Shown piece by piece: positions 1-64,000 of a stretch of 64,000 bases of DNA. The position numbers and the translations under genes are program-made. Where the stretch lies: NCBI GenBank assembly GCA_029257805.1, contig JARIAR010000023.1, positions 1 through 64,000 on the forward strand, written 5' to 3'. Below the pieces are notes generated by a model that was given only the letters and a program-made list of their open reading frames with translations, was not told the DNA's origin and made no database searches. Within the stretch, counting starts at the first letter, position 1. Every line of letters begins with the position of its first letter. The DNA is from Blautia sp. GTDB lineage: Bacteria; Bacillota; Clostridia; Lachnospirales; Lachnospiraceae.

Positions 1-85
1 TGCGGAAGATGGGACTTGAACCCACACGAGCGCATTGCTCACAAGATCCTTAGTCTTGCTCGTCTGCCAGTTCCGACACTTCCGC
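1..85 (-). tRNA. tRNA-Leu (anticodon AAG)
   Basis: Reverse complement GCGGAAG...CTTCCGC acceptor stem, A discriminator at position 1, long variable arm (class II), anticodon stem CAAGA/TCTTG with loop CTAAGGA giving AAG; GGTTCAAGTCC T-loop. Confidence 0.93.
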
Positions 86-132
86 ATATCGCATTTCAGT
101 GGGATTTTTTATTCTCCCTCGCGACAAGTGGT

Positions 133-161
133 AGTATATCAAAAGGATTGTAGAAAGTCAA
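133..161 (-). promoter_or_regulatory. Sigma-A promoter for tRNA-Leu with upstream A/T tract
   Basis: On minus strand TTGACT-17 nt-TATACT; preceded by a very A/T-rich stretch (about 165-235). Confidence 0.75.
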
Positions 162-294
162 TACCTTTTTTAAAAAATAAAAAAAATTTGAATTTTTTTT
201 GAAAAAAAGAGGAATTTGAAATTTTATGTAGAATATATTTTATAAGAGGGATTTTGTTGATATTTATGTTTTGTCAATCTGTGGAGGAATGCTT

Positions 295-1305
295 ATGAAT
301 ATAAGAGAAAGTATCGAGTTAAGAGAAAAACAGATGCTAAGTCCTTATGCAGTTTGCAGTGCCAAAACCAGGGGAAGAGAACGTCCAGAAGAAGAGTGTG
401 ATATGCGGACATCATTTCAGAGAGACAGAGATCGGATTCTTCATAGTAAGTCTTTTCGTCGCCTGAAGGATAAGACGCAGGTGTTTCTGGCTCCTCAAGG
501 GGATCATTATCGAAATCGGCTTACGCATACATTGGAAGTTTCCCAAATTGCCAGAACGATTGCTAAGGCCTTGTGTCTTAATGAAGATCTTGTGGAAGCT
601 ATCGCGCTTGGTCATGATCTTGGACATACGCCATTTGGCCATGCGGGAGAGCGTGCGCTGAATGAAAGAAATCCGGAAGGATTTGCTCATTATAAACAAA
701 GTGTTCGCGTGGTGGAAGTTTTGGAGAAAAATGGAAATGGGCTCAATCTTACCTGGGAGGTTCGGGATGGTATACGCAATCACAGAACAAGTGGAAATCC
801 TTCTACACTTGAAGGACAAGTTGTAAGATTTTCAGATAAAATTGCATATATTCATCATGATATGGACGATGCACAGCGTGCAGGTATTATCACAGAAGAT
901 GATATTCCTATTACTTTACGTACACTTTTGGGATATACGACAAGGGAAAGGTTAAACACCTTTGTACATAGTGTTATAGAAAATAGTATCGGGAAAGCGT
1001 CTATTCAGATGGCACCGGAAATAGAAGAGGCACTTATGGATTTACGTGCAATCATGTTTCAGGATGTTTATGAAAATCCTCTTGCAAAGAAAGAGGAGGA
1101 AAAAGCAATTAAGATGTTAACAGAGCTTTATGAATACTATATAGAGCATCCGGAATCTATGTCCAGGGAATACAGAGAATTAATAACGGAAAAAGGAGAG
1201 AAAAAGGCACAGGTTGTATGTGATTATCTTTCTGGAATGACAGATCAGTATTCCATGGAAAAATTCCGGGAAATTTATATTCCCGCAGGATGGGCGGTTT
1301 ATTGA
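295..1305 (+). CDS. dgt: Deoxyguanosinetriphosphate triphosphohydrolase-like HD protein
   Basis: HD phosphohydrolase motifs (FRRLKDKTQVF, NRLTHTLEVSQIAR, ALGHDLGHTPFGHAGE); GGAGG 7 nt before ATG 295. Confidence 0.9.
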   Translation: MNIRESIELREKQMLSPYAVCSAKTRGRERPEEECDMRTSFQRDRDRILHSKSFRRLKDKTQVFLAPQGDHYRNRLTHTLEVSQIARTIAKALCLNEDLVEAIALGHDLGHTPFGHAGERALNERNPEGFAHYKQSVRVVEVLEKNGNGLNLTWEVRDGIRNHRTSGNPSTLEGQVVRFSDKIAYIHHDMDDAQRAGIITEDDIPITLRTLLGYTTRERLNTFVHSVIENSIGKASIQMAPEIEEALMDLRAIMFQDVYENPLAKKEEEKAIKMLTELYEYYIEHPESMSREYRELITEKGEKKAQVVCDYLSGMTDQYSMEKFREIYIPAGWAVY

Positions 1306-1332
1306 GGAATTTATGACAAAGGAGGACGGCGT

Positions 1333-3126
1333 ATGCGGTATTCGGACGATGTCATTGAAGAAGTGAGGATGAAAAACGATATTGTGGATGTAGTATCCCA
1401 ATATGTAAAGCTTACCCGAAAGGGGAGTTCTTACTTTGGTCTTTGTCCGTTTCATAATGAGAAAACGCCTTCTTTTTCTGTGACGCCATCCAAGCAGATG
1501 TACTATTGTTTTGGATGCGGCGCAGGAGGAAACGTATTTAATTTTATTATGGAATATGAAAATTATACATTTGGAGAAGCACTTTCTCATCTGGCCCAAC
1601 GGGCAGGAGTGGAGCTTCCTCAAATCGAATATTCCAAAGAGGCAAAGGAAAAAGCAGAGCGGAAGGCTTTGCTTCTGGAAATTAATAAAAAAGCAGCACA
1701 GTATTTTTATTATCAGATTCGCAGAGAAAGCGGAAAAAACGCGTATCAATATCTGACAGAAAGAGGACTGACAGAGGAGACTATTAAGAAATTTGGATTA
1801 GGTTATTCAGATAAGTATAGCAATGACTTATATAAGTATATGAAGGCAAAAGGCTATTCCGATGAGCTTTTACGAGATTCCGGGCTTTTTAATGCAGATG
1901 AACGGAAAGGAATGTATGACAAATTCTGGAACCGTGTAATCTTTCCGATTATGGATGTAAATAATCGGGTAATTGGTTTTGGAGGTCGTGTCATGGGAGA
2001 TGGAAAACCTAAATATTTAAATTCCCCTGAGACAAAGATTTTTGATAAAAGTCGCAACCTGTATGGATTGAATATGGCCAGAACAACCAGAAAGAAATAT
2101 CTGATTCTCTGTGAAGGCTATATGGATGTAATTGCAATGCATCAGGCAGGATTTACAAATGCAGTGGCTTCTCTGGGAACAGCCCTTACATCCGGGCATG
2201 CCAGTCTTTTGAAACGATATACAGGAGAGGTTTTGCTTTTGTATGATAGCGATGAAGCTGGTATTCGTGCTGCATTAAGAGCGATTCCTATTTTAAAAGA
2301 GGCGGGAGTAAATTCCCGCGTAGTAAGTCTGGAACCGTATAAGGATCCGGATGAGTTTATTAAAAATATGGGACCGGAAGCTTTTGAAGAACGTCTGGCA
2401 AATGCCTGTGATAGTTTTATGTTCCGTGTACATATTGGCGAAAAAGAATTTCCGATGAAGGAGCCGCAAGGACAGAATCGTTTTTTTGAGCAATGTGCGG
2501 AAATGCTTTTGGAACTTGGGGATGAACTGGAAAGAAATCTCTATATTGAAGCGATTGTAAAAGAGTATCATCATTATGGAATCAATAGTGAAGATTTACG
2601 GAAACGAGTTAATACGCTGGCGTTGAAAGGAACAAAGGCAGAACAGAGAACACAGCCTAAAAGTGGAAATAGAGAAAAGAAGAAACAGGAATCTGCAGCT
2701 GAAAAAGCGCAGAAACTGATGCTTACCTGGTTAGTGACGTATCCGGGAATATTTGAAGAAGTGGAAAAATATCTTTCTCCTTCAGATTTTGTAGTTCCGT
2801 TGTATCGCCAGGTTGCGGAGATGTTGTTTGAGCAGAAAAAAGAAGGGGAAATAAATCCAGCCCGTCTTTTGAACATATTTACAGACAGTGAAGAACAGAG
2901 AGAAGTAGCGTCGCTTTTTAATGCAACGATTCATTTAGAAACTGCTGAAGAGCAGAATCGTGCATTTGTGGATACGCTGCTTCGCATTAAAGAAGAAAGT
3001 CTGGCGGAACGAAATAGAAACTGGGATCCGACAGATATGGGTGCACTTCAGGAATTGGTACGCGCCAAAAAAGAGTTGGAAGATCTTGGGAGAAAACGGC
3101 ACCAGCTGCATATTTCTTTCGAATAA
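1333..3126 (+). CDS. dnaG: DNA primase
   Basis: N-terminal zinc finger CPFHNEKTPSFSV...YYCFGCGAGGNVFNF, TOPRIM region ILCEGYMDVIAM; directly upstream of rpoD. Confidence 0.97.
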   Translation: MRYSDDVIEEVRMKNDIVDVVSQYVKLTRKGSSYFGLCPFHNEKTPSFSVTPSKQMYYCFGCGAGGNVFNFIMEYENYTFGEALSHLAQRAGVELPQIEYSKEAKEKAERKALLLEINKKAAQYFYYQIRRESGKNAYQYLTERGLTEETIKKFGLGYSDKYSNDLYKYMKAKGYSDELLRDSGLFNADERKGMYDKFWNRVIFPIMDVNNRVIGFGGRVMGDGKPKYLNSPETKIFDKSRNLYGLNMARTTRKKYLILCEGYMDVIAMHQAGFTNAVASLGTALTSGHASLLKRYTGEVLLLYDSDEAGIRAALRAIPILKEAGVNSRVVSLEPYKDPDEFIKNMGPEAFEERLANACDSFMFRVHIGEKEFPMKEPQGQNRFFEQCAEMLLELGDELERNLYIEAIVKEYHHYGINSEDLRKRVNTLALKGTKAEQRTQPKSGNREKKKQESAAEKAQKLMLTWLVTYPGIFEEVEKYLSPSDFVVPLYRQVAEMLFEQKKEGEINPARLLNIFTDSEEQREVASLFNATIHLETAEEQNRAFVDTLLRIKEESLAERNRNWDPTDMGALQELVRAKKELEDLGRKRHQLHISFE

Positions 3127-3165
3127 GGATAAAATATAAACACTATATGGAGGGATAGAACACCT

Positions 3166-4293
3166 ATGGAAATGAATATGGGTAAATTCAGCGAAAAACT
3201 GGTAGAGCTTTTGGAGCTTGCAAAAAAGAAAAAGAATGTACTGGAATATCAGGAAATTAATGACTTTTTTAAGGATCAGCCGCTTGATGTAGAACAAATG
3301 GAAAAAGTATTTGATTTTCTGGAGGCAAGCGGAGTAGATGTTCTTCGTATTACAGGAAACTCCGGCGATGATATGATTTTGGATGATGATCTGGAAATGG
3401 ATGGTCTTGATGACGAAGAAGAGGTAGAGCTGGATAAGATTGATCTGTCTGTTCCGGAAGGTGTGAGTATTGAAGATCCGGTTCGTATGTATTTAAAAGA
3501 AATTGGAAAAGTGAATCTTTTGACAGCGGATGAAGAGACAGAACTTGCTAAAAGAATGGAACAGGGAGATGAGGCTGCTAAAAAACGTCTTGCAGAAGCG
3601 AATCTCCGTCTTGTTGTAAGTATTGCAAAGAGATATGTGGGACGTGGAATGCTTTTCTTGGATCTGATTCAGGAGGGAAATCTGGGACTTATTAAAGCAG
3701 TTGAAAAATTTGATTACCGAAAAGGGTACAAATTTAGTACGTACGCAACCTGGTGGATTCGTCAGGCTATAACAAGAGCAATTGCTGATCAGGCAAGAAC
3801 CATTCGAATTCCGGTTCATATGGTAGAGACCATTAATAAGCTTATTCGTGTTTCCAGACAGCTTCTTCAGGAACTGGGTCGTGAGCCTTCCCCAGAAGAA
3901 ATTGCAGAAGAAATGGATATGTCCGTAGATCGTGTGCGGGAAATTCTTAAGATTTCTCAGGAGCCGGTTTCCCTGGAAACACCGATTGGTGAAGAGGAAG
4001 ACAGTCATCTTGGCGATTTTATCCAGGATGATAATGTGCCGGTTCCGGCTGATGCAGCTGCCTTTACCCTTTTGAAAGAACAGCTTGTGGAAGTTCTGGG
4101 AACTCTTACGGACAGGGAGCAAAAAGTTCTGCGTCTGCGTTTTGGTCTTGATGATGGACGTGCGAGAACATTGGAAGAAGTAGGAAAAGAATTTAATGTA
4201 ACAAGAGAACGTATTCGCCAGATTGAGGCAAAGGCACTTCGGAAGCTGCGCCATCCAAGCCGTAGCCGAAAACTGAAAGATTATCTTGATTAA
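3166..4293 (+). CDS. rpoD: RNA polymerase primary sigma factor (sigma-70/SigA)
   Basis: [11 protein letters not shown], region 2 [25 protein letters not shown], region 4 [23 protein letters not shown]. Confidence 0.98.
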
Positions 4294-4303
4294 GGAGCGG
4301 AAT

Positions 4304-5011
4304 ATGCAGTTATCCTTACGGCTTATGGCCATTGCAGATATGGTCAAAGTAGGAAATCGGCTGGTAGATGTGGGATGTGACCACGGGTATTTGCCAGTAT
4401 ATTTGTTCTTAAATAAAAAGATTCCAAGTGCCATTGCAATGGATGTGCGAAAAGGACCATTGTCCAGAGCAGAAGCACATATTCTGCAATATGGACTTGG
4501 ATCATACATAAAAACTCGACTTTCTGACGGGCTTATAGAATTAAAACCCGGAGAAGGAGATACCCTTGTAATTGCAGGAATGGGAGGACCTTTGATGGAA
4601 CGGATTCTGACGGACGGCAAGGAAGTCAGACAGTCTTTTCGGGAGATGATTCTTCAGCCGCAATCGGATATTCCTCACTTTCGTCATTTTATCCGGGAAG
4701 AAGGATGGGAAATTGTTCAGGAAAAAATAATCCTGGAAGACGGAAAATTTTATCCCATGATGAAAGTGGTTCCTTCTGAAGAAGGAACTATGAAAAAATG
4801 GACCACAGAAGAAGAAATGTTTGGGAAACTGCTTCTTTCTGAAAAAGATCCGGTTTTAAAACAATATCTGGAAAGGGAGTTTCGTATCAGAGAGGAGATC
4901 TTGGAAAAGATATCGAAAGCTCCGAAGGGAAAAGTGTCAAAGCGTATGTTGGAAGTAAAGGAGGAAAAAGAGCATATTAAAGCGGCTCTGGAAAGCTATG
5001 AAAGCATATGA
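4304..5011 (+). CDS. trmK: tRNA (adenine22-N1)-methyltransferase TrmK-like
   Basis: LRLMAIADMV...LVDVGCDHGYLPVYL SAM-binding motif; position after rpoD and before Nif3 matches the sigA-trmK-yqfO order known in Firmicutes. Confidence 0.88.
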   Translation: MQLSLRLMAIADMVKVGNRLVDVGCDHGYLPVYLFLNKKIPSAIAMDVRKGPLSRAEAHILQYGLGSYIKTRLSDGLIELKPGEGDTLVIAGMGGPLMERILTDGKEVRQSFREMILQPQSDIPHFRHFIREEGWEIVQEKIILEDGKFYPMMKVVPSEEGTMKKWTTEEEMFGKLLLSEKDPVLKQYLEREFRIREEILEKISKAPKGKVSKRMLEVKEEKEHIKAALESYESI

Positions 5012-5780
5012 GATAATTTCTTGGCTGGAAAAAAGATATCCTACAACTTCTGCGCAGGAGTGGGATAATGTAGGGTTTCTTGTAGGGGATGACAGAAAAG
5101 AAGTGTCCCATATTTTTCTGGCATTGGATTTAACAGAAAAAGTACTGGAAGAGGCTATTCAGTTAGGGGCAGATATGATCATTACCCATCACCCTATGAT
5201 TTTTTCTGGAATAAAAAAGATTAATAATCATACATTTACAGGAAGAAAAATATTGCGCCTGATTCAGAAAGATATTCCGTATTATGCTATGCATACAAAT
5301 TATGATGTTCTTGGAATGGCAGAATTAAGTGCGGATTATTTGAATCTTAGGGATAGGACGGTTCTTTCTGTGACTGAGGAGAGTGATACTCGGCGGGAAG
5401 GTTTCGGGCGTGTGGGAAAACTTCCTCATAAAATGTCACTTTTGGAATGTGCACAATATGTGAAAAAATGCAACCATCTTTCAGATGTGCGTTTTTATGG
5501 GGATCCGGATATGGAGATAGAAACAGTTGCAATTTGTACCGGATCCGGAAAAAGTATGCTTAAAGATGTGTTGAAGTCAGGAGCTCAGGTATATATAACG
5601 GGTGATATTGATCATCATACAGGAATTGATGCCGTAGCTCAGGGGATTGGTGTAATAGATGCCGGGCATTACGGAACAGAATATATTTTTGCAAAAGAAA
5701 TGAAAAAAATACTGGAAGAAGCATTTTCGGGTGTTCAGATTTCATGCGCCAAGGTAGAAAATCCATATACCGTTGTATAA
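4998..5780 (+). CDS. Nif3-like dinuclear metal center hexameric protein
   Basis: AQEWDNVGFLVGD, ITHHPMIFSGIKKI, GDIDHHTGIDA motifs of the Nif3/YqfO family. Confidence 0.92.
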   Translation: MKAYEIISWLEKRYPTTSAQEWDNVGFLVGDDRKEVSHIFLALDLTEKVLEEAIQLGADMIITHHPMIFSGIKKINNHTFTGRKILRLIQKDIPYYAMHTNYDVLGMAELSADYLNLRDRTVLSVTEESDTRREGFGRVGKLPHKMSLLECAQYVKKCNHLSDVRFYGDPDMEIETVAICTGSGKSMLKDVLKSGAQVYITGDIDHHTGIDAVAQGIGVIDAGHYGTEYIFAKEMKKILEEAFSGVQISCAKVENPYTVV

Positions 5781-5805
5781 GCGGACATAAAGGAGGTTGT
5801 GAATT

Positions 5806-7476
5806 GTGACAGAGCAGAAAACAGTTAATGTGACCATTGATGGAGAAGTAAGAAAATATCCCCAGGGGATTTCGTATTGGGATATTGTAAAAGATTATGA
5901 AGGAACAACAGAAGCGCCTATTATACTGGTGACAGTTAATGGGAAGTTAAGGGAACTTCATAAGCATCTCAGAAAAAACTGTACATTGGATTTTGTTACG
6001 ACAAAAGATGCTATTGGTCATAATGCTTATGTGAGAAGTGCAACCTTTATTCTTTTAAAAGCAATATATGATGTTGCAGGAAAAGAAAATATTGAAAAAG
6101 CTGTTATTCATTATTCACTGGGGAATGCTTTATATTTTACAATGGAAGGCGGAATGAAGCTTACAGAAGCGTTTCTTGATCGTGTAAAAGGAAGAATGCA
6201 AGAGATTGTGGAAGAAAGGATTCCTATTGTAAAGAGGAGTATAGGAACAGATGAAGCGGTGTCTCTTTTTCACAGGCATCATATGTATGACAAGGAAAAA
6301 CTCTTTCGCTACCGCCGGGTTTCCAGGGTGAATATTTACAGCATAGAGAATTTTGAAGATTATTTTTATGGATTTATGGCTTATCATACCGGATATGTAC
6401 AGCATTTTGATCTGCAGCTTTATGATGACGGATTTGTTTTAATACTTCCCAGAAAAGAAAATCCCGATAAGCTGGAGTTATTTGTTCCTCAGGAAAAGAT
6501 TTTTTCGGTACAGAAAGAATCCCAGGAGTGGGGAGAAAAGATGGATGTGGCAACAGTAGGCGATTTGAATGATCATATTACAAAGGAAGGGATACGCAGC
6601 ATTCTTTTGATTCAGGAGGCTCTTCATGAAGCGAAGATTTCAAATATCGCCCAGCAGATTGCGGAGCGGGGGAATATAAAATTTGTAATGATCGCAGGAC
6701 CTTCTTCCTCTGGCAAAACATCTTTTTCCCACCGGCTTTCGATACAGTTGATGGCTCATGGCATGCATCCTCATCCTATTGCGGTGGATAATTATTTTGT
6801 AAATAGAGAAAATACACCTTTGGATGAATATGGAGAGAAAAATTATGAATGTCTGGAAGCCATTGATGTAGAACTTTTTAATCAGAATATGCTTTCGCTT
6901 TTAAACGGGGAGGAAGTACAGCTTCCTGTATATAATTTTGTAACAGGGAAAAGGGAGTATAAAGGGGATTGGCTGAAACTGGGAAAGGAAGATATTCTTG
7001 TAATAGAAGGAATTCATGGTTTAAATGACCGGCTTAGTTATGCCCTTCCAAAAGAGAGTAAGTTTAAAATTTATATTAGTGCCCTGACGCAGTTGAATAT
7101 AGATGAACATAATAGAATTCCGACAACAGACGGGCGTTTGATCCGGAGAATTGTGAGAGATGCCAGAACAAGGGGAACCTCTGCAAAAGAGACGATTTCC
7201 AGATGGCCGTCTGTAAGGCGGGGGGAAGAAGAAAATATTTTTCCGTTCCAGGAGCAGGCAGATGTTATGTTTAACTCGGCTCTTGTATATGAACTTGCCT
7301 GCCTGAAAGTATATGCAGAGCCGCTTTTGTTTGGAATTGATAAAAATGCACCGGAATATACAGAGGCAAAACGACTTTTGAAATTTTTTGATTATTTTGT
7401 TCCGGTTCCAAGTGAGGAAGTTCCAAATAACTCTCTTTTGCGGGAATTTATTGGGGGAAGTTGCTTTAATGTTTGA
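5806..7476 (+). CDS. TGS / ThrRS-N2-like domain fused to uridine kinase-like nucleoside kinase
   Basis: N-terminal TGS-like segment, region resembling ThrRS additional domain, C-terminal P-loop GPSSSGKTSFSHRL and VIEGIHGLND of uridine kinase/PRK family; GTG start with AAAGGAGG. Confidence 0.85.
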   Translation: MTEQKTVNVTIDGEVRKYPQGISYWDIVKDYEGTTEAPIILVTVNGKLRELHKHLRKNCTLDFVTTKDAIGHNAYVRSATFILLKAIYDVAGKENIEKAVIHYSLGNALYFTMEGGMKLTEAFLDRVKGRMQEIVEERIPIVKRSIGTDEAVSLFHRHHMYDKEKLFRYRRVSRVNIYSIENFEDYFYGFMAYHTGYVQHFDLQLYDDGFVLILPRKENPDKLELFVPQEKIFSVQKESQEWGEKMDVATVGDLNDHITKEGIRSILLIQEALHEAKISNIAQQIAERGNIKFVMIAGPSSSGKTSFSHRLSIQLMAHGMHPHPIAVDNYFVNRENTPLDEYGEKNYECLEAIDVELFNQNMLSLLNGEEVQLPVYNFVTGKREYKGDWLKLGKEDILVIEGIHGLNDRLSYALPKESKFKIYISALTQLNIDEHNRIPTTDGRLIRRIVRDARTRGTSAKETISRWPSVRRGEEENIFPFQEQADVMFNSALVYELACLKVYAEPLLFGIDKNAPEYTEAKRLLKFFDYFVPVPSEEVPNNSLLREFIGGSCFNV

Positions 7477-7494
7477 TGATGTGCATTAGAGGAC

Positions 7495-7523
7495 TTTACA
7501 TTTAAAAAAAAACGTGGTAAAAT
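7495..7523 (+). promoter_or_regulatory. rnpB promoter
   Basis: TTTACA-17 nt-TAAAAT; predicted start coincides with rnpB 5' end near 7530. Confidence 0.75.
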
Positions 7524-7529
7524 AACGCT

Positions 7530-7883
7530 TGCGCAACCAGGTCAGGTAATCGCGGCTGAACAGACGAAAGAGTTCAGACGAGGAAAGTCCGGGCTTCGCA
7601 GGGCAGGATGCCGGATAACGTCCGGTGGAGGTGACTCCCAGACAAGTGCAACAGAAATAAACCGCCGGGATTTCCCGGTAAGGGTGGAAAGGCAGTGTAA
7701 GAGACTACCGCCGTTCTGGTAACAGAACGGGCATATGTAAACTCCATTCGAAGCAAGACCGAAAAGAAAGCGATACGGCTGCCCGTCGTGCTTTCAGGTG
7801 GGTCGCTTGAATCTTTCGGCAACGGAAGATCTAGATAGATGATTACCCAATGACATAACCCGGCTTATCGATTTGATTGTGCA
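7530..7883 (+). ncRNA. rnpB: RNase P RNA component (bacterial, class A-like)
   Basis: Conserved GAGGAAAGTCCGGGC, AGTGCAACAGAAA and ACATAACCCGGCTTATCG blocks; P1 helix TGCGCAACCA (7530) with TGATTGTGCA (ending 7883). Confidence 0.95.
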
Positions 7884-7894
7884 TGAAGAAAAAA

Positions 7895-7945
7895 GAAAAG
7901 CAGAACTATTTATGGAATACTCCGGAAATAGTTCTGCTCTTTTTG
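7895..7945. terminator. Bidirectional Rho-independent terminator between rnpB and pyrI
   Basis: AGCAGAACTATTT...AAATAGTTCTGCT perfect stem flanked by A-tract on left and T-tract on right. Confidence 0.85.
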
Positions 7946-7950
7946 TATTG

Positions 7951-8388
7951 TTATTTGTTACGTTTGCCTCGATATTTCTCTTCACAGTATTTGCATCTGT
8001 AAATTTCTTTTTCTTCATCTGAAAGAACAAAGATATGATCTAATTCCTGTTCGATGGAGGTAATGCAGCGAGGATTTTTACACTTGATTACATTCACTAC
8101 CTGTTTTGGAAGTTTCAGTTCTTTTTTTGCTACAATCTGAGAATCTTTAATAATATTTACAGTGATATTGTGATCAATGAAGCCGAGAATATCAAGATCG
8201 AGATTTTCAATAGGACACTCTACCTTGATGATATCTTTTTTTCCCATTTTATTGCTACGCGCGTTTTTGATAATGGCAACCGTACAATCCAGTTTATCAA
8301 GTTTCAGGTCGTGATAAATAGTCATGGCCTTTCCTGCTTTAATATGGTCCAGTACGTAACCTTCTTTCAGTGCTCCAACGTTTAACAT
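7951..8388 (-). CDS. pyrI: Aspartate carbamoyltransferase regulatory subunit
   Basis: [14 protein letters not shown]-terminal zinc site CKNPRCITS...CKYC; follows pyrB. Confidence 0.95.
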
Positions 8389-9305
8389 GGCAGTTCCACC
8401 TCCAGTAATGTAAGAATCAGGGCCATACGTACATAAACGCCGTATTGTGCCTGTTTGAAGTAAGCAGCTCTAGGATCGGAGTCTACTTCTACAGAGATTT
8501 CATTTACACGAGGCAGTGGATGGAGAACAAACATATCCTCTTTTGCAAGATCCATTTTTGCCTTATCTAATATGTAGAAATCTTTCATACGTACGTAATC
8601 TTCTTCGTTGAAGAAACGTTCTTTCTGTACGCGGGTCATGTATAAAATATCGAGTTTAGGCATAGCATCTTCCAGACGTTCTACCTCTTCGAATTCCATA
8701 TTGTTGCGTTTTAATACATCTTCACGGATGTAACTTGGGATACGAAGTTCTTCAGGAGAAATAAGAACAAATTTTACGTTGTCATAGCGTACAAGTGCTT
8801 CAATAAGAGAATGTACGGTACGTCCGAATTTTAAATCACCGCATAAACCGATTGTGATGTTGTCTAAGCGCCCTTTTAAGGAACGAATAGTAAGTAAATC
8901 TGTTAATGTCTGGGTGGGATGCTGATGACCGCCGTCTCCGGCATTGATAACAGGAATTGAAGATGCCATAGAAGCAACAAGAGGTGCGCCTTCTTTTGGA
9001 TGACGCATTGCACAGATGTCTGCATAACAGGAAGTGACACGAATAGTATCGGCAACGCTTTCTCCTTTAGAAGCGGAACTGGAGTCTGCAGAAGAGAAAC
9101 CGAGAACCTTACCGCCAAGATTCATCATGGCAGCTTCGAAACTTAAACGTGTACGTGTACTTGGTTCGTAAAATAAAGTTGCAAGTCTTTTGTCATCACA
9201 GGTATGTGCGTATTTTTTTGGATTTTTTTCGATATCATTTGCGAGGTCAAGAAGTTTTTCAAGTTCCTCAACTGATAAATCCAATGGACTCATTAAGTGT
9301 TTCAT
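8382..9305 (-). CDS. pyrB: Aspartate carbamoyltransferase catalytic subunit
   Basis: [44 protein letters not shown]; start assigned at [10 protein letters not shown], downstream of TGGAGGT. Confidence 0.97.
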
Positions 9306-9378
9306 GTTATACCTCCATTTTTTGGTATCAGGATTTAAAAGTCCCTTCCTATCATAATATAATACCTGTGATTTTTTT

Positions 9379-9768
9379 TCAAGATGATTTTGTAAGTATT
9401 TTTTCAAAAAGAAGGCCGGTAAAAAACCATACAGGAGCATAATCCAGTCGTATGATACCGTGATAATGCCAGGGGGTATGACTGTAATCCCAGGGGCACA
9501 TGTGAAAGTATTTGAGAATACTGCCGCTTATATATTCTATTGTGAAAATCCCACAGGTATAGAGAAGACCGCGAAAAAAAACAGGCAGGATAAAAATTTT
9601 TTTGTAAATTGGTCTGATAAAAGCAGCGCATCCGTAAATAGGAAACATTAGAAGAGAACTTTTTCCTGTCATAGTTAGTTCTCCGGAAAGAAAAGACTGC
9701 ATTCCGGTCCAGAATATTTCCAGGCACCATCCAATGAATCCGCAGAGAAAAAAGTCGTGTTTTAGCAT
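9379..9768 (-). CDS. Small membrane protein, ABC_trans_CmpB-like (putative ABC transporter permease family)
   Basis: Multiple hydrophobic segments, [20 protein letters not shown] and [25 protein letters not shown], resembling the WDYS signature of the family. Confidence 0.65.
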
Positions 9769-9824
9769 AGGGAAACTCCTTTTGGATTTTACATAAATTT
9801 AACTTGTTTATAGCGTTCCCCACC

Positions 9825-9853
9825 TTGAAAAAATAATACGGGTGGGATATAAT
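9825..9853 (+). promoter_or_regulatory. Promoter upstream of folC
   Basis: TTGAAA-17 nt-TATAAT. Confidence 0.75.
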
Positions 9854-9889
9854 GACCGAAAAGAACAGCTATATCAGGAGTTATAAAAT

Positions 9890-11191
9890 ATGAATTATCA
9901 TCAAAGCAGAGAGTACATAGAGGATTCTCAGAAATACGGAAGTGTTCTCGGACTTGATAATATGCGGGTCCTTATGGAACGTCTTGGAAATCCTCAGGAT
10001 AAATTAAAGGTAATACATGTGGCAGGAACAAATGGAAAAGGTTCTGTCATTGCATATTTATATACAGTGCTGTCAGAGGCTGGATACAGGGTAGGGAGAT
10101 ATGTTTCGCCGACTCTCTATGCGTATCGGGAAAGAATGGAAATTTCCGGAGAAGTGATTTCACGGGAAGAATTTGCGGCTTATCTGACGGAAGCGGCTCA
10201 GGTGATTGAGAAAATGACAGAAGAAGGGCTGCCACATCCCACCCCTTTTGAAATTGAAACGGCGGTGGCATTTTTATTTTTTGCAAACAAAAAATGTGAT
10301 GTCATTCTTCTTGAAGTAGGGATGGGGGGGAATCTGGATGCTACTAATATTGTTAAAAATCCTCTTCTTTCTATTCTTACTTCTATTAGTATGGATCATA
10401 TGGCGTTTCTTGGAAATACATTGGAAGAAATTGCGGCCACAAAAGCCGGCATTATAAAGCCGAAATGTTCAATGATTACAACTCATCAGAAAAAAGAAGC
10501 CGAATGTGCGATCCGCCACATATGCGAAATACGCGGCGTTTCTTATATGGAAACAGATCCGGATCATGCGGTAGTTGTAAAAGAAAGTGTGGAAGGGCAG
10601 AGGTTTTTATACAGAGGAGAAGAGTATGTCATTTCTCTTGGGGGAGTATACCAAAAAGAAAATGCTGTGCTTGCCATACGTGCCCTGGAATTGCTGGAAA
10701 AATTAGGCATTCCAACTACGCGGGAACAACGAATTCAAGGATTGATGAATACCAGATGGAACGGGCGTTTTACGGTTCTTTCAAAAAAACCCTTATTTGT
10801 TGTGGATGGAGCGCATAATCCTGCTGCGGCAGAGCAGATGGCGGATTCTATACGTCGTTATTTTAAAGGGAAAAAGATTTATTATATAATGGGAGTATTT
10901 CAGGATAAAGATTATAGAACCGTAATCAAAAAAACATATTTATATGCGGAAAAGATTTTGACCATTGAGACACCGGATAATCCCAGAGCCCTTTCGGCAC
11001 AGAAACTTGCTGAGGCGGCAAAAGAGTTTCATTCGGATGTACAGGCTATGGGAAGTCTTGAGGAAGCAGTGGATACAGCGTTTTCGTTTGCGGGAGAGGA
11101 CGATGTTATTCTTGCTTTTGGGTCTCTTTCCTTTATAGGAAAAATAAGTGAAATAGTAAAAAAACGAGAGGATACAAGGGGAAATGCTTGA
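9890..11191 (+). CDS. folC: Folylpolyglutamate synthase / dihydrofolate synthase
   Basis: IHVAGTNGKGSV P-loop, LLEVGMGGNLDATN, VDGAHNPAAAE. Confidence 0.95.
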   Translation: MNYHQSREYIEDSQKYGSVLGLDNMRVLMERLGNPQDKLKVIHVAGTNGKGSVIAYLYTVLSEAGYRVGRYVSPTLYAYRERMEISGEVISREEFAAYLTEAAQVIEKMTEEGLPHPTPFEIETAVAFLFFANKKCDVILLEVGMGGNLDATNIVKNPLLSILTSISMDHMAFLGNTLEEIAATKAGIIKPKCSMITTHQKKEAECAIRHICEIRGVSYMETDPDHAVVVKESVEGQRFLYRGEEYVISLGGVYQKENAVLAIRALELLEKLGIPTTREQRIQGLMNTRWNGRFTVLSKKPLFVVDGAHNPAAAEQMADSIRRYFKGKKIYYIMGVFQDKDYRTVIKKTYLYAEKILTIETPDNPRALSAQKLAEAAKEFHSDVQAMGSLEEAVDTAFSFAGEDDVILAFGSLSFIGKISEIVKKREDTRGNA

Positions 11192-12329
11192 TTTACAGGA
11201 GTGCAGAAAGAAGATCGATCATATAGATGATAAAATCATACAGTTATTCGAAGAAAGAATGAAAGTGTGCGAAGAGGTTGCAGCATACAAAATACAAACA
11301 GGAAAGAAAGTTCTGGATCCTCAGCGCGAGCGGGAAAAAATAGAAACTTTAAAGAAAAAAGCCCATGGGGAGTTCAATGCTCGTGGTGCGGAAGAACTCT
11401 TTCAGCAAATTATGGCCATCAGCAGAAAACGTCAATATCAGCTTCTGACAGAAAGCGGAACAAAAGAGGAGGAAGAGTTTAAGTGTGTAAAGAAGCTACC
11501 GCTTAAAAATGCCAATGTGGCGTTCCAGGGAGTAGAAGGCGCATACAGTTATGCAGCAATGCGTGCATATTTTGGAGAGGAGATTCAAAGTTTTCATGTG
11601 CATACATGGAGAGATGCAATGGAAGCAGTGGCGGAAGGCCGTGCAGACTATGCAGTTCTTCCTATTGAAAATTCCACAGCAGGCATTGTGGCAGATATTT
11701 ATGACCTTTTAACAGAGTATAGACTTTTTATTGTGGGGGAACAGATCATACGTGTGGAACATGTTCTTCTGGGCCTTCCGGGAGCTTCTTTAAAACATAT
11801 AGAAAGAATTTATTCTCATCCACAGGGACTTGCTCAGTGTAGGAAATATCTGAACGAAAATCCTTTATGGAAAACAGTGGAGTATGGAAATACAGCTGGA
11901 GCCGCCAAAAAAGTAAGAGAAGATGGGAAACTGGAGTATGCTGCAATTGCAAGCAGGGAAGCCGGAGAAGTATTTGGACTTTCTGTCCTTGCAGAAAATA
12001 TATGTGAAAATCAGGAAAATTCCACACGTTTTATTGTGGTAGGAAAAAAACCGGTGTATGAGGAAAAAGCAGAAAAAATCAGTGTATGTTTCGAACTGCC
12101 TCATGCCAGTGGAACTTTGTATGATATGCTTTCGCATATTATTTACAATGGACTGAATATGACGAAAATTGAATCTCGTCCTATTACAGAAAAACCATGG
12201 GAATATCGGTTCTTTCTGGATTTTGAAGGAAATTTAAAAGACAGCGCTGTAAAAAATGCTCTTCTGGGAATGGAGGAGGAAGCAATTCTTTTTCGTGTTC
12301 TTGGTAATTATGGAACACAATTTAAATAA
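11184..12329 (+). CDS. pheA: Bifunctional chorismate mutase / prephenate dehydratase (P-protein)
   Basis: N-terminal chorismate mutase helix region (LQECRKKIDHIDDKIIQLFEERM), prephenate dehydratase VAFQGVEGAYSYAA, ENSTAGIV, NSTRFIVV, ESRPI. Confidence 0.95.
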   Translation: MLDLQECRKKIDHIDDKIIQLFEERMKVCEEVAAYKIQTGKKVLDPQREREKIETLKKKAHGEFNARGAEELFQQIMAISRKRQYQLLTESGTKEEEEFKCVKKLPLKNANVAFQGVEGAYSYAAMRAYFGEEIQSFHVHTWRDAMEAVAEGRADYAVLPIENSTAGIVADIYDLLTEYRLFIVGEQIIRVEHVLLGLPGASLKHIERIYSHPQGLAQCRKYLNENPLWKTVEYGNTAGAAKKVREDGKLEYAAIASREAGEVFGLSVLAENICENQENSTRFIVVGKKPVYEEKAEKISVCFELPHASGTLYDMLSHIIYNGLNMTKIESRPITEKPWEYRFFLDFEGNLKDSAVKNALLGMEEEAILFRVLGNYGTQFK

Positions 12330-12343
12330 AATACAAAAGAGGG

Positions 12344-13657
12344 ATGGCAGTGGGCTTAAAGGAATGTATTTTTTATCGTAATTTTCAAGATGGAGAAATT
12401 TTGGATAAGATGGAATCTCTGATCCGTGCATATAAAAAAGGAGAGGTTCTAAAAAATGGAAAAGAAAAACTCTATGAATGTGTAAGCGGACTTGTAGAGG
12501 TGGCTGGAAATTTTGGCTTTTCCGGAAATTTATGGCATGATTATCTTACGTATCTTCTTGTAAATCATGAAAATGCTTTTAGCATGGCAAGTGAAATGCG
12601 AGGGCGGATATCCGGAAGTCTTTATGAATTGGCTGTACAGGATTTTGCTGTTTTTAAGGAATTATACGAATTTGAATTACCCTTACTGGACAAAGAGTAT
12701 GGAACAGTTTGCTGTGCTGTGATTTCCAGATATGAGAATGCAGATGGTAATGGCAGGCTGTTTAATTCCCGCATCCGGGATCGGATATGCAGTATGGGAG
12801 AAGTGCTGGCTGTGTCATCTTCCGTAGATGTATTTATGGAACAGATGATGAGCTTTTATAAGGAGTTTGGAGTGGGCAAGCTAGGACTTCATAAAGCATT
12901 TCGCATTGAACATGGACAAAAGGGTGAAGTGAATATTGTTCCTATTACTAAAATCGCTCATGTAAATTTAGAGGATCTTGTGGGGTATGAAATCCAAAAG
13001 AAAAAGCTGATTGAAAATACAGAGGCGTTTGTAAAAGGAAGAAAAGCGAATAATTGTCTTCTTTTTGGAGATGCAGGAACCGGAAAATCTTCAAGTATAA
13101 AGGGGATCCTTAATCGCTATTATGAGGATGGGCTGCGGGTTATTGAGGTTTATAAACATCAGTTTCAGGATTTAAACGAAGTGATCCGTCAGATTAAAAA
13201 CAGAAATTATAAATTCATCATATATATGGATGATTTATCTTTTGAAGAATTTGAAATTGAATACAAATATTTGAAAGCGGTAATTGAGGGAGGACTTGAA
13301 AAGAAACCGGATAATATTTTGATTTATGCAACCAGTAATCGTCGCCATCTTGTGAGAGAAAAGGTTGGGGATAAAATGGAAATTATGGATGAAGAGGACC
13401 TGCATTCTTCTGATACGGTACAGGAAAAGTTATCCCTTGTGTATCGCTTTGGAGTAAGAATCTATTTTGGTTCACCAAATAAAAAGGAATTTCAGAATAT
13501 TGTCAAAGTTTTGGCAGAGCGTCATGGGATTGTTTTGCCGGAAGAGAAGCTTCTTTTAGAAGCAAATAAATGGGAAATTTCCCATGGCGGACTTACAGGT
13601 AGAACAGCGCAGCAATTTATTGATTATCTTTTGGGAAAGGAGGAGTATTTAATATGA
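12344..13657 (+). CDS. DUF815-family AAA+ ATPase
   Basis: Walker A LLFGDAGTGKSSSIKG, FIIYMDDLSFEEFE, LIYATSNRRHLVRE characteristic of DUF815. Confidence 0.85.
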   Translation: MAVGLKECIFYRNFQDGEILDKMESLIRAYKKGEVLKNGKEKLYECVSGLVEVAGNFGFSGNLWHDYLTYLLVNHENAFSMASEMRGRISGSLYELAVQDFAVFKELYEFELPLLDKEYGTVCCAVISRYENADGNGRLFNSRIRDRICSMGEVLAVSSSVDVFMEQMMSFYKEFGVGKLGLHKAFRIEHGQKGEVNIVPITKIAHVNLEDLVGYEIQKKKLIENTEAFVKGRKANNCLLFGDAGTGKSSSIKGILNRYYEDGLRVIEVYKHQFQDLNEVIRQIKNRNYKFIIYMDDLSFEEFEIEYKYLKAVIEGGLEKKPDNILIYATSNRRHLVREKVGDKMEIMDEEDLHSSDTVQEKLSLVYRFGVRIYFGSPNKKEFQNIVKVLAERHGIVLPEEKLLLEANKWEISHGGLTGRTAQQFIDYLLGKEEYLI

Positions 13658-15189
13658 CGGTTACAACATTTGCGGCTATTGATGTTGGTTCGTATGAAGT
13701 GAGTATGAAAATATTTGAGCTTTCCAGGAAAGTGGGATTTAAAGAGTTAACGGATATTCGTTATCGTTTGGAACTTGGAAAAGGTGCATATTCGAAAGGA
13801 AAACTAGATGGACGCATGGTGGATCTTCTGTGTGATATCCTGTTGGATTTTAAGAGGATTATGAAAGAGTTTTCTGTGGGAGAGTTCCGTGCGTGCGCAA
13901 CAAGTGCGTTTCGGGAATTGAACAATCCGGTTATTGTATTGGAACAGGTATTTCAGAGAACCGGTATCCAAGTGGAGATTCTAAGCAATGCGGAACAGCA
14001 TTTTCTGGGATATAAATCCATTGCTGCTATTGAGTCCGGTTTTAAAAAGATGATACAGAAGGGAACTGCAATTCTGGATGTGGGCGGAGGAAGTCTTCAG
14101 GTGTCGCTTTTTGATAAGGATGCTCTTGTTACAACGCAAAGTTTGAAAATGGGAAGTATGCGCATCAGGGAGAGATTGAAAGAACTGGAAAAAACCACCA
14201 CGCATTATGGACAGCTTGTGGAAGAGTTTATTCGTAATGACCTTATAAGCTTTGAACGGTTATATTTAAAAGATCGCAATATTAAAAATGTGATTCTTAT
14301 GGGTGATTTTCTTACAGATACTATTTTTCAGGAAGAGCGCCAGGATAATATTGTAACAAAAGCAGAATTTATGAATCGTTATGAAAAAGTGGTGGATATG
14401 ACGACGCAAAATCTTGCTGAAGTAATGGAAATCGATCCGGAATATGCCTCTCTTGTAGTTCCGACTATGGTAATCTGCAAAAGTTTTATTGAAATTTTTA
14501 ATGCAGAAGCTTTGTGGGTTCCTGGAGTGTCTCTTCTTGATGGAATTGCATATGATTTTGCGGAAAAGAAAAAATTTATAAAAAGTCTTCATAATTTTGA
14601 AAATGATATATTGGTGGCCTCCCGAAATATTGCAAAGAGATATTCTACTGGTAAAAATCATATTCAGGGAACTACAGAAATAGCACTGGCAATTTTTGAC
14701 AGTATAAAAAAAGTGCATGGGATGGAAAACAGAGAAAGGCTTCTTTTGCAGATCGCTGTGCTTCTGCATGATTGCGGCAAGTACATTAGCATGGAAAATG
14801 TATCGGAGTGCTCCTATCGCATCATTATGGAAACAGAAATCATCGGTTTGTCTACAAGGGAAAGAAATATCATTGCAAATGTTGTGCGTTATAATACAAC
14901 AGAGTTTCAATATTATGGCACTTACGAAAATGGAAGGGATCTGGAAAGAGAGGATTATCTGCTTATTGCAAAATTAACAGCAATTTTACGTATTGCAAAT
15001 GCCATGGATAGAAGTCATTCTCAGAAGGTGACAGGGATTAAAACTATTTTAAAGGACAGAGAACTTTCAGTGGTTCTGGATTCGCCAAGAGATCTTTCTT
15101 TGGAACTGGGACTTTTAAAAGATAAAGTGGAGTTTTTTGAAGAAGTATTCGGGATTCATCTGGTGCTAAGACGCAAGAGAAGGATATGA
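13654..15189 (+). CDS. Ppx/GppA phosphatase with C-terminal HD domain (exopolyphosphatase-like)
   Basis: FAAIDVGSYEVSMKIFE, ACATSAFRE, ILDVGGGSLQVSLF; HD motif LLHDCGKYIS. Confidence 0.9.
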   Translation: MTVTTFAAIDVGSYEVSMKIFELSRKVGFKELTDIRYRLELGKGAYSKGKLDGRMVDLLCDILLDFKRIMKEFSVGEFRACATSAFRELNNPVIVLEQVFQRTGIQVEILSNAEQHFLGYKSIAAIESGFKKMIQKGTAILDVGGGSLQVSLFDKDALVTTQSLKMGSMRIRERLKELEKTTTHYGQLVEEFIRNDLISFERLYLKDRNIKNVILMGDFLTDTIFQEERQDNIVTKAEFMNRYEKVVDMTTQNLAEVMEIDPEYASLVVPTMVICKSFIEIFNAEALWVPGVSLLDGIAYDFAEKKKFIKSLHNFENDILVASRNIAKRYSTGKNHIQGTTEIALAIFDSIKKVHGMENRERLLLQIAVLLHDCGKYISMENVSECSYRIIMETEIIGLSTRERNIIANVVRYNTTEFQYYGTYENGRDLEREDYLLIAKLTAILRIANAMDRSHSQKVTGIKTILKDRELSVVLDSPRDLSLELGLLKDKVEFFEEVFGIHLVLRRKRRI

Positions 15190-15214
15190 GCAGAAAGGTC
15201 TGCCGGGAGGAAAA

Positions 15215-17356
15215 ATGGATATAAAAAAATTTGAAAAGCCGGAGTATTTTGAAAATCGAGAATTAAGCTGGTTAAAGTTTAATGACAGGGTTTTAGGCGA
15301 AGCACGTGATAAGAACCTTCCGCTATTTGAGAGGTTGAAGTTTTTAAGTATCACGGCATCTAATCTTGATGAGTTTTTCATGGTGCGTGTGGCATCTTTA
15401 AAAGATCAGGTTCATGCGAAATATGGAAAGACGGATATAGCAGGAATGACGGCAAAAGAGCAGTTGAAAAAAATAAGTGAGCAGACTCATCAGCTGGTTC
15501 ACATGCAATATACTACATTAAATCGTTCTTTGATTCCGGCTCTTGAAAAGTCAGGGATGTATTTGGTGATGGAACATGAAAATCTTAATAAAGACCAGAA
15601 AGAATATGTGGATCGCTATTTTGAAGATAATGTATACCCTGTTTTAACGCCTATGGCTATGGATTCTTCCAGACCGTTTCCTTTGATTCGAAATAAATCT
15701 TTAAATATAGGAGCTTTGATTTCTAAAAAGGATAAGAAAAAGGAAAAAGAGGATTTGGAGTTTGCAACGGTCCAGGTTCCGTCCGTGCTTCCGAGAGTGG
15801 TTCAGATTCCTTCAGAAAAAAAAGGGAAAACGACGGTTATCTTATTGGAAGAGATCATTGAAAGAAATATAGAAAAATTATTTTTAAGTTACAATGTTGT
15901 TTGTGCCCATCCTTATCGGATTATGAGAAACGCAGATCTTACGATTGATGAAGATGAAGCAGAAGATCTTCTTGTGGAAATTCAGAAGCAGCTAAAAAAA
16001 CGTCAGTGGGGAGAAGTGATTCGTCTTGAGGTACAGGAAAAGATGGATGCACGTCTTTTGCGTATTCTAAAAACAGAGTTTGAAATAAAAGAAGATGATA
16101 TTTTTGAAATTAATGGTCCTCTTGATCTGACGATGCTTATGAAAGTTTACGGGCAGGAAGGATTTGAGGCATACAAGTCGCCAAAATATATTCCGGCTCC
16201 TGTACCGCAATTTCAAAATGAAAAAAATGTTTTTCAGGTAATTAGTGAAGGGGACGTTTTTCTCCATCATCCTTATATGAGCTTTGACCCGGTGGTGGAT
16301 TTTGTACGTCAGGCCGCGAAAGATTCAGATGTTCTTGCTATAAAACAGACTTTGTATCGTGTAAGTGGAAATTCTCCTATTATAGCAGCGCTTGCGCAGG
16401 CGGCAGAAAATGGGAAGCAGGTATCTGTTCTTGTAGAATTAAAAGCCCGTTTTGATGAAGAAAATAATATTGTATGGGCAAAAAAACTAGAAAAAGCAGG
16501 ATGCCATGTTATATATGGCCTTGTGGGTTTAAAGACGCACAGTAAGATTACGCTTGTAGTTCGAAGAGAAGAAACCGGCATTCGTCGTTATGTGCATCTT
16601 GCTACAGGAAATTATAATGATTCCACTGCGAAGCTGTATACAGACTGTGGAATTTTCACATGTGATGAGCGTTTTGGAGAAGATGCAACGGCTGTATTTA
16701 ATATGCTTTCCGGATACTCAGAGCCGAAGCAGTGGAATAAATTGATCGTGGCGCCTCTTTGGATGAAAGATCGTTTCCTTAAATTGATCGAAAGAGAATC
16801 GGAAAATGCTAAAAAAGGCATCCCTGCATATATTGTGGCAAAAATGAACTCTCTTTGTGATCCGGCTATTATGGAAGCACTTTATTATGCATCTTCCTGT
16901 GGCGTTCAGGTTCATCTTCTCGTACGAGGGATTTGTTGTGTGAAGGTGGGGATTCCAGGTGTTAGCGAAAACATTCATGTTCGTTCGATTGTAGGAGATT
17001 TTCTGGAACATAGTCGTATTTTTTATTTCCACAATGGCGGCAATGCAGAAATATATATGGGAAGTGCAGACTGGATGCCGCGAAATCTTGACCGGCGTGT
17101 TGAGATTGTATTTCCTGTAGAGGATGAAAAAATTAAAAAAGAGCTGATACATATTCTGACTTTGGAGTTTAAGGATAATGTAAAAGCGCATATTTTAAAA
17201 TCTGACGGGAATTATGAAAAACAGGATAAACGTGGGAAAGTACTGGTGCATTCTCAAATGGAATTCTGTAAAGAGGCTACGGAGCATGCTTTGAAAAAAC
17301 ACGAAAAAAAAGAAAAAGCCCGTGTATTTGTTCCTGCAGAGCCGGCAGAAGAATAA
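15215..17356 (+). CDS. ppk1: Polyphosphate kinase 1
   Basis: ENRELSWLKFNDRVL, ASNLDEFFMVRVASL, catalytic His regions GLKTHSKITLV and HSRIFYFHNGG. Confidence 0.97.
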   Translation: MDIKKFEKPEYFENRELSWLKFNDRVLGEARDKNLPLFERLKFLSITASNLDEFFMVRVASLKDQVHAKYGKTDIAGMTAKEQLKKISEQTHQLVHMQYTTLNRSLIPALEKSGMYLVMEHENLNKDQKEYVDRYFEDNVYPVLTPMAMDSSRPFPLIRNKSLNIGALISKKDKKKEKEDLEFATVQVPSVLPRVVQIPSEKKGKTTVILLEEIIERNIEKLFLSYNVVCAHPYRIMRNADLTIDEDEAEDLLVEIQKQLKKRQWGEVIRLEVQEKMDARLLRILKTEFEIKEDDIFEINGPLDLTMLMKVYGQEGFEAYKSPKYIPAPVPQFQNEKNVFQVISEGDVFLHHPYMSFDPVVDFVRQAAKDSDVLAIKQTLYRVSGNSPIIAALAQAAENGKQVSVLVELKARFDEENNIVWAKKLEKAGCHVIYGLVGLKTHSKITLVVRREETGIRRYVHLATGNYNDSTAKLYTDCGIFTCDERFGEDATAVFNMLSGYSEPKQWNKLIVAPLWMKDRFLKLIERESENAKKGIPAYIVAKMNSLCDPAIMEALYYASSCGVQVHLLVRGICCVKVGIPGVSENIHVRSIVGDFLEHSRIFYFHNGGNAEIYMGSADWMPRNLDRRVEIVFPVEDEKIKKELIHILTLEFKDNVKAHILKSDGNYEKQDKRGKVLVHSQMEFCKEATEHALKKHEKKEKARVFVPAEPAEE

Positions 17357-17363
17357 AAAAGAA

Positions 17364-17410
17364 CTGCAAAACAGGCAGATGAATTGTTTGTATTTATGCC
17401 TGTTTTGCAG
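17364..17410. terminator. Stem-loop after ppk1
   Basis: CTGCAAAACAGGCA...TGCCTGTTTTGCAG, 14-bp perfect stem; T-tract only on the minus side. Confidence 0.6.
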
Positions 17411-17446
17411 AAAAATAAAAAAATTTAAAAAAAATAAAAAAAAGAC

Positions 17447-17475
17447 TTGCATTTTGGGGAAAGGTGATATATACT
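17447..17475 (+). promoter_or_regulatory. tRNA-Glu promoter with A-tract upstream (UP-like)
   Basis: TTGCAT-17 nt-TATACT preceded by AAAAATAAAAAAATTTAAAAAAAATAAAAAAAAG. Confidence 0.8.
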
Positions 17476-17515
17476 GAACAAGTCGGTTGAGCAAACAACA
17501 AACGACAAGAGGTAA

Positions 17516-17587
17516 GGCCAGTTGGTCAAGGGGTTAAGACGCCGCCCTCTCACGGCGGAAACACGGGTTCGATTCCCGTACTGGCTG
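17516..17587 (+). tRNA. tRNA-Glu (anticodon CTC)
   Basis: GGCCAGT/ACTGGCT acceptor, CCGCC CTCTCAC GGCGG anticodon arm, GGTTCGATTCC T-arm; no encoded CCA (followed by CTA). Confidence 0.95.
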
Positions 17588-17592
17588 CTAGG

Positions 17593-17624
17593 AAGCACCG
17601 AGGATATGTCCCCGGTGCTTTTTT
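17593..17624 (+). terminator. Rho-independent terminator after tRNA-Glu
   Basis: AAGCACCG...CGGTGCTT followed by TTTT. Confidence 0.88.
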
Positions 17625-17670
17625 CGTATCAGGATAAGGCTGATATGGTGATGAAGATAGAGAAAAATTT

Positions 17671-17696
17671 GCCGGCACTCAAAAGGTGCCGGTTTT
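17671..17696 (+). terminator. Stem-loop with short U-tract upstream of topoisomerase genes
   Basis: CCGGCAC-TCAAAAG-GTGCCGG-TTTT. Confidence 0.5.
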
Positions 17697-17732
17697 GACT
17701 GCATGAAAATGCTTTGAGAAAGGAATGTGAAA

Positions 17733-19658
17733 ATGCCAAAAAAGAATACGTATGATGCAGCAAGTATTTCCGTTCTGGAAGGATTGGAGGCAGTTCGGAA
17801 GCGTCCTGGTATGTATATAGGAAGTGTCTCCAGAAAAGGACTGAACCATCTTATTTATGAAATTGTGGACAATGCAGTAGATGAGCATCTTGCTGGTTAT
17901 TGCAGCCATATACATGTAATCTTAGAAAAAGACGGCTCTTGTACTGTGAAAGATAATGGAAGAGGAATTCCTGTAGATATGCATGAAAAGGGTGTGTCTG
18001 CAGAACGCCTTGTATTTACAACACTGCATGCGGGGGGAAAGTTTGATAATTCTGCTTATAAGACCAGTGGGGGGCTTCATGGTGTAGGGTCTTCTGTCGT
18101 GAATGCACTTTCTACTTACCTGGATATTAAAATCAGTCGTGATGGATATGTTCATCATGATCATTATCAAAGAGGAATTCCAGATTTGGAACTGGAAAAT
18201 GGGCTTTTGCCTAAAATTGGAAGAACAAAAGAAACAGGGACATGTATAAATTTTCTTCCGGATCCTGAAATATTTGAAAAAACCCGTTTTTCAGCTACGG
18301 AAGTGAAAAGTCGTCTTCATGAAACTGCATATTTAAATCCGGAACTTACCATACATTTTGAAGACAGGCGGGGAGAAGAACCGGAAAGTATCGAATTTCA
18401 CGAACCGGAAGGCATTATTGGCTTTATCAGGGATCTGAATCATAATGCAGAAGGAATTCATGAGCCTGTCTATATAAAAGGCGAGGCAGAAGGGATTCAG
18501 GTGGAGGCTGCTTTTCAGTTTACAAATGAATTTCGGGAAAATGTACTTGGATTTTGTAACAATATTTATAATGCGGAAGGTGGAACCCATCTTACGGGAT
18601 TTAAAACAACATTTACAACCGTTATGAATACGTATGCTCGTGAAATTGGTGTGTTAAAGGAAAAAGATGCGAATTTTACAGGAGCGGATATTCGAAATGG
18701 CATGACAGCTGTTGTTTCTATTAAACATCCGGCACCACGTTTTGAAGGGCAGACAAAAACAAAACTGGATAATCAGGATGCGGCACGTGCAACCGGAAAA
18801 GTTATGGGAGAACAGTTGGTGCTGTATTTTGACAGGAATCTGGAAACTTTGAAATCGGTTTTGGCTTGTGCAGAAAAAGCAGCAAAAATCCGAAAAACAG
18901 AAGAGAGGGCGAAAACAAATCTTCTCACAAAACAAAAGTATTCCTTTGATTCTAATGGAAAACTGGCGAATTGTGAAAAGAAAGATCCCTCTGTTTGCGA
19001 GATTTTTATTGTAGAGGGGGATTCTGCCGGAGGTTCTGCCAAAACGGCCAGAGATAGAAATTATCAGGCAATCCTTCCGATCAGAGGAAAGATTTTGAAT
19101 GTAGAAAAAGCAACCATTGATAAAGTGCTTGCCAATGCGGAAATTAAAACGATGATCAATGCGTTTGGCTGTGGCTTTTCAGAAGGATATGGAAATGATT
19201 TCGATATTACAAAACTGCGATATGATAAGATTGTAATTATGGCGGATGCAGATGTAGATGGAGCGCATATTTCTACATTGCTTTTAACATTGTTTTATCG
19301 TTTTATGCCGGAACTGATTTATGAGGGGCATGTATATATTGCCATGCCGCCTTTATATAAAGTTATGCCTAAAAAAGGGACGGAAGAATATCTGTACGAT
19401 GATAAAGCGCTGGAAAAATATAGAAAAACTCATAAACCGGGCAGCTTTACTTTGCAGAGATATAAAGGTCTTGGAGAAATGGATGCACAGCAGCTCTGGG
19501 ATACGACTTTAAATCCGGAAACAAGAAGAATGAAGCGGGTGGAAATTGAAGATGCCCGTCTTGCGTCAAATGTGACAGAGGTTCTTATGGGAAGCGATGT
19601 CCCCCCAAGAAAAGCATTTATTTATGAGCATGCGCAGGATGCAGAGCTTGATATTTAG
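17733..19658 (+). CDS. Type IIA DNA topoisomerase subunit B (GyrB/ParE family)
   Basis: GLEAVRKRPGMYIGS, EIVDNAVDEHLAGYC, KDNGRGIPVD, VEGDSAGGSAKTARDR, MADADVDGAHI. Confidence 0.93.
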   Translation: MPKKNTYDAASISVLEGLEAVRKRPGMYIGSVSRKGLNHLIYEIVDNAVDEHLAGYCSHIHVILEKDGSCTVKDNGRGIPVDMHEKGVSAERLVFTTLHAGGKFDNSAYKTSGGLHGVGSSVVNALSTYLDIKISRDGYVHHDHYQRGIPDLELENGLLPKIGRTKETGTCINFLPDPEIFEKTRFSATEVKSRLHETAYLNPELTIHFEDRRGEEPESIEFHEPEGIIGFIRDLNHNAEGIHEPVYIKGEAEGIQVEAAFQFTNEFRENVLGFCNNIYNAEGGTHLTGFKTTFTTVMNTYAREIGVLKEKDANFTGADIRNGMTAVVSIKHPAPRFEGQTKTKLDNQDAARATGKVMGEQLVLYFDRNLETLKSVLACAEKAAKIRKTEERAKTNLLTKQKYSFDSNGKLANCEKKDPSVCEIFIVEGDSAGGSAKTARDRNYQAILPIRGKILNVEKATIDKVLANAEIKTMINAFGCGFSEGYGNDFDITKLRYDKIVIMADADVDGAHISTLLLTLFYRFMPELIYEGHVYIAMPPLYKVMPKKGTEEYLYDDKALEKYRKTHKPGSFTLQRYKGLGEMDAQQLWDTTLNPETRRMKRVEIEDARLASNVTEVLMGSDVPPRKAFIYEHAQDAELDI

Positions 19659-19663
19659 GAGAA

Positions 19664-21916
19664 GTGATTATGGAAACAAAACAGGATAATATTATTCGTA
19701 CCGATTATTCGGAAGTTATGCAGAAATCATATATCGATTATGCAATGAGTGTCATTGTGTCAAGAGCGCTTCCGGATGTACGGGATGGATTGAAACCGGT
19801 ACAGAGAAGAACTCTCTATGATATGTATGAATTGGGAATCCGTTATGACCGCCCGTATCGAAAATGTGCCCGTATTGTAGGAGATACCATGGGAAAATAT
19901 CATCCACATGGAGATAGTTCTATTTATGAAGCGCTTGTGGTTATGGCACAGGAATTTAAAAAAGGAAAAACCCTTGTGGACGGTCATGGTAATTTTGGTT
20001 CTATTGAAGGAGACGGGGCAGCTGCAATGCGATATACAGAGGCGCGCCTTGAAAAGCTTACCCAGGATGTTTTTTTGGAGGATCTTGATAAAAATGTGGT
20101 GGATTTTCTTCCTAACTTCGATGAAACTGAAAAAGAACCAGAAGTGCTTCCTGTTCGGATTCCAAACCTGCTTGTAAATGGCGCAGAAGGAATTGCAGTT
20201 GGAATGGCAACAAGTATTCCGCCTCATAATCTTGGAGAAGTGGTGGATGCTGTAAAAGCTTATATGAAGAATAATGATATAAGTGTAAAGGGCTTGATGC
20301 GGTATTTAAAAGGACCGGATTTTCCTACGGGAGGCATTGTTATTAATAAAGATGAACTTCTGAAAATTTATGAAACAGGAAATGGGAAGATCCGCCTTCG
20401 AGGTAAAGTGGAAATTGAAAAGTTAAAAGGCGGAAGACGCCAATTGGTAATTACAGAGATTCCGTATACTATGCTTGGTGCGAATATTGGAAAATTTTTA
20501 AATGATGTTGCCTCTCTTGTAGAAACGAAAAAAACAACGGATATTATAGATATTTCCAATCAGTCTTCGAAAGATGGAATCCGCATTGTATTGGAATTGC
20601 GTAGAGATGCAGATGTGGATAATCTCACAAATATGCTTTACAAAAAAACGAGACTGGAAGATACCTTCGGTGTAAACATGTTGGCGGTGGCAAATGGAAG
20701 ACCGGAAACATTAAGTTTGAAAAAGGTGATTGAACATCATGTGGATTTTCTGTTTGAAATTACAACCAGAAAATATCAGACACTTCTTTCCAGAGAACTG
20801 GATAAAAAAGAAATTCAGGAAGGTCTGATAAAAGCATGTGATGTGATCGATTTAATTATCGAGATTTTGCGGGGAAGCAAAAATAAAGAGCAGGTGAAAA
20901 AATGCCTGGTAAGCGGTGTTACAGATGGAATCCGTTTTCGGACAAAAACCAGTGAACGACAGGCGGCAAAATTGCACTTTACAGAAAATCAGGCATCGGC
21001 AATCCTGGAAATGCGTCTTTATCGCCTGATAGGTCTTGAAATTGAGGCACTGCAAAGCGAATATGAGAAGACGGTAAAAAATATACAGTGTTACCGGGAT
21101 ATTCTGGATCATTATGATTCTATGGCAGGAGTGATCATAAAAGATCTGGATGCCATAAAAAAAGAATATGGAACTTCGCGGCGTACAGTTGTTGAAAATG
21201 GTGAGGAAGCGGTTTATGAAGAAAAGAAAATGGAAGAGATGGAAGTCTGTTTCTTAATGGATCGTTTTGGGTATATGAAGTTAATTGATAAATCCACATA
21301 TGAACGCAATAAGGAAACGGCTCATGGAGAAAATAAATTTGTGTTCACCTGCATGAATACAGATAAAATTTGTATTTTTACAGATACGGGAAAAATGCAT
21401 ACGATTAAAGCGGTAGATATTCCTCTTGGACGTTTTCGGGATAAAGGGGCTCCGGCAGACAATTTAAGTAATTATGACAGTGCAACTGAACATATGCTTT
21501 ATGTAGCGCCGATTTCATCGATTCAAAAGAATAATCTGTTTTTTGTAACGGAAACTTCTTTGTGCAAACTGGTAAGCGGTGAAGAGTTTAATGTATCAAA
21601 GCGGACGATTGCTTCTACAAAACTTGGGGCAGGGGATCGCCTTATATTTGTGGGTATGGCAGATGAAATGGAACAGGTGGTTCTTCAAAGTACGGGGGGA
21701 TCGTTCCTGCGTTTCTTAAAACAGGAAGTTGCTGCTATGAAAAAAACATCTCTTGGAGTAAGAGGAATGAAACTTGCGGAAGGGGAAGTGCTGGAACATG
21801 CATATCTTCTGGAAGGGCATAAGGAATATACAATCCTGTATCATGATAAACCATATGCACTTCATAAAGTAAGACTGGCAAAACGTGATACAAAGGGAAT
21901 TAAGCCAAGAATCTGA
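19664..21916 (+). CDS. Type IIA DNA topoisomerase subunit A (GyrA/ParC family)
   Basis: SRALPDVRDGLKPVQRRTLYDM, KYHPHGDSSIYEALV, AMRYTEARL; no QRRGGKG-like GyrA box seen. Confidence 0.93.
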   Translation: MIMETKQDNIIRTDYSEVMQKSYIDYAMSVIVSRALPDVRDGLKPVQRRTLYDMYELGIRYDRPYRKCARIVGDTMGKYHPHGDSSIYEALVVMAQEFKKGKTLVDGHGNFGSIEGDGAAAMRYTEARLEKLTQDVFLEDLDKNVVDFLPNFDETEKEPEVLPVRIPNLLVNGAEGIAVGMATSIPPHNLGEVVDAVKAYMKNNDISVKGLMRYLKGPDFPTGGIVINKDELLKIYETGNGKIRLRGKVEIEKLKGGRRQLVITEIPYTMLGANIGKFLNDVASLVETKKTTDIIDISNQSSKDGIRIVLELRRDADVDNLTNMLYKKTRLEDTFGVNMLAVANGRPETLSLKKVIEHHVDFLFEITTRKYQTLLSRELDKKEIQEGLIKACDVIDLIIEILRGSKNKEQVKKCLVSGVTDGIRFRTKTSERQAAKLHFTENQASAILEMRLYRLIGLEIEALQSEYEKTVKNIQCYRDILDHYDSMAGVIIKDLDAIKKEYGTSRRTVVENGEEAVYEEKKMEEMEVCFLMDRFGYMKLIDKSTYERNKETAHGENKFVFTCMNTDKICIFTDTGKMHTIKAVDIPLGRFRDKGAPADNLSNYDSATEHMLYVAPISSIQKNNLFFVTETSLCKLVSGEEFNVSKRTIASTKLGAGDRLIFVGMADEMEQVVLQSTGGSFLRFLKQEVAAMKKTSLGVRGMKLAEGEVLEHAYLLEGHKEYTILYHDKPYALHKVRLAKRDTKGIKPRI

Positions 21917-21933
21917 AAAAGTGCGGAAAAAGC

Positions 21934-21962
21934 TTGCATTTCACAGATATTGGTGATAAAAT
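21934..21962 (+). promoter_or_regulatory. Promoter of rimP-nusA-infB operon
   Basis: TTGCAT-17 nt-TAAAAT. Confidence 0.75.
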
Positions 21963-21990
21963 AGAACAAGAAACTTAGAAGTTACTGGCA

Positions 21991-22020
21991 TAGGAGTGGG
22001 CATTTGCCCACTCCTATTTG
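21991..22020 (+). promoter_or_regulatory. Strong leader hairpin upstream of rimP
   Basis: TAGGAGTGGGC-ATTT-GCCCACTCCTA 11-bp perfect stem followed by TTTG. Confidence 0.8.
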
Positions 22021-22047
22021 CTGAAATAAGAAAGGCAGGTGGGAAAC

Positions 22048-22512
22048 ATGAGCAGGCGAGAGGAATACGAGAAGAAAGCAGAAGAACTTCTGGCTCCGAT
22101 TGTAGAAAGCTGTGGATTTGAGCTTGTGGATGTGGAATATGTAAAAGAAGCGGGAAACTGGTATCTTCGGGGATATATAGATAAGCCGGGTGGAATTACA
22201 GTAAATGATTGTGAAGCTGTAAGTCGGGCATTCAGCGATAAACTGGATGAAAAAGATTTCATTGAAGACAGTTATATTATGGAAATCAGTTCTCCTGGAC
22301 TGGACAGACCGCTGAAAAAAGAAAAAGATTTTGCAAGAAGCATGGGCAAGCTGGTAGAAGTGAGAACTTACCGGCCAATCGAAAAACAAAAAGAATTTTG
22401 CGGGGTTTTAACCGCATATGATAGTAACAGTGTGACAATTGAAGAGGATGGGAAGTCAAGATCCTTTGATAAAAAAGAAATTGCTCTTATCCGATTGGCG
22501 ATTGAATTTTAA
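22048..22512 (+). CDS. rimP: Ribosome maturation factor RimP
   Basis: GFELVDVEYVKEAGNWYLRGYIDKPGGI, EISSPGLDRPLK; upstream of nusA. Confidence 0.95.
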   Translation: MSRREEYEKKAEELLAPIVESCGFELVDVEYVKEAGNWYLRGYIDKPGGITVNDCEAVSRAFSDKLDEKDFIEDSYIMEISSPGLDRPLKKEKDFARSMGKLVEVRTYRPIEKQKEFCGVLTAYDSNSVTIEEDGKSRSFDKKEIALIRLAIEF

Positions 22513-22550
22513 AAACGCAGCTTTTAACAAACTAGGAGGAAAAGAAAAAA

Positions 22551-23726
22551 ATGAACAGAGAGTTAATGGAAGCGCTGGATGTTCTGGAAAAAGAAAAAAA
22601 TATCAGTAAGGATACTCTGTTGGAAGCAATCGAGCAGTCTTTGATCCAGGCATGTAAAAACCATTTTGGAAAGGCTGATAACGTGCATGTATCCATTAAT
22701 CCGGAAACTTGTGATTTCAGTGTTTATGCAGACAGAACAGTGGCCGAATATGTAGAAGATCCGGTGATGGAAATTTCTTTGGCAGAAGCACAGAAAATAA
22801 ATGCAAATGTGGAAATTGGCGATGTGGTAAAAGTAGAAATCCATTCTAAAGAATTTGGACGTATTGCCACACAGAATGCAAAGAATGTAATTCTTCAGAA
22901 AATCAGAGAAGAAGAAAGAAAAGTTCTGTACGATCAGTATTACGGAATAGAAAAAGAAGTAGTGACTGGTATTGTTCAGCGTGTTATGGGAAAAAATGTC
23001 AGCATAAATCTTGGAAAAGCAGATGCGGTTTTAAGTGAGAATGAGCAGGTGAGGGGAGAAACTTTCAAACCGACCGAACGTATTAAAGTTTATATTCTTG
23101 AAGTAAAAGATACATCAAAAGGACCGCGTATTCTTGTTTCCAGAACACATCCGGGACTTGTAAAACGTTTATTTGAATCTGAAGTTGCAGAGGTAAAAGA
23201 CGGAACCGTAGAAATTAAGAGTATTGCCCGTGAAGCGGGATCCCGTACAAAAATAGCGGTATGGAGCAACGATCCGGACGTAGATCCTGTAGGTGCATGT
23301 GTCGGTATGAATGGTGCACGTGTAGGAGCAATTGTTAATGAACTTCGTGGTGAAAAAATTGATATTATTAACTGGGATGAAAATCCGGCTGTTCTTATTG
23401 AAAACGCTTTAAGCCCTGCAAAAGTTATTGCAGTCATGGCAGATCCGGATGAAAAAACTGCACTTGTTGTAGTTCCGGACTATCAGCTTTCTCTTGCTAT
23501 TGGAAAAGAGGGACAGAATGCACGCCTTGCTGCCAGATTAACAGGATTTAAAATCGATATTAAAAGTGAGTCACAGGCAAAAGAAACAGGCGACTTCTAT
23601 GATTATGATGAAGAGGCTGATTCACATGAGGTAAAGGAAAAAGGCAGCGAAGCAGAGACACAGGAAGTACAAACAGAGGAAGTACAAGAGGAGCCGTCAG
23701 TATCTGCGGAAAATGAAGAAGCATGA
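22551..23726 (+). CDS. nusA: Transcription termination/antitermination factor NusA
   Basis: [65 protein letters not shown] motifs. Confidence 0.97.
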
Positions 23727-24001
23727 ATACAAAAGGAAAAATCCCTATGCGTCAGTGCACCGGATGCAGGGAAATGAAAAGTAAAAAAGAAATGATCAGA
23801 ATCCTGAAAACAGCAGAAGGAGAAATCATTCTGGACGCAACAGGCAGAAAGAATGGAAGAGGTGCATATATTTGCCGCTCAGAGGAATGTCTTGAAAAGG
23901 CAGTGAAAAATCATGGCCTTGAGCGCTCTCTTAAAACAGCGGTTCCGGATGCGGTTTATGAGGAACTGAAGAAGGAGTTTGCACAGATTGACAAACAATA
24001 A
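23723..24001 (+). CDS. YlxR-family (DUF448) RNA-binding protein
   Basis: MRQCTGCREMKSKKEMIRI, GRGAYICRSEECLEKA; nusA-ylxR-ylxQ-infB synteny. Confidence 0.92.
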   Translation: MNTKGKIPMRQCTGCREMKSKKEMIRILKTAEGEIILDATGRKNGRGAYICRSEECLEKAVKNHGLERSLKTAVPDAVYEELKKEFAQIDKQ

Positions 24002-24314
24002 AATTTTATCTTTGATAGGACTTGCCACAAAAGCAGGGAAAATAGTAAGCGGAGAATTTTCAACAGAGAAATCTGTGAAAACCGGAAAAGGGTTTCTGGC
24101 AATCGTGGCAGAAGATGCCTCTGAAAACACGAAAAAGAAATTTCGGAATATGTGCAGCTTTTACCAGGTTCCGATATATTTTCTTTCAGATAAAGAAAAT
24201 TTGGGCAGGGCAATGGGCAAAGAATACCGCGCGTGTCTTGCTGTACAGGATGGAAATTTTGCAATGGCGATTATGAAGGAACTGGATAAACAGTGTACAA
24301 AAAATGAAAACTAA
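23979..24314 (+). CDS. YlxQ-like L7Ae-family ribosomal protein
   Basis: LSLIGLATKAGKIVSGEFSTEK, VAEDASENTKKKF; TTG start overlapping ylxR. Confidence 0.88.
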   Translation: MHRLTNNKILSLIGLATKAGKIVSGEFSTEKSVKTGKGFLAIVAEDASENTKKKFRNMCSFYQVPIYFLSDKENLGRAMGKEYRACLAVQDGNFAMAIMKELDKQCTKNEN

Positions 24315-24352
24315 TCCAATTGGATGACGTGCTCTTGAAGGAGGTATGGTAA

Positions 24353-27124
24353 ATGTCTAAGATCAGAGTACATGAGCTTGCCAAAGAACTGGGCAGGCAA
24401 AATAAAGAAATCATAGAATGTTTAAAAGAAAAAGGAGTCGATGTGAAGAGTCACATGAGCAATGTGGATGAAGCACAGGCTGCTATGGTAAAACAGAAAT
24501 TTACAAAGACGGGAAAGGAGCAAATGACAAAGTTGGATACTCCCAAGACAGAAGAAAAGATAACAGCGGTGAATGCAGAAGCAGAGGCACCGAAGAAAAA
24601 GAAGAATATAATTCGTGTATATCACGCGCAGAATGCAAGTGATGGAGGAAAGAATAAAAGAAAACCTTCCGGTGATAAGAAACCGGTTCGTTCCCAGAGC
24701 AACGGGGAAAGACGTCAGCCTGTAAAGGCACAGGAAACAAAGCCGGTTACAGAGCGTCAGGCACAGTCAGCACCGGTAAGAACATCAGAAAATGCAGGAG
24801 TTCGTTCTGCTGGTAATGGAGCACCTAGAAATGGTGCACAGCAGCGGACAGGAGCCGGTCGTGATAACCGTAATGCAGATCGTGGTGAAGGAAGAGGCGA
24901 AAGAAGAGAAAACAGCCGTTTCCAGAACCGTTCTCCGAGACAGGGAGAATCCGGCGGTCGTCCGGCAAGAAATGCAGATGGACAGAATCGTCAGAGCAGA
25001 CCTGGAGAAAACAGAGGAAGATTTGGTCAGGGAAGACCTCAGGGCGGACAGGGTCGCAGTGAGGGAAGAGATGGAAGAGATGGCACCCGTGACAGTCGTT
25101 TTGGTGGACAAAACCGCGGAAACGGACAGCGTCAGGGAGGAAGAAAGTCAAGCAGTTCCAGCGATATGGTATTTACACCTGAGCTTACCAAGACGTCCAA
25201 AGACAGTAAGCGTGAACGCGATAGAGAAAATAAAAACAAAAAGAAAGATTTTGAAAAAAATCAAGGCGGCGGAAGAAGGCCAAATCAGGGTGGCGGAAGA
25301 CAGGGACAGAGACTTCCAAAAGCTTTACAGAAACCAACCCCACAGCCAAAACAGGAAGAGAAAAAACCAGAAATCAAAGAAATTACTCTGCCTGAAAAAA
25401 TGACAATTCGTGAACTGGCAGAAGCTATGAAAATGCAGCCTTCTGCAATTGTAAAAAAATTATTTATGCAGGGAATCATGGTTACGGTTAATCATGAAAT
25501 AGATTTTGAAAAAGCACAGGAAATAGCATTAGAATATGATATTATTGCAGAACTGGAAGAAAAAGTAGACATTATTGAAGAACTTCTGAAAGAGGAAGAA
25601 GAGGATGAAACAGACATGGTTTCCAGACCTCCTGTTGTCTGTGTAATGGGTCACGTTGACCATGGTAAAACTTCTCTTCTTGATGCAATACGTAATACAA
25701 ATGTTACAAGAGGCGAGGCTGGTGGAATTACACAGCATATCGGTGCGTATGTTGTAAATGTAAATGGAGAAAAAATCACATTCCTGGATACACCGGGACA
25801 TGAAGCATTTACTGCAATGCGTATGCGTGGTGCAAATTCTACAGATATTGCGGTTCTTGTTGTTGCTGCAGACGATGGTGTCATGCCTCAGACAGTAGAA
25901 GCAATCAGCCATGCAAAAGCAGCTGGTGTTGAGATTATTGTTGCAATTAACAAAATTGATAAGCCAAGTGCTAATATTGAACGTGTAAAACAGGAGCTTT
26001 CTGAATATGAACTGATTCCGGAAGACTGGGGTGGAAGCACCATTTTTGTTCCGGTATCTGCACATACAGGAGAAGGAATTGAAACGCTTCTGGAAATGAT
26101 TCTTCTTACAGCAGAAGTATGTGAATTAAAAGCCAATCCGAAGCGTGCCGTACGTGGTCTTGTAATAGAAGCACAGTTGGATAAAGGTAAAGGCCCTGTA
26201 GCAACAATCCTTGTACAGAAGGGAACTCTTCATGTAGGAGATTTTATAGCAGCAGGTGCATGCAGTGGTAAGGTACGTGCAATGATGGATGATAAGGGAC
26301 GTCGTGTAAAAGAAGCCGGTCCGTCTACTCCGGTAGAGATTCTGGGTCTTGGAGATGTTCCGAATGCAGGTGAAATCCTTATGTCCTTTGACAGCGATAA
26401 GGCAGCTAAGAATTTCGCAGGTGCATTTGTATCAGAAAGTAAGAACCGTCTTCTGGAAGAGACAAAAGGCAAACTTTCTCTTGATAATCTGTTTGATCAG
26501 ATTCAGGCAAGTGATCTGAAAGAGCTTCCACTGATTGTAAAAGCGGATGTACAGGGTTCTGTAGAAGCAGTGAAACAGAGTCTTACAAAACTTTCTAACG
26601 AGGAAGTTGTGGTAAAAGTTATTCATGGTGGTGTTGGTGCAATCAATGAGTCTGATGTTAGTCTTGCTGCAACCTCCAATGCGATCATTATTGGATTTAA
26701 TGTTCGTCCGGATGCAACTGCAAAACAGCTTGCAGAGCAGGAAGGTGTAGATCTGCGCTTATATCGTGTTATTTATCAGGCGATTGAAGATGTAGAAGCT
26801 GCCATGAAGGGAATGCTTGATCCTGTATTTGAAGAAAAAGTCATCGGCCATGCTCAGGTGCGTCAGCTCTTTAAGGCATCCGGTGTTGGTACAATTGCAG
26901 GAAGTTATGTTCTGGACGGTATGTTCCAGAGAAATTGTAAAGTACGTATTACCAGAGAAGGTGAGCAGACTTTTGAAGGTGATCTTGCATCTCTTAAGAG
27001 ATTTAAAGATGACGTAAAAGAAGTAAAAGCAGGATACGAGTGTGGTCTTGTATTTGATGGCTTTAATGATATAAAAGAAGATGATATTGTAGAAGCATAT
27101 ATCATGGTAGAAGTGCCAAGATAG
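24353..27124 (+). CDS. infB: Translation initiation factor IF-2
   Basis: IF2_N repeats, [44 protein letters not shown]; long RG/Q/N-rich N-terminal linker. Confidence 0.98.
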
Positions 27125-27137
27125 GAGTGAGGCATAA

Positions 27138-27518
27138 ATGAGAAAGAACAGCATTAAGAATACGCGTATTAATGGAGAAGTACAAAAAGAACTTAGTACG
27201 ATTATCCGAAATGAGATTAAAGATCCGCGCATTCATCCGATGACGTCGGTCATGGCTGTAGAAGTGGCGCCTGATCTAAAGACCTGCAAGGCATATATTA
27301 GTGTTTTGGGTTCTGAGGAAGCGAAAAAAGACACGATCAAAGGTCTTTCCAGTGCAGAAGGTTATGTCAGGAGACAGCTGGCCAGAAATCTGAATCTTCG
27401 AAATACACCGGAAATCCGGTTTATTTTGGATGAATCCATTGAATATGGCGTAAATATGTCAAAATTAATCGACGATGTAACAAAAAAGGATGCTTCGGGT
27501 AAAGAGATAGAAGAATAA
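27138..27518 (+). CDS. rbfA: Ribosome-binding factor A
   Basis: Homology pattern RINGEVQKELSTIIRNEIKDPRIHPMTSV, CKAYISVLG. Confidence 0.95.
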   Translation: MRKNSIKNTRINGEVQKELSTIIRNEIKDPRIHPMTSVMAVEVAPDLKTCKAYISVLGSEEAKKDTIKGLSSAEGYVRRQLARNLNLRNTPEIRFILDESIEYGVNMSKLIDDVTKKDASGKEIEE

Positions 27519-27533
27519 CGAGGTTAAGTATTT

Positions 27534-28496
27534 ATGAAGAATATTGCAGAAGTACTGGAGCATGTGAAGACAATGGGAATTGCAGGCCACATACGTCCCG
27601 ACGGGGACTGTGTGGGGTCCTGTATGGCACTGTATCTGTATATTCGTCAATGGTATCCGGATATTGACGTGGATGTATATCTGGATCATCCCAAACCGGT
27701 ATTTGGATACATTGATTCCATGGAAAATGTTAAAATGCAGGCGGAAGAAAAAAAGGAATATGATCTTTTTGTAACTTGCGATGTTAGTGCAAAAGATAGA
27801 ATAGCTCTTGCAGGAGAATATTTCGACAGTGCCAAAAAGACAGTATGTATTGACCATCATGTAAGTAATCCGGGGTTTGCAGATATCAATCACATATGTG
27901 GAGAAATCAGTTCTGCGTGTGAAGTTTTGTACGGTGTTTTAAGTCCGGAAAAGGTTAATCGTTCTGTGGCAACCGCTATTTATACGGGAATGATCCATGA
28001 TACGGGTGTTTTTCAGTATTCCTCCACATCACCGGAAACAATGAGGATTGCCGGTGAACTTATGAAGACAGGGTTTAACTTCAGTAAGATTATAGATGAA
28101 TCTTTTTATCAGAAAACATATATACAGAACCAGGTAATGGGACGGGTTTTGGCAGAAAGCATAATGGTCCTGAACGGGAAGTGTATTGTGGGTTATCTGA
28201 AACGAAAAGAAATGGATCTGTACGGAGTTGACGGGAAAGATCTGGATGGCATAGTGAGCCAGCTTCGTCTTACAGCAGGAGTAGAAGTTGCGATTTTCCT
28301 TTATGAGATGGAGAGTCAGACTTTTAAGGTCTCTTTACGTTCCAATGGAAAAGTGGATGTAAGCAGAGTTGCTGTGTTTTTTGGAGGCGGCGGTCATACA
28401 AGGGCTGCCGGCTGTGACCTGCAGGGCTCGATGTATGATGTGGTAAATAACATTACAGCACAAATTGAAAAACAGTTACAGGAACAGAATATCTAA
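27534..28496 (+). CDS. DHH/DHHA1 phosphoesterase (NrnA-like oligoribonuclease / pAp phosphatase)
   Basis: GHIRPDGDCVGSCMAL, CIDHHVSNPGF, FFGGGGHTRAAGC. Confidence 0.92.
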   Translation: MKNIAEVLEHVKTMGIAGHIRPDGDCVGSCMALYLYIRQWYPDIDVDVYLDHPKPVFGYIDSMENVKMQAEEKKEYDLFVTCDVSAKDRIALAGEYFDSAKKTVCIDHHVSNPGFADINHICGEISSACEVLYGVLSPEKVNRSVATAIYTGMIHDTGVFQYSSTSPETMRIAGELMKTGFNFSKIIDESFYQKTYIQNQVMGRVLAESIMVLNGKCIVGYLKRKEMDLYGVDGKDLDGIVSQLRLTAGVEVAIFLYEMESQTFKVSLRSNGKVDVSRVAVFFGGGGHTRAAGCDLQGSMYDVVNNITAQIEKQLQEQNI

Positions 28497-29380
28497 TGGA
28501 TGGAATTATTGTAATCAAAAAAGAGAAAGGTTTTACGTCCCATGATGTGGTAGCTAAGCTTCGGGGAATTCTTCATATGAAAAAAATAGGACACACAGGA
28601 ACCCTTGATCCGGATGCAGAAGGGGTATTGCCGGTAGCACTTGGGAAGGGGACGCGTCTTGTGGAGTTTCTTACAGAAAAAGAAAAGACATATGAAGCAG
28701 TTTTGCATCTTGGAGTAGAGACAGACACCCAGGATATGACAGGAACAGTTCTTCAGACAAAAGAAGTTTCTGTAACAGAAGATGAAGTACGCAAAGCAGC
28801 TGCATCTTTTCTTGGAAAACAGATGCAGATACCGCCTATGTATTCTGCTTTGAAGGTTGGTGGAAAAAAGCTTTATGAACTGGCTCGGGAAGGAAAAGAA
28901 GTGGAGCGTGCTCCACGTCCTGTCTGTTTCTATGAAATAGAAGTGTTGGATGTTTCGCTTCCACTTGTGCGTATGCGCGTAACATGCAGCAAGGGAACGT
29001 ACATCAGGACGCTTTGCCATGATCTGGGTAAAAAGCTTTCATGCGGGGGTGCCATGGAGTCTCTGCTGCGTACAAAATCCGGAGATTTTACCCTGGCACA
29101 GAGTCTTACGCTGGCTCAGGTGGAAATGGCCGTGGCGAATGGGACGATTGAAGAAAGTATTATTCCAGTGGAAGAAGTGCTTGCTGCATATCCGCGTATA
29201 TGCGTGATCCCGGCAGGCGATCGCCTTCTTGCAAATGGAAACCCTCTTCATGAGGGACTTGTTTCTGGGAATAGCAGAGACAAATGGGTAAGGATGTGTA
29301 CAAGTGAAGGTGCTTTCGTAGGAATTTATCAATGGAAGCAGAATAGAGAACAGTATTTTCCGGTTAAGATGTTTATATAA
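28496..29380 (+). CDS. truB: tRNA pseudouridine(55) synthase
   Basis: MDGIIVIKKEKGFTSHDVVAKLR, GHTGTLDPDAEGVLPVALG, MRVTCSKGTYIRTLCHDLG. Confidence 0.97.
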   Translation: MDGIIVIKKEKGFTSHDVVAKLRGILHMKKIGHTGTLDPDAEGVLPVALGKGTRLVEFLTEKEKTYEAVLHLGVETDTQDMTGTVLQTKEVSVTEDEVRKAAASFLGKQMQIPPMYSALKVGGKKLYELAREGKEVERAPRPVCFYEIEVLDVSLPLVRMRVTCSKGTYIRTLCHDLGKKLSCGGAMESLLRTKSGDFTLAQSLTLAQVEMAVANGTIEESIIPVEEVLAAYPRICVIPAGDRLLANGNPLHEGLVSGNSRDKWVRMCTSEGAFVGIYQWKQNREQYFPVKMFI

Positions 29381-29398
29381 CAGACACAGGAGTGGCAT

Positions 29399-30331
29399 AT
29401 GGAATACTTGAAAATAAAAGAGGAATTTCCACATCTTTCCAACAGTGCTGTAACACTTGGGAAATTTGATGGCATTCACAGAGGACATCAGAAGCTTGTA
29501 AAACGTATTTTGGAACAAAAGGAGCGAGGTGCACTTGCTGTTTTATTTGCGTTTGATGTGTCCGAAAAAATGATTCTTTCCCGTGAAGAAAGATGTCATC
29601 TTTTAGAAAAAATGGGAGTGGATGTTTTTCTGGAATGTCCGTTAAATGATCGTATCCGTCACATAAAAGCTGAAAATTTTGTGAAAGAGATTCTTCTTGG
29701 AGATTTGCAGGCATCTTATGTAGCTGTAGGAGAGGACTATCGGTTTGGTTATGAACGGAAAGGAACTCCTGGACTTTTAAAAGAAATGGGAAAAAAATAT
29801 GGTTTTCAGACAGAAATCCTTTCAAAAGAAATGGAAGGACATAGGAAGATCAGCAGCACATATATCCGGGAAGAATTGAAAAAAGGAAATATGGAAAAAT
29901 TCCATAAGTTAATGGGAATACCTTTCCTGCTGGAAGGTGTAGTAGAGCATGGAAGAGGGCTTGGACATAAAATCCTCCTTCCAACTGCAAATCTTATTCC
30001 GCCGGAGGACAAGCTTATGCCACCAAACGGAGTCTATGTTACAGTCTCGCATTTTGGTGACCGATCTTTTTCCGGTATTACGAATATAGGATATAAGCCA
30101 ACGGTAGGAGAAACCTTTCTGGGGGTTGAAACATATCTTTTTGATTGTCAGGAAGATTTATATGGACAGGAATGCAGTGTGGAATTCCTGCATTATCAGC
30201 GCCCGGAACATAAGTTTGATTCCATGGAGACTTTGAAGCGTCAGCTTTTTCGGGATGCGGAAGAAGGACGGGAATATTTCCATAAAATAAATAGAGAAAA
30301 AGAAACGAAATTGTTTTCAGAAAAAAAATGA
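29399..30331 (+). CDS. ribF: Bifunctional riboflavin kinase/FAD synthetase
   Basis: VTLGKFDGIHRGHQKLV, VGEDYRFGYERKG, GVVEHGRGLGHKILLPTANL. Confidence 0.95.
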   Translation: MEYLKIKEEFPHLSNSAVTLGKFDGIHRGHQKLVKRILEQKERGALAVLFAFDVSEKMILSREERCHLLEKMGVDVFLECPLNDRIRHIKAENFVKEILLGDLQASYVAVGEDYRFGYERKGTPGLLKEMGKKYGFQTEILSKEMEGHRKISSTYIREELKKGNMEKFHKLMGIPFLLEGVVEHGRGLGHKILLPTANLIPPEDKLMPPNGVYVTVSHFGDRSFSGITNIGYKPTVGETFLGVETYLFDCQEDLYGQECSVEFLHYQRPEHKFDSMETLKRQLFRDAEEGREYFHKINREKETKLFSEKK

Positions 30332-30365
30332 GATAATTTCAGAATACGAGGGAGAATATTTAGGA

Positions 30366-32024
30366 ATGGCAGAGATTATTCTTGGATTAATGGGAGGATT
30401 GGGCCTCTTTTTGTTCGGTATGAAACAGATGAGCGATGGGCTTGAAAAAGTCGCAGGCGCCAAGATGCGAAGCGTTCTTGAGTTTTTTACAAAAACACCC
30501 ATTAGAGGTATTCTTGTAGGAACGCTTTTTACCGCAATTGTCCAGTCTTCCAGTGCCTCGACCGTTATGGTGGTCAGCTTTGTAAATTCAGGGCTGATGA
30601 ACCTGTATCAGGCTGCAGGCGTAATTATGGGTGCCAACATCGGTACAACAGTAACCTCACAGTTAATATCCTTTAATCTTTCCGCTCTTGCTCCGGCAAT
30701 CGTGATGGCAGGCGTGGTCATGATGATGTTTTTTAAAAAAGTGAAGGTACAGCGTATTGGAGAAGTGCTTCTGGGTTTTGGTATTTTGTTCATGGGATTG
30801 ACAACGATGTCAGATTCTATGTCCGTGTTAAAAGAGTCCCCGCAGGTTGTAGAAATTATGGGATCGCTTACCAGTCATTTCCTTGCAGTGATTGTAGGTC
30901 TTGTGGTTACTACAGTGCTGCAAAGTTCTTCTGCTACAGTAGGTATCGTACTTCTTCTGGCAAATCAGGGGCTTTTAGATATTCGGATCTGCTTCTTCAT
31001 TATTATGGGATGTAATATTGGTTCTTGTGTATCTGCCCTTCTGGCAGGACTTAGCGGAAAAAGAGAAGCAAAGCGTGCTGCCTTGATCCATCTTGTATTT
31101 AACATAATTGGAACGTTTATTGTGTATGTAGTACTTTCCGTTGCATTAGAACCGGTGACACACTTTATTACAAATATTTCATCCGGAAATCCGGGAAGAT
31201 CAGTTGCAAATGCTCATACATTAATTAAACTGACAGAAGTAGTTCTTCTTGCTCCGTTCACAAAACAGATTGTAAAATTAACGGGATTTCTTGTTCGAGG
31301 AGAAGAAAAGAAACCGCAGGATGCTCTTGATCTTCAGTTTATTGGTGAAAAATCTGTATTTTCTCCAACAACAGCAGTGTTTGATGCAACAAGAGAAATG
31401 GAAAGAATGGGACAGATGGCAATTACCAATATGGAAAGAGCCATGAATGCGCTAATTACCCTGGATGAAAGAGATATCAAGGAAGTATATGAAGTAGAAG
31501 AGAAAATTGATTATTTGAATCATGCGATTACAGATTATCTTGTAAAGATTAATCAGACAACACTTCCTGCAGATGATGCAAAAAGTATTGGCGGTCTCTT
31601 CCATGTGGTAAATGATATTGAAAGAATTGGCGATCATGCAGAAAATATTGCAGATGCAGCTGTTTCAAGAATGGAACAGGGAATTGATTTCAGCAGTCAG
31701 GCAAAGAAAGAATTATCCGGGATGTTGGATATGGTAATTAAAGTTACCACATATGCATTGGATATGTTTTCTCATAATAACCAGGAACATATGGAAGAAA
31801 TTCTGGAGCTGGAAGATAAAGTCGACGATGCAGAGCGTTATCTTCAGGAGTCTCATGTGCAGCGTCTTACAAGAGGGGAATGTACAGCCAGTGCCGGAAT
31901 GATGTTTTCTGATATTGTATCCGGACTTGAACGTGTTGCGGATCATGCAACAAATATCGCTTTTTCTCTTCTGGAAGATGATCCTATTGAAAGACAGAAG
32001 GAAATGCGTACAGAAACAAAATAA
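30366..32024 (+). CDS. Na/Pi cotransporter family protein with PhoU-like C-terminus
   Basis: GLFLFGMKQMSDGLE, TAIVQSSSASTVMVVSFVNSG, TTVLQSSSATVGIV repeats; PhoU-like helical C-terminal region. Confidence 0.92.
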   Translation: MAEIILGLMGGLGLFLFGMKQMSDGLEKVAGAKMRSVLEFFTKTPIRGILVGTLFTAIVQSSSASTVMVVSFVNSGLMNLYQAAGVIMGANIGTTVTSQLISFNLSALAPAIVMAGVVMMMFFKKVKVQRIGEVLLGFGILFMGLTTMSDSMSVLKESPQVVEIMGSLTSHFLAVIVGLVVTTVLQSSSATVGIVLLLANQGLLDIRICFFIIMGCNIGSCVSALLAGLSGKREAKRAALIHLVFNIIGTFIVYVVLSVALEPVTHFITNISSGNPGRSVANAHTLIKLTEVVLLAPFTKQIVKLTGFLVRGEEKKPQDALDLQFIGEKSVFSPTTAVFDATREMERMGQMAITNMERAMNALITLDERDIKEVYEVEEKIDYLNHAITDYLVKINQTTLPADDAKSIGGLFHVVNDIERIGDHAENIADAAVSRMEQGIDFSSQAKKELSGMLDMVIKVTTYALDMFSHNNQEHMEEILELEDKVDDAERYLQESHVQRLTRGECTASAGMMFSDIVSGLERVADHATNIAFSLLEDDPIERQKEMRTETK

Positions 32025-32038
32025 AAAAGAAAAAACAG

Positions 32039-32067
32039 TTTACAGAAAAACATCTTTGTGCTATACT
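32039..32067 (+). promoter_or_regulatory. rpsO promoter
   Basis: TTTACA-17 nt-TATACT. Confidence 0.75.
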
Positions 32068-32162
32068 AACCAAGGTGAATTCAGCCCTTATTCAGAGTCT
32101 GGACACTCCGACCATCTCTTAATATGTGGCGGTTTAAGAAAAAAATTAAGGAGGAAATCAAA

Positions 32163-32429
32163 ATGATTTCAAAAGAGAAGAAAACAGCAATTATGAAAGA
32201 ATATGCAAGATGTGAAGGTGATACAGGTTCACCGGAAGTACAGATCGCAGTTCTTACAGCAAGAATTCAGGAACTGACAGAGCATTTAAAGACACATCAC
32301 AAAGATCATCATTCCAGACGTGGTCTGCTGAAAATGGTTGGTCAGCGTCGTGGTCTTCTGGCTTACCTGAAGAAAACAGACATCGAAAGATACCGTGCAC
32401 TGATTGAAAAATTAGGTTTGAGAAAATAA
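32163..32429 (+). CDS. rpsO: 30S ribosomal protein S15
   Basis: [60 protein letters not shown]. Confidence 0.98.
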
Positions 32430-32442
32430 TTAGTATGCGGAA

Positions 32443-32471
32443 GGGGCGGATTTCCATCCGCCCCTATTTTA
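32443..32471 (+). terminator. Rho-independent terminator after rpsO
   Basis: GGGGCGGAT...ATCCGCCCC TATTTT. Confidence 0.88.
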
Positions 32472-32506
32472 CAGTAAGCACATTTTTATAAAAACAAAAG
32501 CGACAT

Positions 32507-32592
32507 AACAGGAACTGTTTCCGAGACTACTGAAAAGGATATTTTCCACAAAAAGTATAAAGTATTTTTTTCAGTTGTTTCGGAGTCCTGTT
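32507..32592 (+). promoter_or_regulatory. Long imperfect inverted repeat in pnp leader
   Basis: AACAGGA...TTCCGAGACTACTGAAAA pairs with TTTTCAGTTGTTTCGGAG...TCCTGTT over about 25 bp with bulges. Confidence 0.65.
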
Positions 32593-32637
32593 TTTATGTT
32601 AAATAAATATTATATGAAGAAGAAAAGGAGAATAAAT

Positions 32638-34731
32638 ATGTACAAAAGTTATTCCATGGAATTAGCCGGAAGAACCCTTACCGTAGATATTGACCGTGTG
32701 GCAAAACAGGCCAATGGCGCTGCACTGATGCACTATGGAGATACAACTGTATTATCAACAGCAACTGCTTCAAAGGAGCCAAGAGAAGGAATCGATTTTT
32801 TCCCTCTTAGTGTAGAATATGAAGAAAAAATGTACGCAGTAGGAAAAATTCCAGGCGGCTTTAATAAAAGAGAAGGAAAAGCAAGTGAGCATGCAATCCT
32901 TACTTCTCGTGTAATTGACAGACCAATGCGTCCTCTTTTTCCAAAGGATTACAGAAACGATGTTACCCTTGTAAATATGGTAATGTCTGTTGATCCTCAG
33001 TGTAATCCGGAAATTCCAGCTATGCTTGGTTCTGCTATTGCAACATGTATTTCTGACATTCCGTTTGACGGACCATGTGCTACAACACAGGTAGGTCTCA
33101 TTGATGGAGAATTTGTGATCAACCCTACATTTGCACAGAAGGATATTTCTGATCTTCAGCTGACAGTTGCATCCACACGAGAAAAGGTTATTATGATCGA
33201 AGCCGGAGCAAATGAAATTCCGGAAGATAAGATGATCGAGGCGATTTATAAAGCACATGAAGTAAACCAGGAGATCATTCAGTTTATTGATAAGATTGTA
33301 GCAGAGTGCGGAAAAGAAAAACACACATATGAATCATGTGCAGTTCCGGAAGAACTGTTTGAAGCAATCAAAGAAATTGTTCCTCCATCAGAAATGGAAG
33401 AAGCAGTATTTTCAGATGATAAACAGACAAGAGAAGAAAATATCCGTAAAGTGACAGAAAAGCTGGCAGAAGCTTTTGCTGAAAAAGAAGAGTGGCTTTC
33501 TGTTTTAGGAGAAGCTGTGTATCAGTATCAGAAGAAGACGGTTCGTAAAATGATCCTGAAAGATCATAAACGTCCAGATGGTCGTGAAATCACACAAATT
33601 CGTCCTCTTGCAGCAGAAGTGGATATTATTCCAAGAGTACACGGATCTGCTATGTTTACACGTGGTCAGACACAGATTTGTACAGTTACAACTTTAGCAC
33701 CTCTTGCAGAAGCTCAGAGATTAGACGGACTTGACGAGTTTGAAACTTCCAAGAGATATATGCACCATTATAACTTCCCATCTTACTCGGTAGGTGAAAC
33801 AAAACCGTCAAGAGGACCGGGACGTCGTGAAATCGGTCATGGTGCATTGGCAGAGAGAGCTCTTGTTCCGGTACTTCCGGCAGAGGAAGATTTCCCGTAT
33901 GCAATTCGTACGGTATCTGAAACATTTGAATCAAATGGTTCTACTTCTCAGGCAAGTATTTGTGCATCTACAATGTCTCTTATGGCTGCCGGTGTACCGA
34001 TCAAAAAACCGGTAGCTGGTATTTCATGCGGACTTGTAACGGGAGATACCGATGATGATTATATTGTATTAACGGATATTCAGGGACTTGAAGATTTCTT
34101 TGGGGATATGGACTTTAAAGTAGCTGGTACACATGAAGGTATTACCGCAATTCAGATGGATATTAAAATCCATGGTTTAACAAGACCAATCGTAGAGGAA
34201 GCAATTCGCAGAACAAAAGAAGCAAGAGAATATATCCTTACAGAAGTTATGGAAAAATGTATCGCACAGCCTCGTGAAGCAGTGGGAACATATGCACCAA
34301 AGATTATCCAGATTCAGATCGATCCGCAGAAAATCGGTGATGTAGTTGGACAGAGAGGAAAGACTATTAATACGATCATTGAGCGTACTGGTGTTAAAAT
34401 CGATATTACAGATGACGGTGCAGTGTCTGTATGCGGCGTAGATCAGAAGAACATGGAAGAGGCAAAGAGAATGGTGGAAATCATTGCCACTGATTTTGAA
34501 GAAGGCCAGATTTTTACAGGTAAAGTTGTAAGTATTAAAGAATTTGGAGCTTTTGTTGAATTTGCTCCTGGAAAAGAAGGAATGGTTCACATTTCTAAAA
34601 TTTGTAAAGAAAGAATTAATCGTGTAGAAGATGTTCTTACATTAGGTGATAAGGTGAAAGTAATCTGCCTTGGAAAAGATAAAATGGGAAGAATCAGCTT
34701 CAGCATGAAAGATGTACCGGAAGAAGCGTAA
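32638..34731 (+). CDS. pnp: Polyribonucleotide nucleotidyltransferase
   Basis: FPLSVEYEEKMYAVGKIPGGFNKREG, DRPMRPLFPKDYRNDV, KH (IGDVVGQRGKTINTI) and S1 (GKVVSIKEFGAFVEFAPGKEGMVHIS) domains. Confidence 0.98.
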   Translation: MYKSYSMELAGRTLTVDIDRVAKQANGAALMHYGDTTVLSTATASKEPREGIDFFPLSVEYEEKMYAVGKIPGGFNKREGKASEHAILTSRVIDRPMRPLFPKDYRNDVTLVNMVMSVDPQCNPEIPAMLGSAIATCISDIPFDGPCATTQVGLIDGEFVINPTFAQKDISDLQLTVASTREKVIMIEAGANEIPEDKMIEAIYKAHEVNQEIIQFIDKIVAECGKEKHTYESCAVPEELFEAIKEIVPPSEMEEAVFSDDKQTREENIRKVTEKLAEAFAEKEEWLSVLGEAVYQYQKKTVRKMILKDHKRPDGREITQIRPLAAEVDIIPRVHGSAMFTRGQTQICTVTTLAPLAEAQRLDGLDEFETSKRYMHHYNFPSYSVGETKPSRGPGRREIGHGALAERALVPVLPAEEDFPYAIRTVSETFESNGSTSQASICASTMSLMAAGVPIKKPVAGISCGLVTGDTDDDYIVLTDIQGLEDFFGDMDFKVAGTHEGITAIQMDIKIHGLTRPIVEEAIRRTKEAREYILTEVMEKCIAQPREAVGTYAPKIIQIQIDPQKIGDVVGQRGKTINTIIERTGVKIDITDDGAVSVCGVDQKNMEEAKRMVEIIATDFEEGQIFTGKVVSIKEFGAFVEFAPGKEGMVHISKICKERINRVEDVLTLGDKVKVICLGKDKMGRISFSMKDVPEEA

Positions 34732-34734
34732 AAG

Positions 34735-35226
34735 ATGAGATACCATAATATAACAAAAGACGATATGCTTAATGGAGATGGACTTCGGGTTGTTTTATGG
34801 GTAGCAGGATGCTCTCATGGATGCAAAGAATGTCAGAATCCGATCACCTGGGATCCGCAAAGTGGCTTGGAGTTTACAGACGCAGAGCGTAAAGAAATTT
34901 TTACGGAGCTGGATAAATCGTATATGAGCGGGATTACCTTTTCAGGAGGCGATCCCCTGCATCCTGCAAATGTGGCGGGTGTAACGGCTCTTGCAAAAGA
35001 AATACGCGCAAAATATCCAGAGAAGACAATCTGGCTTTACACAGGGTCTTTGTGGGAAGAAATTCAGGATATGGAAGTTGTTCAGTATCTTGATGTATGC
35101 GTAGATGGAGAATTTGAAATAGATAAAAAAGAACTGCATTTGAAATGGAAAGGATCCAGTAATCAGAGAGTGATAGATGTTCCTGCATCCCTGAGACAGG
35201 GAAAAGCAGTTCTTCATCAGGATTAA
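34735..35226 (+). CDS. nrdG: Anaerobic ribonucleoside-triphosphate reductase activating protein
   Basis: GDGLRVVLWVAGCSHGCKECQNPITWD radical SAM CxxxCxxC, TFSGGDPLHPAN. Confidence 0.93.
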   Translation: MRYHNITKDDMLNGDGLRVVLWVAGCSHGCKECQNPITWDPQSGLEFTDAERKEIFTELDKSYMSGITFSGGDPLHPANVAGVTALAKEIRAKYPEKTIWLYTGSLWEEIQDMEVVQYLDVCVDGEFEIDKKELHLKWKGSSNQRVIDVPASLRQGKAVLHQD

Positions 35227-35241
35227 GGAGAAATTTGCTAT

Positions 35242-35754
35242 ATGAAAAGAATTGCAAAATTTCATAAAGTCAGTAGATCTCGTTTTACAGAAGACTGGCA
35301 GGATACTTTTGGACAGAAATCTGAAGAACAGATAAATAACATATATGACGCTATTCGTCTTCCGAGAAGAGCTACAGCAGGAAGTGCTGGATATGATTTT
35401 TTTGCACCGATAGATGTAACATTGAAGCCAGGGGAAACCATTAAGATTCCAACAGGAATCCGTGTAGAAATGGAACAGGAATGGGTTTTGAAATGCTATC
35501 CGAGAAGCGGACTGGGCTTTAAATACCGTTTGCAGATGAATAATACTGTAGGGATTATAGATAGTGACTATTTCTACTCGGATAATGAGGGACATATTTT
35601 TGCAAAAATAACAAATGATACAAATGAGGGAAAAACTCTTGTGATTCCTGTAGGAACAGGGTTTATGCAGGGGATTTTTGTAGAATATGGAATTACAGTA
35701 GATGATGATGCTACGGAAATAAGAAACGGTGGTTTTGGAAGTACCACAAAATAA
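35242..35754 (+). CDS. dUTP diphosphatase-like protein
   Basis: ATAGSAGYDFFAP, CYPRSGLGFK, NTVGIIDSDY, C-terminal RNGGFGSTTK correspond to dUTPase motifs. Confidence 0.85.
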   Translation: MKRIAKFHKVSRSRFTEDWQDTFGQKSEEQINNIYDAIRLPRRATAGSAGYDFFAPIDVTLKPGETIKIPTGIRVEMEQEWVLKCYPRSGLGFKYRLQMNNTVGIIDSDYFYSDNEGHIFAKITNDTNEGKTLVIPVGTGFMQGIFVEYGITVDDDATEIRNGGFGSTTK

Positions 35755-35756
35755 AG

Positions 35757-35802
35757 AAAGAGTCTTTGAAAGGGTTTTAAATTCTTTCAAAGACTCTTTT
35801 TG
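35757..35802. terminator. Bidirectional terminator
   Basis: AAAGAGTCTTTGAAAG...CTTTCAAAGACTCTTT TTTG between convergent genes. Confidence 0.88.
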
Positions 35803-35813
35803 TAATAAGAAAA

Positions 35814-36188
35814 TTATTTTTCAGCTTCTGCCATGTTTTGTGCATTTTCTACAATTGCGTCAAATGCTTCAGCTGCTGCCTGGTATTCTTCATCATCTTC
35901 AATGTTGGCAAGCATAGGATCGCCATTTTCTGTCCGTGTGAAAGTATAAAGATAAACTTCACCACTTTGGTTTTGACCGTTTTCGTCAAGGGGCAGAAGA
36001 GCAATATATTCCTTGGTATTTACTGGATATATGGTAAGAATGGCGCATTCTACCTCTGTATCATCATCCATGGTAAGGGTGATGGTGCGATGTTCTTCAA
36101 AATCAGAACCGCAGGAACTACATCCGCTCTGGCAGGAAGCACAGTCGCTTGGGCTGCATCCGCCATTGTTAAATAATTCGTCACTCAT
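35814..36188 (-). CDS. DUF1292-family protein with N-terminal Cys cluster
   Basis: Acidic DUF1292-like body (ITLTMDDDTEVECAILTIYPVNTKEYIALLPLDE), N-terminal CSPSDCASCQSGCSSC. Confidence 0.8.
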   Translation of the reverse strand: MSDELFNNGGCSPSDCASCQSGCSSCGSDFEEHRTITLTMDDDTEVECAILTIYPVNTKEYIALLPLDENGQNQSGEVYLYTFTRTENGDPMLANIEDDEEYQAAAEAFDAIVENAQNMAEAEK

Positions 36189-36265
36189 AAATTAATCCTC
36201 ACTTTTTTTAGAATACAATGATTGTAACAGAAGATGAATCAGAAAGCAATAGTCTGCTGTTTGCG

Positions 36266-37432
36266 CTATTCTCGGGTATAGAGAAACTTCAGGAGAATAG
36301 GAGTTGCGATGGAAGATACAAGAATCAGGAGAATAACAGCTGTAAAGTATTTCGATTCAATCATTCCAACAGAAAGTCCTTTTTGAGCAACAATAAGTGC
36401 CACTTCTCCACGGGTCATCATTCCAACACCGATTTTTTTGGCATCGCTTCCGGAAAAGCCCAAAATTCGTGACATAAGTCCGCATCCGATAATTTTTGTT
36501 ATAAGAGCAACAATAACAAAAAGAATACAGAAGATCATAAGTGAGGAACTCATATCGTCTATATCTGTTTTTAAACCGATACTTGCAAAAAACATAGGTG
36601 CAAACAGCATATAAGAACTGACATCTACTTTTCTTGCGATATATTCAGAATCGTTAATGCTGCAGAGAACAATACCTGCTACATAAGCGCCTGTAATATC
36701 TGCAATACCAAAATATTTTTCTGCTATGTAAGCCATCGCGAAAGCAAGAACAAAGCCGAAAATAGGGATTCTTCTTGTGTGAGGATAATGTTTGTCAAGA
36801 ATTGCAAAAAGCTTATAAATAATAATACCGAAAATAGTAGCGCACAGGAAGAAAAGTGCTGTGCTTATAATGACAGAAGATGGTTTTGAATTTGGATCTT
36901 TCATACCAATCACAAAAGTCAAAACAATAATTCCGATTACATCATCAATAATTGCTGCACTCATAATTGTGGTTCCTGTTTCGGATTTCAGATATCCAAG
37001 TTCCTGTAAAGAAGCAACAGTGATGCTTACAGAGGTAGCTGTCATAATTACGCCGATAAAAACAGAAGCATAAAACTGGCTGGAACCATTTGGAGCAAAA
37101 CCGTAATAGCAGCTGTGAAGGAAATAGCCTCCCAACAGCGGGACAAATACACCTGCGCAGGCAATGAGCAGAGCTTTCCAACCGGTACGCATTAAATCAC
37201 GGAGATTTGTCTGAAGTCCTGCAAAGAACATAAGAAGAACAACTCCGATTTCAGCCATGCCGCTTATTAACTCGGTCTGCTGGACAAGTCCGAGAATGCT
37301 TGGTCCAATTAAAAGCCCGGCTATGATTTCTCCAACAACCTGAGGCGCATGAAGCTTTCCTGCCAGAAGTCCGCAAAGCTTTGCAGATATCAGAATGATG
37401 GCCAAATCCTTGAAAATTTCATAAGTTTCCAT
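36266..37432 (-). CDS. Monovalent cation:proton antiporter (CPA2 family)
   Basis: About 12 hydrophobic segments; LAGKLHAPQVVGEIIAGLLIGPSILG, MTATSVSITVASLQELG; start METYEIF. Confidence 0.88.
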   Translation of the reverse strand: METYEIFKDLAIILISAKLCGLLAGKLHAPQVVGEIIAGLLIGPSILGLVQQTELISGMAEIGVVLLMFFAGLQTNLRDLMRTGWKALLIACAGVFVPLLGGYFLHSCYYGFAPNGSSQFYASVFIGVIMTATSVSITVASLQELGYLKSETGTTIMSAAIIDDVIGIIVLTFVIGMKDPNSKPSSVIISTALFFLCATIFGIIIYKLFAILDKHYPHTRRIPIFGFVLAFAMAYIAEKYFGIADITGAYVAGIVLCSINDSEYIARKVDVSSYMLFAPMFFASIGLKTDIDDMSSSLMIFCILFVIVALITKIIGCGLMSRILGFSGSDAKKIGVGMMTRGEVALIVAQKGLSVGMIESKYFTAVILLILVSSIATPILLKFLYTRE

Positions 37433-37564
37433 TATCTTTCCTCTTTTCCTATATGTTTTGATTAAATTATAACATAAAAGCATTTTTTGTGTCACAAAAA
37501 CATGATATAATAAGGAAAGATAATTGATTTGATGATAATCATAAATTATATAAGGAGAATACAC

Positions 37565-38326
37565 ATGAAACTGATTTCTTGGAATGTAAATGGGATTCGA
37601 GCATGTATTACAAAAGGATTTGAAGAATATTTTAATCAGCTTGATGCAGATATTTTCTGTCTGCAGGAAACAAAATGTCAGGCAGGGCAGGTGAAACTTG
37701 AACTGCCGGGTTATTACCAGTATTGGAATTATGCAAACAGGAAAGGATATTCCGGCACAGCGATTTTTACAAAAAAAGAGCCTGTTTCTGTATTTTATGG
37801 AATGGGGATAGAAGAACACGATAAAGAGGGAAGGATGATCACGCTGGAATTTGAAGATTTTTATATGGTTACCGTATATACTCCAAATTCACAAAGTGAA
37901 CTTCGCAGATTGGAATATCGTATGCAGTGGGAACAGGATTTCTTACAGTATCTTTTAAAACTGCAGGAAAGGAAACCGGTTATATGCTGTGGCGATTTAA
38001 ATGTAGCGCACCAGGAAATCGATTTGAAAAATCCAAAAACAAATCGGAATAATGCTGGTTTTACAGATCAGGAAAGGGAATGTTTTAGTAAAGTGGTAAA
38101 TAGCGGTTTTATTGATACGTTCCGTTATTTTTATCCGGATAAGGAAAATGCATATTCCTGGTGGTCTTACCGCTTCCGTGCAAGAGAAAAAAATGCAGGA
38201 TGGAGAATTGATTATTTTATAGTATCTCCTTCTTTGAAGGAAAGTCTGCAGGATGCAAAAATCCACAGCGAGATTATGGGATCTGATCATTGCCCAATAG
38301 AACTTGAGATAGAATATGGTCATTAA
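37565..38326 (+). CDS. xth: Exodeoxyribonuclease III
   Basis: MKLISWNVNGIRACI, FCLQETKCQ, GDLNVAHQEIDLKNPK, GSDHCPIELEI. Confidence 0.96.
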   Translation: MKLISWNVNGIRACITKGFEEYFNQLDADIFCLQETKCQAGQVKLELPGYYQYWNYANRKGYSGTAIFTKKEPVSVFYGMGIEEHDKEGRMITLEFEDFYMVTVYTPNSQSELRRLEYRMQWEQDFLQYLLKLQERKPVICCGDLNVAHQEIDLKNPKTNRNNAGFTDQERECFSKVVNSGFIDTFRYFYPDKENAYSWWSYRFRAREKNAGWRIDYFIVSPSLKESLQDAKIHSEIMGSDHCPIELEIEYGH

Positions 38327-38351
38327 TGATCTGAAAGGAGACTTTTAAGTA

Positions 38352-40226
38352 ATGGCACGAAGAGAACAGGAAATTTTTACAGATAAGGGAACTCCATTTC
38401 CGCAGGGGGCAAATCCGATAGACAAGGGGTATAACTTTGCTGTAGAAGTACCGGAAGGAGGGAGTGCAGAACTTTTGCTTTATAGAAAAGGAGAAAAGCA
38501 ACCCCAAAAGGAAATCTCTTTTCCGGAAGAAAATAAAGTAGGAAATGTTCTTTCAATAAGAGTCAGAGGCCTGTCTCCGGGAACGCATGAATATAATTAT
38601 CGAATTAACGGAGTGGTGTGTCAGGATCCCTATGCTTATAGTATTCAGGGAAGAACACATTTCGGAGAACCTATGGATGAAGATGTCCATAAAATACGTT
38701 GCGGGCTTCTTCCAGATACAGAATATAGCTGGGAAGGTGATAAGAGTCTGCAAATTCCTTATGAGGATATGATTCTTTATAAATTACATGTGCGGGGATA
38801 TACAAAGCTTATGTCCAATATTGGAAAAAAGAAAGGGACTTTTTCAGGACTTGTGGAAATGATTCCGTATTGGAAGAAATTGGGAATTAATGCAGTGGAA
38901 TTAATGCCGGCATATGAATTTCAGGAAGTAGTTTCCAAAAGCCGGGAAGAAGCGTACATGACTCAAAAAAGAGATGAGGATCGTATTAATTACTGGGGAT
39001 ATACAACTGGATATTATTTTGCCCCCAAAAGGGCATACTGTGCCGGGACAGATGTCCATAAAGAATTTCGCGATTTTATAAAAGCACTTCATAAAGCAGG
39101 GATAGAGTGTATCATGGAATTTTGTTTTAATGGTGAAACAAACCCTCTTCTTGCATTGCGGGCATTGCAGTTCTGGAAAATATTTTATCATGTAGATGGC
39201 TTTCATATCCAGGGAAGTGGAATAATCCAGGAACTTGTTTTAAAGGATGGCATACTTTCCGGAACGAAGATCATGATGCCGGGTTATGATTTTGCTTCTC
39301 TATATCATGGAAAACAACCAGCCCAAAGGGTTTTTGCAGAATATAATCAGTCTTTTCTGGAAGATATGAGACGTTTTTTAAAGAGTGACGAAGGAATGAA
39401 CCAACGGGCTGTATGGCATGTACGGCACAATGGAAATTATAATGGCGTTGTGAATTTTATCACATGTCATGATGGATTTACGTTAAATGATCTGGTCAGT
39501 TATAATTATAAACACAATGAATCCAACGGAGAAGATAATGAAGATGGAAGCAGTTATAACTATTCCTGGAATTGTGGGGTAGAAGGACATTCCAGAAAAT
39601 TATCAATTCGCCAGATGCGGGAGCGTCAAATGCGAAATGCGTTTTTGATGATGCTTTTAAGTCAGGGAGTTCCCATGATTTATGGAGGGGATGAATTTGC
39701 AAATTCTCAGGAAGGAAACAATAATGCATGGTGTCAGGATAACCCGGTAGGGTGGACAGAATGGAAAGGCCTGAAGCGGAACGAAGCTCTTTTCCGTTTT
39801 GTAAAAGAAGCCATTGCATTTCGGAAAGAACATCCTGTTTTGCATGCTCCAAAGGAGTTAAAAGGGACAGATTATCTTGCAAAAGGATATCCGGATATTT
39901 CTTTTCACGGAGAACGTGCCTGGTATGTAAGCTATGAAAATACAAGCCGTTTATTTGGAGTAATGTATTTTGATGCTTATGAAAAAAGGGACAAAGAAAC
40001 GGAAGAAAATAAATTTATCTATGTAGGATATAATTTTCACTGGGAAAATCGGAAGCTGGCACTTCCCAATCTTCCTGAAGGGTATCATTGGACTAAAGTA
40101 GCGGATACAGGAAATATGGTAGGGGAAAGCTGCTTTGTGGAAGATGGGAAAGAGTATAAAAAAACTATAGAGGCAGATCCAAGAACAATAGTGATTCTTA
40201 TTGGCAGACAGGAGGGAAAGGAATGA
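38352..40226 (+). CDS. GlgX/isoamylase-like GH13 protein, likely catalytically inactive
   Basis: CBM48-like N-terminus, NYWGYTTGYYFAPKRAY, CHDGFTLNDLVSYNYKHNESNGEDNEDG, GVPMIYGGDEFANSQEGNNNAWCQDN; catalytic motifs degenerate (see finding). Confidence 0.88.
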   Translation: MARREQEIFTDKGTPFPQGANPIDKGYNFAVEVPEGGSAELLLYRKGEKQPQKEISFPEENKVGNVLSIRVRGLSPGTHEYNYRINGVVCQDPYAYSIQGRTHFGEPMDEDVHKIRCGLLPDTEYSWEGDKSLQIPYEDMILYKLHVRGYTKLMSNIGKKKGTFSGLVEMIPYWKKLGINAVELMPAYEFQEVVSKSREEAYMTQKRDEDRINYWGYTTGYYFAPKRAYCAGTDVHKEFRDFIKALHKAGIECIMEFCFNGETNPLLALRALQFWKIFYHVDGFHIQGSGIIQELVLKDGILSGTKIMMPGYDFASLYHGKQPAQRVFAEYNQSFLEDMRRFLKSDEGMNQRAVWHVRHNGNYNGVVNFITCHDGFTLNDLVSYNYKHNESNGEDNEDGSSYNYSWNCGVEGHSRKLSIRQMRERQMRNAFLMMLLSQGVPMIYGGDEFANSQEGNNNAWCQDNPVGWTEWKGLKRNEALFRFVKEAIAFRKEHPVLHAPKELKGTDYLAKGYPDISFHGERAWYVSYENTSRLFGVMYFDAYEKRDKETEENKFIYVGYNFHWENRKLALPNLPEGYHWTKVADTGNMVGESCFVEDGKEYKKTIEADPRTIVILIGRQEGKE

Positions 40227-40786
40227 AAGCCTGGCTTCACTTTAAAACAATTACGAAACATAAATGGATGGTTATGAAATATTGTTTCCGAATTGGCTTA
40301 TATAAGCAGGGGTTATTGCATGACTTATCTAAGTATTCCCCTGCGGAATTTCTTGTAGGATGTAAATATTATCAGGGGGACAGAAGTCCTAACAATGCAG
40401 AAAGAGAGGCGACAGGAGTATCTACCTCATGGCTGCACCATAAGGGAAGGAACCGTCATCATTTCGAACACTGGGTGGATTATTCTCTTGATGGGGAACA
40501 TGTGATCATGGGTGCACAGATGCCCAGGCGCTACGTAGCGGAAATGGTAATGGATCGGATCAGTGCCTGCAGAACATATATGGGAGATGCGTATACACAA
40601 GAGCAGCCGTTGGCATATTACCTTAAAGGAAAAGAGCAACTTTGGTTTATCCACCCTCAGACAAAACGGGAACTGGAAGGACTTTTACGCATTTTAAAGG
40701 ATCATGGGGAAGATACGGTTATCTGGTATATTCGAAATGTTTATCTGAAAAAGGGAAAAACATATGGAAAAAATAAATCTATATGA
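40223..40786 (+). CDS. DUF5662-family protein (HD-like motifs)
   Basis: GLLHDLSKYSPAEF, WLHHKGRNRHHFEHWVDY; ATGA overlap with upstream gene. Confidence 0.75.
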   Translation: MKAWLHFKTITKHKWMVMKYCFRIGLYKQGLLHDLSKYSPAEFLVGCKYYQGDRSPNNAEREATGVSTSWLHHKGRNRHHFEHWVDYSLDGEHVIMGAQMPRRYVAEMVMDRISACRTYMGDAYTQEQPLAYYLKGKEQLWFIHPQTKRELEGLLRILKDHGEDTVIWYIRNVYLKKGKTYGKNKSI

Positions 40787-40874
40787 TTAGATACAGTCAA
40801 AACTTCAGACTATCATTTTTTTGTCAGATATGTTATTATAAATAAATGAAAATAAAAGGAGAAGGTGCTGTTTC

Positions 40875-41990
40875 ATGAAAAAATACGATTATTTAATTGT
40901 TGGTGCAGGTCTTTTTGGTGCAGTGTTTGCACATGAAGCAACCCGATGCGGCAAAACCTGCCTTGTAATTGACAAAAGAGAGCACATTGGAGGAAATATT
41001 TATACAGAAGAAGTAGAGGGAATTCAGGTACATCGTTACGGTGCTCATATTTTCCACACTTCAAGAAAACATGTATGGGATTATGTGAATCAATTTACAG
41101 AATTTAATCATTTTATAAATTCTCCTATTGCTGTATACAAGGATGAACTTTATAATCTGCCTTTTAATATGAATACATTTCATCAGTTGTGGGGCATAAA
41201 AACACCTGCAGAAGCACAGGCGAAAATTCAGGAGCAGATTGCAAGAATGCACATTACGCATCCTCAGAATCTTGAAGAACAGGCTCTTGCACTTGTTGGT
41301 CAGGATGTTTATGAAAAACTGGTAGATGGATATACCAGAAAGCAGTGGGGAAGAGAATGCAAGGAGCTTCCGGCATTTATTATCAAACGTCTTCCATTGC
41401 GTTACACATACGATAATAATTATTTCAAAGATCCCTACCAGGGAATTCCAAAAGGCGGATATACACGCATTATTAAGAAACTGCTGGAAGGGGTTCAGGT
41501 ATGCCTGAATACGGATTTCTTTGATAATAGAGAGGAATTAACAGCACAGGCAGAAAAAGTACTTTTTACAGGTATGATCGATCAATATTATGATTATTGT
41601 TACGGCGAACTGGAATATCGCTCATTGCGTTTTGAAACAGAGACGTTGGATATGGCAAACTATCAGGGAAATGCAGTTGTAAATTATACAGATTATGAGG
41701 TACCGTATACAAGAATTATAGAACATAAACATTTCGATTTTGGTACACAGCCTAAAACAGTTATTACAAAAGAATATCCGGCAGAGTGGAAAAGAGGCGA
41801 AGAACCGTATTATCCGATTAATGATCCGGCTAATAATGAACTGTTTGATAAATATGAGCGCCGTGCATTAGAAGAGAAGAATGTGATTTTTGGCGGACGT
41901 CTTGGTATGTATCGATATATGGATATGGATCAGGTAATTGAAGAAGCGCTTTCTCTTGCTGAAACAGAGCTTACCTATGAAGAGCCATGA
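40875..41990 (+). CDS. glf: UDP-galactopyranose mutase
   Basis: YLIVGAGLFGAVFAHEA FAD motif, GGNIYTEEVEGIQVHRYGAHIFHTS, FTGMIDQYYDY. Confidence 0.96.
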   Translation: MKKYDYLIVGAGLFGAVFAHEATRCGKTCLVIDKREHIGGNIYTEEVEGIQVHRYGAHIFHTSRKHVWDYVNQFTEFNHFINSPIAVYKDELYNLPFNMNTFHQLWGIKTPAEAQAKIQEQIARMHITHPQNLEEQALALVGQDVYEKLVDGYTRKQWGRECKELPAFIIKRLPLRYTYDNNYFKDPYQGIPKGGYTRIIKKLLEGVQVCLNTDFFDNREELTAQAEKVLFTGMIDQYYDYCYGELEYRSLRFETETLDMANYQGNAVVNYTDYEVPYTRIIEHKHFDFGTQPKTVITKEYPAEWKRGEEPYYPINDPANNELFDKYERRALEEKNVIFGGRLGMYRYMDMDQVIEEALSLAETELTYEEP

Positions 41991-42004
41991 CAGGAGGAGT
42001 GCAG

Positions 42005-42598
42005 ATGGATACACCTACGATTGCAGAATACTATAAAGAGCACGATCCTCTAAAAAGGAAGGATTTGTTGGAAAAATCTATTTCTCTGGGAGAGGATTTA
42101 GAAAATAATGAAATCCGCAGGCGGCTTTGGGAAATCCGTTATGAAAACAAAGCAGAGTCAGGAACAGATGCCCGTGCAGATGGTTTTCTGGCATTGTGGA
42201 TGATTCTGGAATTTAATCGAAATGCAGGCGGAAAGTTATTTGGGGCAAAAGGTGCCCGTAAAGATGTGAAAAAACAACTTGAAAAATTAAGATTTCATGA
42301 ATTTTTAAACGGGGATGAAAGGCATCAGGAACTTTTGTATCGGGAATGCTGTCATCTTGTGAAAATGTATATGGAACTTTGTGAATCTGATAAATCTTAT
42401 ACAAGTATACTTTGCGGGATTATGAGTATGAACGCAGAGAAAGCAAAAGCAAAGCTCCAGAAAGATATTCATGAAACAGCAGTGCTGCTTCCGCCAGTTC
42501 TTGGTATGGAAAAAGAGTTGGAAATCCTTACAAAAGCAGCAAGAGAAATGTATGAACTGCATTTTCCGGGAGAGGGTGGATTGGCTCTTTCCGAATGA
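42005..42598 (+). CDS. Uncharacterised protein (possibly DUF6553-like) linked to glf
   Basis: ORF with GGAGG RBS before ATG 42005, helical composition; no confident motif. Confidence 0.6.
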   Translation: MDTPTIAEYYKEHDPLKRKDLLEKSISLGEDLENNEIRRRLWEIRYENKAESGTDARADGFLALWMILEFNRNAGGKLFGAKGARKDVKKQLEKLRFHEFLNGDERHQELLYRECCHLVKMYMELCESDKSYTSILCGIMSMNAEKAKAKLQKDIHETAVLLPPVLGMEKELEILTKAAREMYELHFPGEGGLALSE

Positions 42599-42613
42599 TC
42601 TTAAAGATATAAA

Positions 42614-42643
42614 AACGCCCTGCCGGTATTCCGGCGGGGCGTT
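42614..42643. terminator. GC-rich hairpin after glf pair
   Basis: AACGCCCTGCCGG-TATT-CCGGCGGGGCGTT; no strong T-run. Confidence 0.6.
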
Positions 42644-42676
42644 GAAGAATAAAAGTAAAATCACCAGGAGGAAAAT

Positions 42677-45601
42677 ATGAAAATAGAGAATCTGACAGCA
42701 TATGAAGTGGTGAAGGAAGAAGAATTAACCGATATCCATTCAAAAGGAACGTTTCTGCGCCATAAAAAAACAGGCGCAAGAATTCTTCTTATTGAAAATG
42801 ATGATGAAAATAAAGTATTTAATATTGCTTTTCGTACACCACCGAAAAATAGTACCGGTGTGGCGCATATTCTGGAACACAGTGTACTTTGCGGATCCAA
42901 AGAATTTCCTTTAAAAGATCCATTTGTAGAGTTGGTGAAAGGATCTTTAAATACATTTTTAAACGCAATGACATATCCGGATAAGACATGTTATCCAGTA
43001 GCCAGCTGTAATGATCAGGATTTTCAGAATCTGATGCATGTATATCTGGATGCGGTATTTTTTCCGAATATATATGAAAAAGAAGAAATCTTCCGTCAGG
43101 AAGGCTGGTGTTATCAGCTGGAAAAAACGGAAGGTCCGTTGAAGTATAATGGTGTTGTATATAATGAAATGAAAGGGGCTTTTTCTTCTCCGGACGAAGT
43201 ATTGGAAAGGGAGATTATGAATTCTCTTTTCCCGGATACCCCGTATGGTTGTGAGTCCGGAGGAAATCCTGAAAATATTCCGGAACTGAGTTATGAGGAG
43301 TTTCTTAATTTTCATAAAAAGTATTATCATCCTTCTAACAGTTTCTTATATTTATACGGGAACATGGATATGGAAGAAAAACTGGAATTTATTGACAAGC
43401 ATTATCTTTCTTGCTTCGATGCGTTGGATGTGGATTCTGTGATTCCGGAGCAGCCGGAATTTGCTTCCTGTAAGGATGTCGTTTTAGATTATCCGGTATC
43501 AGAAAACGAAGGGGAAGAGGATAATACGTATCTTTCTTACAACATGGTAACAGGAAAGGCTACGGATCATGTACTTTGCATGGCATTTGAAGTTCTGGAT
43601 TATGCATTGTTAAGTGCTCCAGGTGCTCCGCTTAAAAAGGCACTTTTGGATGCGAAAATCGGAAAAGATATTTATGGATCTTTTGATGATGGAATTTTGC
43701 AGCCATATTTCACTATCGTAGCGAAAGGTGCAAATAAAGACAGAAAAGATGAATTTGTTTCTATTATTAAGCGTGTCCTGACAGAAATTGTAAACAATGG
43801 AATTGATAAAAAGTCAGTAGAAGCCGGAATCAACTATATGGAATTTAGATATAGAGAAGCGGATTTTTCTTCTTATCCAAAGGGGCTGATGTACAGCCTT
43901 GATATACTTGGAGACTGGCTTTATGATGATAGCAAGCCTTTTGCGCAAGTACAGCAGCTTTCTGTGTTTGAAATATTGAAAAAAGCACTTTACGAAGGCT
44001 ATTTTGAAAAGCTGATACAAGAATATCTTCTTGAAAATCCCCACGGGTCTGTTTTGACACTTGTACCGAAAAAAGGTCTTCAGGCTGAACGTGAAAAAGC
44101 ACTGGAAGAAAAATTAGAAGAATACAGAAAGAGCCTTTCAGAAGAAGTGCTTGAAAAAATGGTAGAAAAAACAAAAGCCCTGGAGGCATATCAAGAAGCA
44201 GAAGAGGAACCGGAAGCGCTTTCCTGTATACCCATGTTAAAAAGAAGTGATATAAAAAAAGAAGTTGGTCATCTTTATAATGAAGAGCTGGAAGAAGAGG
44301 GAAGTTTGTTCCTTTACCATGATGTATGCACAAATGGAATCGGTTATATCGATTTATTATTTGAGTTCGAGAAACTTTCCAAAGAAGAGATAAATTATCT
44401 GGGACTTTTAAAATCTGTTCTGGGGTATGTAGATACAGAGAAATATACGTATGGGCAGTTGTTTAATGAAATCAATGCGAATACAGGTGGTATTTTCTGT
44501 GGCGTGGAAGTATTTGAAAATGAAAAGGCAGAAGATGGATTCCGTGCGATGTTCTCTATTCGTGGAAAAGCGCTTTACACGAAGTTTGACTTCTTGTTTG
44601 AAATGATAAAGGAAATTCTGGAAACCTCAAAAGTGGAGGATACTGCACGGCTTTATGAGATTGTAGCGCAGGCGAAATCACGTGCTCAGGCGAATCTTGT
44701 AAGTGCCGGTCATTCTACAGCTGTGCTTCGTGCAACATCCTACAGTTGTTATATGTCTGCTTTCCAGGATGAAATGGCAGGAATCGGTTATTATCAGTTT
44801 ATTGAAAAACTGGAAAAGGAATTTACAGACAGAGCGGAAGAAGCAGTACGTAATTTGAAATGCCTGATGAAAAAAATCTTCCGTCCTGAATATTTCCGTA
44901 TAAGTTATACAGGAGAAAAAGAATCTTTGGAAAATACAAAAAAACTTTGCGGAATATTGAAAAAGAGCCTGTGCACAGAGCCAATGGAATCGTTTGGACA
45001 GGAATTGATCTGCGAGAAGAAAAATGAAGGTTTTCAGACTTCCGGACAGGTACAGTATGTGGCGCAAACAGGCAATTTCCGAAAAAAAGGGCTGGCTTAC
45101 ACAGGTGCGCTTGACATTCTTAAAGTCGCATTAAGTTATGATTATCTTTGGATAAATCTTCGTGTAAAAGGTGGGGCATATGGATGCATGAGCGGTTTCC
45201 GTAGAAATGGAGATGGTTATTTTGTTTCTTATCGTGATCCTCATCTTTCCCGTACTTTTGAAGTATACAAAGGAATCCCGGACTATATTCGCAATTTCCA
45301 GGCGGATGAACGGGAAATGACAAAATATATTATCGGAACGATCAGCGGAAAAGATGTACCCCGAACACCGCAAATGCATGGTAATATTTCTAAAGTTGCG
45401 TATTTCTGCGGAATTACAGAAGAGATGATGCAAAAAGAAAGAGATCAGATACTAAATGCAACAGTGGAAGATATGCATGCGCTGGCTCCTATTGTTGAGG
45501 CTATCCTTTCCGATGAACAGATTTGTGTAGTAGGAAGTGAAAGTGCCGTTGCAGATGAAAGAGAAATGTTTGGAGAAATCAAAACATTAATTACCTGTTG
45601 A
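42677..45601 (+). CDS. M16C insulinase/presequence-protease-like metallopeptidase
   Basis: Zinc motif HILEHSVLCGS (HxxEH), about 970 aa four-domain length. Confidence 0.92.
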   Translation: MKIENLTAYEVVKEEELTDIHSKGTFLRHKKTGARILLIENDDENKVFNIAFRTPPKNSTGVAHILEHSVLCGSKEFPLKDPFVELVKGSLNTFLNAMTYPDKTCYPVASCNDQDFQNLMHVYLDAVFFPNIYEKEEIFRQEGWCYQLEKTEGPLKYNGVVYNEMKGAFSSPDEVLEREIMNSLFPDTPYGCESGGNPENIPELSYEEFLNFHKKYYHPSNSFLYLYGNMDMEEKLEFIDKHYLSCFDALDVDSVIPEQPEFASCKDVVLDYPVSENEGEEDNTYLSYNMVTGKATDHVLCMAFEVLDYALLSAPGAPLKKALLDAKIGKDIYGSFDDGILQPYFTIVAKGANKDRKDEFVSIIKRVLTEIVNNGIDKKSVEAGINYMEFRYREADFSSYPKGLMYSLDILGDWLYDDSKPFAQVQQLSVFEILKKALYEGYFEKLIQEYLLENPHGSVLTLVPKKGLQAEREKALEEKLEEYRKSLSEEVLEKMVEKTKALEAYQEAEEEPEALSCIPMLKRSDIKKEVGHLYNEELEEEGSLFLYHDVCTNGIGYIDLLFEFEKLSKEEINYLGLLKSVLGYVDTEKYTYGQLFNEINANTGGIFCGVEVFENEKAEDGFRAMFSIRGKALYTKFDFLFEMIKEILETSKVEDTARLYEIVAQAKSRAQANLVSAGHSTAVLRATSYSCYMSAFQDEMAGIGYYQFIEKLEKEFTDRAEEAVRNLKCLMKKIFRPEYFRISYTGEKESLENTKKLCGILKKSLCTEPMESFGQELICEKKNEGFQTSGQVQYVAQTGNFRKKGLAYTGALDILKVALSYDYLWINLRVKGGAYGCMSGFRRNGDGYFVSYRDPHLSRTFEVYKGIPDYIRNFQADEREMTKYIIGTISGKDVPRTPQMHGNISKVAYFCGITEEMMQKERDQILNATVEDMHALAPIVEAILSDEQICVVGSESAVADEREMFGEIKTLITC

Positions 45602-45610
45602 TCATAAAAA

Positions 45611-45636
45611 ACAGCTGCCCCATTTGAGGCAGCTGT
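45611..45636. terminator. Hairpin between M16 peptidase and era
   Basis: ACAGCTGCC-CCATTTGA-GGCAGCTGT. Confidence 0.55.
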
Positions 45637-45653
45637 AAATAGAGAGGAAAAAA

Positions 45654-46562
45654 ATGAACGAAAACTTTAAATCTGGATTTGTAGCAATTATAGGACGTCC
45701 AAATGTAGGGAAATCTACACTGATGAATCATTTAATCGGACAGAAAATTGCAATTACATCAAAGAAACCACAGACTACAAGGAACCGTATTCAGACCGTT
45801 TATACAGATGAAAATGGACAGATTGTATTTCTTGATACCCCAGGAATTCATAAGGCAAAAAATAAGCTAGGGGAATATATGGTGCAAGTGGCAGAACGTA
45901 CTTTAAAAGAAGTAGATGCCATTATGTGGCTTGTGGAACCAACTACTTTTATTGGAGCAGGAGAACGCCATATTGCAGAACAGCTGCAGAGCGTAGGAGT
46001 ACCGGTTATATTGATCATTAATAAAATTGACACCGTATCAAAGGAAGAAATACTTCCGGCTATTGATACCTATCGAAAGATCTGTGACTTTGCAGAAATT
46101 ATTCCTTGTTCTGCTTTACGGGGACAGAATACAGAGGATATTATAAGCAGTATTTTTAAATATCTTCCTTACGGACCTATGTTTTATGATGAAGATACTA
46201 TTACAGATCAGCCTCAGCGTCAGATTGTTGCGGAAATTATCAGAGAAAAAGCACTTCATGCGTTAGACGCAGAAATTCCTCATGGAATTGCCGTTGCAAT
46301 AGATAGAATGAAGGCACGCCCGGGAAAGAAAAGACTGATAGACATAGATGCAACGATTATTTGTGAAAAAGATTCTCACAAGGGAATTATAATTGGAAAG
46401 CAAGGAGCGATGTTAAAGAAAATTGGCAGTAATGCCAGATTTGAGCTGGAAAGGATGTTGGAGGCAAAAGTCAACTTAAAACTTTGGGTAAAAGTGAAAA
46501 AAGATTGGCGTGACAGTGATTTTCTGATTAAGAACTTTGGTTATGATAAAAAGGAAATCTGA
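45654..46562 (+). CDS. era: GTPase Era
   Basis: GRPNVGKSTLMNHLIGQKIAITSKKPQTTR, DTPGIHKAKNKLG, KH GIIIGKQGAMLKKIG. Confidence 0.98.
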   Translation: MNENFKSGFVAIIGRPNVGKSTLMNHLIGQKIAITSKKPQTTRNRIQTVYTDENGQIVFLDTPGIHKAKNKLGEYMVQVAERTLKEVDAIMWLVEPTTFIGAGERHIAEQLQSVGVPVILIINKIDTVSKEEILPAIDTYRKICDFAEIIPCSALRGQNTEDIISSIFKYLPYGPMFYDEDTITDQPQRQIVAEIIREKALHALDAEIPHGIAVAIDRMKARPGKKRLIDIDATIICEKDSHKGIIIGKQGAMLKKIGSNARFELERMLEAKVNLKLWVKVKKDWRDSDFLIKNFGYDKKEI

Positions 46563-46564
46563 AA

Positions 46565-47317
46565 ATGAGTGATTTGATTACAGTGCAGGGAGTGGTGATT
46601 TCTGCCATGCCTATAGGCGATTATGATAAAAGAATCGTTCTTCTCACACGGGAAAGAGGGAAAATTGCGGCTTTTGCGAAAGGAGCACGACGTCAGAATA
46701 GTCTCTTTATGGCTGCGGCAAATCCTTTTGTGTTTGGAACTTTTACGCTTTATGAAGGGCGAAACAGTTATAATCTAAGCCAGGTAAGTGTTACGCATCA
46801 TTTTGTAGAACTTGCAGGAGAACAGCCGGGAATTTATTATGGATATTATTTTCTGGAACTTGCAGATTATTTTGGACATGAAGGAACAGATGAAAAAGAG
46901 ATGATGAATCTTCTTTATATCACAATAAAGGCACTTCTGAATCATCAGATTGATAATCGGCTTGTGCGATGTATTTTTGAGCTTCGTACTATGACCATCC
47001 AGGGGTTTATGCCAAGGCTGTTCCATTGTGCCGGCTGTGAAAAAGAAGTCTCTGAAAAAGAAGAATTGTTTTTTTCACAGGAAGCGCACGGAGTTTTAGG
47101 AAAAGAATGTCTTGGAAAAGTTTCTGATGCAAGAAGGATCTCTGCTTCTGCACTGTATGCGATGCAGTACATTGCAAATGCACCTATGGGAAAGCTTTAT
47201 ACTTTTACGGTAAAAGAAGAAGTTTTATATGAATTAATGCATCATATTCAAGGATATATGGAGCGAAATACAGATAAAAGATTTAAAAGTCTGGAGATTC
47301 TGGAAATGATGTGTTAA
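46565..47317 (+). CDS. recO: DNA repair protein RecO
   Basis: VQGVVISAMPIGDYDKRIVLLTRERGKIAAFAKGARR, zinc CAGCEKE; follows era. Confidence 0.93.
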   Translation: MSDLITVQGVVISAMPIGDYDKRIVLLTRERGKIAAFAKGARRQNSLFMAAANPFVFGTFTLYEGRNSYNLSQVSVTHHFVELAGEQPGIYYGYYFLELADYFGHEGTDEKEMMNLLYITIKALLNHQIDNRLVRCIFELRTMTIQGFMPRLFHCAGCEKEVSEKEELFFSQEAHGVLGKECLGKVSDARRISASALYAMQYIANAPMGKLYTFTVKEEVLYELMHHIQGYMERNTDKRFKSLEILEMMC

Positions 47318-47360
47318 ATATTATAAGGAAGAAGAGAAGCAAAATGCAGGAGGGGTTTTT

Positions 47361-47843
47361 ATGAACAAAATTAAAGTAAAAGAGATTACTGCTGAAAACT
47401 TTAAGGAGTTTGGAAGTTTTACGGATTTTATGAATCCGGATGGATATAGCTTGGGAGATTTCTATCAGGACAGGCTGAGAATGCACAACTCTGGTAAAAT
47501 GCAAATGACTTTTTCTCCGCTGTTGGTTCGCAGACCGGAAAAAATGATTGTTAATATGGCAGAATACCACAATTATACACAGGAGGGAGTGCTTTGTCTG
47601 GATGATGATGTGATCATTCACGTGGCACCGGCAGGGAAAGAACCGGTTCCTGAGTGTACAGAAGCTTTTTATGTGCCGCAGGGAACGATGGTTCTTCTTC
47701 ATACAGGAGTATGGCATTTAAGTGCTATCCCGGTAAAAAAGGAGCTGGCTCATGTAATGATTGTTCTTCCTGAGCGTACATATGCAAATGATTGCGTTGT
47801 TGTAGAGTATCCGGAAGAAAAATGGATGGAAATTGAGATGTGA
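47361..47843 (+). CDS. Ureidoglycolate lyase-like/cupin-type protein
   Basis: ITAENFKEFGSFTDF start and WHLSAIPV cupin-like C-terminus resemble the AllA/DUF4867 group. Confidence 0.6.
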   Translation: MNKIKVKEITAENFKEFGSFTDFMNPDGYSLGDFYQDRLRMHNSGKMQMTFSPLLVRRPEKMIVNMAEYHNYTQEGVLCLDDDVIIHVAPAGKEPVPECTEAFYVPQGTMVLLHTGVWHLSAIPVKKELAHVMIVLPERTYANDCVVVEYPEEKWMEIEM

Positions 47844-47899
47844 AAAATCCAAAGAAATTCAAACAATAAGAAAGTTTCCGGTTTTTCAAAGGTTTCTTA

Positions 47900-47928
47900 T
47901 TGAAAAAGAAAGTAGATGCTAGTATAAT
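47900..47928 (+). promoter_or_regulatory. glyQS promoter
   Basis: TTGAAA-17 nt-TATAAT. Confidence 0.75.
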
Positions 47929-47960
47929 AAGAACATTGAAAAAGAATTAGGAGAGATAAA

Positions 47961-49355
47961 ATGGAAAAAACAATGGAGAAAATCGTAGCTCTGGCGAAAG
48001 CGAGAGGCTTTGTATATCCGGGCTCTGAAATTTACGGAGGGCTGGCGAATACATGGGATTATGGAAATCTTGGTGTAGAGTTAAAAAACAATGTAAAACG
48101 TGCCTGGTGGCAGAAATTTGTTCAGGAGTCCCCATACAATGTTGGTGTAGATTGTGCTATTCTTATGAATCCACAGACATGGGTTGCTTCTGGTCACCTT
48201 GGAGGTTTTTCTGATCCTCTTATGGACTGCAGAGAATGTCATGAACGTTTTCGTGCAGATAAGCTGATTGAAGATTTTTGTGCAGAACACGATATTGCCA
48301 TTGAGGGCAGTGTAGATTCCTGGTCACAGGAAGAAATGGCAAATTTCATTAAAGAACATGAAGTTCCATGTCCAACTTGTGGAAAGCATAATTTTACAGA
48401 TATCCGCCAGTTTAATCTGATGTTTAAAACATTTCAGGGAGTAACAGAAGATGCGAAAAATACGGTTTATTTAAGACCGGAAACAGCGCAGGGAATTTTT
48501 GTAAACTTTAAAAATGTACAGAGAACATCACGCAAGAAAATTCCGTTTGGAATTGGTCAGATTGGAAAATCTTTCCGTAATGAAATCACACCTGGAAACT
48601 TTACATTCCGTACACGTGAATTTGAGCAGATGGAACTGGAATTCTTCTGTGAACCGGATACAGATCTGGAATGGTTTGCATACTGGAAGCAGTTCTGCCT
48701 TGACTGGTTAAGTTCTCTTGGACTGAAAGATGAAGAAATTCGTTATCGCGATCATTCTCCTGAAGAACTTTGCTTTTATAGTAAGGCTACAACAGACGTG
48801 GAATTTTTATTCCCGTTTGGATGGGGAGAGCTGTGGGGAATAGCAGATAGAACAGATTATGACCTTACACAGCATCAGAATGTATCCGGACAGGATCTCA
48901 CATATTTTGATGATGAAAAGAAACAGAAATATGTTCCATATGTAATTGAGCCATCTCTTGGGGCAGATCGTATGGTTCTTGCGTTCCTGTGCAGTGCCTA
49001 TGATGAGGAAGTTTTGGATGCAGAGAAAAACGATGTTCGTACAGTTCTTCGTTTTCATCCTGTGTTGGCACCTGTTAAAATCGGGGTATTGCCGTTATCT
49101 AAAAAGCTGAATGAAGGCGCAGAAAAAGTTTTCCATCAGCTGTCTAAGAAATATAATTGTGAGTATGATGATCGTGGAAATATCGGAAAACGTTATAGAA
49201 GACAGGATGAAATCGGAACTCCGTTCTGTATCACATATGATTTTGATTCTGAAACAGATGGAGCTGTTACGGTTCGCGATCGTGATACTATGGAGCAGGT
49301 AAGAGTTAAAATTGATGAATTGGAAGCTTATTTTGCAGATAAGTTTACATTCTAA
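47961..49355 (+). CDS. glyQS: Glycyl-tRNA synthetase (single-chain alpha2 type)
   Basis: [62 protein letters not shown]. Confidence 0.97.
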
Positions 49356-49382
49356 AATACTTGATAAGTGTGTAGTTTCAGG

Positions 49383-49414
49383 AAAGAGCAGCATCGGAAG
49401 ATGCTGCTCTTTGT
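49383..49414 (+). terminator. Rho-independent terminator after glyQS
   Basis: AAAGAGCAGCATC-GGAA-GATGCTGCTCTTT. Confidence 0.85.
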
Positions 49415-49434
49415 ATAGAAAAGAAGGATGAGAT

Positions 49435-50187
49435 ATGAGTATATATTCAATTTATTTTAGTCCGACACAGGGAACTAAAAAAGTAACAGATCTTCTGGTC
49501 AGTGAATATGGAGAATTGGAAGAGATTGATTTATGCCGGCCAATAGCAGAAAAAAGAACATTTCTTAAAGAGGATGTATGTTTTTTTGGAGTGCCGTCTT
49601 ACGGGGGAAGAGTGCCCCAGACTGCAATAGAACGTATGAGAAGCTTTAGGGGAAATGGAGCAAAAGCGATTCTTGTTGTAGTTTATGGAAACAGAGATTA
49701 TGATGATACAATTTTGGAATTATATGATGTGTTGAAAGAAAAAGGATTTTATTGTGCTGCCGCAGTGGCTGCAATTGCAGAACATTCTATTATGCGCCAG
49801 TTTGCAACAGGACGACCGGACAAAGAAGACAGAGAGCAGCTGGCATTTTTTGCCCAGGAGATTAGAAAAAAGTTGAAAAGTTCTGTAGAATCGGAAATTA
49901 CTGTTCCGGGAAAGAGACCATATAAAGAGTATAAAGGATCTTTGTTACAGCCGGAGACAAATGGTCCTTGCAATGACTGCGGCATATGTGTACGAGCCTG
50001 TCCGGTATGTGCCATATCATCTGGAAAACCAGGCGGGACGGATCGGGAGGAATGCATTTCCTGTATGAGATGCATACAGATTTGCCCCAGCCATGCAAGA
50101 AATCTTGATGAAACTTTATTAAGCAGTGTTGCAGAAAAAATGTTTCCGCTGTTTCAGGAACGGAAAAAGAATGAATTGTTTTTGTAG
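49435..50187 (+). CDS. Flavodoxin-like domain fused to 2x[4Fe-4S] ferredoxin (EFR1-like)
   Basis: YFSPTQGTKKV flavodoxin start; CNDCGICVRACPVCAIS and CISCMRCIQICPSHAR. Confidence 0.85.
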   Translation: MSIYSIYFSPTQGTKKVTDLLVSEYGELEEIDLCRPIAEKRTFLKEDVCFFGVPSYGGRVPQTAIERMRSFRGNGAKAILVVVYGNRDYDDTILELYDVLKEKGFYCAAAVAAIAEHSIMRQFATGRPDKEDREQLAFFAQEIRKKLKSSVESEITVPGKRPYKEYKGSLLQPETNGPCNDCGICVRACPVCAISSGKPGGTDREECISCMRCIQICPSHARNLDETLLSSVAEKMFPLFQERKKNELFL

Positions 50188-50192
50188 AAGGA

Positions 50193-51302
50193 TTACTTTA
50201 CTTCAATCAATTCATATTCTGAATTTCCAAGGCCCAGTTTTTCCGCATGCTGGATACAACGTTTCCAGTTTGTGTTAGGAGAAACAGCGCCAAAATGATC
50301 GTGTCCTTCATGGTCTGCTTCTCCGAGAACGGAATTTGCAATAACCGGCTGAGCATTTACCGCATCTGCACAGGCGACATCAAGAGCAACAGGGTCGAAA
50401 GAAGCAAAAAATCCTACATCTGGTACAATGGCAGCATCATTTTCAGCATGACAGTCGCAGTATGGAGAAACATCGATCACAAGACTGATATGGAAATTTG
50501 GTCTTTCGTCCAAAACAGCTTTGCTGTATTCTGCAATTTTAAAATTTAAAACATCATTTGATTCATCGGATGCTGAAAGAACAGCATCCTTGGGACAGAC
50601 GCCAATACATCTTCCGCATCCGACACATTTGTTCTGATCAATAACAGCTTTGCCTGTTTCAAAAGAAGGGGCATCATGTGCACAGATTTTTTCACAGCGG
50701 TGGCAGGCAATACAAAGATTCGGGTCAATATGCGGTTTCCCTGCACTGTGCATTTCCATTTTTCCTGCACGAGAGCCACATCCCATTCCGATATTTTTTA
50801 GAGCACCGCCAAATCCGGTTGCTTCATGACCTTTAAAGTGTGTAAGAGAGAGAAAGATATCTGCATCCATGATTGCCTTGCCAATTTTGGCATTTTTTAT
50901 ATATTCGCCATTTTTTACCGGAACATACTCTTCATCAGTACCTTTTAATCCGTCTGCAATCATTACGTGACAGCCGGTAGAAAACGGGGAGAATCCGTTT
51001 GTGTAGGCAGTATCAAGATGATCAAGAGCATTTTTTCGGCCGCCGACGTAAAGGGTGTTACAATCTGTAAGGAAGGGTTTTCCCCCAAACTCTTTTACCA
51101 CATCCGCAATTGCCTTAGCATAGTTAGGACGGAGAAAGGCAAGGTTTCCCGGTTCTCCGAAGTGGATTTTAATCGCGGTATATTTCCCTTCGAAATCAAT
51201 GTTACCAATCCCGGCAGTTTTGACAAGGCGTTTCAATTTGTCCAACAGACTATTGTTGAAACCGGTACGAAGATTGGTGTAATAAACTTTGGATTTTTCC
51301 AT
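50193..51302 (-). CDS. DUF362 domain-containing 4Fe-4S protein
   Basis: DUF362 body (AIKIHFGEPGNLAFLRP..FLTDCNTLY), CIACHRCEKICAHDAP, CVGCGRCIGVCPKDAV. Confidence 0.9.
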   Translation of the reverse strand: MEKSKVYYTNLRTGFNNSLLDKLKRLVKTAGIGNIDFEGKYTAIKIHFGEPGNLAFLRPNYAKAIADVVKEFGGKPFLTDCNTLYVGGRKNALDHLDTAYTNGFSPFSTGCHVMIADGLKGTDEEYVPVKNGEYIKNAKIGKAIMDADIFLSLTHFKGHEATGFGGALKNIGMGCGSRAGKMEMHSAGKPHIDPNLCIACHRCEKICAHDAPSFETGKAVIDQNKCVGCGRCIGVCPKDAVLSASDESNDVLNFKIAEYSKAVLDERPNFHISLVIDVSPYCDCHAENDAAIVPDVGFFASFDPVALDVACADAVNAQPVIANSVLGEADHEGHDHFGAVSPNTNWKRCIQHAEKLGLGNSEYELIEVK

Positions 51303-51428
51303 ATGTAGAGACCTCCTGTCTATATTGGAATTTTTTGTATGCTTCAATGATACGATATTGAAGTGGAATTGGCAAGATTCCTATGATAAAATAGAGTGAG
51401 AAATGGTATTCAAGGAGAGAAAAAAGAG

Positions 51429-52232
51429 ATGGAAGAAAGAAAAAAAGAACGGTTTAAAAAGAAAATGAGAGAATATTTAAAAGATGACGTTTGTATTGCA
51501 TTTTCAGGCGGAGTAGATTCCAGTCTCTTGCTTTCTGCTGCATGTGAAGCAGCCGGTTATACCGGAAAAAAAGTGTATGCAGTTACAATGGATACGGTTC
51601 TGCATCCCAGTGCAGATATGGAAATCGCAAAAAGTGTACTGGAAAAGACAAAGGCAGAACATTCTATTATTCAAATAGACGAACTGTCGGATCCGAATAT
51701 TCAAAATAATCCCCAAAACAGGTGCTATCTGTGTAAAAAGGCCTTATATAGTCATGTTGTTTCTTTTGCAGAAGAAAAAAATATTCCTGTATTAATGGAA
51801 GGGACAAATGCAGATGACCTGCATCTTTACAGACCAGGACTTAAAGCCGTAAGAGAGCTTAATATTCAGACGCCTCTTGCAGATTGCGGCATAACAAAAA
51901 AAGAAGTAAGAGAACTTGCAAAGGAATATCAGATTCCGGTAGCGGATCGTCCGGCTGCTCCCTGTTTGGCAACGCGTCTGCCTTATGGAGAAAAAATTGA
52001 TCTTGAACTTCTGGAGCGAATAGATGAAGGTGAAAAATTTTTGAAAGGCCTGGGACTGGGGGATGTACGCATTCGTGTTCATAGGAATATTCTTCGCCTG
52101 GAAATTAATCCAGAGGGTTTCCCTATAATTTTGCAAAACAGAAAAGAGATTTTGGAGAATTTGAAAAAAACAGGATGTGTATATATAACTTTGGATTTAG
52201 AAGGATTTCGAAGCGGAAGCATGGATTTATAA
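51429..52232 (+). CDS. larE: LarE-like ATP-dependent sacrificial sulfur transferase
   Basis: PP-loop CIAFSGGVDSSLLLSAA, NRCYLCKKALYS, conserved Cys in RPAAPCLATRLPYG. Confidence 0.9.
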   Translation: MEERKKERFKKKMREYLKDDVCIAFSGGVDSSLLLSAACEAAGYTGKKVYAVTMDTVLHPSADMEIAKSVLEKTKAEHSIIQIDELSDPNIQNNPQNRCYLCKKALYSHVVSFAEEKNIPVLMEGTNADDLHLYRPGLKAVRELNIQTPLADCGITKKEVRELAKEYQIPVADRPAAPCLATRLPYGEKIDLELLERIDEGEKFLKGLGLGDVRIRVHRNILRLEINPEGFPIILQNRKEILENLKKTGCVYITLDLEGFRSGSMDL

Positions 52233-52259
52233 AAAACAGATGATGTCAAGAAAAAACAC

Positions 52260-52288
52260 TTGACACCATGATGGAAATACGATATGAT
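52260..52288 (+). promoter_or_regulatory. Promoter of ylxM-ffh operon
   Basis: TTGACA-17 nt-TATGAT; -35 lies in inverted repeat TGTCAAG-N8-CTTGACA. Confidence 0.8.
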
Positions 52289-52305
52289 ACCAGAGGTGAT
52301 TACAA

Positions 52306-52629
52306 ATGGAAAAGTTTGTAGAGCAGACATTGTTGTATGATTTTTATGGAGAGCTTCTCACTGAGCGGCAACAGCAGATATATGAAAATGTTGTGCTTGA
52401 GGATTATTCTCTCAGCGAAGTAGCGGAGGATCTGGGTATTAGCCGACAGGGCGTACATGATATGATTAAACGTTGCAACAGAACGCTGGAGGGCTATGAG
52501 GCGAAGCTTCACCTGGTAGACAAATTTTTGAATATCCGTAGTCAGGTACATCGGATTCATGAACTTGCGGAACAATATAAAGTCGAAGAAATAGCGGCAA
52601 TTTCCAATTTGATATTAGAGGAGTTATAG
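52306..52629 (+). CDS. YlxM/p13-like HTH protein
   Basis: [46 protein letters not shown]; immediately upstream of ffh. Confidence 0.93.
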
Positions 52630-52632
52630 CAA

Positions 52633-53979
52633 ATGGCATTTGAGAGCTTGACAGACAAACTGCAGAATGTATTTAAGAAACTTCGAAGCAAGGGGCGCCT
52701 TACAGAAGAAGATGTAAAAGTTGCCTTGAAAGAAGTAAAGATGGCTCTTTTAGAGGCAGATGTAAATTTTAAAGTTGTAAAGCAGTTTATAAAGGCAGTT
52801 CAGGAGCGTGCAGTAGGTCAGGATGTTATGAATGGTCTTAATCCTGGGCAAATGGTAATTAAGATTGTAAATGATGAACTTGTAAACCTTATGGGCAGCG
52901 AAACGACGGAACTTCCTTTGAAACCGGGGAATGAACTGACTGTTTTCATGATGGCAGGTCTGCAGGGAGCCGGAAAAACCACGACAGTTGCAAAACTGGC
53001 AGGAAAACTGAAATCCAAAGGAAAAAAACCGCTTCTTGTTGCTTGTGACGTATATCGTCCGGCAGCTATTACACAGCTTCAGGTAAATGGTGAGAAGCAG
53101 GGTGTTGAAGTATTTTCCATGGGTGATAAACAAAAGCCGGTGGATATTGCAAAAGCAGCCATTGAACATGCAAAAGCAAATCAGCAGAATGTTGTTTTGA
53201 TCGATACAGCAGGACGTCTTCATATAGATGAAAATATGATGCAGGAGCTTGCAGAAATCAAGGAAAATATTCATGTAGATGCAACAATTCTTGTAGTAGA
53301 TGCAATGACTGGACAGGATGCAGTAAATGTGGCAAAAACATTTACGGAAAAAGTTGGGATTGATGGTGTTATCCTTACAAAAATGGACGGCGATACGCGA
53401 GGCGGTGCAGCACTTTCCATTAAAGCGGTAACAGGAAAGCCACTTTTATATGTTGGTATGGGAGAAAAGCTTTCTGATTTGGAACAGTTTTATCCGGAAC
53501 GTATGGCATCCCGAATTCTGGGAATGGGCGATGTGATGAGCCTTATTGAAAAGGTAGAAGCATCTGTTGACCAGGAACAGGCTCAGGAAATGCAGAAAAA
53601 ACTCAAGAAAATGGATTTTGATTTTAATGACTATCTTACAAGTCTGGAGCAGATGAATAAGATGGGCGGCTTTGGAAGTATTCTCAGTATGCTCCCTGGT
53701 GTGGGAGGCAAGATGAAGGAATTAGAAGGAATGATTGATGAAAAAGCTATGGAACGCACAAAGTCCATTATTCTTTCTATGACTATGCAGGAGAGAAGTA
53801 ATCCGGCAATTCTTAATATATCTCGAAAGAACCGCATTGCAAAAGGTGCTGGTGTGGATATTGCAGAAGTAAATCGTCTTGTGAAACAGTTTGAACAAAG
53901 TAAGAAAATGATGAAACAGATGCCCGGCTTAATGGGCGGAAAAGCTGGTAAAAGAGGCGGCTTCAGGCTTCCTTTTTAA
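52633..53979 (+). CDS. ffh: Signal recognition particle protein Ffh
   Basis: GLQGAGKTTTVAKLAG, DVYRPAAITQL, DTAGRLHID, TKMDGDTRGGAALS, M-domain C-terminus. Confidence 0.98.
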   Translation: MAFESLTDKLQNVFKKLRSKGRLTEEDVKVALKEVKMALLEADVNFKVVKQFIKAVQERAVGQDVMNGLNPGQMVIKIVNDELVNLMGSETTELPLKPGNELTVFMMAGLQGAGKTTTVAKLAGKLKSKGKKPLLVACDVYRPAAITQLQVNGEKQGVEVFSMGDKQKPVDIAKAAIEHAKANQQNVVLIDTAGRLHIDENMMQELAEIKENIHVDATILVVDAMTGQDAVNVAKTFTEKVGIDGVILTKMDGDTRGGAALSIKAVTGKPLLYVGMGEKLSDLEQFYPERMASRILGMGDVMSLIEKVEASVDQEQAQEMQKKLKKMDFDFNDYLTSLEQMNKMGGFGSILSMLPGVGGKMKELEGMIDEKAMERTKSIILSMTMQERSNPAILNISRKNRIAKGAGVDIAEVNRLVKQFEQSKKMMKQMPGLMGGKAGKRGGFRLPF

Positions 53980-54026
53980 ATAAAATATATACCTAAAACA
54001 AAGATAATTAATGGAGGAAAACAAAA

Positions 54027-54272
54027 ATGGCAGTAAAAATCAGATTAAGAAGAATGGGACAGAAGAAAGCACCTTTTTATAGAATCGTAGTTGCAGATTC
54101 CCGCAGCAAACGTGATGGAAGATGTATCGCAGAAATCGGAACATACGATCCGAACTGTGATCCAAGCGTATATAAAGTAGATGAAGAAGCAGCAAAGAAA
54201 TGGCTTGCAGCAGGTGCTCAGCCTACAGAAGTAGTTGCAAAAATCTTCAAAATTGCCGGAATTGAAAAATAA
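54027..54272 (+). CDS. rpsP: 30S ribosomal protein S16
   Basis: [32 protein letters not shown]. Confidence 0.98.
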
Positions 54273-54331
54273 GAAATGCCGGGACAGGTATTTCTGTGAC
54301 GCTCCTGGGGGAGCAGTCAGGGAGGTGTGTA

Positions 54332-54562
54332 ATGAAGGAATTAGTAGAAGTAATTGCAAAATCTCTTGTTGAAAATCCGGATGAAGTGGTTGTTACAGAA
54401 ACAGAAAAAGAAGATGCCGTTGTTATAGAACTGAAAGTTGGTCAGTCAGATATGGGTAAAGTTATTGGCCGCCAGGGAAGAATTGCAAAGGCAATCCGGA
54501 CGGTTGTTAAAGCAGCCTCTTCGAAAAGCAGCAAAAAAGTGATTGTAGATATTCTGCAATGA
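54332..54562 (+). CDS. khpA: KH domain RNA-binding protein KhpA (YlqC)
   Basis: MGKVIGRQGRIAKAIRTVVKAA KH motif; rpsP-khpA-rimM-trmD synteny. Confidence 0.93.
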   Translation: MKELVEVIAKSLVENPDEVVVTETEKEDAVVIELKVGQSDMGKVIGRQGRIAKAIRTVVKAASSKSSKKVIVDILQ

Positions 54563-54570
54563 AAATAAGG

Positions 54571-54606
54571 ATCAGGAGCTGTGGTATCCATAGCTCCTGA
54601 TTTGGG
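54571..54606 (+). promoter_or_regulatory. Intra-operonic hairpin between khpA and rimM
   Basis: ATCAGGAGCT...AGCTCCTGAT perfect 10-bp stem followed by TTGGGTTT. Confidence 0.7.
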
Positions 54607-54625
54607 TTTAAGGGAGTTTTATTTC

Positions 54626-55132
54626 ATGGAAGATTTGTTAAAAGTTGGGGTGATCACTACCACACATGGAGTTCGAGGCGAAGTAAAAGTTTTTCCTACG
54701 ACAGATGAAGCAGAGCGTTTTCTGGAATTGGATTATGTGCTTCTGGATACAGGTCGGGAGCTTCGAAAACTGGAAATTCAGAATGTGAAATTTTTTAAAA
54801 ATCTGGCAATTCTGAAATTTAAGGGTGTTGACAATATTAACGATATTGAAATGTATAAAGGGCGCGATCTTTGGATTCCCCGTGAAGAAGGCCAGGAATT
54901 GGAAGAAGGAGAGTATTACGTTGCAGATTTAATTGGTATGCAGGTTATACTTGAAGATGGCAGCCGATTTGGCGTATTAAAAGACGTTATGGAGACAGGC
55001 GCTAATGATGTGTATATTATTGATTCGGAAGAAAACGGGGAAGTTCTTCTTCCGGCAATCAGGGAATGTATTTTAAATGTGGATATAGAAAACAGCGTCA
55101 TGACTGTACATTTGATGAAAGGGCTTTTGTAA
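54626..55132 (+). CDS. rimM: 16S rRNA processing protein RimM
   Basis: KVGVITTTHGVRGEVKVFPTTD; upstream of trmD. Confidence 0.95.
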   Translation: MEDLLKVGVITTTHGVRGEVKVFPTTDEAERFLELDYVLLDTGRELRKLEIQNVKFFKNLAILKFKGVDNINDIEMYKGRDLWIPREEGQELEEGEYYVADLIGMQVILEDGSRFGVLKDVMETGANDVYIIDSEENGEVLLPAIRECILNVDIENSVMTVHLMKGLL

Positions 55133-55903
55133 ATGAATTTTCACGTACTGACATTGTTTCCGGAAATGATTGAAAATGGGATGAATACCAGCATTACAGG
55201 AAGAGCAATTAAAAATGAGTATTTAACTCTTGAAGCGGTAAATATTCGTGACTTTGCTTTTAATAAGCATCAGAAAGTGGATGATTATCCATATGGCGGT
55301 GGAGCCGGGATGTTAATGCAGGCAGAACCGGTTTATCTTGCCTGGGAGTCTATTGCGAAGAAAACCAAAAAAAAGCCAAGGACAGTATTCCTTACTCCTC
55401 AGGGGAAAGTGTTTAATCAGGCTATGGCCAAGGAAATGGCACAGGAGGAAGATCTTGTATTTCTTTGTGGACATTATGAAGGGATTGATGAAAGAGTACT
55501 GGAGGAAATTGTGACAGACTTTGTATCAATAGGAGATTATGTTCTTACGGGAGGAGAACTTCCGGCAATGGTCATGATGGATTCCATTTCTCGTATGGTT
55601 CCGGGCGTTTTAAGTAATCAGGAATCAGGAGAAACAGAGTCTTTTGCAGGAAATCTTCTGGAGTATCCTCAGTATAGCCGTCCGGAGGAATGGCACGAAA
55701 AAAAAGTACCGGAAGTCCTGATGTCCGGACATCATGCAAATGTGGCAAAATGGCGCAGAGAACAATCCATTGTTCGTACGGCTAAATGGAGACCGGATTT
55801 ATTGAAAAAAGCAGATTTAACAAATAAAGAATGGAATTACGTACGCCAATTATGGAAACAGTGGAAAGAGGAAGAAAGCGGCAAAGAAGAAAAACGCGGA
55901 TAA
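55133..55903 (+). CDS. trmD: tRNA (guanine37-N1)-methyltransferase
   Basis: [62 protein letters not shown]. Confidence 0.98.
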
Positions 55904-55916
55904 GGGAGTAATGATT

Positions 55917-56942
55917 ATGAAAACATCAGATTTTAATTATGACCTTCCTCAGGAACTTATTGCACAGGATCCACTGGAGGATAGAAGTTCTTCCAGACTT
56001 ATGCATTTGTCCATGGAGGATGGAAGTGTAGAACATTGTCATTTTAAAGATATCCTTAAGTATTTAAAAAAAGGAGATTGTCTTGTAATTAATGATACAA
56101 AAGTCATTCCTGCAAGACTTTATGGGCATAAAGAGGACACAGGTGCTGTAATTGAAATTTTGCTCTTAAAGAGAAAAGAAAATGATATATGGGAATGTCT
56201 TGTAAAACCTGGAAAAAAAGCCCGTCCGGGAGCAAAGATAACTTTTGGAAACGGCATTTTGACAGGAGAAATTATAGATATTGTAGAGGAAGGAAACCGT
56301 CTTATACAGTTTCATTATGAGGGAATTTTTGAAGAAATTCTCGATCAGTTGGGAGAAATGCCTTTGCCTCCATATATTACACATAAATTAAAAGATAAAA
56401 ACCGTTATCAGACAGTTTATGCAAAAAATGAAGGTTCTGCAGCAGCACCGACAGCGGGACTTCATTTTACAAAAGAACTTCTGGAAGAAGTGGAGAAAAT
56501 GGGAGTGAAGATTGCCCATGTTACACTTCATGTCGGGCTTGGAACATTTCGTCCTGTCAAGGTAGATGATGTAGAAAAGCATCATATGCATTCGGAATTT
56601 TATGTGGTAGAAGAGGATCAGGCAGAAATCATTAATCAAACGAAAAAAAATGGCGGACGGGTCATTTCTGTTGGAACAACAAGCTGTCGTACACTGGAAT
56701 CTGCGTCTGGAGAAGATGGAATCCTTCGTGCAGGAAGTGGATGGACAGAAATTTTTATTTATCCAGGGTATAAATTTAAAATCATTGATGGATTGATCAC
56801 GAATTTTCATCTTCCGGAATCTACGCTTCTTATGCTTGTTTCTGCTCTTGCAGGAAAAGAGTATATTATGAATGCTTATGAAGAAGCAGTAAAAGAGAGA
56901 TATCGCTTCTTTTCATTTGGCGATGCCATGTTGATTCTTTAA
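55917..56942 (+). CDS. queA: S-adenosylmethionine:tRNA ribosyltransferase-isomerase
   Basis: [66 protein letters not shown]. Confidence 0.97.
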
Positions 56943-56988
56943 TATCTTTGTGTTGAAATAACATTCATTTTATTATATAATAAAAATA

Positions 56989-57040
56989 AGAGCAGTTGCG
57001 AATTATATTCTGTAGGGATATTCGTAACTGCTTTTATTTT
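56989..57040 (+). terminator. Rho-independent terminator after queA
   Basis: AGCAGTTGCGAAT...ATTCGTAACTGCT TTTATTTTT. Confidence 0.82.
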
Positions 57041-57063
57041 TGATGTGACAGGGAGGGATTTTT

Positions 57064-57954
57064 ATGAGAAAGGACCAATTAAAAGAAACAATAATAGATA
57101 TTGTGGTGGAAATAGCAGGGAGTTTTCTTATTGCGATGGCGCTTTATAATTTTGCATTGGAAGCAAAATTTCCAATGACCGGATTTTCAGGGATTTCCAT
57201 GATTCTTTACAGGCTTTTTGGTTTGCCTATTGGTCTTACGACAATATTTTTAAATGTTCCGGTAGCGATTCTTTGCTATAAACTTTTGGGAAAGGGATTT
57301 TTCTTTCGTTCCATTCGTTGTATGGTAATATCCTCTGTTTTTATTGATTATGTTGCCCCCTTGTTTCCGGTATATCAGGGAGAACGTATTCTTGCTACTA
57401 TTTGTACCGGTGTGCTTGGAGGTCTTGGATATGCAATGATTTATATGCGAAATTCCTCTACAGGTGGATCTGATTTTATTATTATGGCAGCCAAGGCACT
57501 TCGTCCCCATCTTTCTCTGGGAAAAATTGCCTTTCTTTCAGATGTGGGAATTATTCTTGCAGGTGGAATTATATTTAAAGATGTAGACGGGATTATTTAT
57601 GGTATGATCATTAATTATATTTTTGCGATAGCAGTAGATAAAGTAATGTATGGAATTAATGCGGGAAAACTTACTCTTGTTGTTACAGATAAAGGGACGG
57701 AGATTGCGAAAAAGATTGATGATACATGTGGAAGAGGAACAACTATTATAAAAGCAAAGGGTGGATATCAGCAGGATCACAGAGATGTGGTGATGTGTGC
57801 CTGCAGCACCAAGGAAATGTATATGGTAGAAAAGGCAGTGAAAAAAGTAGATCCTATGGCTTTTACTATTATAATGGAATCAAACGAAGTTCTGGGAGAA
57901 GGATTTAAAAATACCCGCGTTGCAGAAATTCCAAAGCCGAAAAAGGAATCATAA
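57064..57954 (+). CDS. YitT family membrane protein
   Basis: Five hydrophobic segments then DUF2179-like C-terminus (GRGTTIIKAKGGYQQDHRDVVMCACSTKEM). Confidence 0.9.
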   Translation: MRKDQLKETIIDIVVEIAGSFLIAMALYNFALEAKFPMTGFSGISMILYRLFGLPIGLTTIFLNVPVAILCYKLLGKGFFFRSIRCMVISSVFIDYVAPLFPVYQGERILATICTGVLGGLGYAMIYMRNSSTGGSDFIIMAAKALRPHLSLGKIAFLSDVGIILAGGIIFKDVDGIIYGMIINYIFAIAVDKVMYGINAGKLTLVVTDKGTEIAKKIDDTCGRGTTIIKAKGGYQQDHRDVVMCACSTKEMYMVEKAVKKVDPMAFTIIMESNEVLGEGFKNTRVAEIPKPKKES

Positions 57955-57970
57955 ATTATAGAGAAATAAA

Positions 57971-58003
57971 ATCCCCTCTCCGTAAAGTGGAGAGGGGATT
58001 TGT
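57971..58003. terminator. Bidirectional terminator between convergent genes
   Basis: ATCCCCTCTCC-GTAAAGT-GGAGAGGGGAT. Confidence 0.8.
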
Positions 58004-58011
58004 TGTAAAAA

Positions 58012-59625
58012 TCATGCTGCATCAACTGGTGCCTGCTCTGTTTCCGGGGCAGCGGCTGAAGGATCAGCTGCTGCGTCTCCCATCAGAAGGGCGGTAAGCA
58101 ATTCTTCCGGCATACCGGCGGATAACAAGTTATTGAAGATGGTTTCAAGATTTAAGGTTGCTTCAAATCCGTTCATTGAAACTTCATCGTTTACATCATA
58201 TACGTTTTCAAGATTGGAAAGATCAGGTATTTCCATGTCAGTAGATGATGTTATATTGATACCCAAAGTAGCAAGGGATACACCTTCTGAAACAAGAGAA
58301 AGAGAATAATCCTGTTTGTCCTTGTTGGCATTTACATCAAGAACAAAGGTGAAGTTATTAAGCATTGCAGCAGTTGTTTCATCGGTTATTGCACCATCAA
58401 GAAGTTTTACGCTATATTTTCCTATGATAGAACCTGTTTCAGCTGCTGCTGTATCATATCCCTCCACTTCGATTCTGGCCATAGGGACTTCATTCATAGA
58501 TATTGTATAGCTGCCATTTAATTTACCATCTGTGACAGAACCGCTTCCTGCAAAAAGGAAAGAATCTGTTTCATTATAGACAGAAATGGAAAGTCCCCGT
58601 TTTTCCCCCTGGCGTGGAGCCTGATATACAAGGCTTATAGGATCGGCGCCGTCTTCTGTAAAAAGAGAGAATTCAGTACCGGTTGTATTGCCATCCTCAT
58701 CTTTCCAGATAGAAATTGCTAAAAATCCTTCCTCATCTTCAGCTGGTGCTTCTCCTTCAGAAATTTCTTCCAGAGATTCTACAAGATTATCATAAAGACT
58801 TTCTTCAGAGGAGAAGAGACTGCTGTAGTTATCAAGAATTTCTTTTAATTTTGTGTCTTCTTTTACAGCAGCAGAAAGTTCCTGGCTGATTTTATAAATT
58901 GTATTAGGAGAATAATATCCTGTGTAGCGAGTGCAGTTTTGTTCCACATCAGATGTGTATAAAGATTCTGCTTCTGTTTCAGTATGATCCGGAGTGTTCA
59001 CAAGAATAGTTCCGTAACGATTGAGAAGTTCTTCTACATCAGAAGGGTTTGGAAGCTTTTCTTTGTATTGTGCCATAGAAAAGGCTTCTGTTAATGCAGG
59101 AAGGCTTTCTGCAGGTAATTCTTCTGTTACACTATTGTTTTCCAGGGCGTCTTCCGTATTCATAAAAAGATAACCATCAAAAAGAGTAGGAGCGCTGACA
59201 TAGCTGTTTCCGGAAGCCGTGTCCATATAAACATTGAAAGGACAAATTTCTGTATCATTTAACTGAATATCATAATTGATACCCAATTTGTCTTTGCTGA
59301 TCAACTCATCTGCAACCAGAGATATTTTGGAAAGCCATGACATATCCATTCCTGCAACACCGCTTAGCATGGTAGTGATACTCGGATCAAGGGAAAGGGA
59401 CATGTTTAATTTTGCACCAAAAGAATCTTTATTTTCGTCAAGAGTAGCTAAAGATGTTTCATATTGTGATGAAAAATCTTTGGCAAATTTAGAGAGAGAC
59501 TCTATAGCATTTTGCTGATAATCGTCTGCTGCCCATACAGATACTGGTGCAGCGGACAGACCAAATGCGGCTGCTGTTAAGACTGCTGCAGATTTTTTGG
59601 CAAAACATTTTTTGTTGTGCTTCAT
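58012..59625 (-). CDS. Large secreted protein of unknown function
   Basis: Signal peptide MKHNKKCFAKKSAAVLTAAAFGLSAAPVSVWAA; AAGGAGG RBS; no motif recognised. Confidence 0.8.
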   Translation of the reverse strand: MKHNKKCFAKKSAAVLTAAAFGLSAAPVSVWAADDYQQNAIESLSKFAKDFSSQYETSLATLDENKDSFGAKLNMSLSLDPSITTMLSGVAGMDMSWLSKISLVADELISKDKLGINYDIQLNDTEICPFNVYMDTASGNSYVSAPTLFDGYLFMNTEDALENNSVTEELPAESLPALTEAFSMAQYKEKLPNPSDVEELLNRYGTILVNTPDHTETEAESLYTSDVEQNCTRYTGYYSPNTIYKISQELSAAVKEDTKLKEILDNYSSLFSSEESLYDNLVESLEEISEGEAPAEDEEGFLAISIWKDEDGNTTGTEFSLFTEDGADPISLVYQAPRQGEKRGLSISVYNETDSFLFAGSGSVTDGKLNGSYTISMNEVPMARIEVEGYDTAAAETGSIIGKYSVKLLDGAITDETTAAMLNNFTFVLDVNANKDKQDYSLSLVSEGVSLATLGINITSSTDMEIPDLSNLENVYDVNDEVSMNGFEATLNLETIFNNLLSAGMPEELLTALLMGDAAADPSAAAPETEQAPVDAA

Positions 59626-59743
59626 ACGTTGTCCTCCTTAAAATGAAAGTATAGAAAATATCTATATAATTTTATTGAAATTTTACCATAAAAATAGACA
59701 AAATTCTACAAAAAAAATAGAAAATCATGTATTTTTTTATAAA

Positions 59744-59780
59744 AAACAGGGGCATTTTGAATACTAATATGCCCCTGTTT
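59744..59780 (-). terminator. Terminator of ABC transporter operon
   Basis: AAACAGGGGCAT...ATGCCCCTGTTT with T-rich run on minus strand. Confidence 0.82.
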
Positions 59781-59808
59781 CGTTTTTATATATGAAAGAT
59801 AAAAGTAG

Positions 59809-60606
59809 TTAGATTTGTTTTTGGTATCGTTTTTCTAGAAAACTTAAAATTCCATATAGTGCCATGGCAATTATGCATAAGATGGCAATGGAGGTGAGCA
59901 TCCAATCCAGTTTAAACGTCTGGCTGCCATATATAATTAGATAGCCAAGACCCTGTTTGGCGCCTATAAATTCTCCTATAATAACGCCTACAAGGCAAAG
60001 TCCGATGTTGACTTTCATAATACTAAGGATCAAAGGGATGGAAGAGGGGAGAACGATTTTGAAAAGCTCGTCTTTTTTGCCGCCGCCAAGAGTACGAATA
60101 AGTTTTCGCTTCTCCGGATCTACTTCCTGAAATCCTGCGTATAAATGAATGATGGAACCAAAAATGGCAACAGACATACCGGAAACAATAATTGTTTTCT
60201 GCGTAGCTCCCAGCCATACGATAAGAAGAGGAGCCAGTGCAGATTTTGGAAGGCTGTTTAAAATAACAAGGTATGGTTCGCATATTTTGGAAAGCGTAGG
60301 CAGTCGCCACATAAGTACAGCAATACCTGTACCAATAAATACGACATATAAAAAACTAAGGAGGGTTTCTTTTAGGGTGATCAGAATATGGGTAAACAGT
60401 GCTTCTTCTTTCCACATATAAAAAAAGCAGGAAAAGATCTGAGTTGGACTTGAAAAAATAAAAGAATCAATAAATCCTTTTTGGGATGCGTATTCCCATA
60501 TATAAAGAAAAAAGAGAAAAAGGAAGAGTCTTGCTGCAAAAATAAATTGTTTTTCTCTTTTTTTTCTGTTGAGATATTGTATCTGGGCGGGAGATGGGTT
60601 ATTCAT
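59809..60606 (-). CDS. ABC transporter permease (NitT/TauT/SsuC-like)
   Basis: BPD_transp_1 features (IGEFIGAKQGLGYLI, LNSLPKSALAPLLIVWLG); overlaps ATPase gene. Confidence 0.88.
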   Translation of the reverse strand: MNNPSPAQIQYLNRKKREKQFIFAARLFLFLFFLYIWEYASQKGFIDSFIFSSPTQIFSCFFYMWKEEALFTHILITLKETLLSFLYVVFIGTGIAVLMWRLPTLSKICEPYLVILNSLPKSALAPLLIVWLGATQKTIIVSGMSVAIFGSIIHLYAGFQEVDPEKRKLIRTLGGGKKDELFKIVLPSSIPLILSIMKVNIGLCLVGVIIGEFIGAKQGLGYLIIYGSQTFKLDWMLTSIAILCIIAMALYGILSFLEKRYQKQI

Positions 60607-61399
60607 TTTGATTTAGCTCCTTCCATATAAGGTTGAAGTAGGATTTGAAGTCAGGTGCATTTCTTGAAGAAAGAGGAGTGCGGTTGGAAATTTGTAATTG
60701 AATGGGAATAATCTTTTTTATAGTTGCAGGTCTGGAAGAAAGTATAAGAACACGGTCCGCCATACTAATGGCTTCTGAAATATCGTGTGTTACAAGAATC
60801 GCTGGTTTCCTTTCCGCTTTTAAAATTTTTCCAATATCGTCGCTTACATTTAATCGTGTCTGATAGTCAAGTGCAGAGAATGGTTCATCCAGAAGGAGAA
60901 GATCAGGTTGTAAAACAAGCGTACGGATAAGAGCCGCTCTCTGACGCATTCCGCCAGATAATTCACCGGGTTTGGCATTTCGGAATTTGTCCAGTCCGTA
61001 AGCAGACAATAGTTCATCTGCATAGGCGAGTTTTTCGGGTGTGAGTTCTTTTCGGATTTCAAGACCGAGAAGAATATTTTTGTAAATGTTTCTCCAATCC
61101 AGGAGATGATCTTTTTGGAGCATATATCCAATTCCGGAATTCCTGGTACATACAGGTTTGCCATTCATTAAGATTGTACCTTGGTTTGGCTGTAAAAGTC
61201 CGGAAATAAGATTTAAAAGACTGGATTTTCCGCATCCGGACGGCCCTACAATTGCAAGAAATTCTTCGGGCTCCAGGGAAAAGGATATATGAGAAAGGGC
61301 TGGAATTTCCCCGTTGATACTATGATAAGAGAGACAAACGTCTCGGACTTCCAGAAGTGTATTCAAAATCGATACCTCCATTTTTATATATTTTATCAT
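60599..61399 (-). CDS. ABC transporter ATP-binding protein (NitT/TauT-like)
   Basis: Walker A GPSGCGKSSLL, signature LSGGMRQRAALIR, Walker B LLLLDEPFSALD, LVTHDISEA. Confidence 0.93.
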   Translation of the reverse strand: MIKYIKMEVSILNTLLEVRDVCLSYHSINGEIPALSHISFSLEPEEFLAIVGPSGCGKSSLLNLISGLLQPNQGTILMNGKPVCTRNSGIGYMLQKDHLLDWRNIYKNILLGLEIRKELTPEKLAYADELLSAYGLDKFRNAKPGELSGGMRQRAALIRTLVLQPDLLLLDEPFSALDYQTRLNVSDDIGKILKAERKPAILVTHDISEAISMADRVLILSSRPATIKKIIPIQLQISNRTPLSSRNAPDFKSYFNLIWKELNQNE

Positions 61400-61483
61400 A
61401 TGCTTTTTGGCAATGGTATGATATACTAATTCTGCAGCACTAAATAACAGGCGCTGCAGGGAGGAGACAAAAGAGGAAAATGG

Positions 61484-62542
61484 ATGAAGAAAATGAATAA
61501 GAAAAAAACTATTTTAAATATAATGTTTTTAATTACAATATTTTTTCTTACGATGTATTTGGTTTTTCGTGGAGAAGATATTGAACAGATACTTGCAGTT
61601 GCCAGAACGGCAAAAAAAGGTTATTTGTTTCTGAGTATTATATGTGTGATATTTTTTATTATTGGAGAGTCCATTATTATTTATTATATGATGAGAAGTC
61701 TTGGGGCTAAAGTCAGGATGGGACATTGTGCCTTATATTCATTTGTAGGATTTTTCTTTAGTTGTATTACACCCTCTGCAACAGGCGGACAGCCTATGCA
61801 GATTTATTATATGAAGAAAGATAAGCTTCCGATTCCGGTTACAACACTTGTCCTTATGATCGTAACGATTACATATAAGGCAGTTCTTGTGTTAATCGGA
61901 GTAGTTGTGTGCGTATTTGGAAGAGATTTTGTAAAAAGTTATCTGGGAAACCTTATATGGGTTTTTTATCTGGGCGTTGGATTAAATGTTTTTTGTGTAG
62001 GTCTGATGATGGTGCTTGTATTTGCGCCGGGACTGGCAAAGAATCTTATGGTAAAAGGAATGAAGTTTCTGGAATATTTTCATATTCTGAAACATAGACC
62101 GGAACGCCTGGAAAAGCTGGAACAGTCGATGGATCAATATCACGAAACAGCTGCTTTCTGGGCAGGTCATAAAAGGATTATTTTGAATGTGTTTTTGATT
62201 ACGTTCTTACAGAGAACTATTTTGTTTACAGTGACATATTGGATTTACTGTGCCTTAGGTTTTCATTCATATGGAATCGTTACAATTACGCTTCTTCAGT
62301 CTGTTATTTCTGTTTCGGTGGATATGCTGCCGCTTCCAGGCGGAATGGGAATAAGTGAAACGCTTTATATGGTGATGTTTGCGCCGGTGTTTGGAAAAGT
62401 AATGCTTCCTTCCATGCTCTTAAGTCGTGGCATCTCTTATTACGGACAGCTTCTTATTAGTGCTGTTATGACATGTGTGGCACATTTTACTATTGGAAGA
62501 AATATAAGAAAAAGAAAAAAGGGGGATATACCGGCATGTTAG
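61484..62542 (+). CDS. Flippase-like integral membrane protein (lysylphosphatidylglycerol synthase TM region / UPF0104)
   Basis: Multiple TM segments, FFFSCITPSATGGQPMQIYYMKK and LPLPGGMGISETLY typical of MprF-N/YbhN family. Confidence 0.85.
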   Translation: MKKMNKKKTILNIMFLITIFFLTMYLVFRGEDIEQILAVARTAKKGYLFLSIICVIFFIIGESIIIYYMMRSLGAKVRMGHCALYSFVGFFFSCITPSATGGQPMQIYYMKKDKLPIPVTTLVLMIVTITYKAVLVLIGVVVCVFGRDFVKSYLGNLIWVFYLGVGLNVFCVGLMMVLVFAPGLAKNLMVKGMKFLEYFHILKHRPERLEKLEQSMDQYHETAAFWAGHKRIILNVFLITFLQRTILFTVTYWIYCALGFHSYGIVTITLLQSVISVSVDMLPLPGGMGISETLYMVMFAPVFGKVMLPSMLLSRGISYYGQLLISAVMTCVAHFTIGRNIRKRKKGDIPAC

Positions 62543-63153
62543 GTTTTTATGATTATACAGTTGTGTTAACATATATTAGTCTTGGGATTTCTATATTAGG
62601 AATGACAAGAGCATTAGAGGGAGACTTCAGAATTGCAATTGCCTGTCTGGCGCTTTCTGGTTTTTGTGATATGTTTGATGGGAAAATTGCCAGAACGAAA
62701 AAAAATCGTACAGAGGACGAACAAAAATTTGGAATACAAATAGATTCTTTATGTGATGTTGTATGTTTTGGAATATTTCCGATCATGATCTGTTACTGTC
62801 TTGGAATGAGAGGCGCAGTCAGCATTTTTGTATTGGTATTTTATGGAATTGCATCTGTGATCCGTCTTGGATATTTTAATGTAATGGAAGAAAAAAGACA
62901 GCAGGAGACAGCAGAGGTGAGACAGTTTTATCAGGGATTGCCAATTACTTCCATGGCGATTATTTTGCCTTTTATTTATCTTATTCGCCGTTATTGGGGA
63001 ATCCATTTTCTGTTTTTCATTCATGTGGCAGTTGTAACAGTTGGAATATTGTTTATTAGTAATATTAAGGTAAAAAAACCGCAAAATCCAGTTGTAATTC
63101 TTCTTGTGGCAGTTGTGGCACTTGCGATTGCAAAAATGTTCCATTTGCTGTAA
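62536..63153 (+). CDS. pssA: CDP-diacylglycerol--serine O-phosphatidyltransferase
   Basis: CDP-alcohol phosphatidyltransferase motif CDMFDGKIARTKKNRTEDEQKFGIQIDSLCDVVCFGIFP. Confidence 0.9.
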   Translation: MLGFYDYTVVLTYISLGISILGMTRALEGDFRIAIACLALSGFCDMFDGKIARTKKNRTEDEQKFGIQIDSLCDVVCFGIFPIMICYCLGMRGAVSIFVLVFYGIASVIRLGYFNVMEEKRQQETAEVRQFYQGLPITSMAIILPFIYLIRRYWGIHFLFFIHVAVVTVGILFISNIKVKKPQNPVVILLVAVVALAIAKMFHLL

Positions 63154-63169
63154 AGAGAAAGGATACGAA

Positions 63170-64000
63170 ATGAAATATATTGACAGAAAAGGTAAGATTA
63201 CCATTGAAGAAAACGGACAGGATAAACTTTTACGGCATTTATATCATGATAGAGGCGGGAAGTTATGTCTGAAGCTTTTAGTGCGCCCTTTTGTGTCGAA
63301 AGGGGCAGGTGTTTTTCTTAACAGCTCTTTTTCAAAGTGGATCATACCGGGATTCGTAAAGAGAAATGGGATTGATTTAAGCGATTATAAGAAGCAGGAA
63401 TTTTGTTCCTATAATGATTTTTTTACAAGAGAAATAAAAGAAGAGTTAAGACCTGTAGCAGAGGATGAAAATATTCTGATAAGTCCGTGTGATGGAAAAG
63501 TGACTGTAAGCAAAATCGGAGAAAAAGAGAAGTTTTATATTAAAGATACAGAATATACGGTTCAGCAACTTTTGAAAAGTAGAAATCTGGCACAGCGTTA
63601 TGTAGGGGGATATGCTGTGATTTTGCGTCTGACAGTAGATGACTATCACCACTATTGCTATGTGGCAGATGGAAAGAAATCATCTGACAGAAAGATTCCG
63701 GGTGTTTTTCATACAGTAAATCCAACCGCAAATGAAGCACGAGCTATATATAAAGAAAATGCCAGGGAGTATACGGTACTGAAAACAAAAGAATTCGGAA
63801 CAATTGTCATGATGGAAGTCGGAGCGATGATGGTGGGAAAAATCACGAATCGCCAAAAAGGAGCTGCCATTGTGAAAAAAGGGCAGGAAAAAGGATATTT
63901 TGAATTTGGAGGCTCAACAGTTATTCTGCTGATACAGCAGGGAAAAGTTCGTATAGACAAAGATCTTCTGAAAAATACAGAGGACGGATATGAGACAATT
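63170..64000 (+). CDS. psd: Phosphatidylserine decarboxylase (partial, continues past the window edge)
   Basis: Open frame from ATG 63170 (MKYIDRKGKITIEENGQDKL) with SPCDGKVTVSKIG, RLTVDDYHHYCYV and the GGST autocleavage site in FGGSTVILL; missing from the ORF track because no stop lies inside the window. Confidence 0.92.
   Translation, partial: MKYIDRKGKITIEENGQDKLLRHLYHDRGGKLCLKLLVRPFVSKGAGVFLNSSFSKWIIPGFVKRNGIDLSDYKKQEFCSYNDFFTREIKEELRPVAEDENILISPCDGKVTVSKIGEKEKFYIKDTEYTVQQLLKSRNLAQRYVGGYAVILRLTVDDYHHYCYVADGKKSSDRKIPGVFHTVNPTANEARAIYKENAREYTVLKTKEFGTIVMMEVGAMMVGKITNRQKGAAIVKKGQEKGYFEFGGSTVILLIQQGKVRIDKDLLKNTEDGYETI

Follow-up and report, generated by a model that had tools for sequence, protein, structure and literature searches.

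The closest described relatives of the protein considered here are GlgX, TreX and plant isoamylase 1 (ISA1), together with plant ISA2, a dead isoamylase that works in ISA1 complexes (PMC12510319) and evolves faster than its active relatives (PMC12510319). In maize ISA1, the residues R504, N561, W578 and N628 make up a "border lobe" (PMC12510319), of which W578 touches the glucan at secondary binding site 2 (SBS2; PMC12510319), a site that ISA2 does not have (PMC12510319). Border-lobe mutants of the maize enzyme show no detectable catalysis, and glucan output and form are nevertheless still altered (PMC12510319). In bacteria, a survey of gut commensals counts two glgX genes in Blautia obeum (PMC10395257); with its BLAST threshold of 20% identity over 50% of the length, the family described below would be counted as GlgX. 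No description of this family was found in the open papers searched, subscription papers lying outside the search.

The window analysed, a stretch of 64,000 nucleotides from a Blautia sp. genome (Lachnospiraceae), carries a member of this family with the following features, all of which lie on the plus strand.

38352..40226, +, GlgX/isoamylase-family pseudoenzyme, 624 aa (open reading frame, translation, TIGR02100, AlphaFold2 model, Foldseek)
38406..38612, +, N-terminal CBM48-like β-sandwich, aa 19-87 (Pfam CBM_48 at 17.3 bits, short of the 22.4 cut-off; AlphaFold2 strands)
39117..39137, +, former motif I, E256-E262, EFCFNGE replacing DVVFNHT (alignment)
39129..39194, +, site of the domain-B deletion, aa 260-281, between strands 3 and 4 (22 residues vs 65-68)
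39192..39212, +, former motif II, V281-Q287, VDGFHIQ, nucleophile Asp missing (0/111 in the family vs 74/74 in active GlgX)
39267..39290, +, former motif III, K306-D313, KIMMPGYD, with Pro where the acid/base Glu was (alignment)
39510..39587, +, conserved β7 loop, K387-G412, KHNESNGEDNEDGSSYNYSWNCGVEG (N389 in 111/111, W406 in 106/111; spacing)
39687..39764, +, conserved β8 loop, G446-W471, GDEFANSQEGNNNAWCQDNPVGWTEW (N456 and W471 each in 111/111)
40223..40786, +, DUF5662 protein, its start overlapping the pseudoenzyme stop by 4 bases (PF18907, 128.4 bits)

The reading frame contains no internal stops and is preceded by a Shine-Dalgarno-like AAAGGAG 5' of its ATG, and its stop overlaps the start of the next gene in the sequence ATGA. 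The closest profile is that of GlgX (TIGR02100), which is matched at 347 bits and thus below the curated equivalog cut-off of 640.9, a value that several full-length GlgX of Lachnospiraceae also just miss (619-635 bits), and Pfam recognises the amylase domain as fragments only. When the protein is aligned to a reference set of 74 full-length GlgX, all of which have the Asp nucleophile and the Glu acid/base, the nucleophile falls into a gap, the acid/base is Pro, the motif-I His is Gly and the motif-II Arg is His, while the His and Asp of motif IV are still present. Motif II accordingly reads VDGFHIQ where active GlgX has VDGFRFD, and motif III reads KIMMPGYD where it has KLIAEAWD. Strands 3 and 4 are separated by 22 residues as compared to 65-68 in active GlgX, which indicates that the loss in domain B is real. 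The original prediction, made from the letters of the window, had given the exact frame with its 624 open codons, the three altered motif strings and the loss of most of domain B, all of which are borne out; its description of the CHDGF motif as intact is right for the 624-aa protein but does not extend to the family, across which the motif is eroding (its His survives in 31/111 members and its Asp in 49/111).

The catalytic losses are not local to this Blautia. The family set comprises 111 collected members, whose rows are not fully independent since a few named records may duplicate other genomes in it. No member has the nucleophile, and the acid/base Glu is found in 16 of them, none of which has the nucleophile, as against 74/74 for either residue in active GlgX; the deletion of approximately 44 domain-B residues is common to 111/111 (21-22 left vs 65-68). 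Of the observations named in advance as telling against the prediction, two were looked for by sequence. The first, homologues with intact catalytic residues, is not seen, the full catalytic set occurring in 0/111 relatives. The second, an Asp/Glu pair at shifted positions, was considered and rejected: the motif-I Asp position is Glu in 89/111, and no alternative acid is newly conserved in the pocket region across the family alignment, which leaves no sign of such a pair. As judged from this alignment, the pseudoenzyme is catalytically incompetent as a GH13 retaining enzyme.

An orthologue is present in 35 of 36 genus relatives, one as a contig-end fragment and the complete ones at 50-69% identity. 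In a sample of 299 Lachnospiraceae genomes, approximately one per genus, a profile of the short form matches 232 at E ≤ 1e-100, nearly always in single copy, and the 624-aa protein alone, used as the query at 1e-20, matches 243; named relatives, e.g. Anaerocolumna, Velocimicrobium porci and uncultured Roseburia and Dorea, are Lachnospiraceae, and it is from these names that the sampled family is taken to be Lachnospiraceae. The pseudoenzyme was not found outside this family of bacteria among the 246 genomes of a Clostridia-wide sample, in which the seven strong matches (699-857 bits) are all from Lachnospiraceae and three further hits (358-377 bits) are reading frames of 676-752 aa that match only from profile position 271. 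In a quick tree, a single branch with a support of 100 and a length of 0.48 parts 43 pseudoenzymes from 29 active GlgX, placing the catalytic losses at one ancient origin. The dN/dS ratio is 0.05-0.1 in the closest, unsaturated pairs, most of the remaining pairs being saturated at synonymous sites, and at least 40 positions are fully invariant across 36 divergent members. In the matched pair of G004 and G005, ω is 0.057 for the pseudoenzyme and 0.022 for active GlgX, so that the former is constrained, yet freer than the latter. The view that the gene is selected for a non-hydrolytic role rather than decaying is thus supported by purifying selection, the single ancient origin and retention in 232/299 genera.

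An AlphaFold2 model based on 36 family members (pLDDT 87.6, pTM 0.90) preserves the core barrel strands and has a single helix in the segment from strand 3 to strand 4, and the predicted structure retains the overall GlgX/ISA1 fold. Its best solved match in Foldseek is rice ISA1 (9j60_A, TM 0.84), followed by Chlamydomonas and Arabidopsis ISA1, Streptomyces GlgX and Sulfolobus TreX, with TM values of ~0.82-0.84 for GlgX 7u3d and 0.78 for rice ISA2. Within this fold, mean conservation drops from 0.77 in active GlgX to 0.39 in the pseudoenzyme family for β4-β6, its least conserved part, and from 0.79 to 0.51 for β3-β4, whereas it is nearly held in the β7 loop (0.80 vs 0.75) and the β8 loop (0.78 vs 0.74) and is higher in the C-domain (0.42 vs 0.51). 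Across the aligned families, constraint has left the barrel's catalytic half and now lies on the β7/β8 loops. These loops contain N389, W406 and N456, which correspond to N561, W578 and N628 of the maize ISA1 border lobe by sequence spacing (-17/0/+50 relative to the NYSWNCG Trp, which in Arabidopsis ISA1 gives N, W, N), not by superposed coordinates; the equivalence of R340 to R504 is weaker because it holds only to within one residue. The equivalents N389, W406, N456 and R340 are kept in 111, 106, 111 and 109 of 111 members, and they are conserved in active GlgX as well and may be structural, so that their retention supports glucan binding without proving it.

Computation establishes the losses, their single origin and spread, the retained fold, the action of purifying selection and a relocation of constraint, and the protein is best read as a non-catalytic, glucan-binding GlgX paralogue (GH13_11, isoamylase type) that is kept by selection, a reading to which we would give a probability of roughly 55%. 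In this model, a duplicate of GlgX would have shed the nucleophile, the acid/base and most of domain B early in the Lachnospiraceae and would then have been retained by selection in most of them. A dead copy kept in nearly every lineage probably serves some other purpose, such as holding on to stored sugar chains: the cytosolic pseudoenzyme may bind branched α-glucan (glycogen) via its retained border-lobe surface and, once bound, may affect the structure of the glycogen, or how glycogen enzymes reach it or are placed, with no bond being cleaved. The principle would be that of plant ISA2, except that an active GlgX partner would be unnecessary. The constraint pattern predicts that the glucan is bound at the border lobe and not in the pocket; the glucan sensing, binding or scaffold role of the original prediction is only indirectly supported, through the retained border-lobe residues.

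An alternative model keeps the partner, in that the pseudoenzyme would tune the cell's own active GlgX through hetero-oligomerisation, on the pattern of ISA2, which acts in ISA1 complexes. Consistent with that, both genes occur in 24 of the 36 genus relatives, the GlgX there being full-length and bearing every catalytic residue, and the predicted fold also matches ISA2 chains (TM 0.78). However, full-length GlgX is absent by TIGR02100 from 15 of 20 pseudoenzyme genomes, among them the single-contig G001, G245, G330, G341 and G251, a proportion that is not a family-wide rate since the 20 were picked partly for showing one match in prior searches, and it was not found in the genome of this Blautia sp. 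either. A sole role as a GlgX subunit is thereby excluded in those species, an obligate GlgX partnership as the only role was rejected, and the partner model as a whole appears unlikely. Regulation by c-di-GMP, as in Streptomyces GlgX, was likewise considered and rejected, the ExR(X)6R motif of that system being missing from the pseudoenzyme.

Just as unlikely is that the old pocket has acquired another catalytic activity, with a glucan or some different ligand. This would agree with position 256 being E/D in 92% of the family and 285 being H in 73/111, and with the invariant N213, W215 and D282 near the barrel mouth. Position 256, however, corresponds to the former motif-I Asp, and D282 is the structural Asp of VDGF; moreover, β4-β6 is where the family is least conserved, and a new acid pair is fixed nowhere in it.

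The gene neighbourhood suggests a further model, in which the pseudoenzyme mainly serves as a protein-binding scaffold for the DUF5662 (or TraX) protein encoded downstream. Across loci, the neighbours are exoA, DUF1292, DUF5662, TraX, uvrD, gltX and ABC-F, with no glycogen gene beside the pseudoenzyme in any genus or family locus examined. The order exoA-pseudoenzyme-DUF5662 is common in the genus, where DUF5662 lies downstream in 18/20 loci and, in this Blautia sp., overlaps by 4 bases, and among 39 loci sampled independently across the family, DUF5662 is close by in 18 and TraX in 9. Against this, DUF5662 occurs in 16 of 20 genomes that carry the pseudoenzyme and in 14 of 20 that lack it, no difference, for which reason a link through co-occurrence was dropped, and in several genomes its gene sits elsewhere or is absent. 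The scaffold model is thus rather improbable; no paper on DUF5662 was found among the open literature searched. Two uncharacterised families, DUF6553 in the genus and DUF5721 in other genera, also recur downstream of the pseudoenzyme gene (41987-42598, plus strand, in the window, and loci L108, L114, L119 and L130). Finally, recent decay into a pseudogene still open by chance, which the lost catalytic residues and a protein evolution 2-3 times faster than that of active GlgX in matched pairs might suggest, was rejected and has next to no chance of being correct in view of intact frames in ~230 genera, the low dN/dS, the invariant positions and the one old origin.

For the glucan-binding reading, the presumed ligand is nearly always made: GlgA was detected in 289/299 of the sampled Lachnospiraceae genomes, and this near-universality makes co-occurrence uninformative on a link to glycogen. 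Some genomes, e.g. G102 and G308 (both 95% complete), match the pseudoenzyme profile, yet no GlgA was detected in them. In the Blautia sp. genome itself GlgA is present, alongside a normal GlgB and further GH13 enzymes.

Beyond the window, the same genome encodes another GlgB-like protein, of 716 aa (G000:C35:37259-39406, minus strand; L079:4260-6407), which is likewise a pseudoenzyme and in which AEEST has become AQEDG, changing the acid/base Glu to Gln, and SHDEV has become GSRDV, with the HD of motif IV lost and the strand-8 segment deleted. The Glu-to-Gln change and the lost motif-IV HD are present in all 28 genus orthologues of this GlgB paralogue examined, that of the genome itself included. 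In other Lachnospiraceae genera most long GlgB paralogues are intact, with two more apparent losses: L259 (G086) and L267 (G142) have RLNGI or RLCSL at the nucleophile position and appear to be separate losses, suggesting that catalytic loss was repeated. Dead glycogen enzymes have thus arisen more than once in Lachnospiraceae.

A single-copy gene in about three-quarters of genera in a dominant family of gut bacteria is thus GlgX-like and yet, by its sequence, no debranching enzyme, and it is the copy held, with no real GlgX, by the 15 tested genomes noted above. The annotation "debranching enzyme" should be avoided for this family; being GlgX-like by similarity and apparently dead, it may cause debranching capacity to be over-predicted in these bacteria. 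It would also add to ISA2 another dead isoamylase that evolved independently, and one found in organisms that are easier than plants for deletion and biochemistry, where the function of a non-catalytic isoamylase could be addressed. A wider proposal, which we regard as possible but doubtful, is that non-catalytic shadow enzymes take part in running the glycogen metabolism of Lachnospiraceae: a dead GlgX present throughout the family, which would bind glycogen and either shape how it is branched or direct enzymes to it, together with a lineage-specific dead GlgB. This would be a bacterial counterpart of the non-catalytic function of ISA in plants.

With GlgX, TreX and plant ISA1 (GH13_11; PDB 2wsk, 7u39-7u3d, 2vnc and 9j60), the pseudoenzyme shares the CBM48-like N domain, the barrel and the C-terminal β domain, and their β7 (KHN..NGE..DG..NYSWNCG.EG) and β8 (GDEF..GNNN..CQD) sequences are nearly unchanged in it; it differs from them in having no nucleophile or motif-I His, in the ~44 missing domain-B residues and, mostly, in the missing acid/base. 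Plant ISA2 (PDB 9j6x_C and 9xvi_C) is, like the pseudoenzyme, an ancient, lineage-wide, fast-evolving and dead isoamylase paralogue (PMC12510319), whereas the pseudoenzyme is bacterial and evidently of separate origin. Its profile and phmmer matches are far stronger to ISA1/GlgX than to ISA2 (284 bits to ISA1 vs 115 to ISA2), the tree covering the pseudoenzymes and active GlgX. Furthermore, the additional N-terminal β-sandwich of ISA2 is absent from the 624-aa model, which starts at the CBM48-like domain, the SBS2/border-lobe sequence that ISA2 lost is kept, and the pseudoenzyme persists without an active partner. By its behaviour it may therefore be regarded as an analogue of ISA2 that differs from it in its defining domain make-up, with ISA2 as the nearest precedent.
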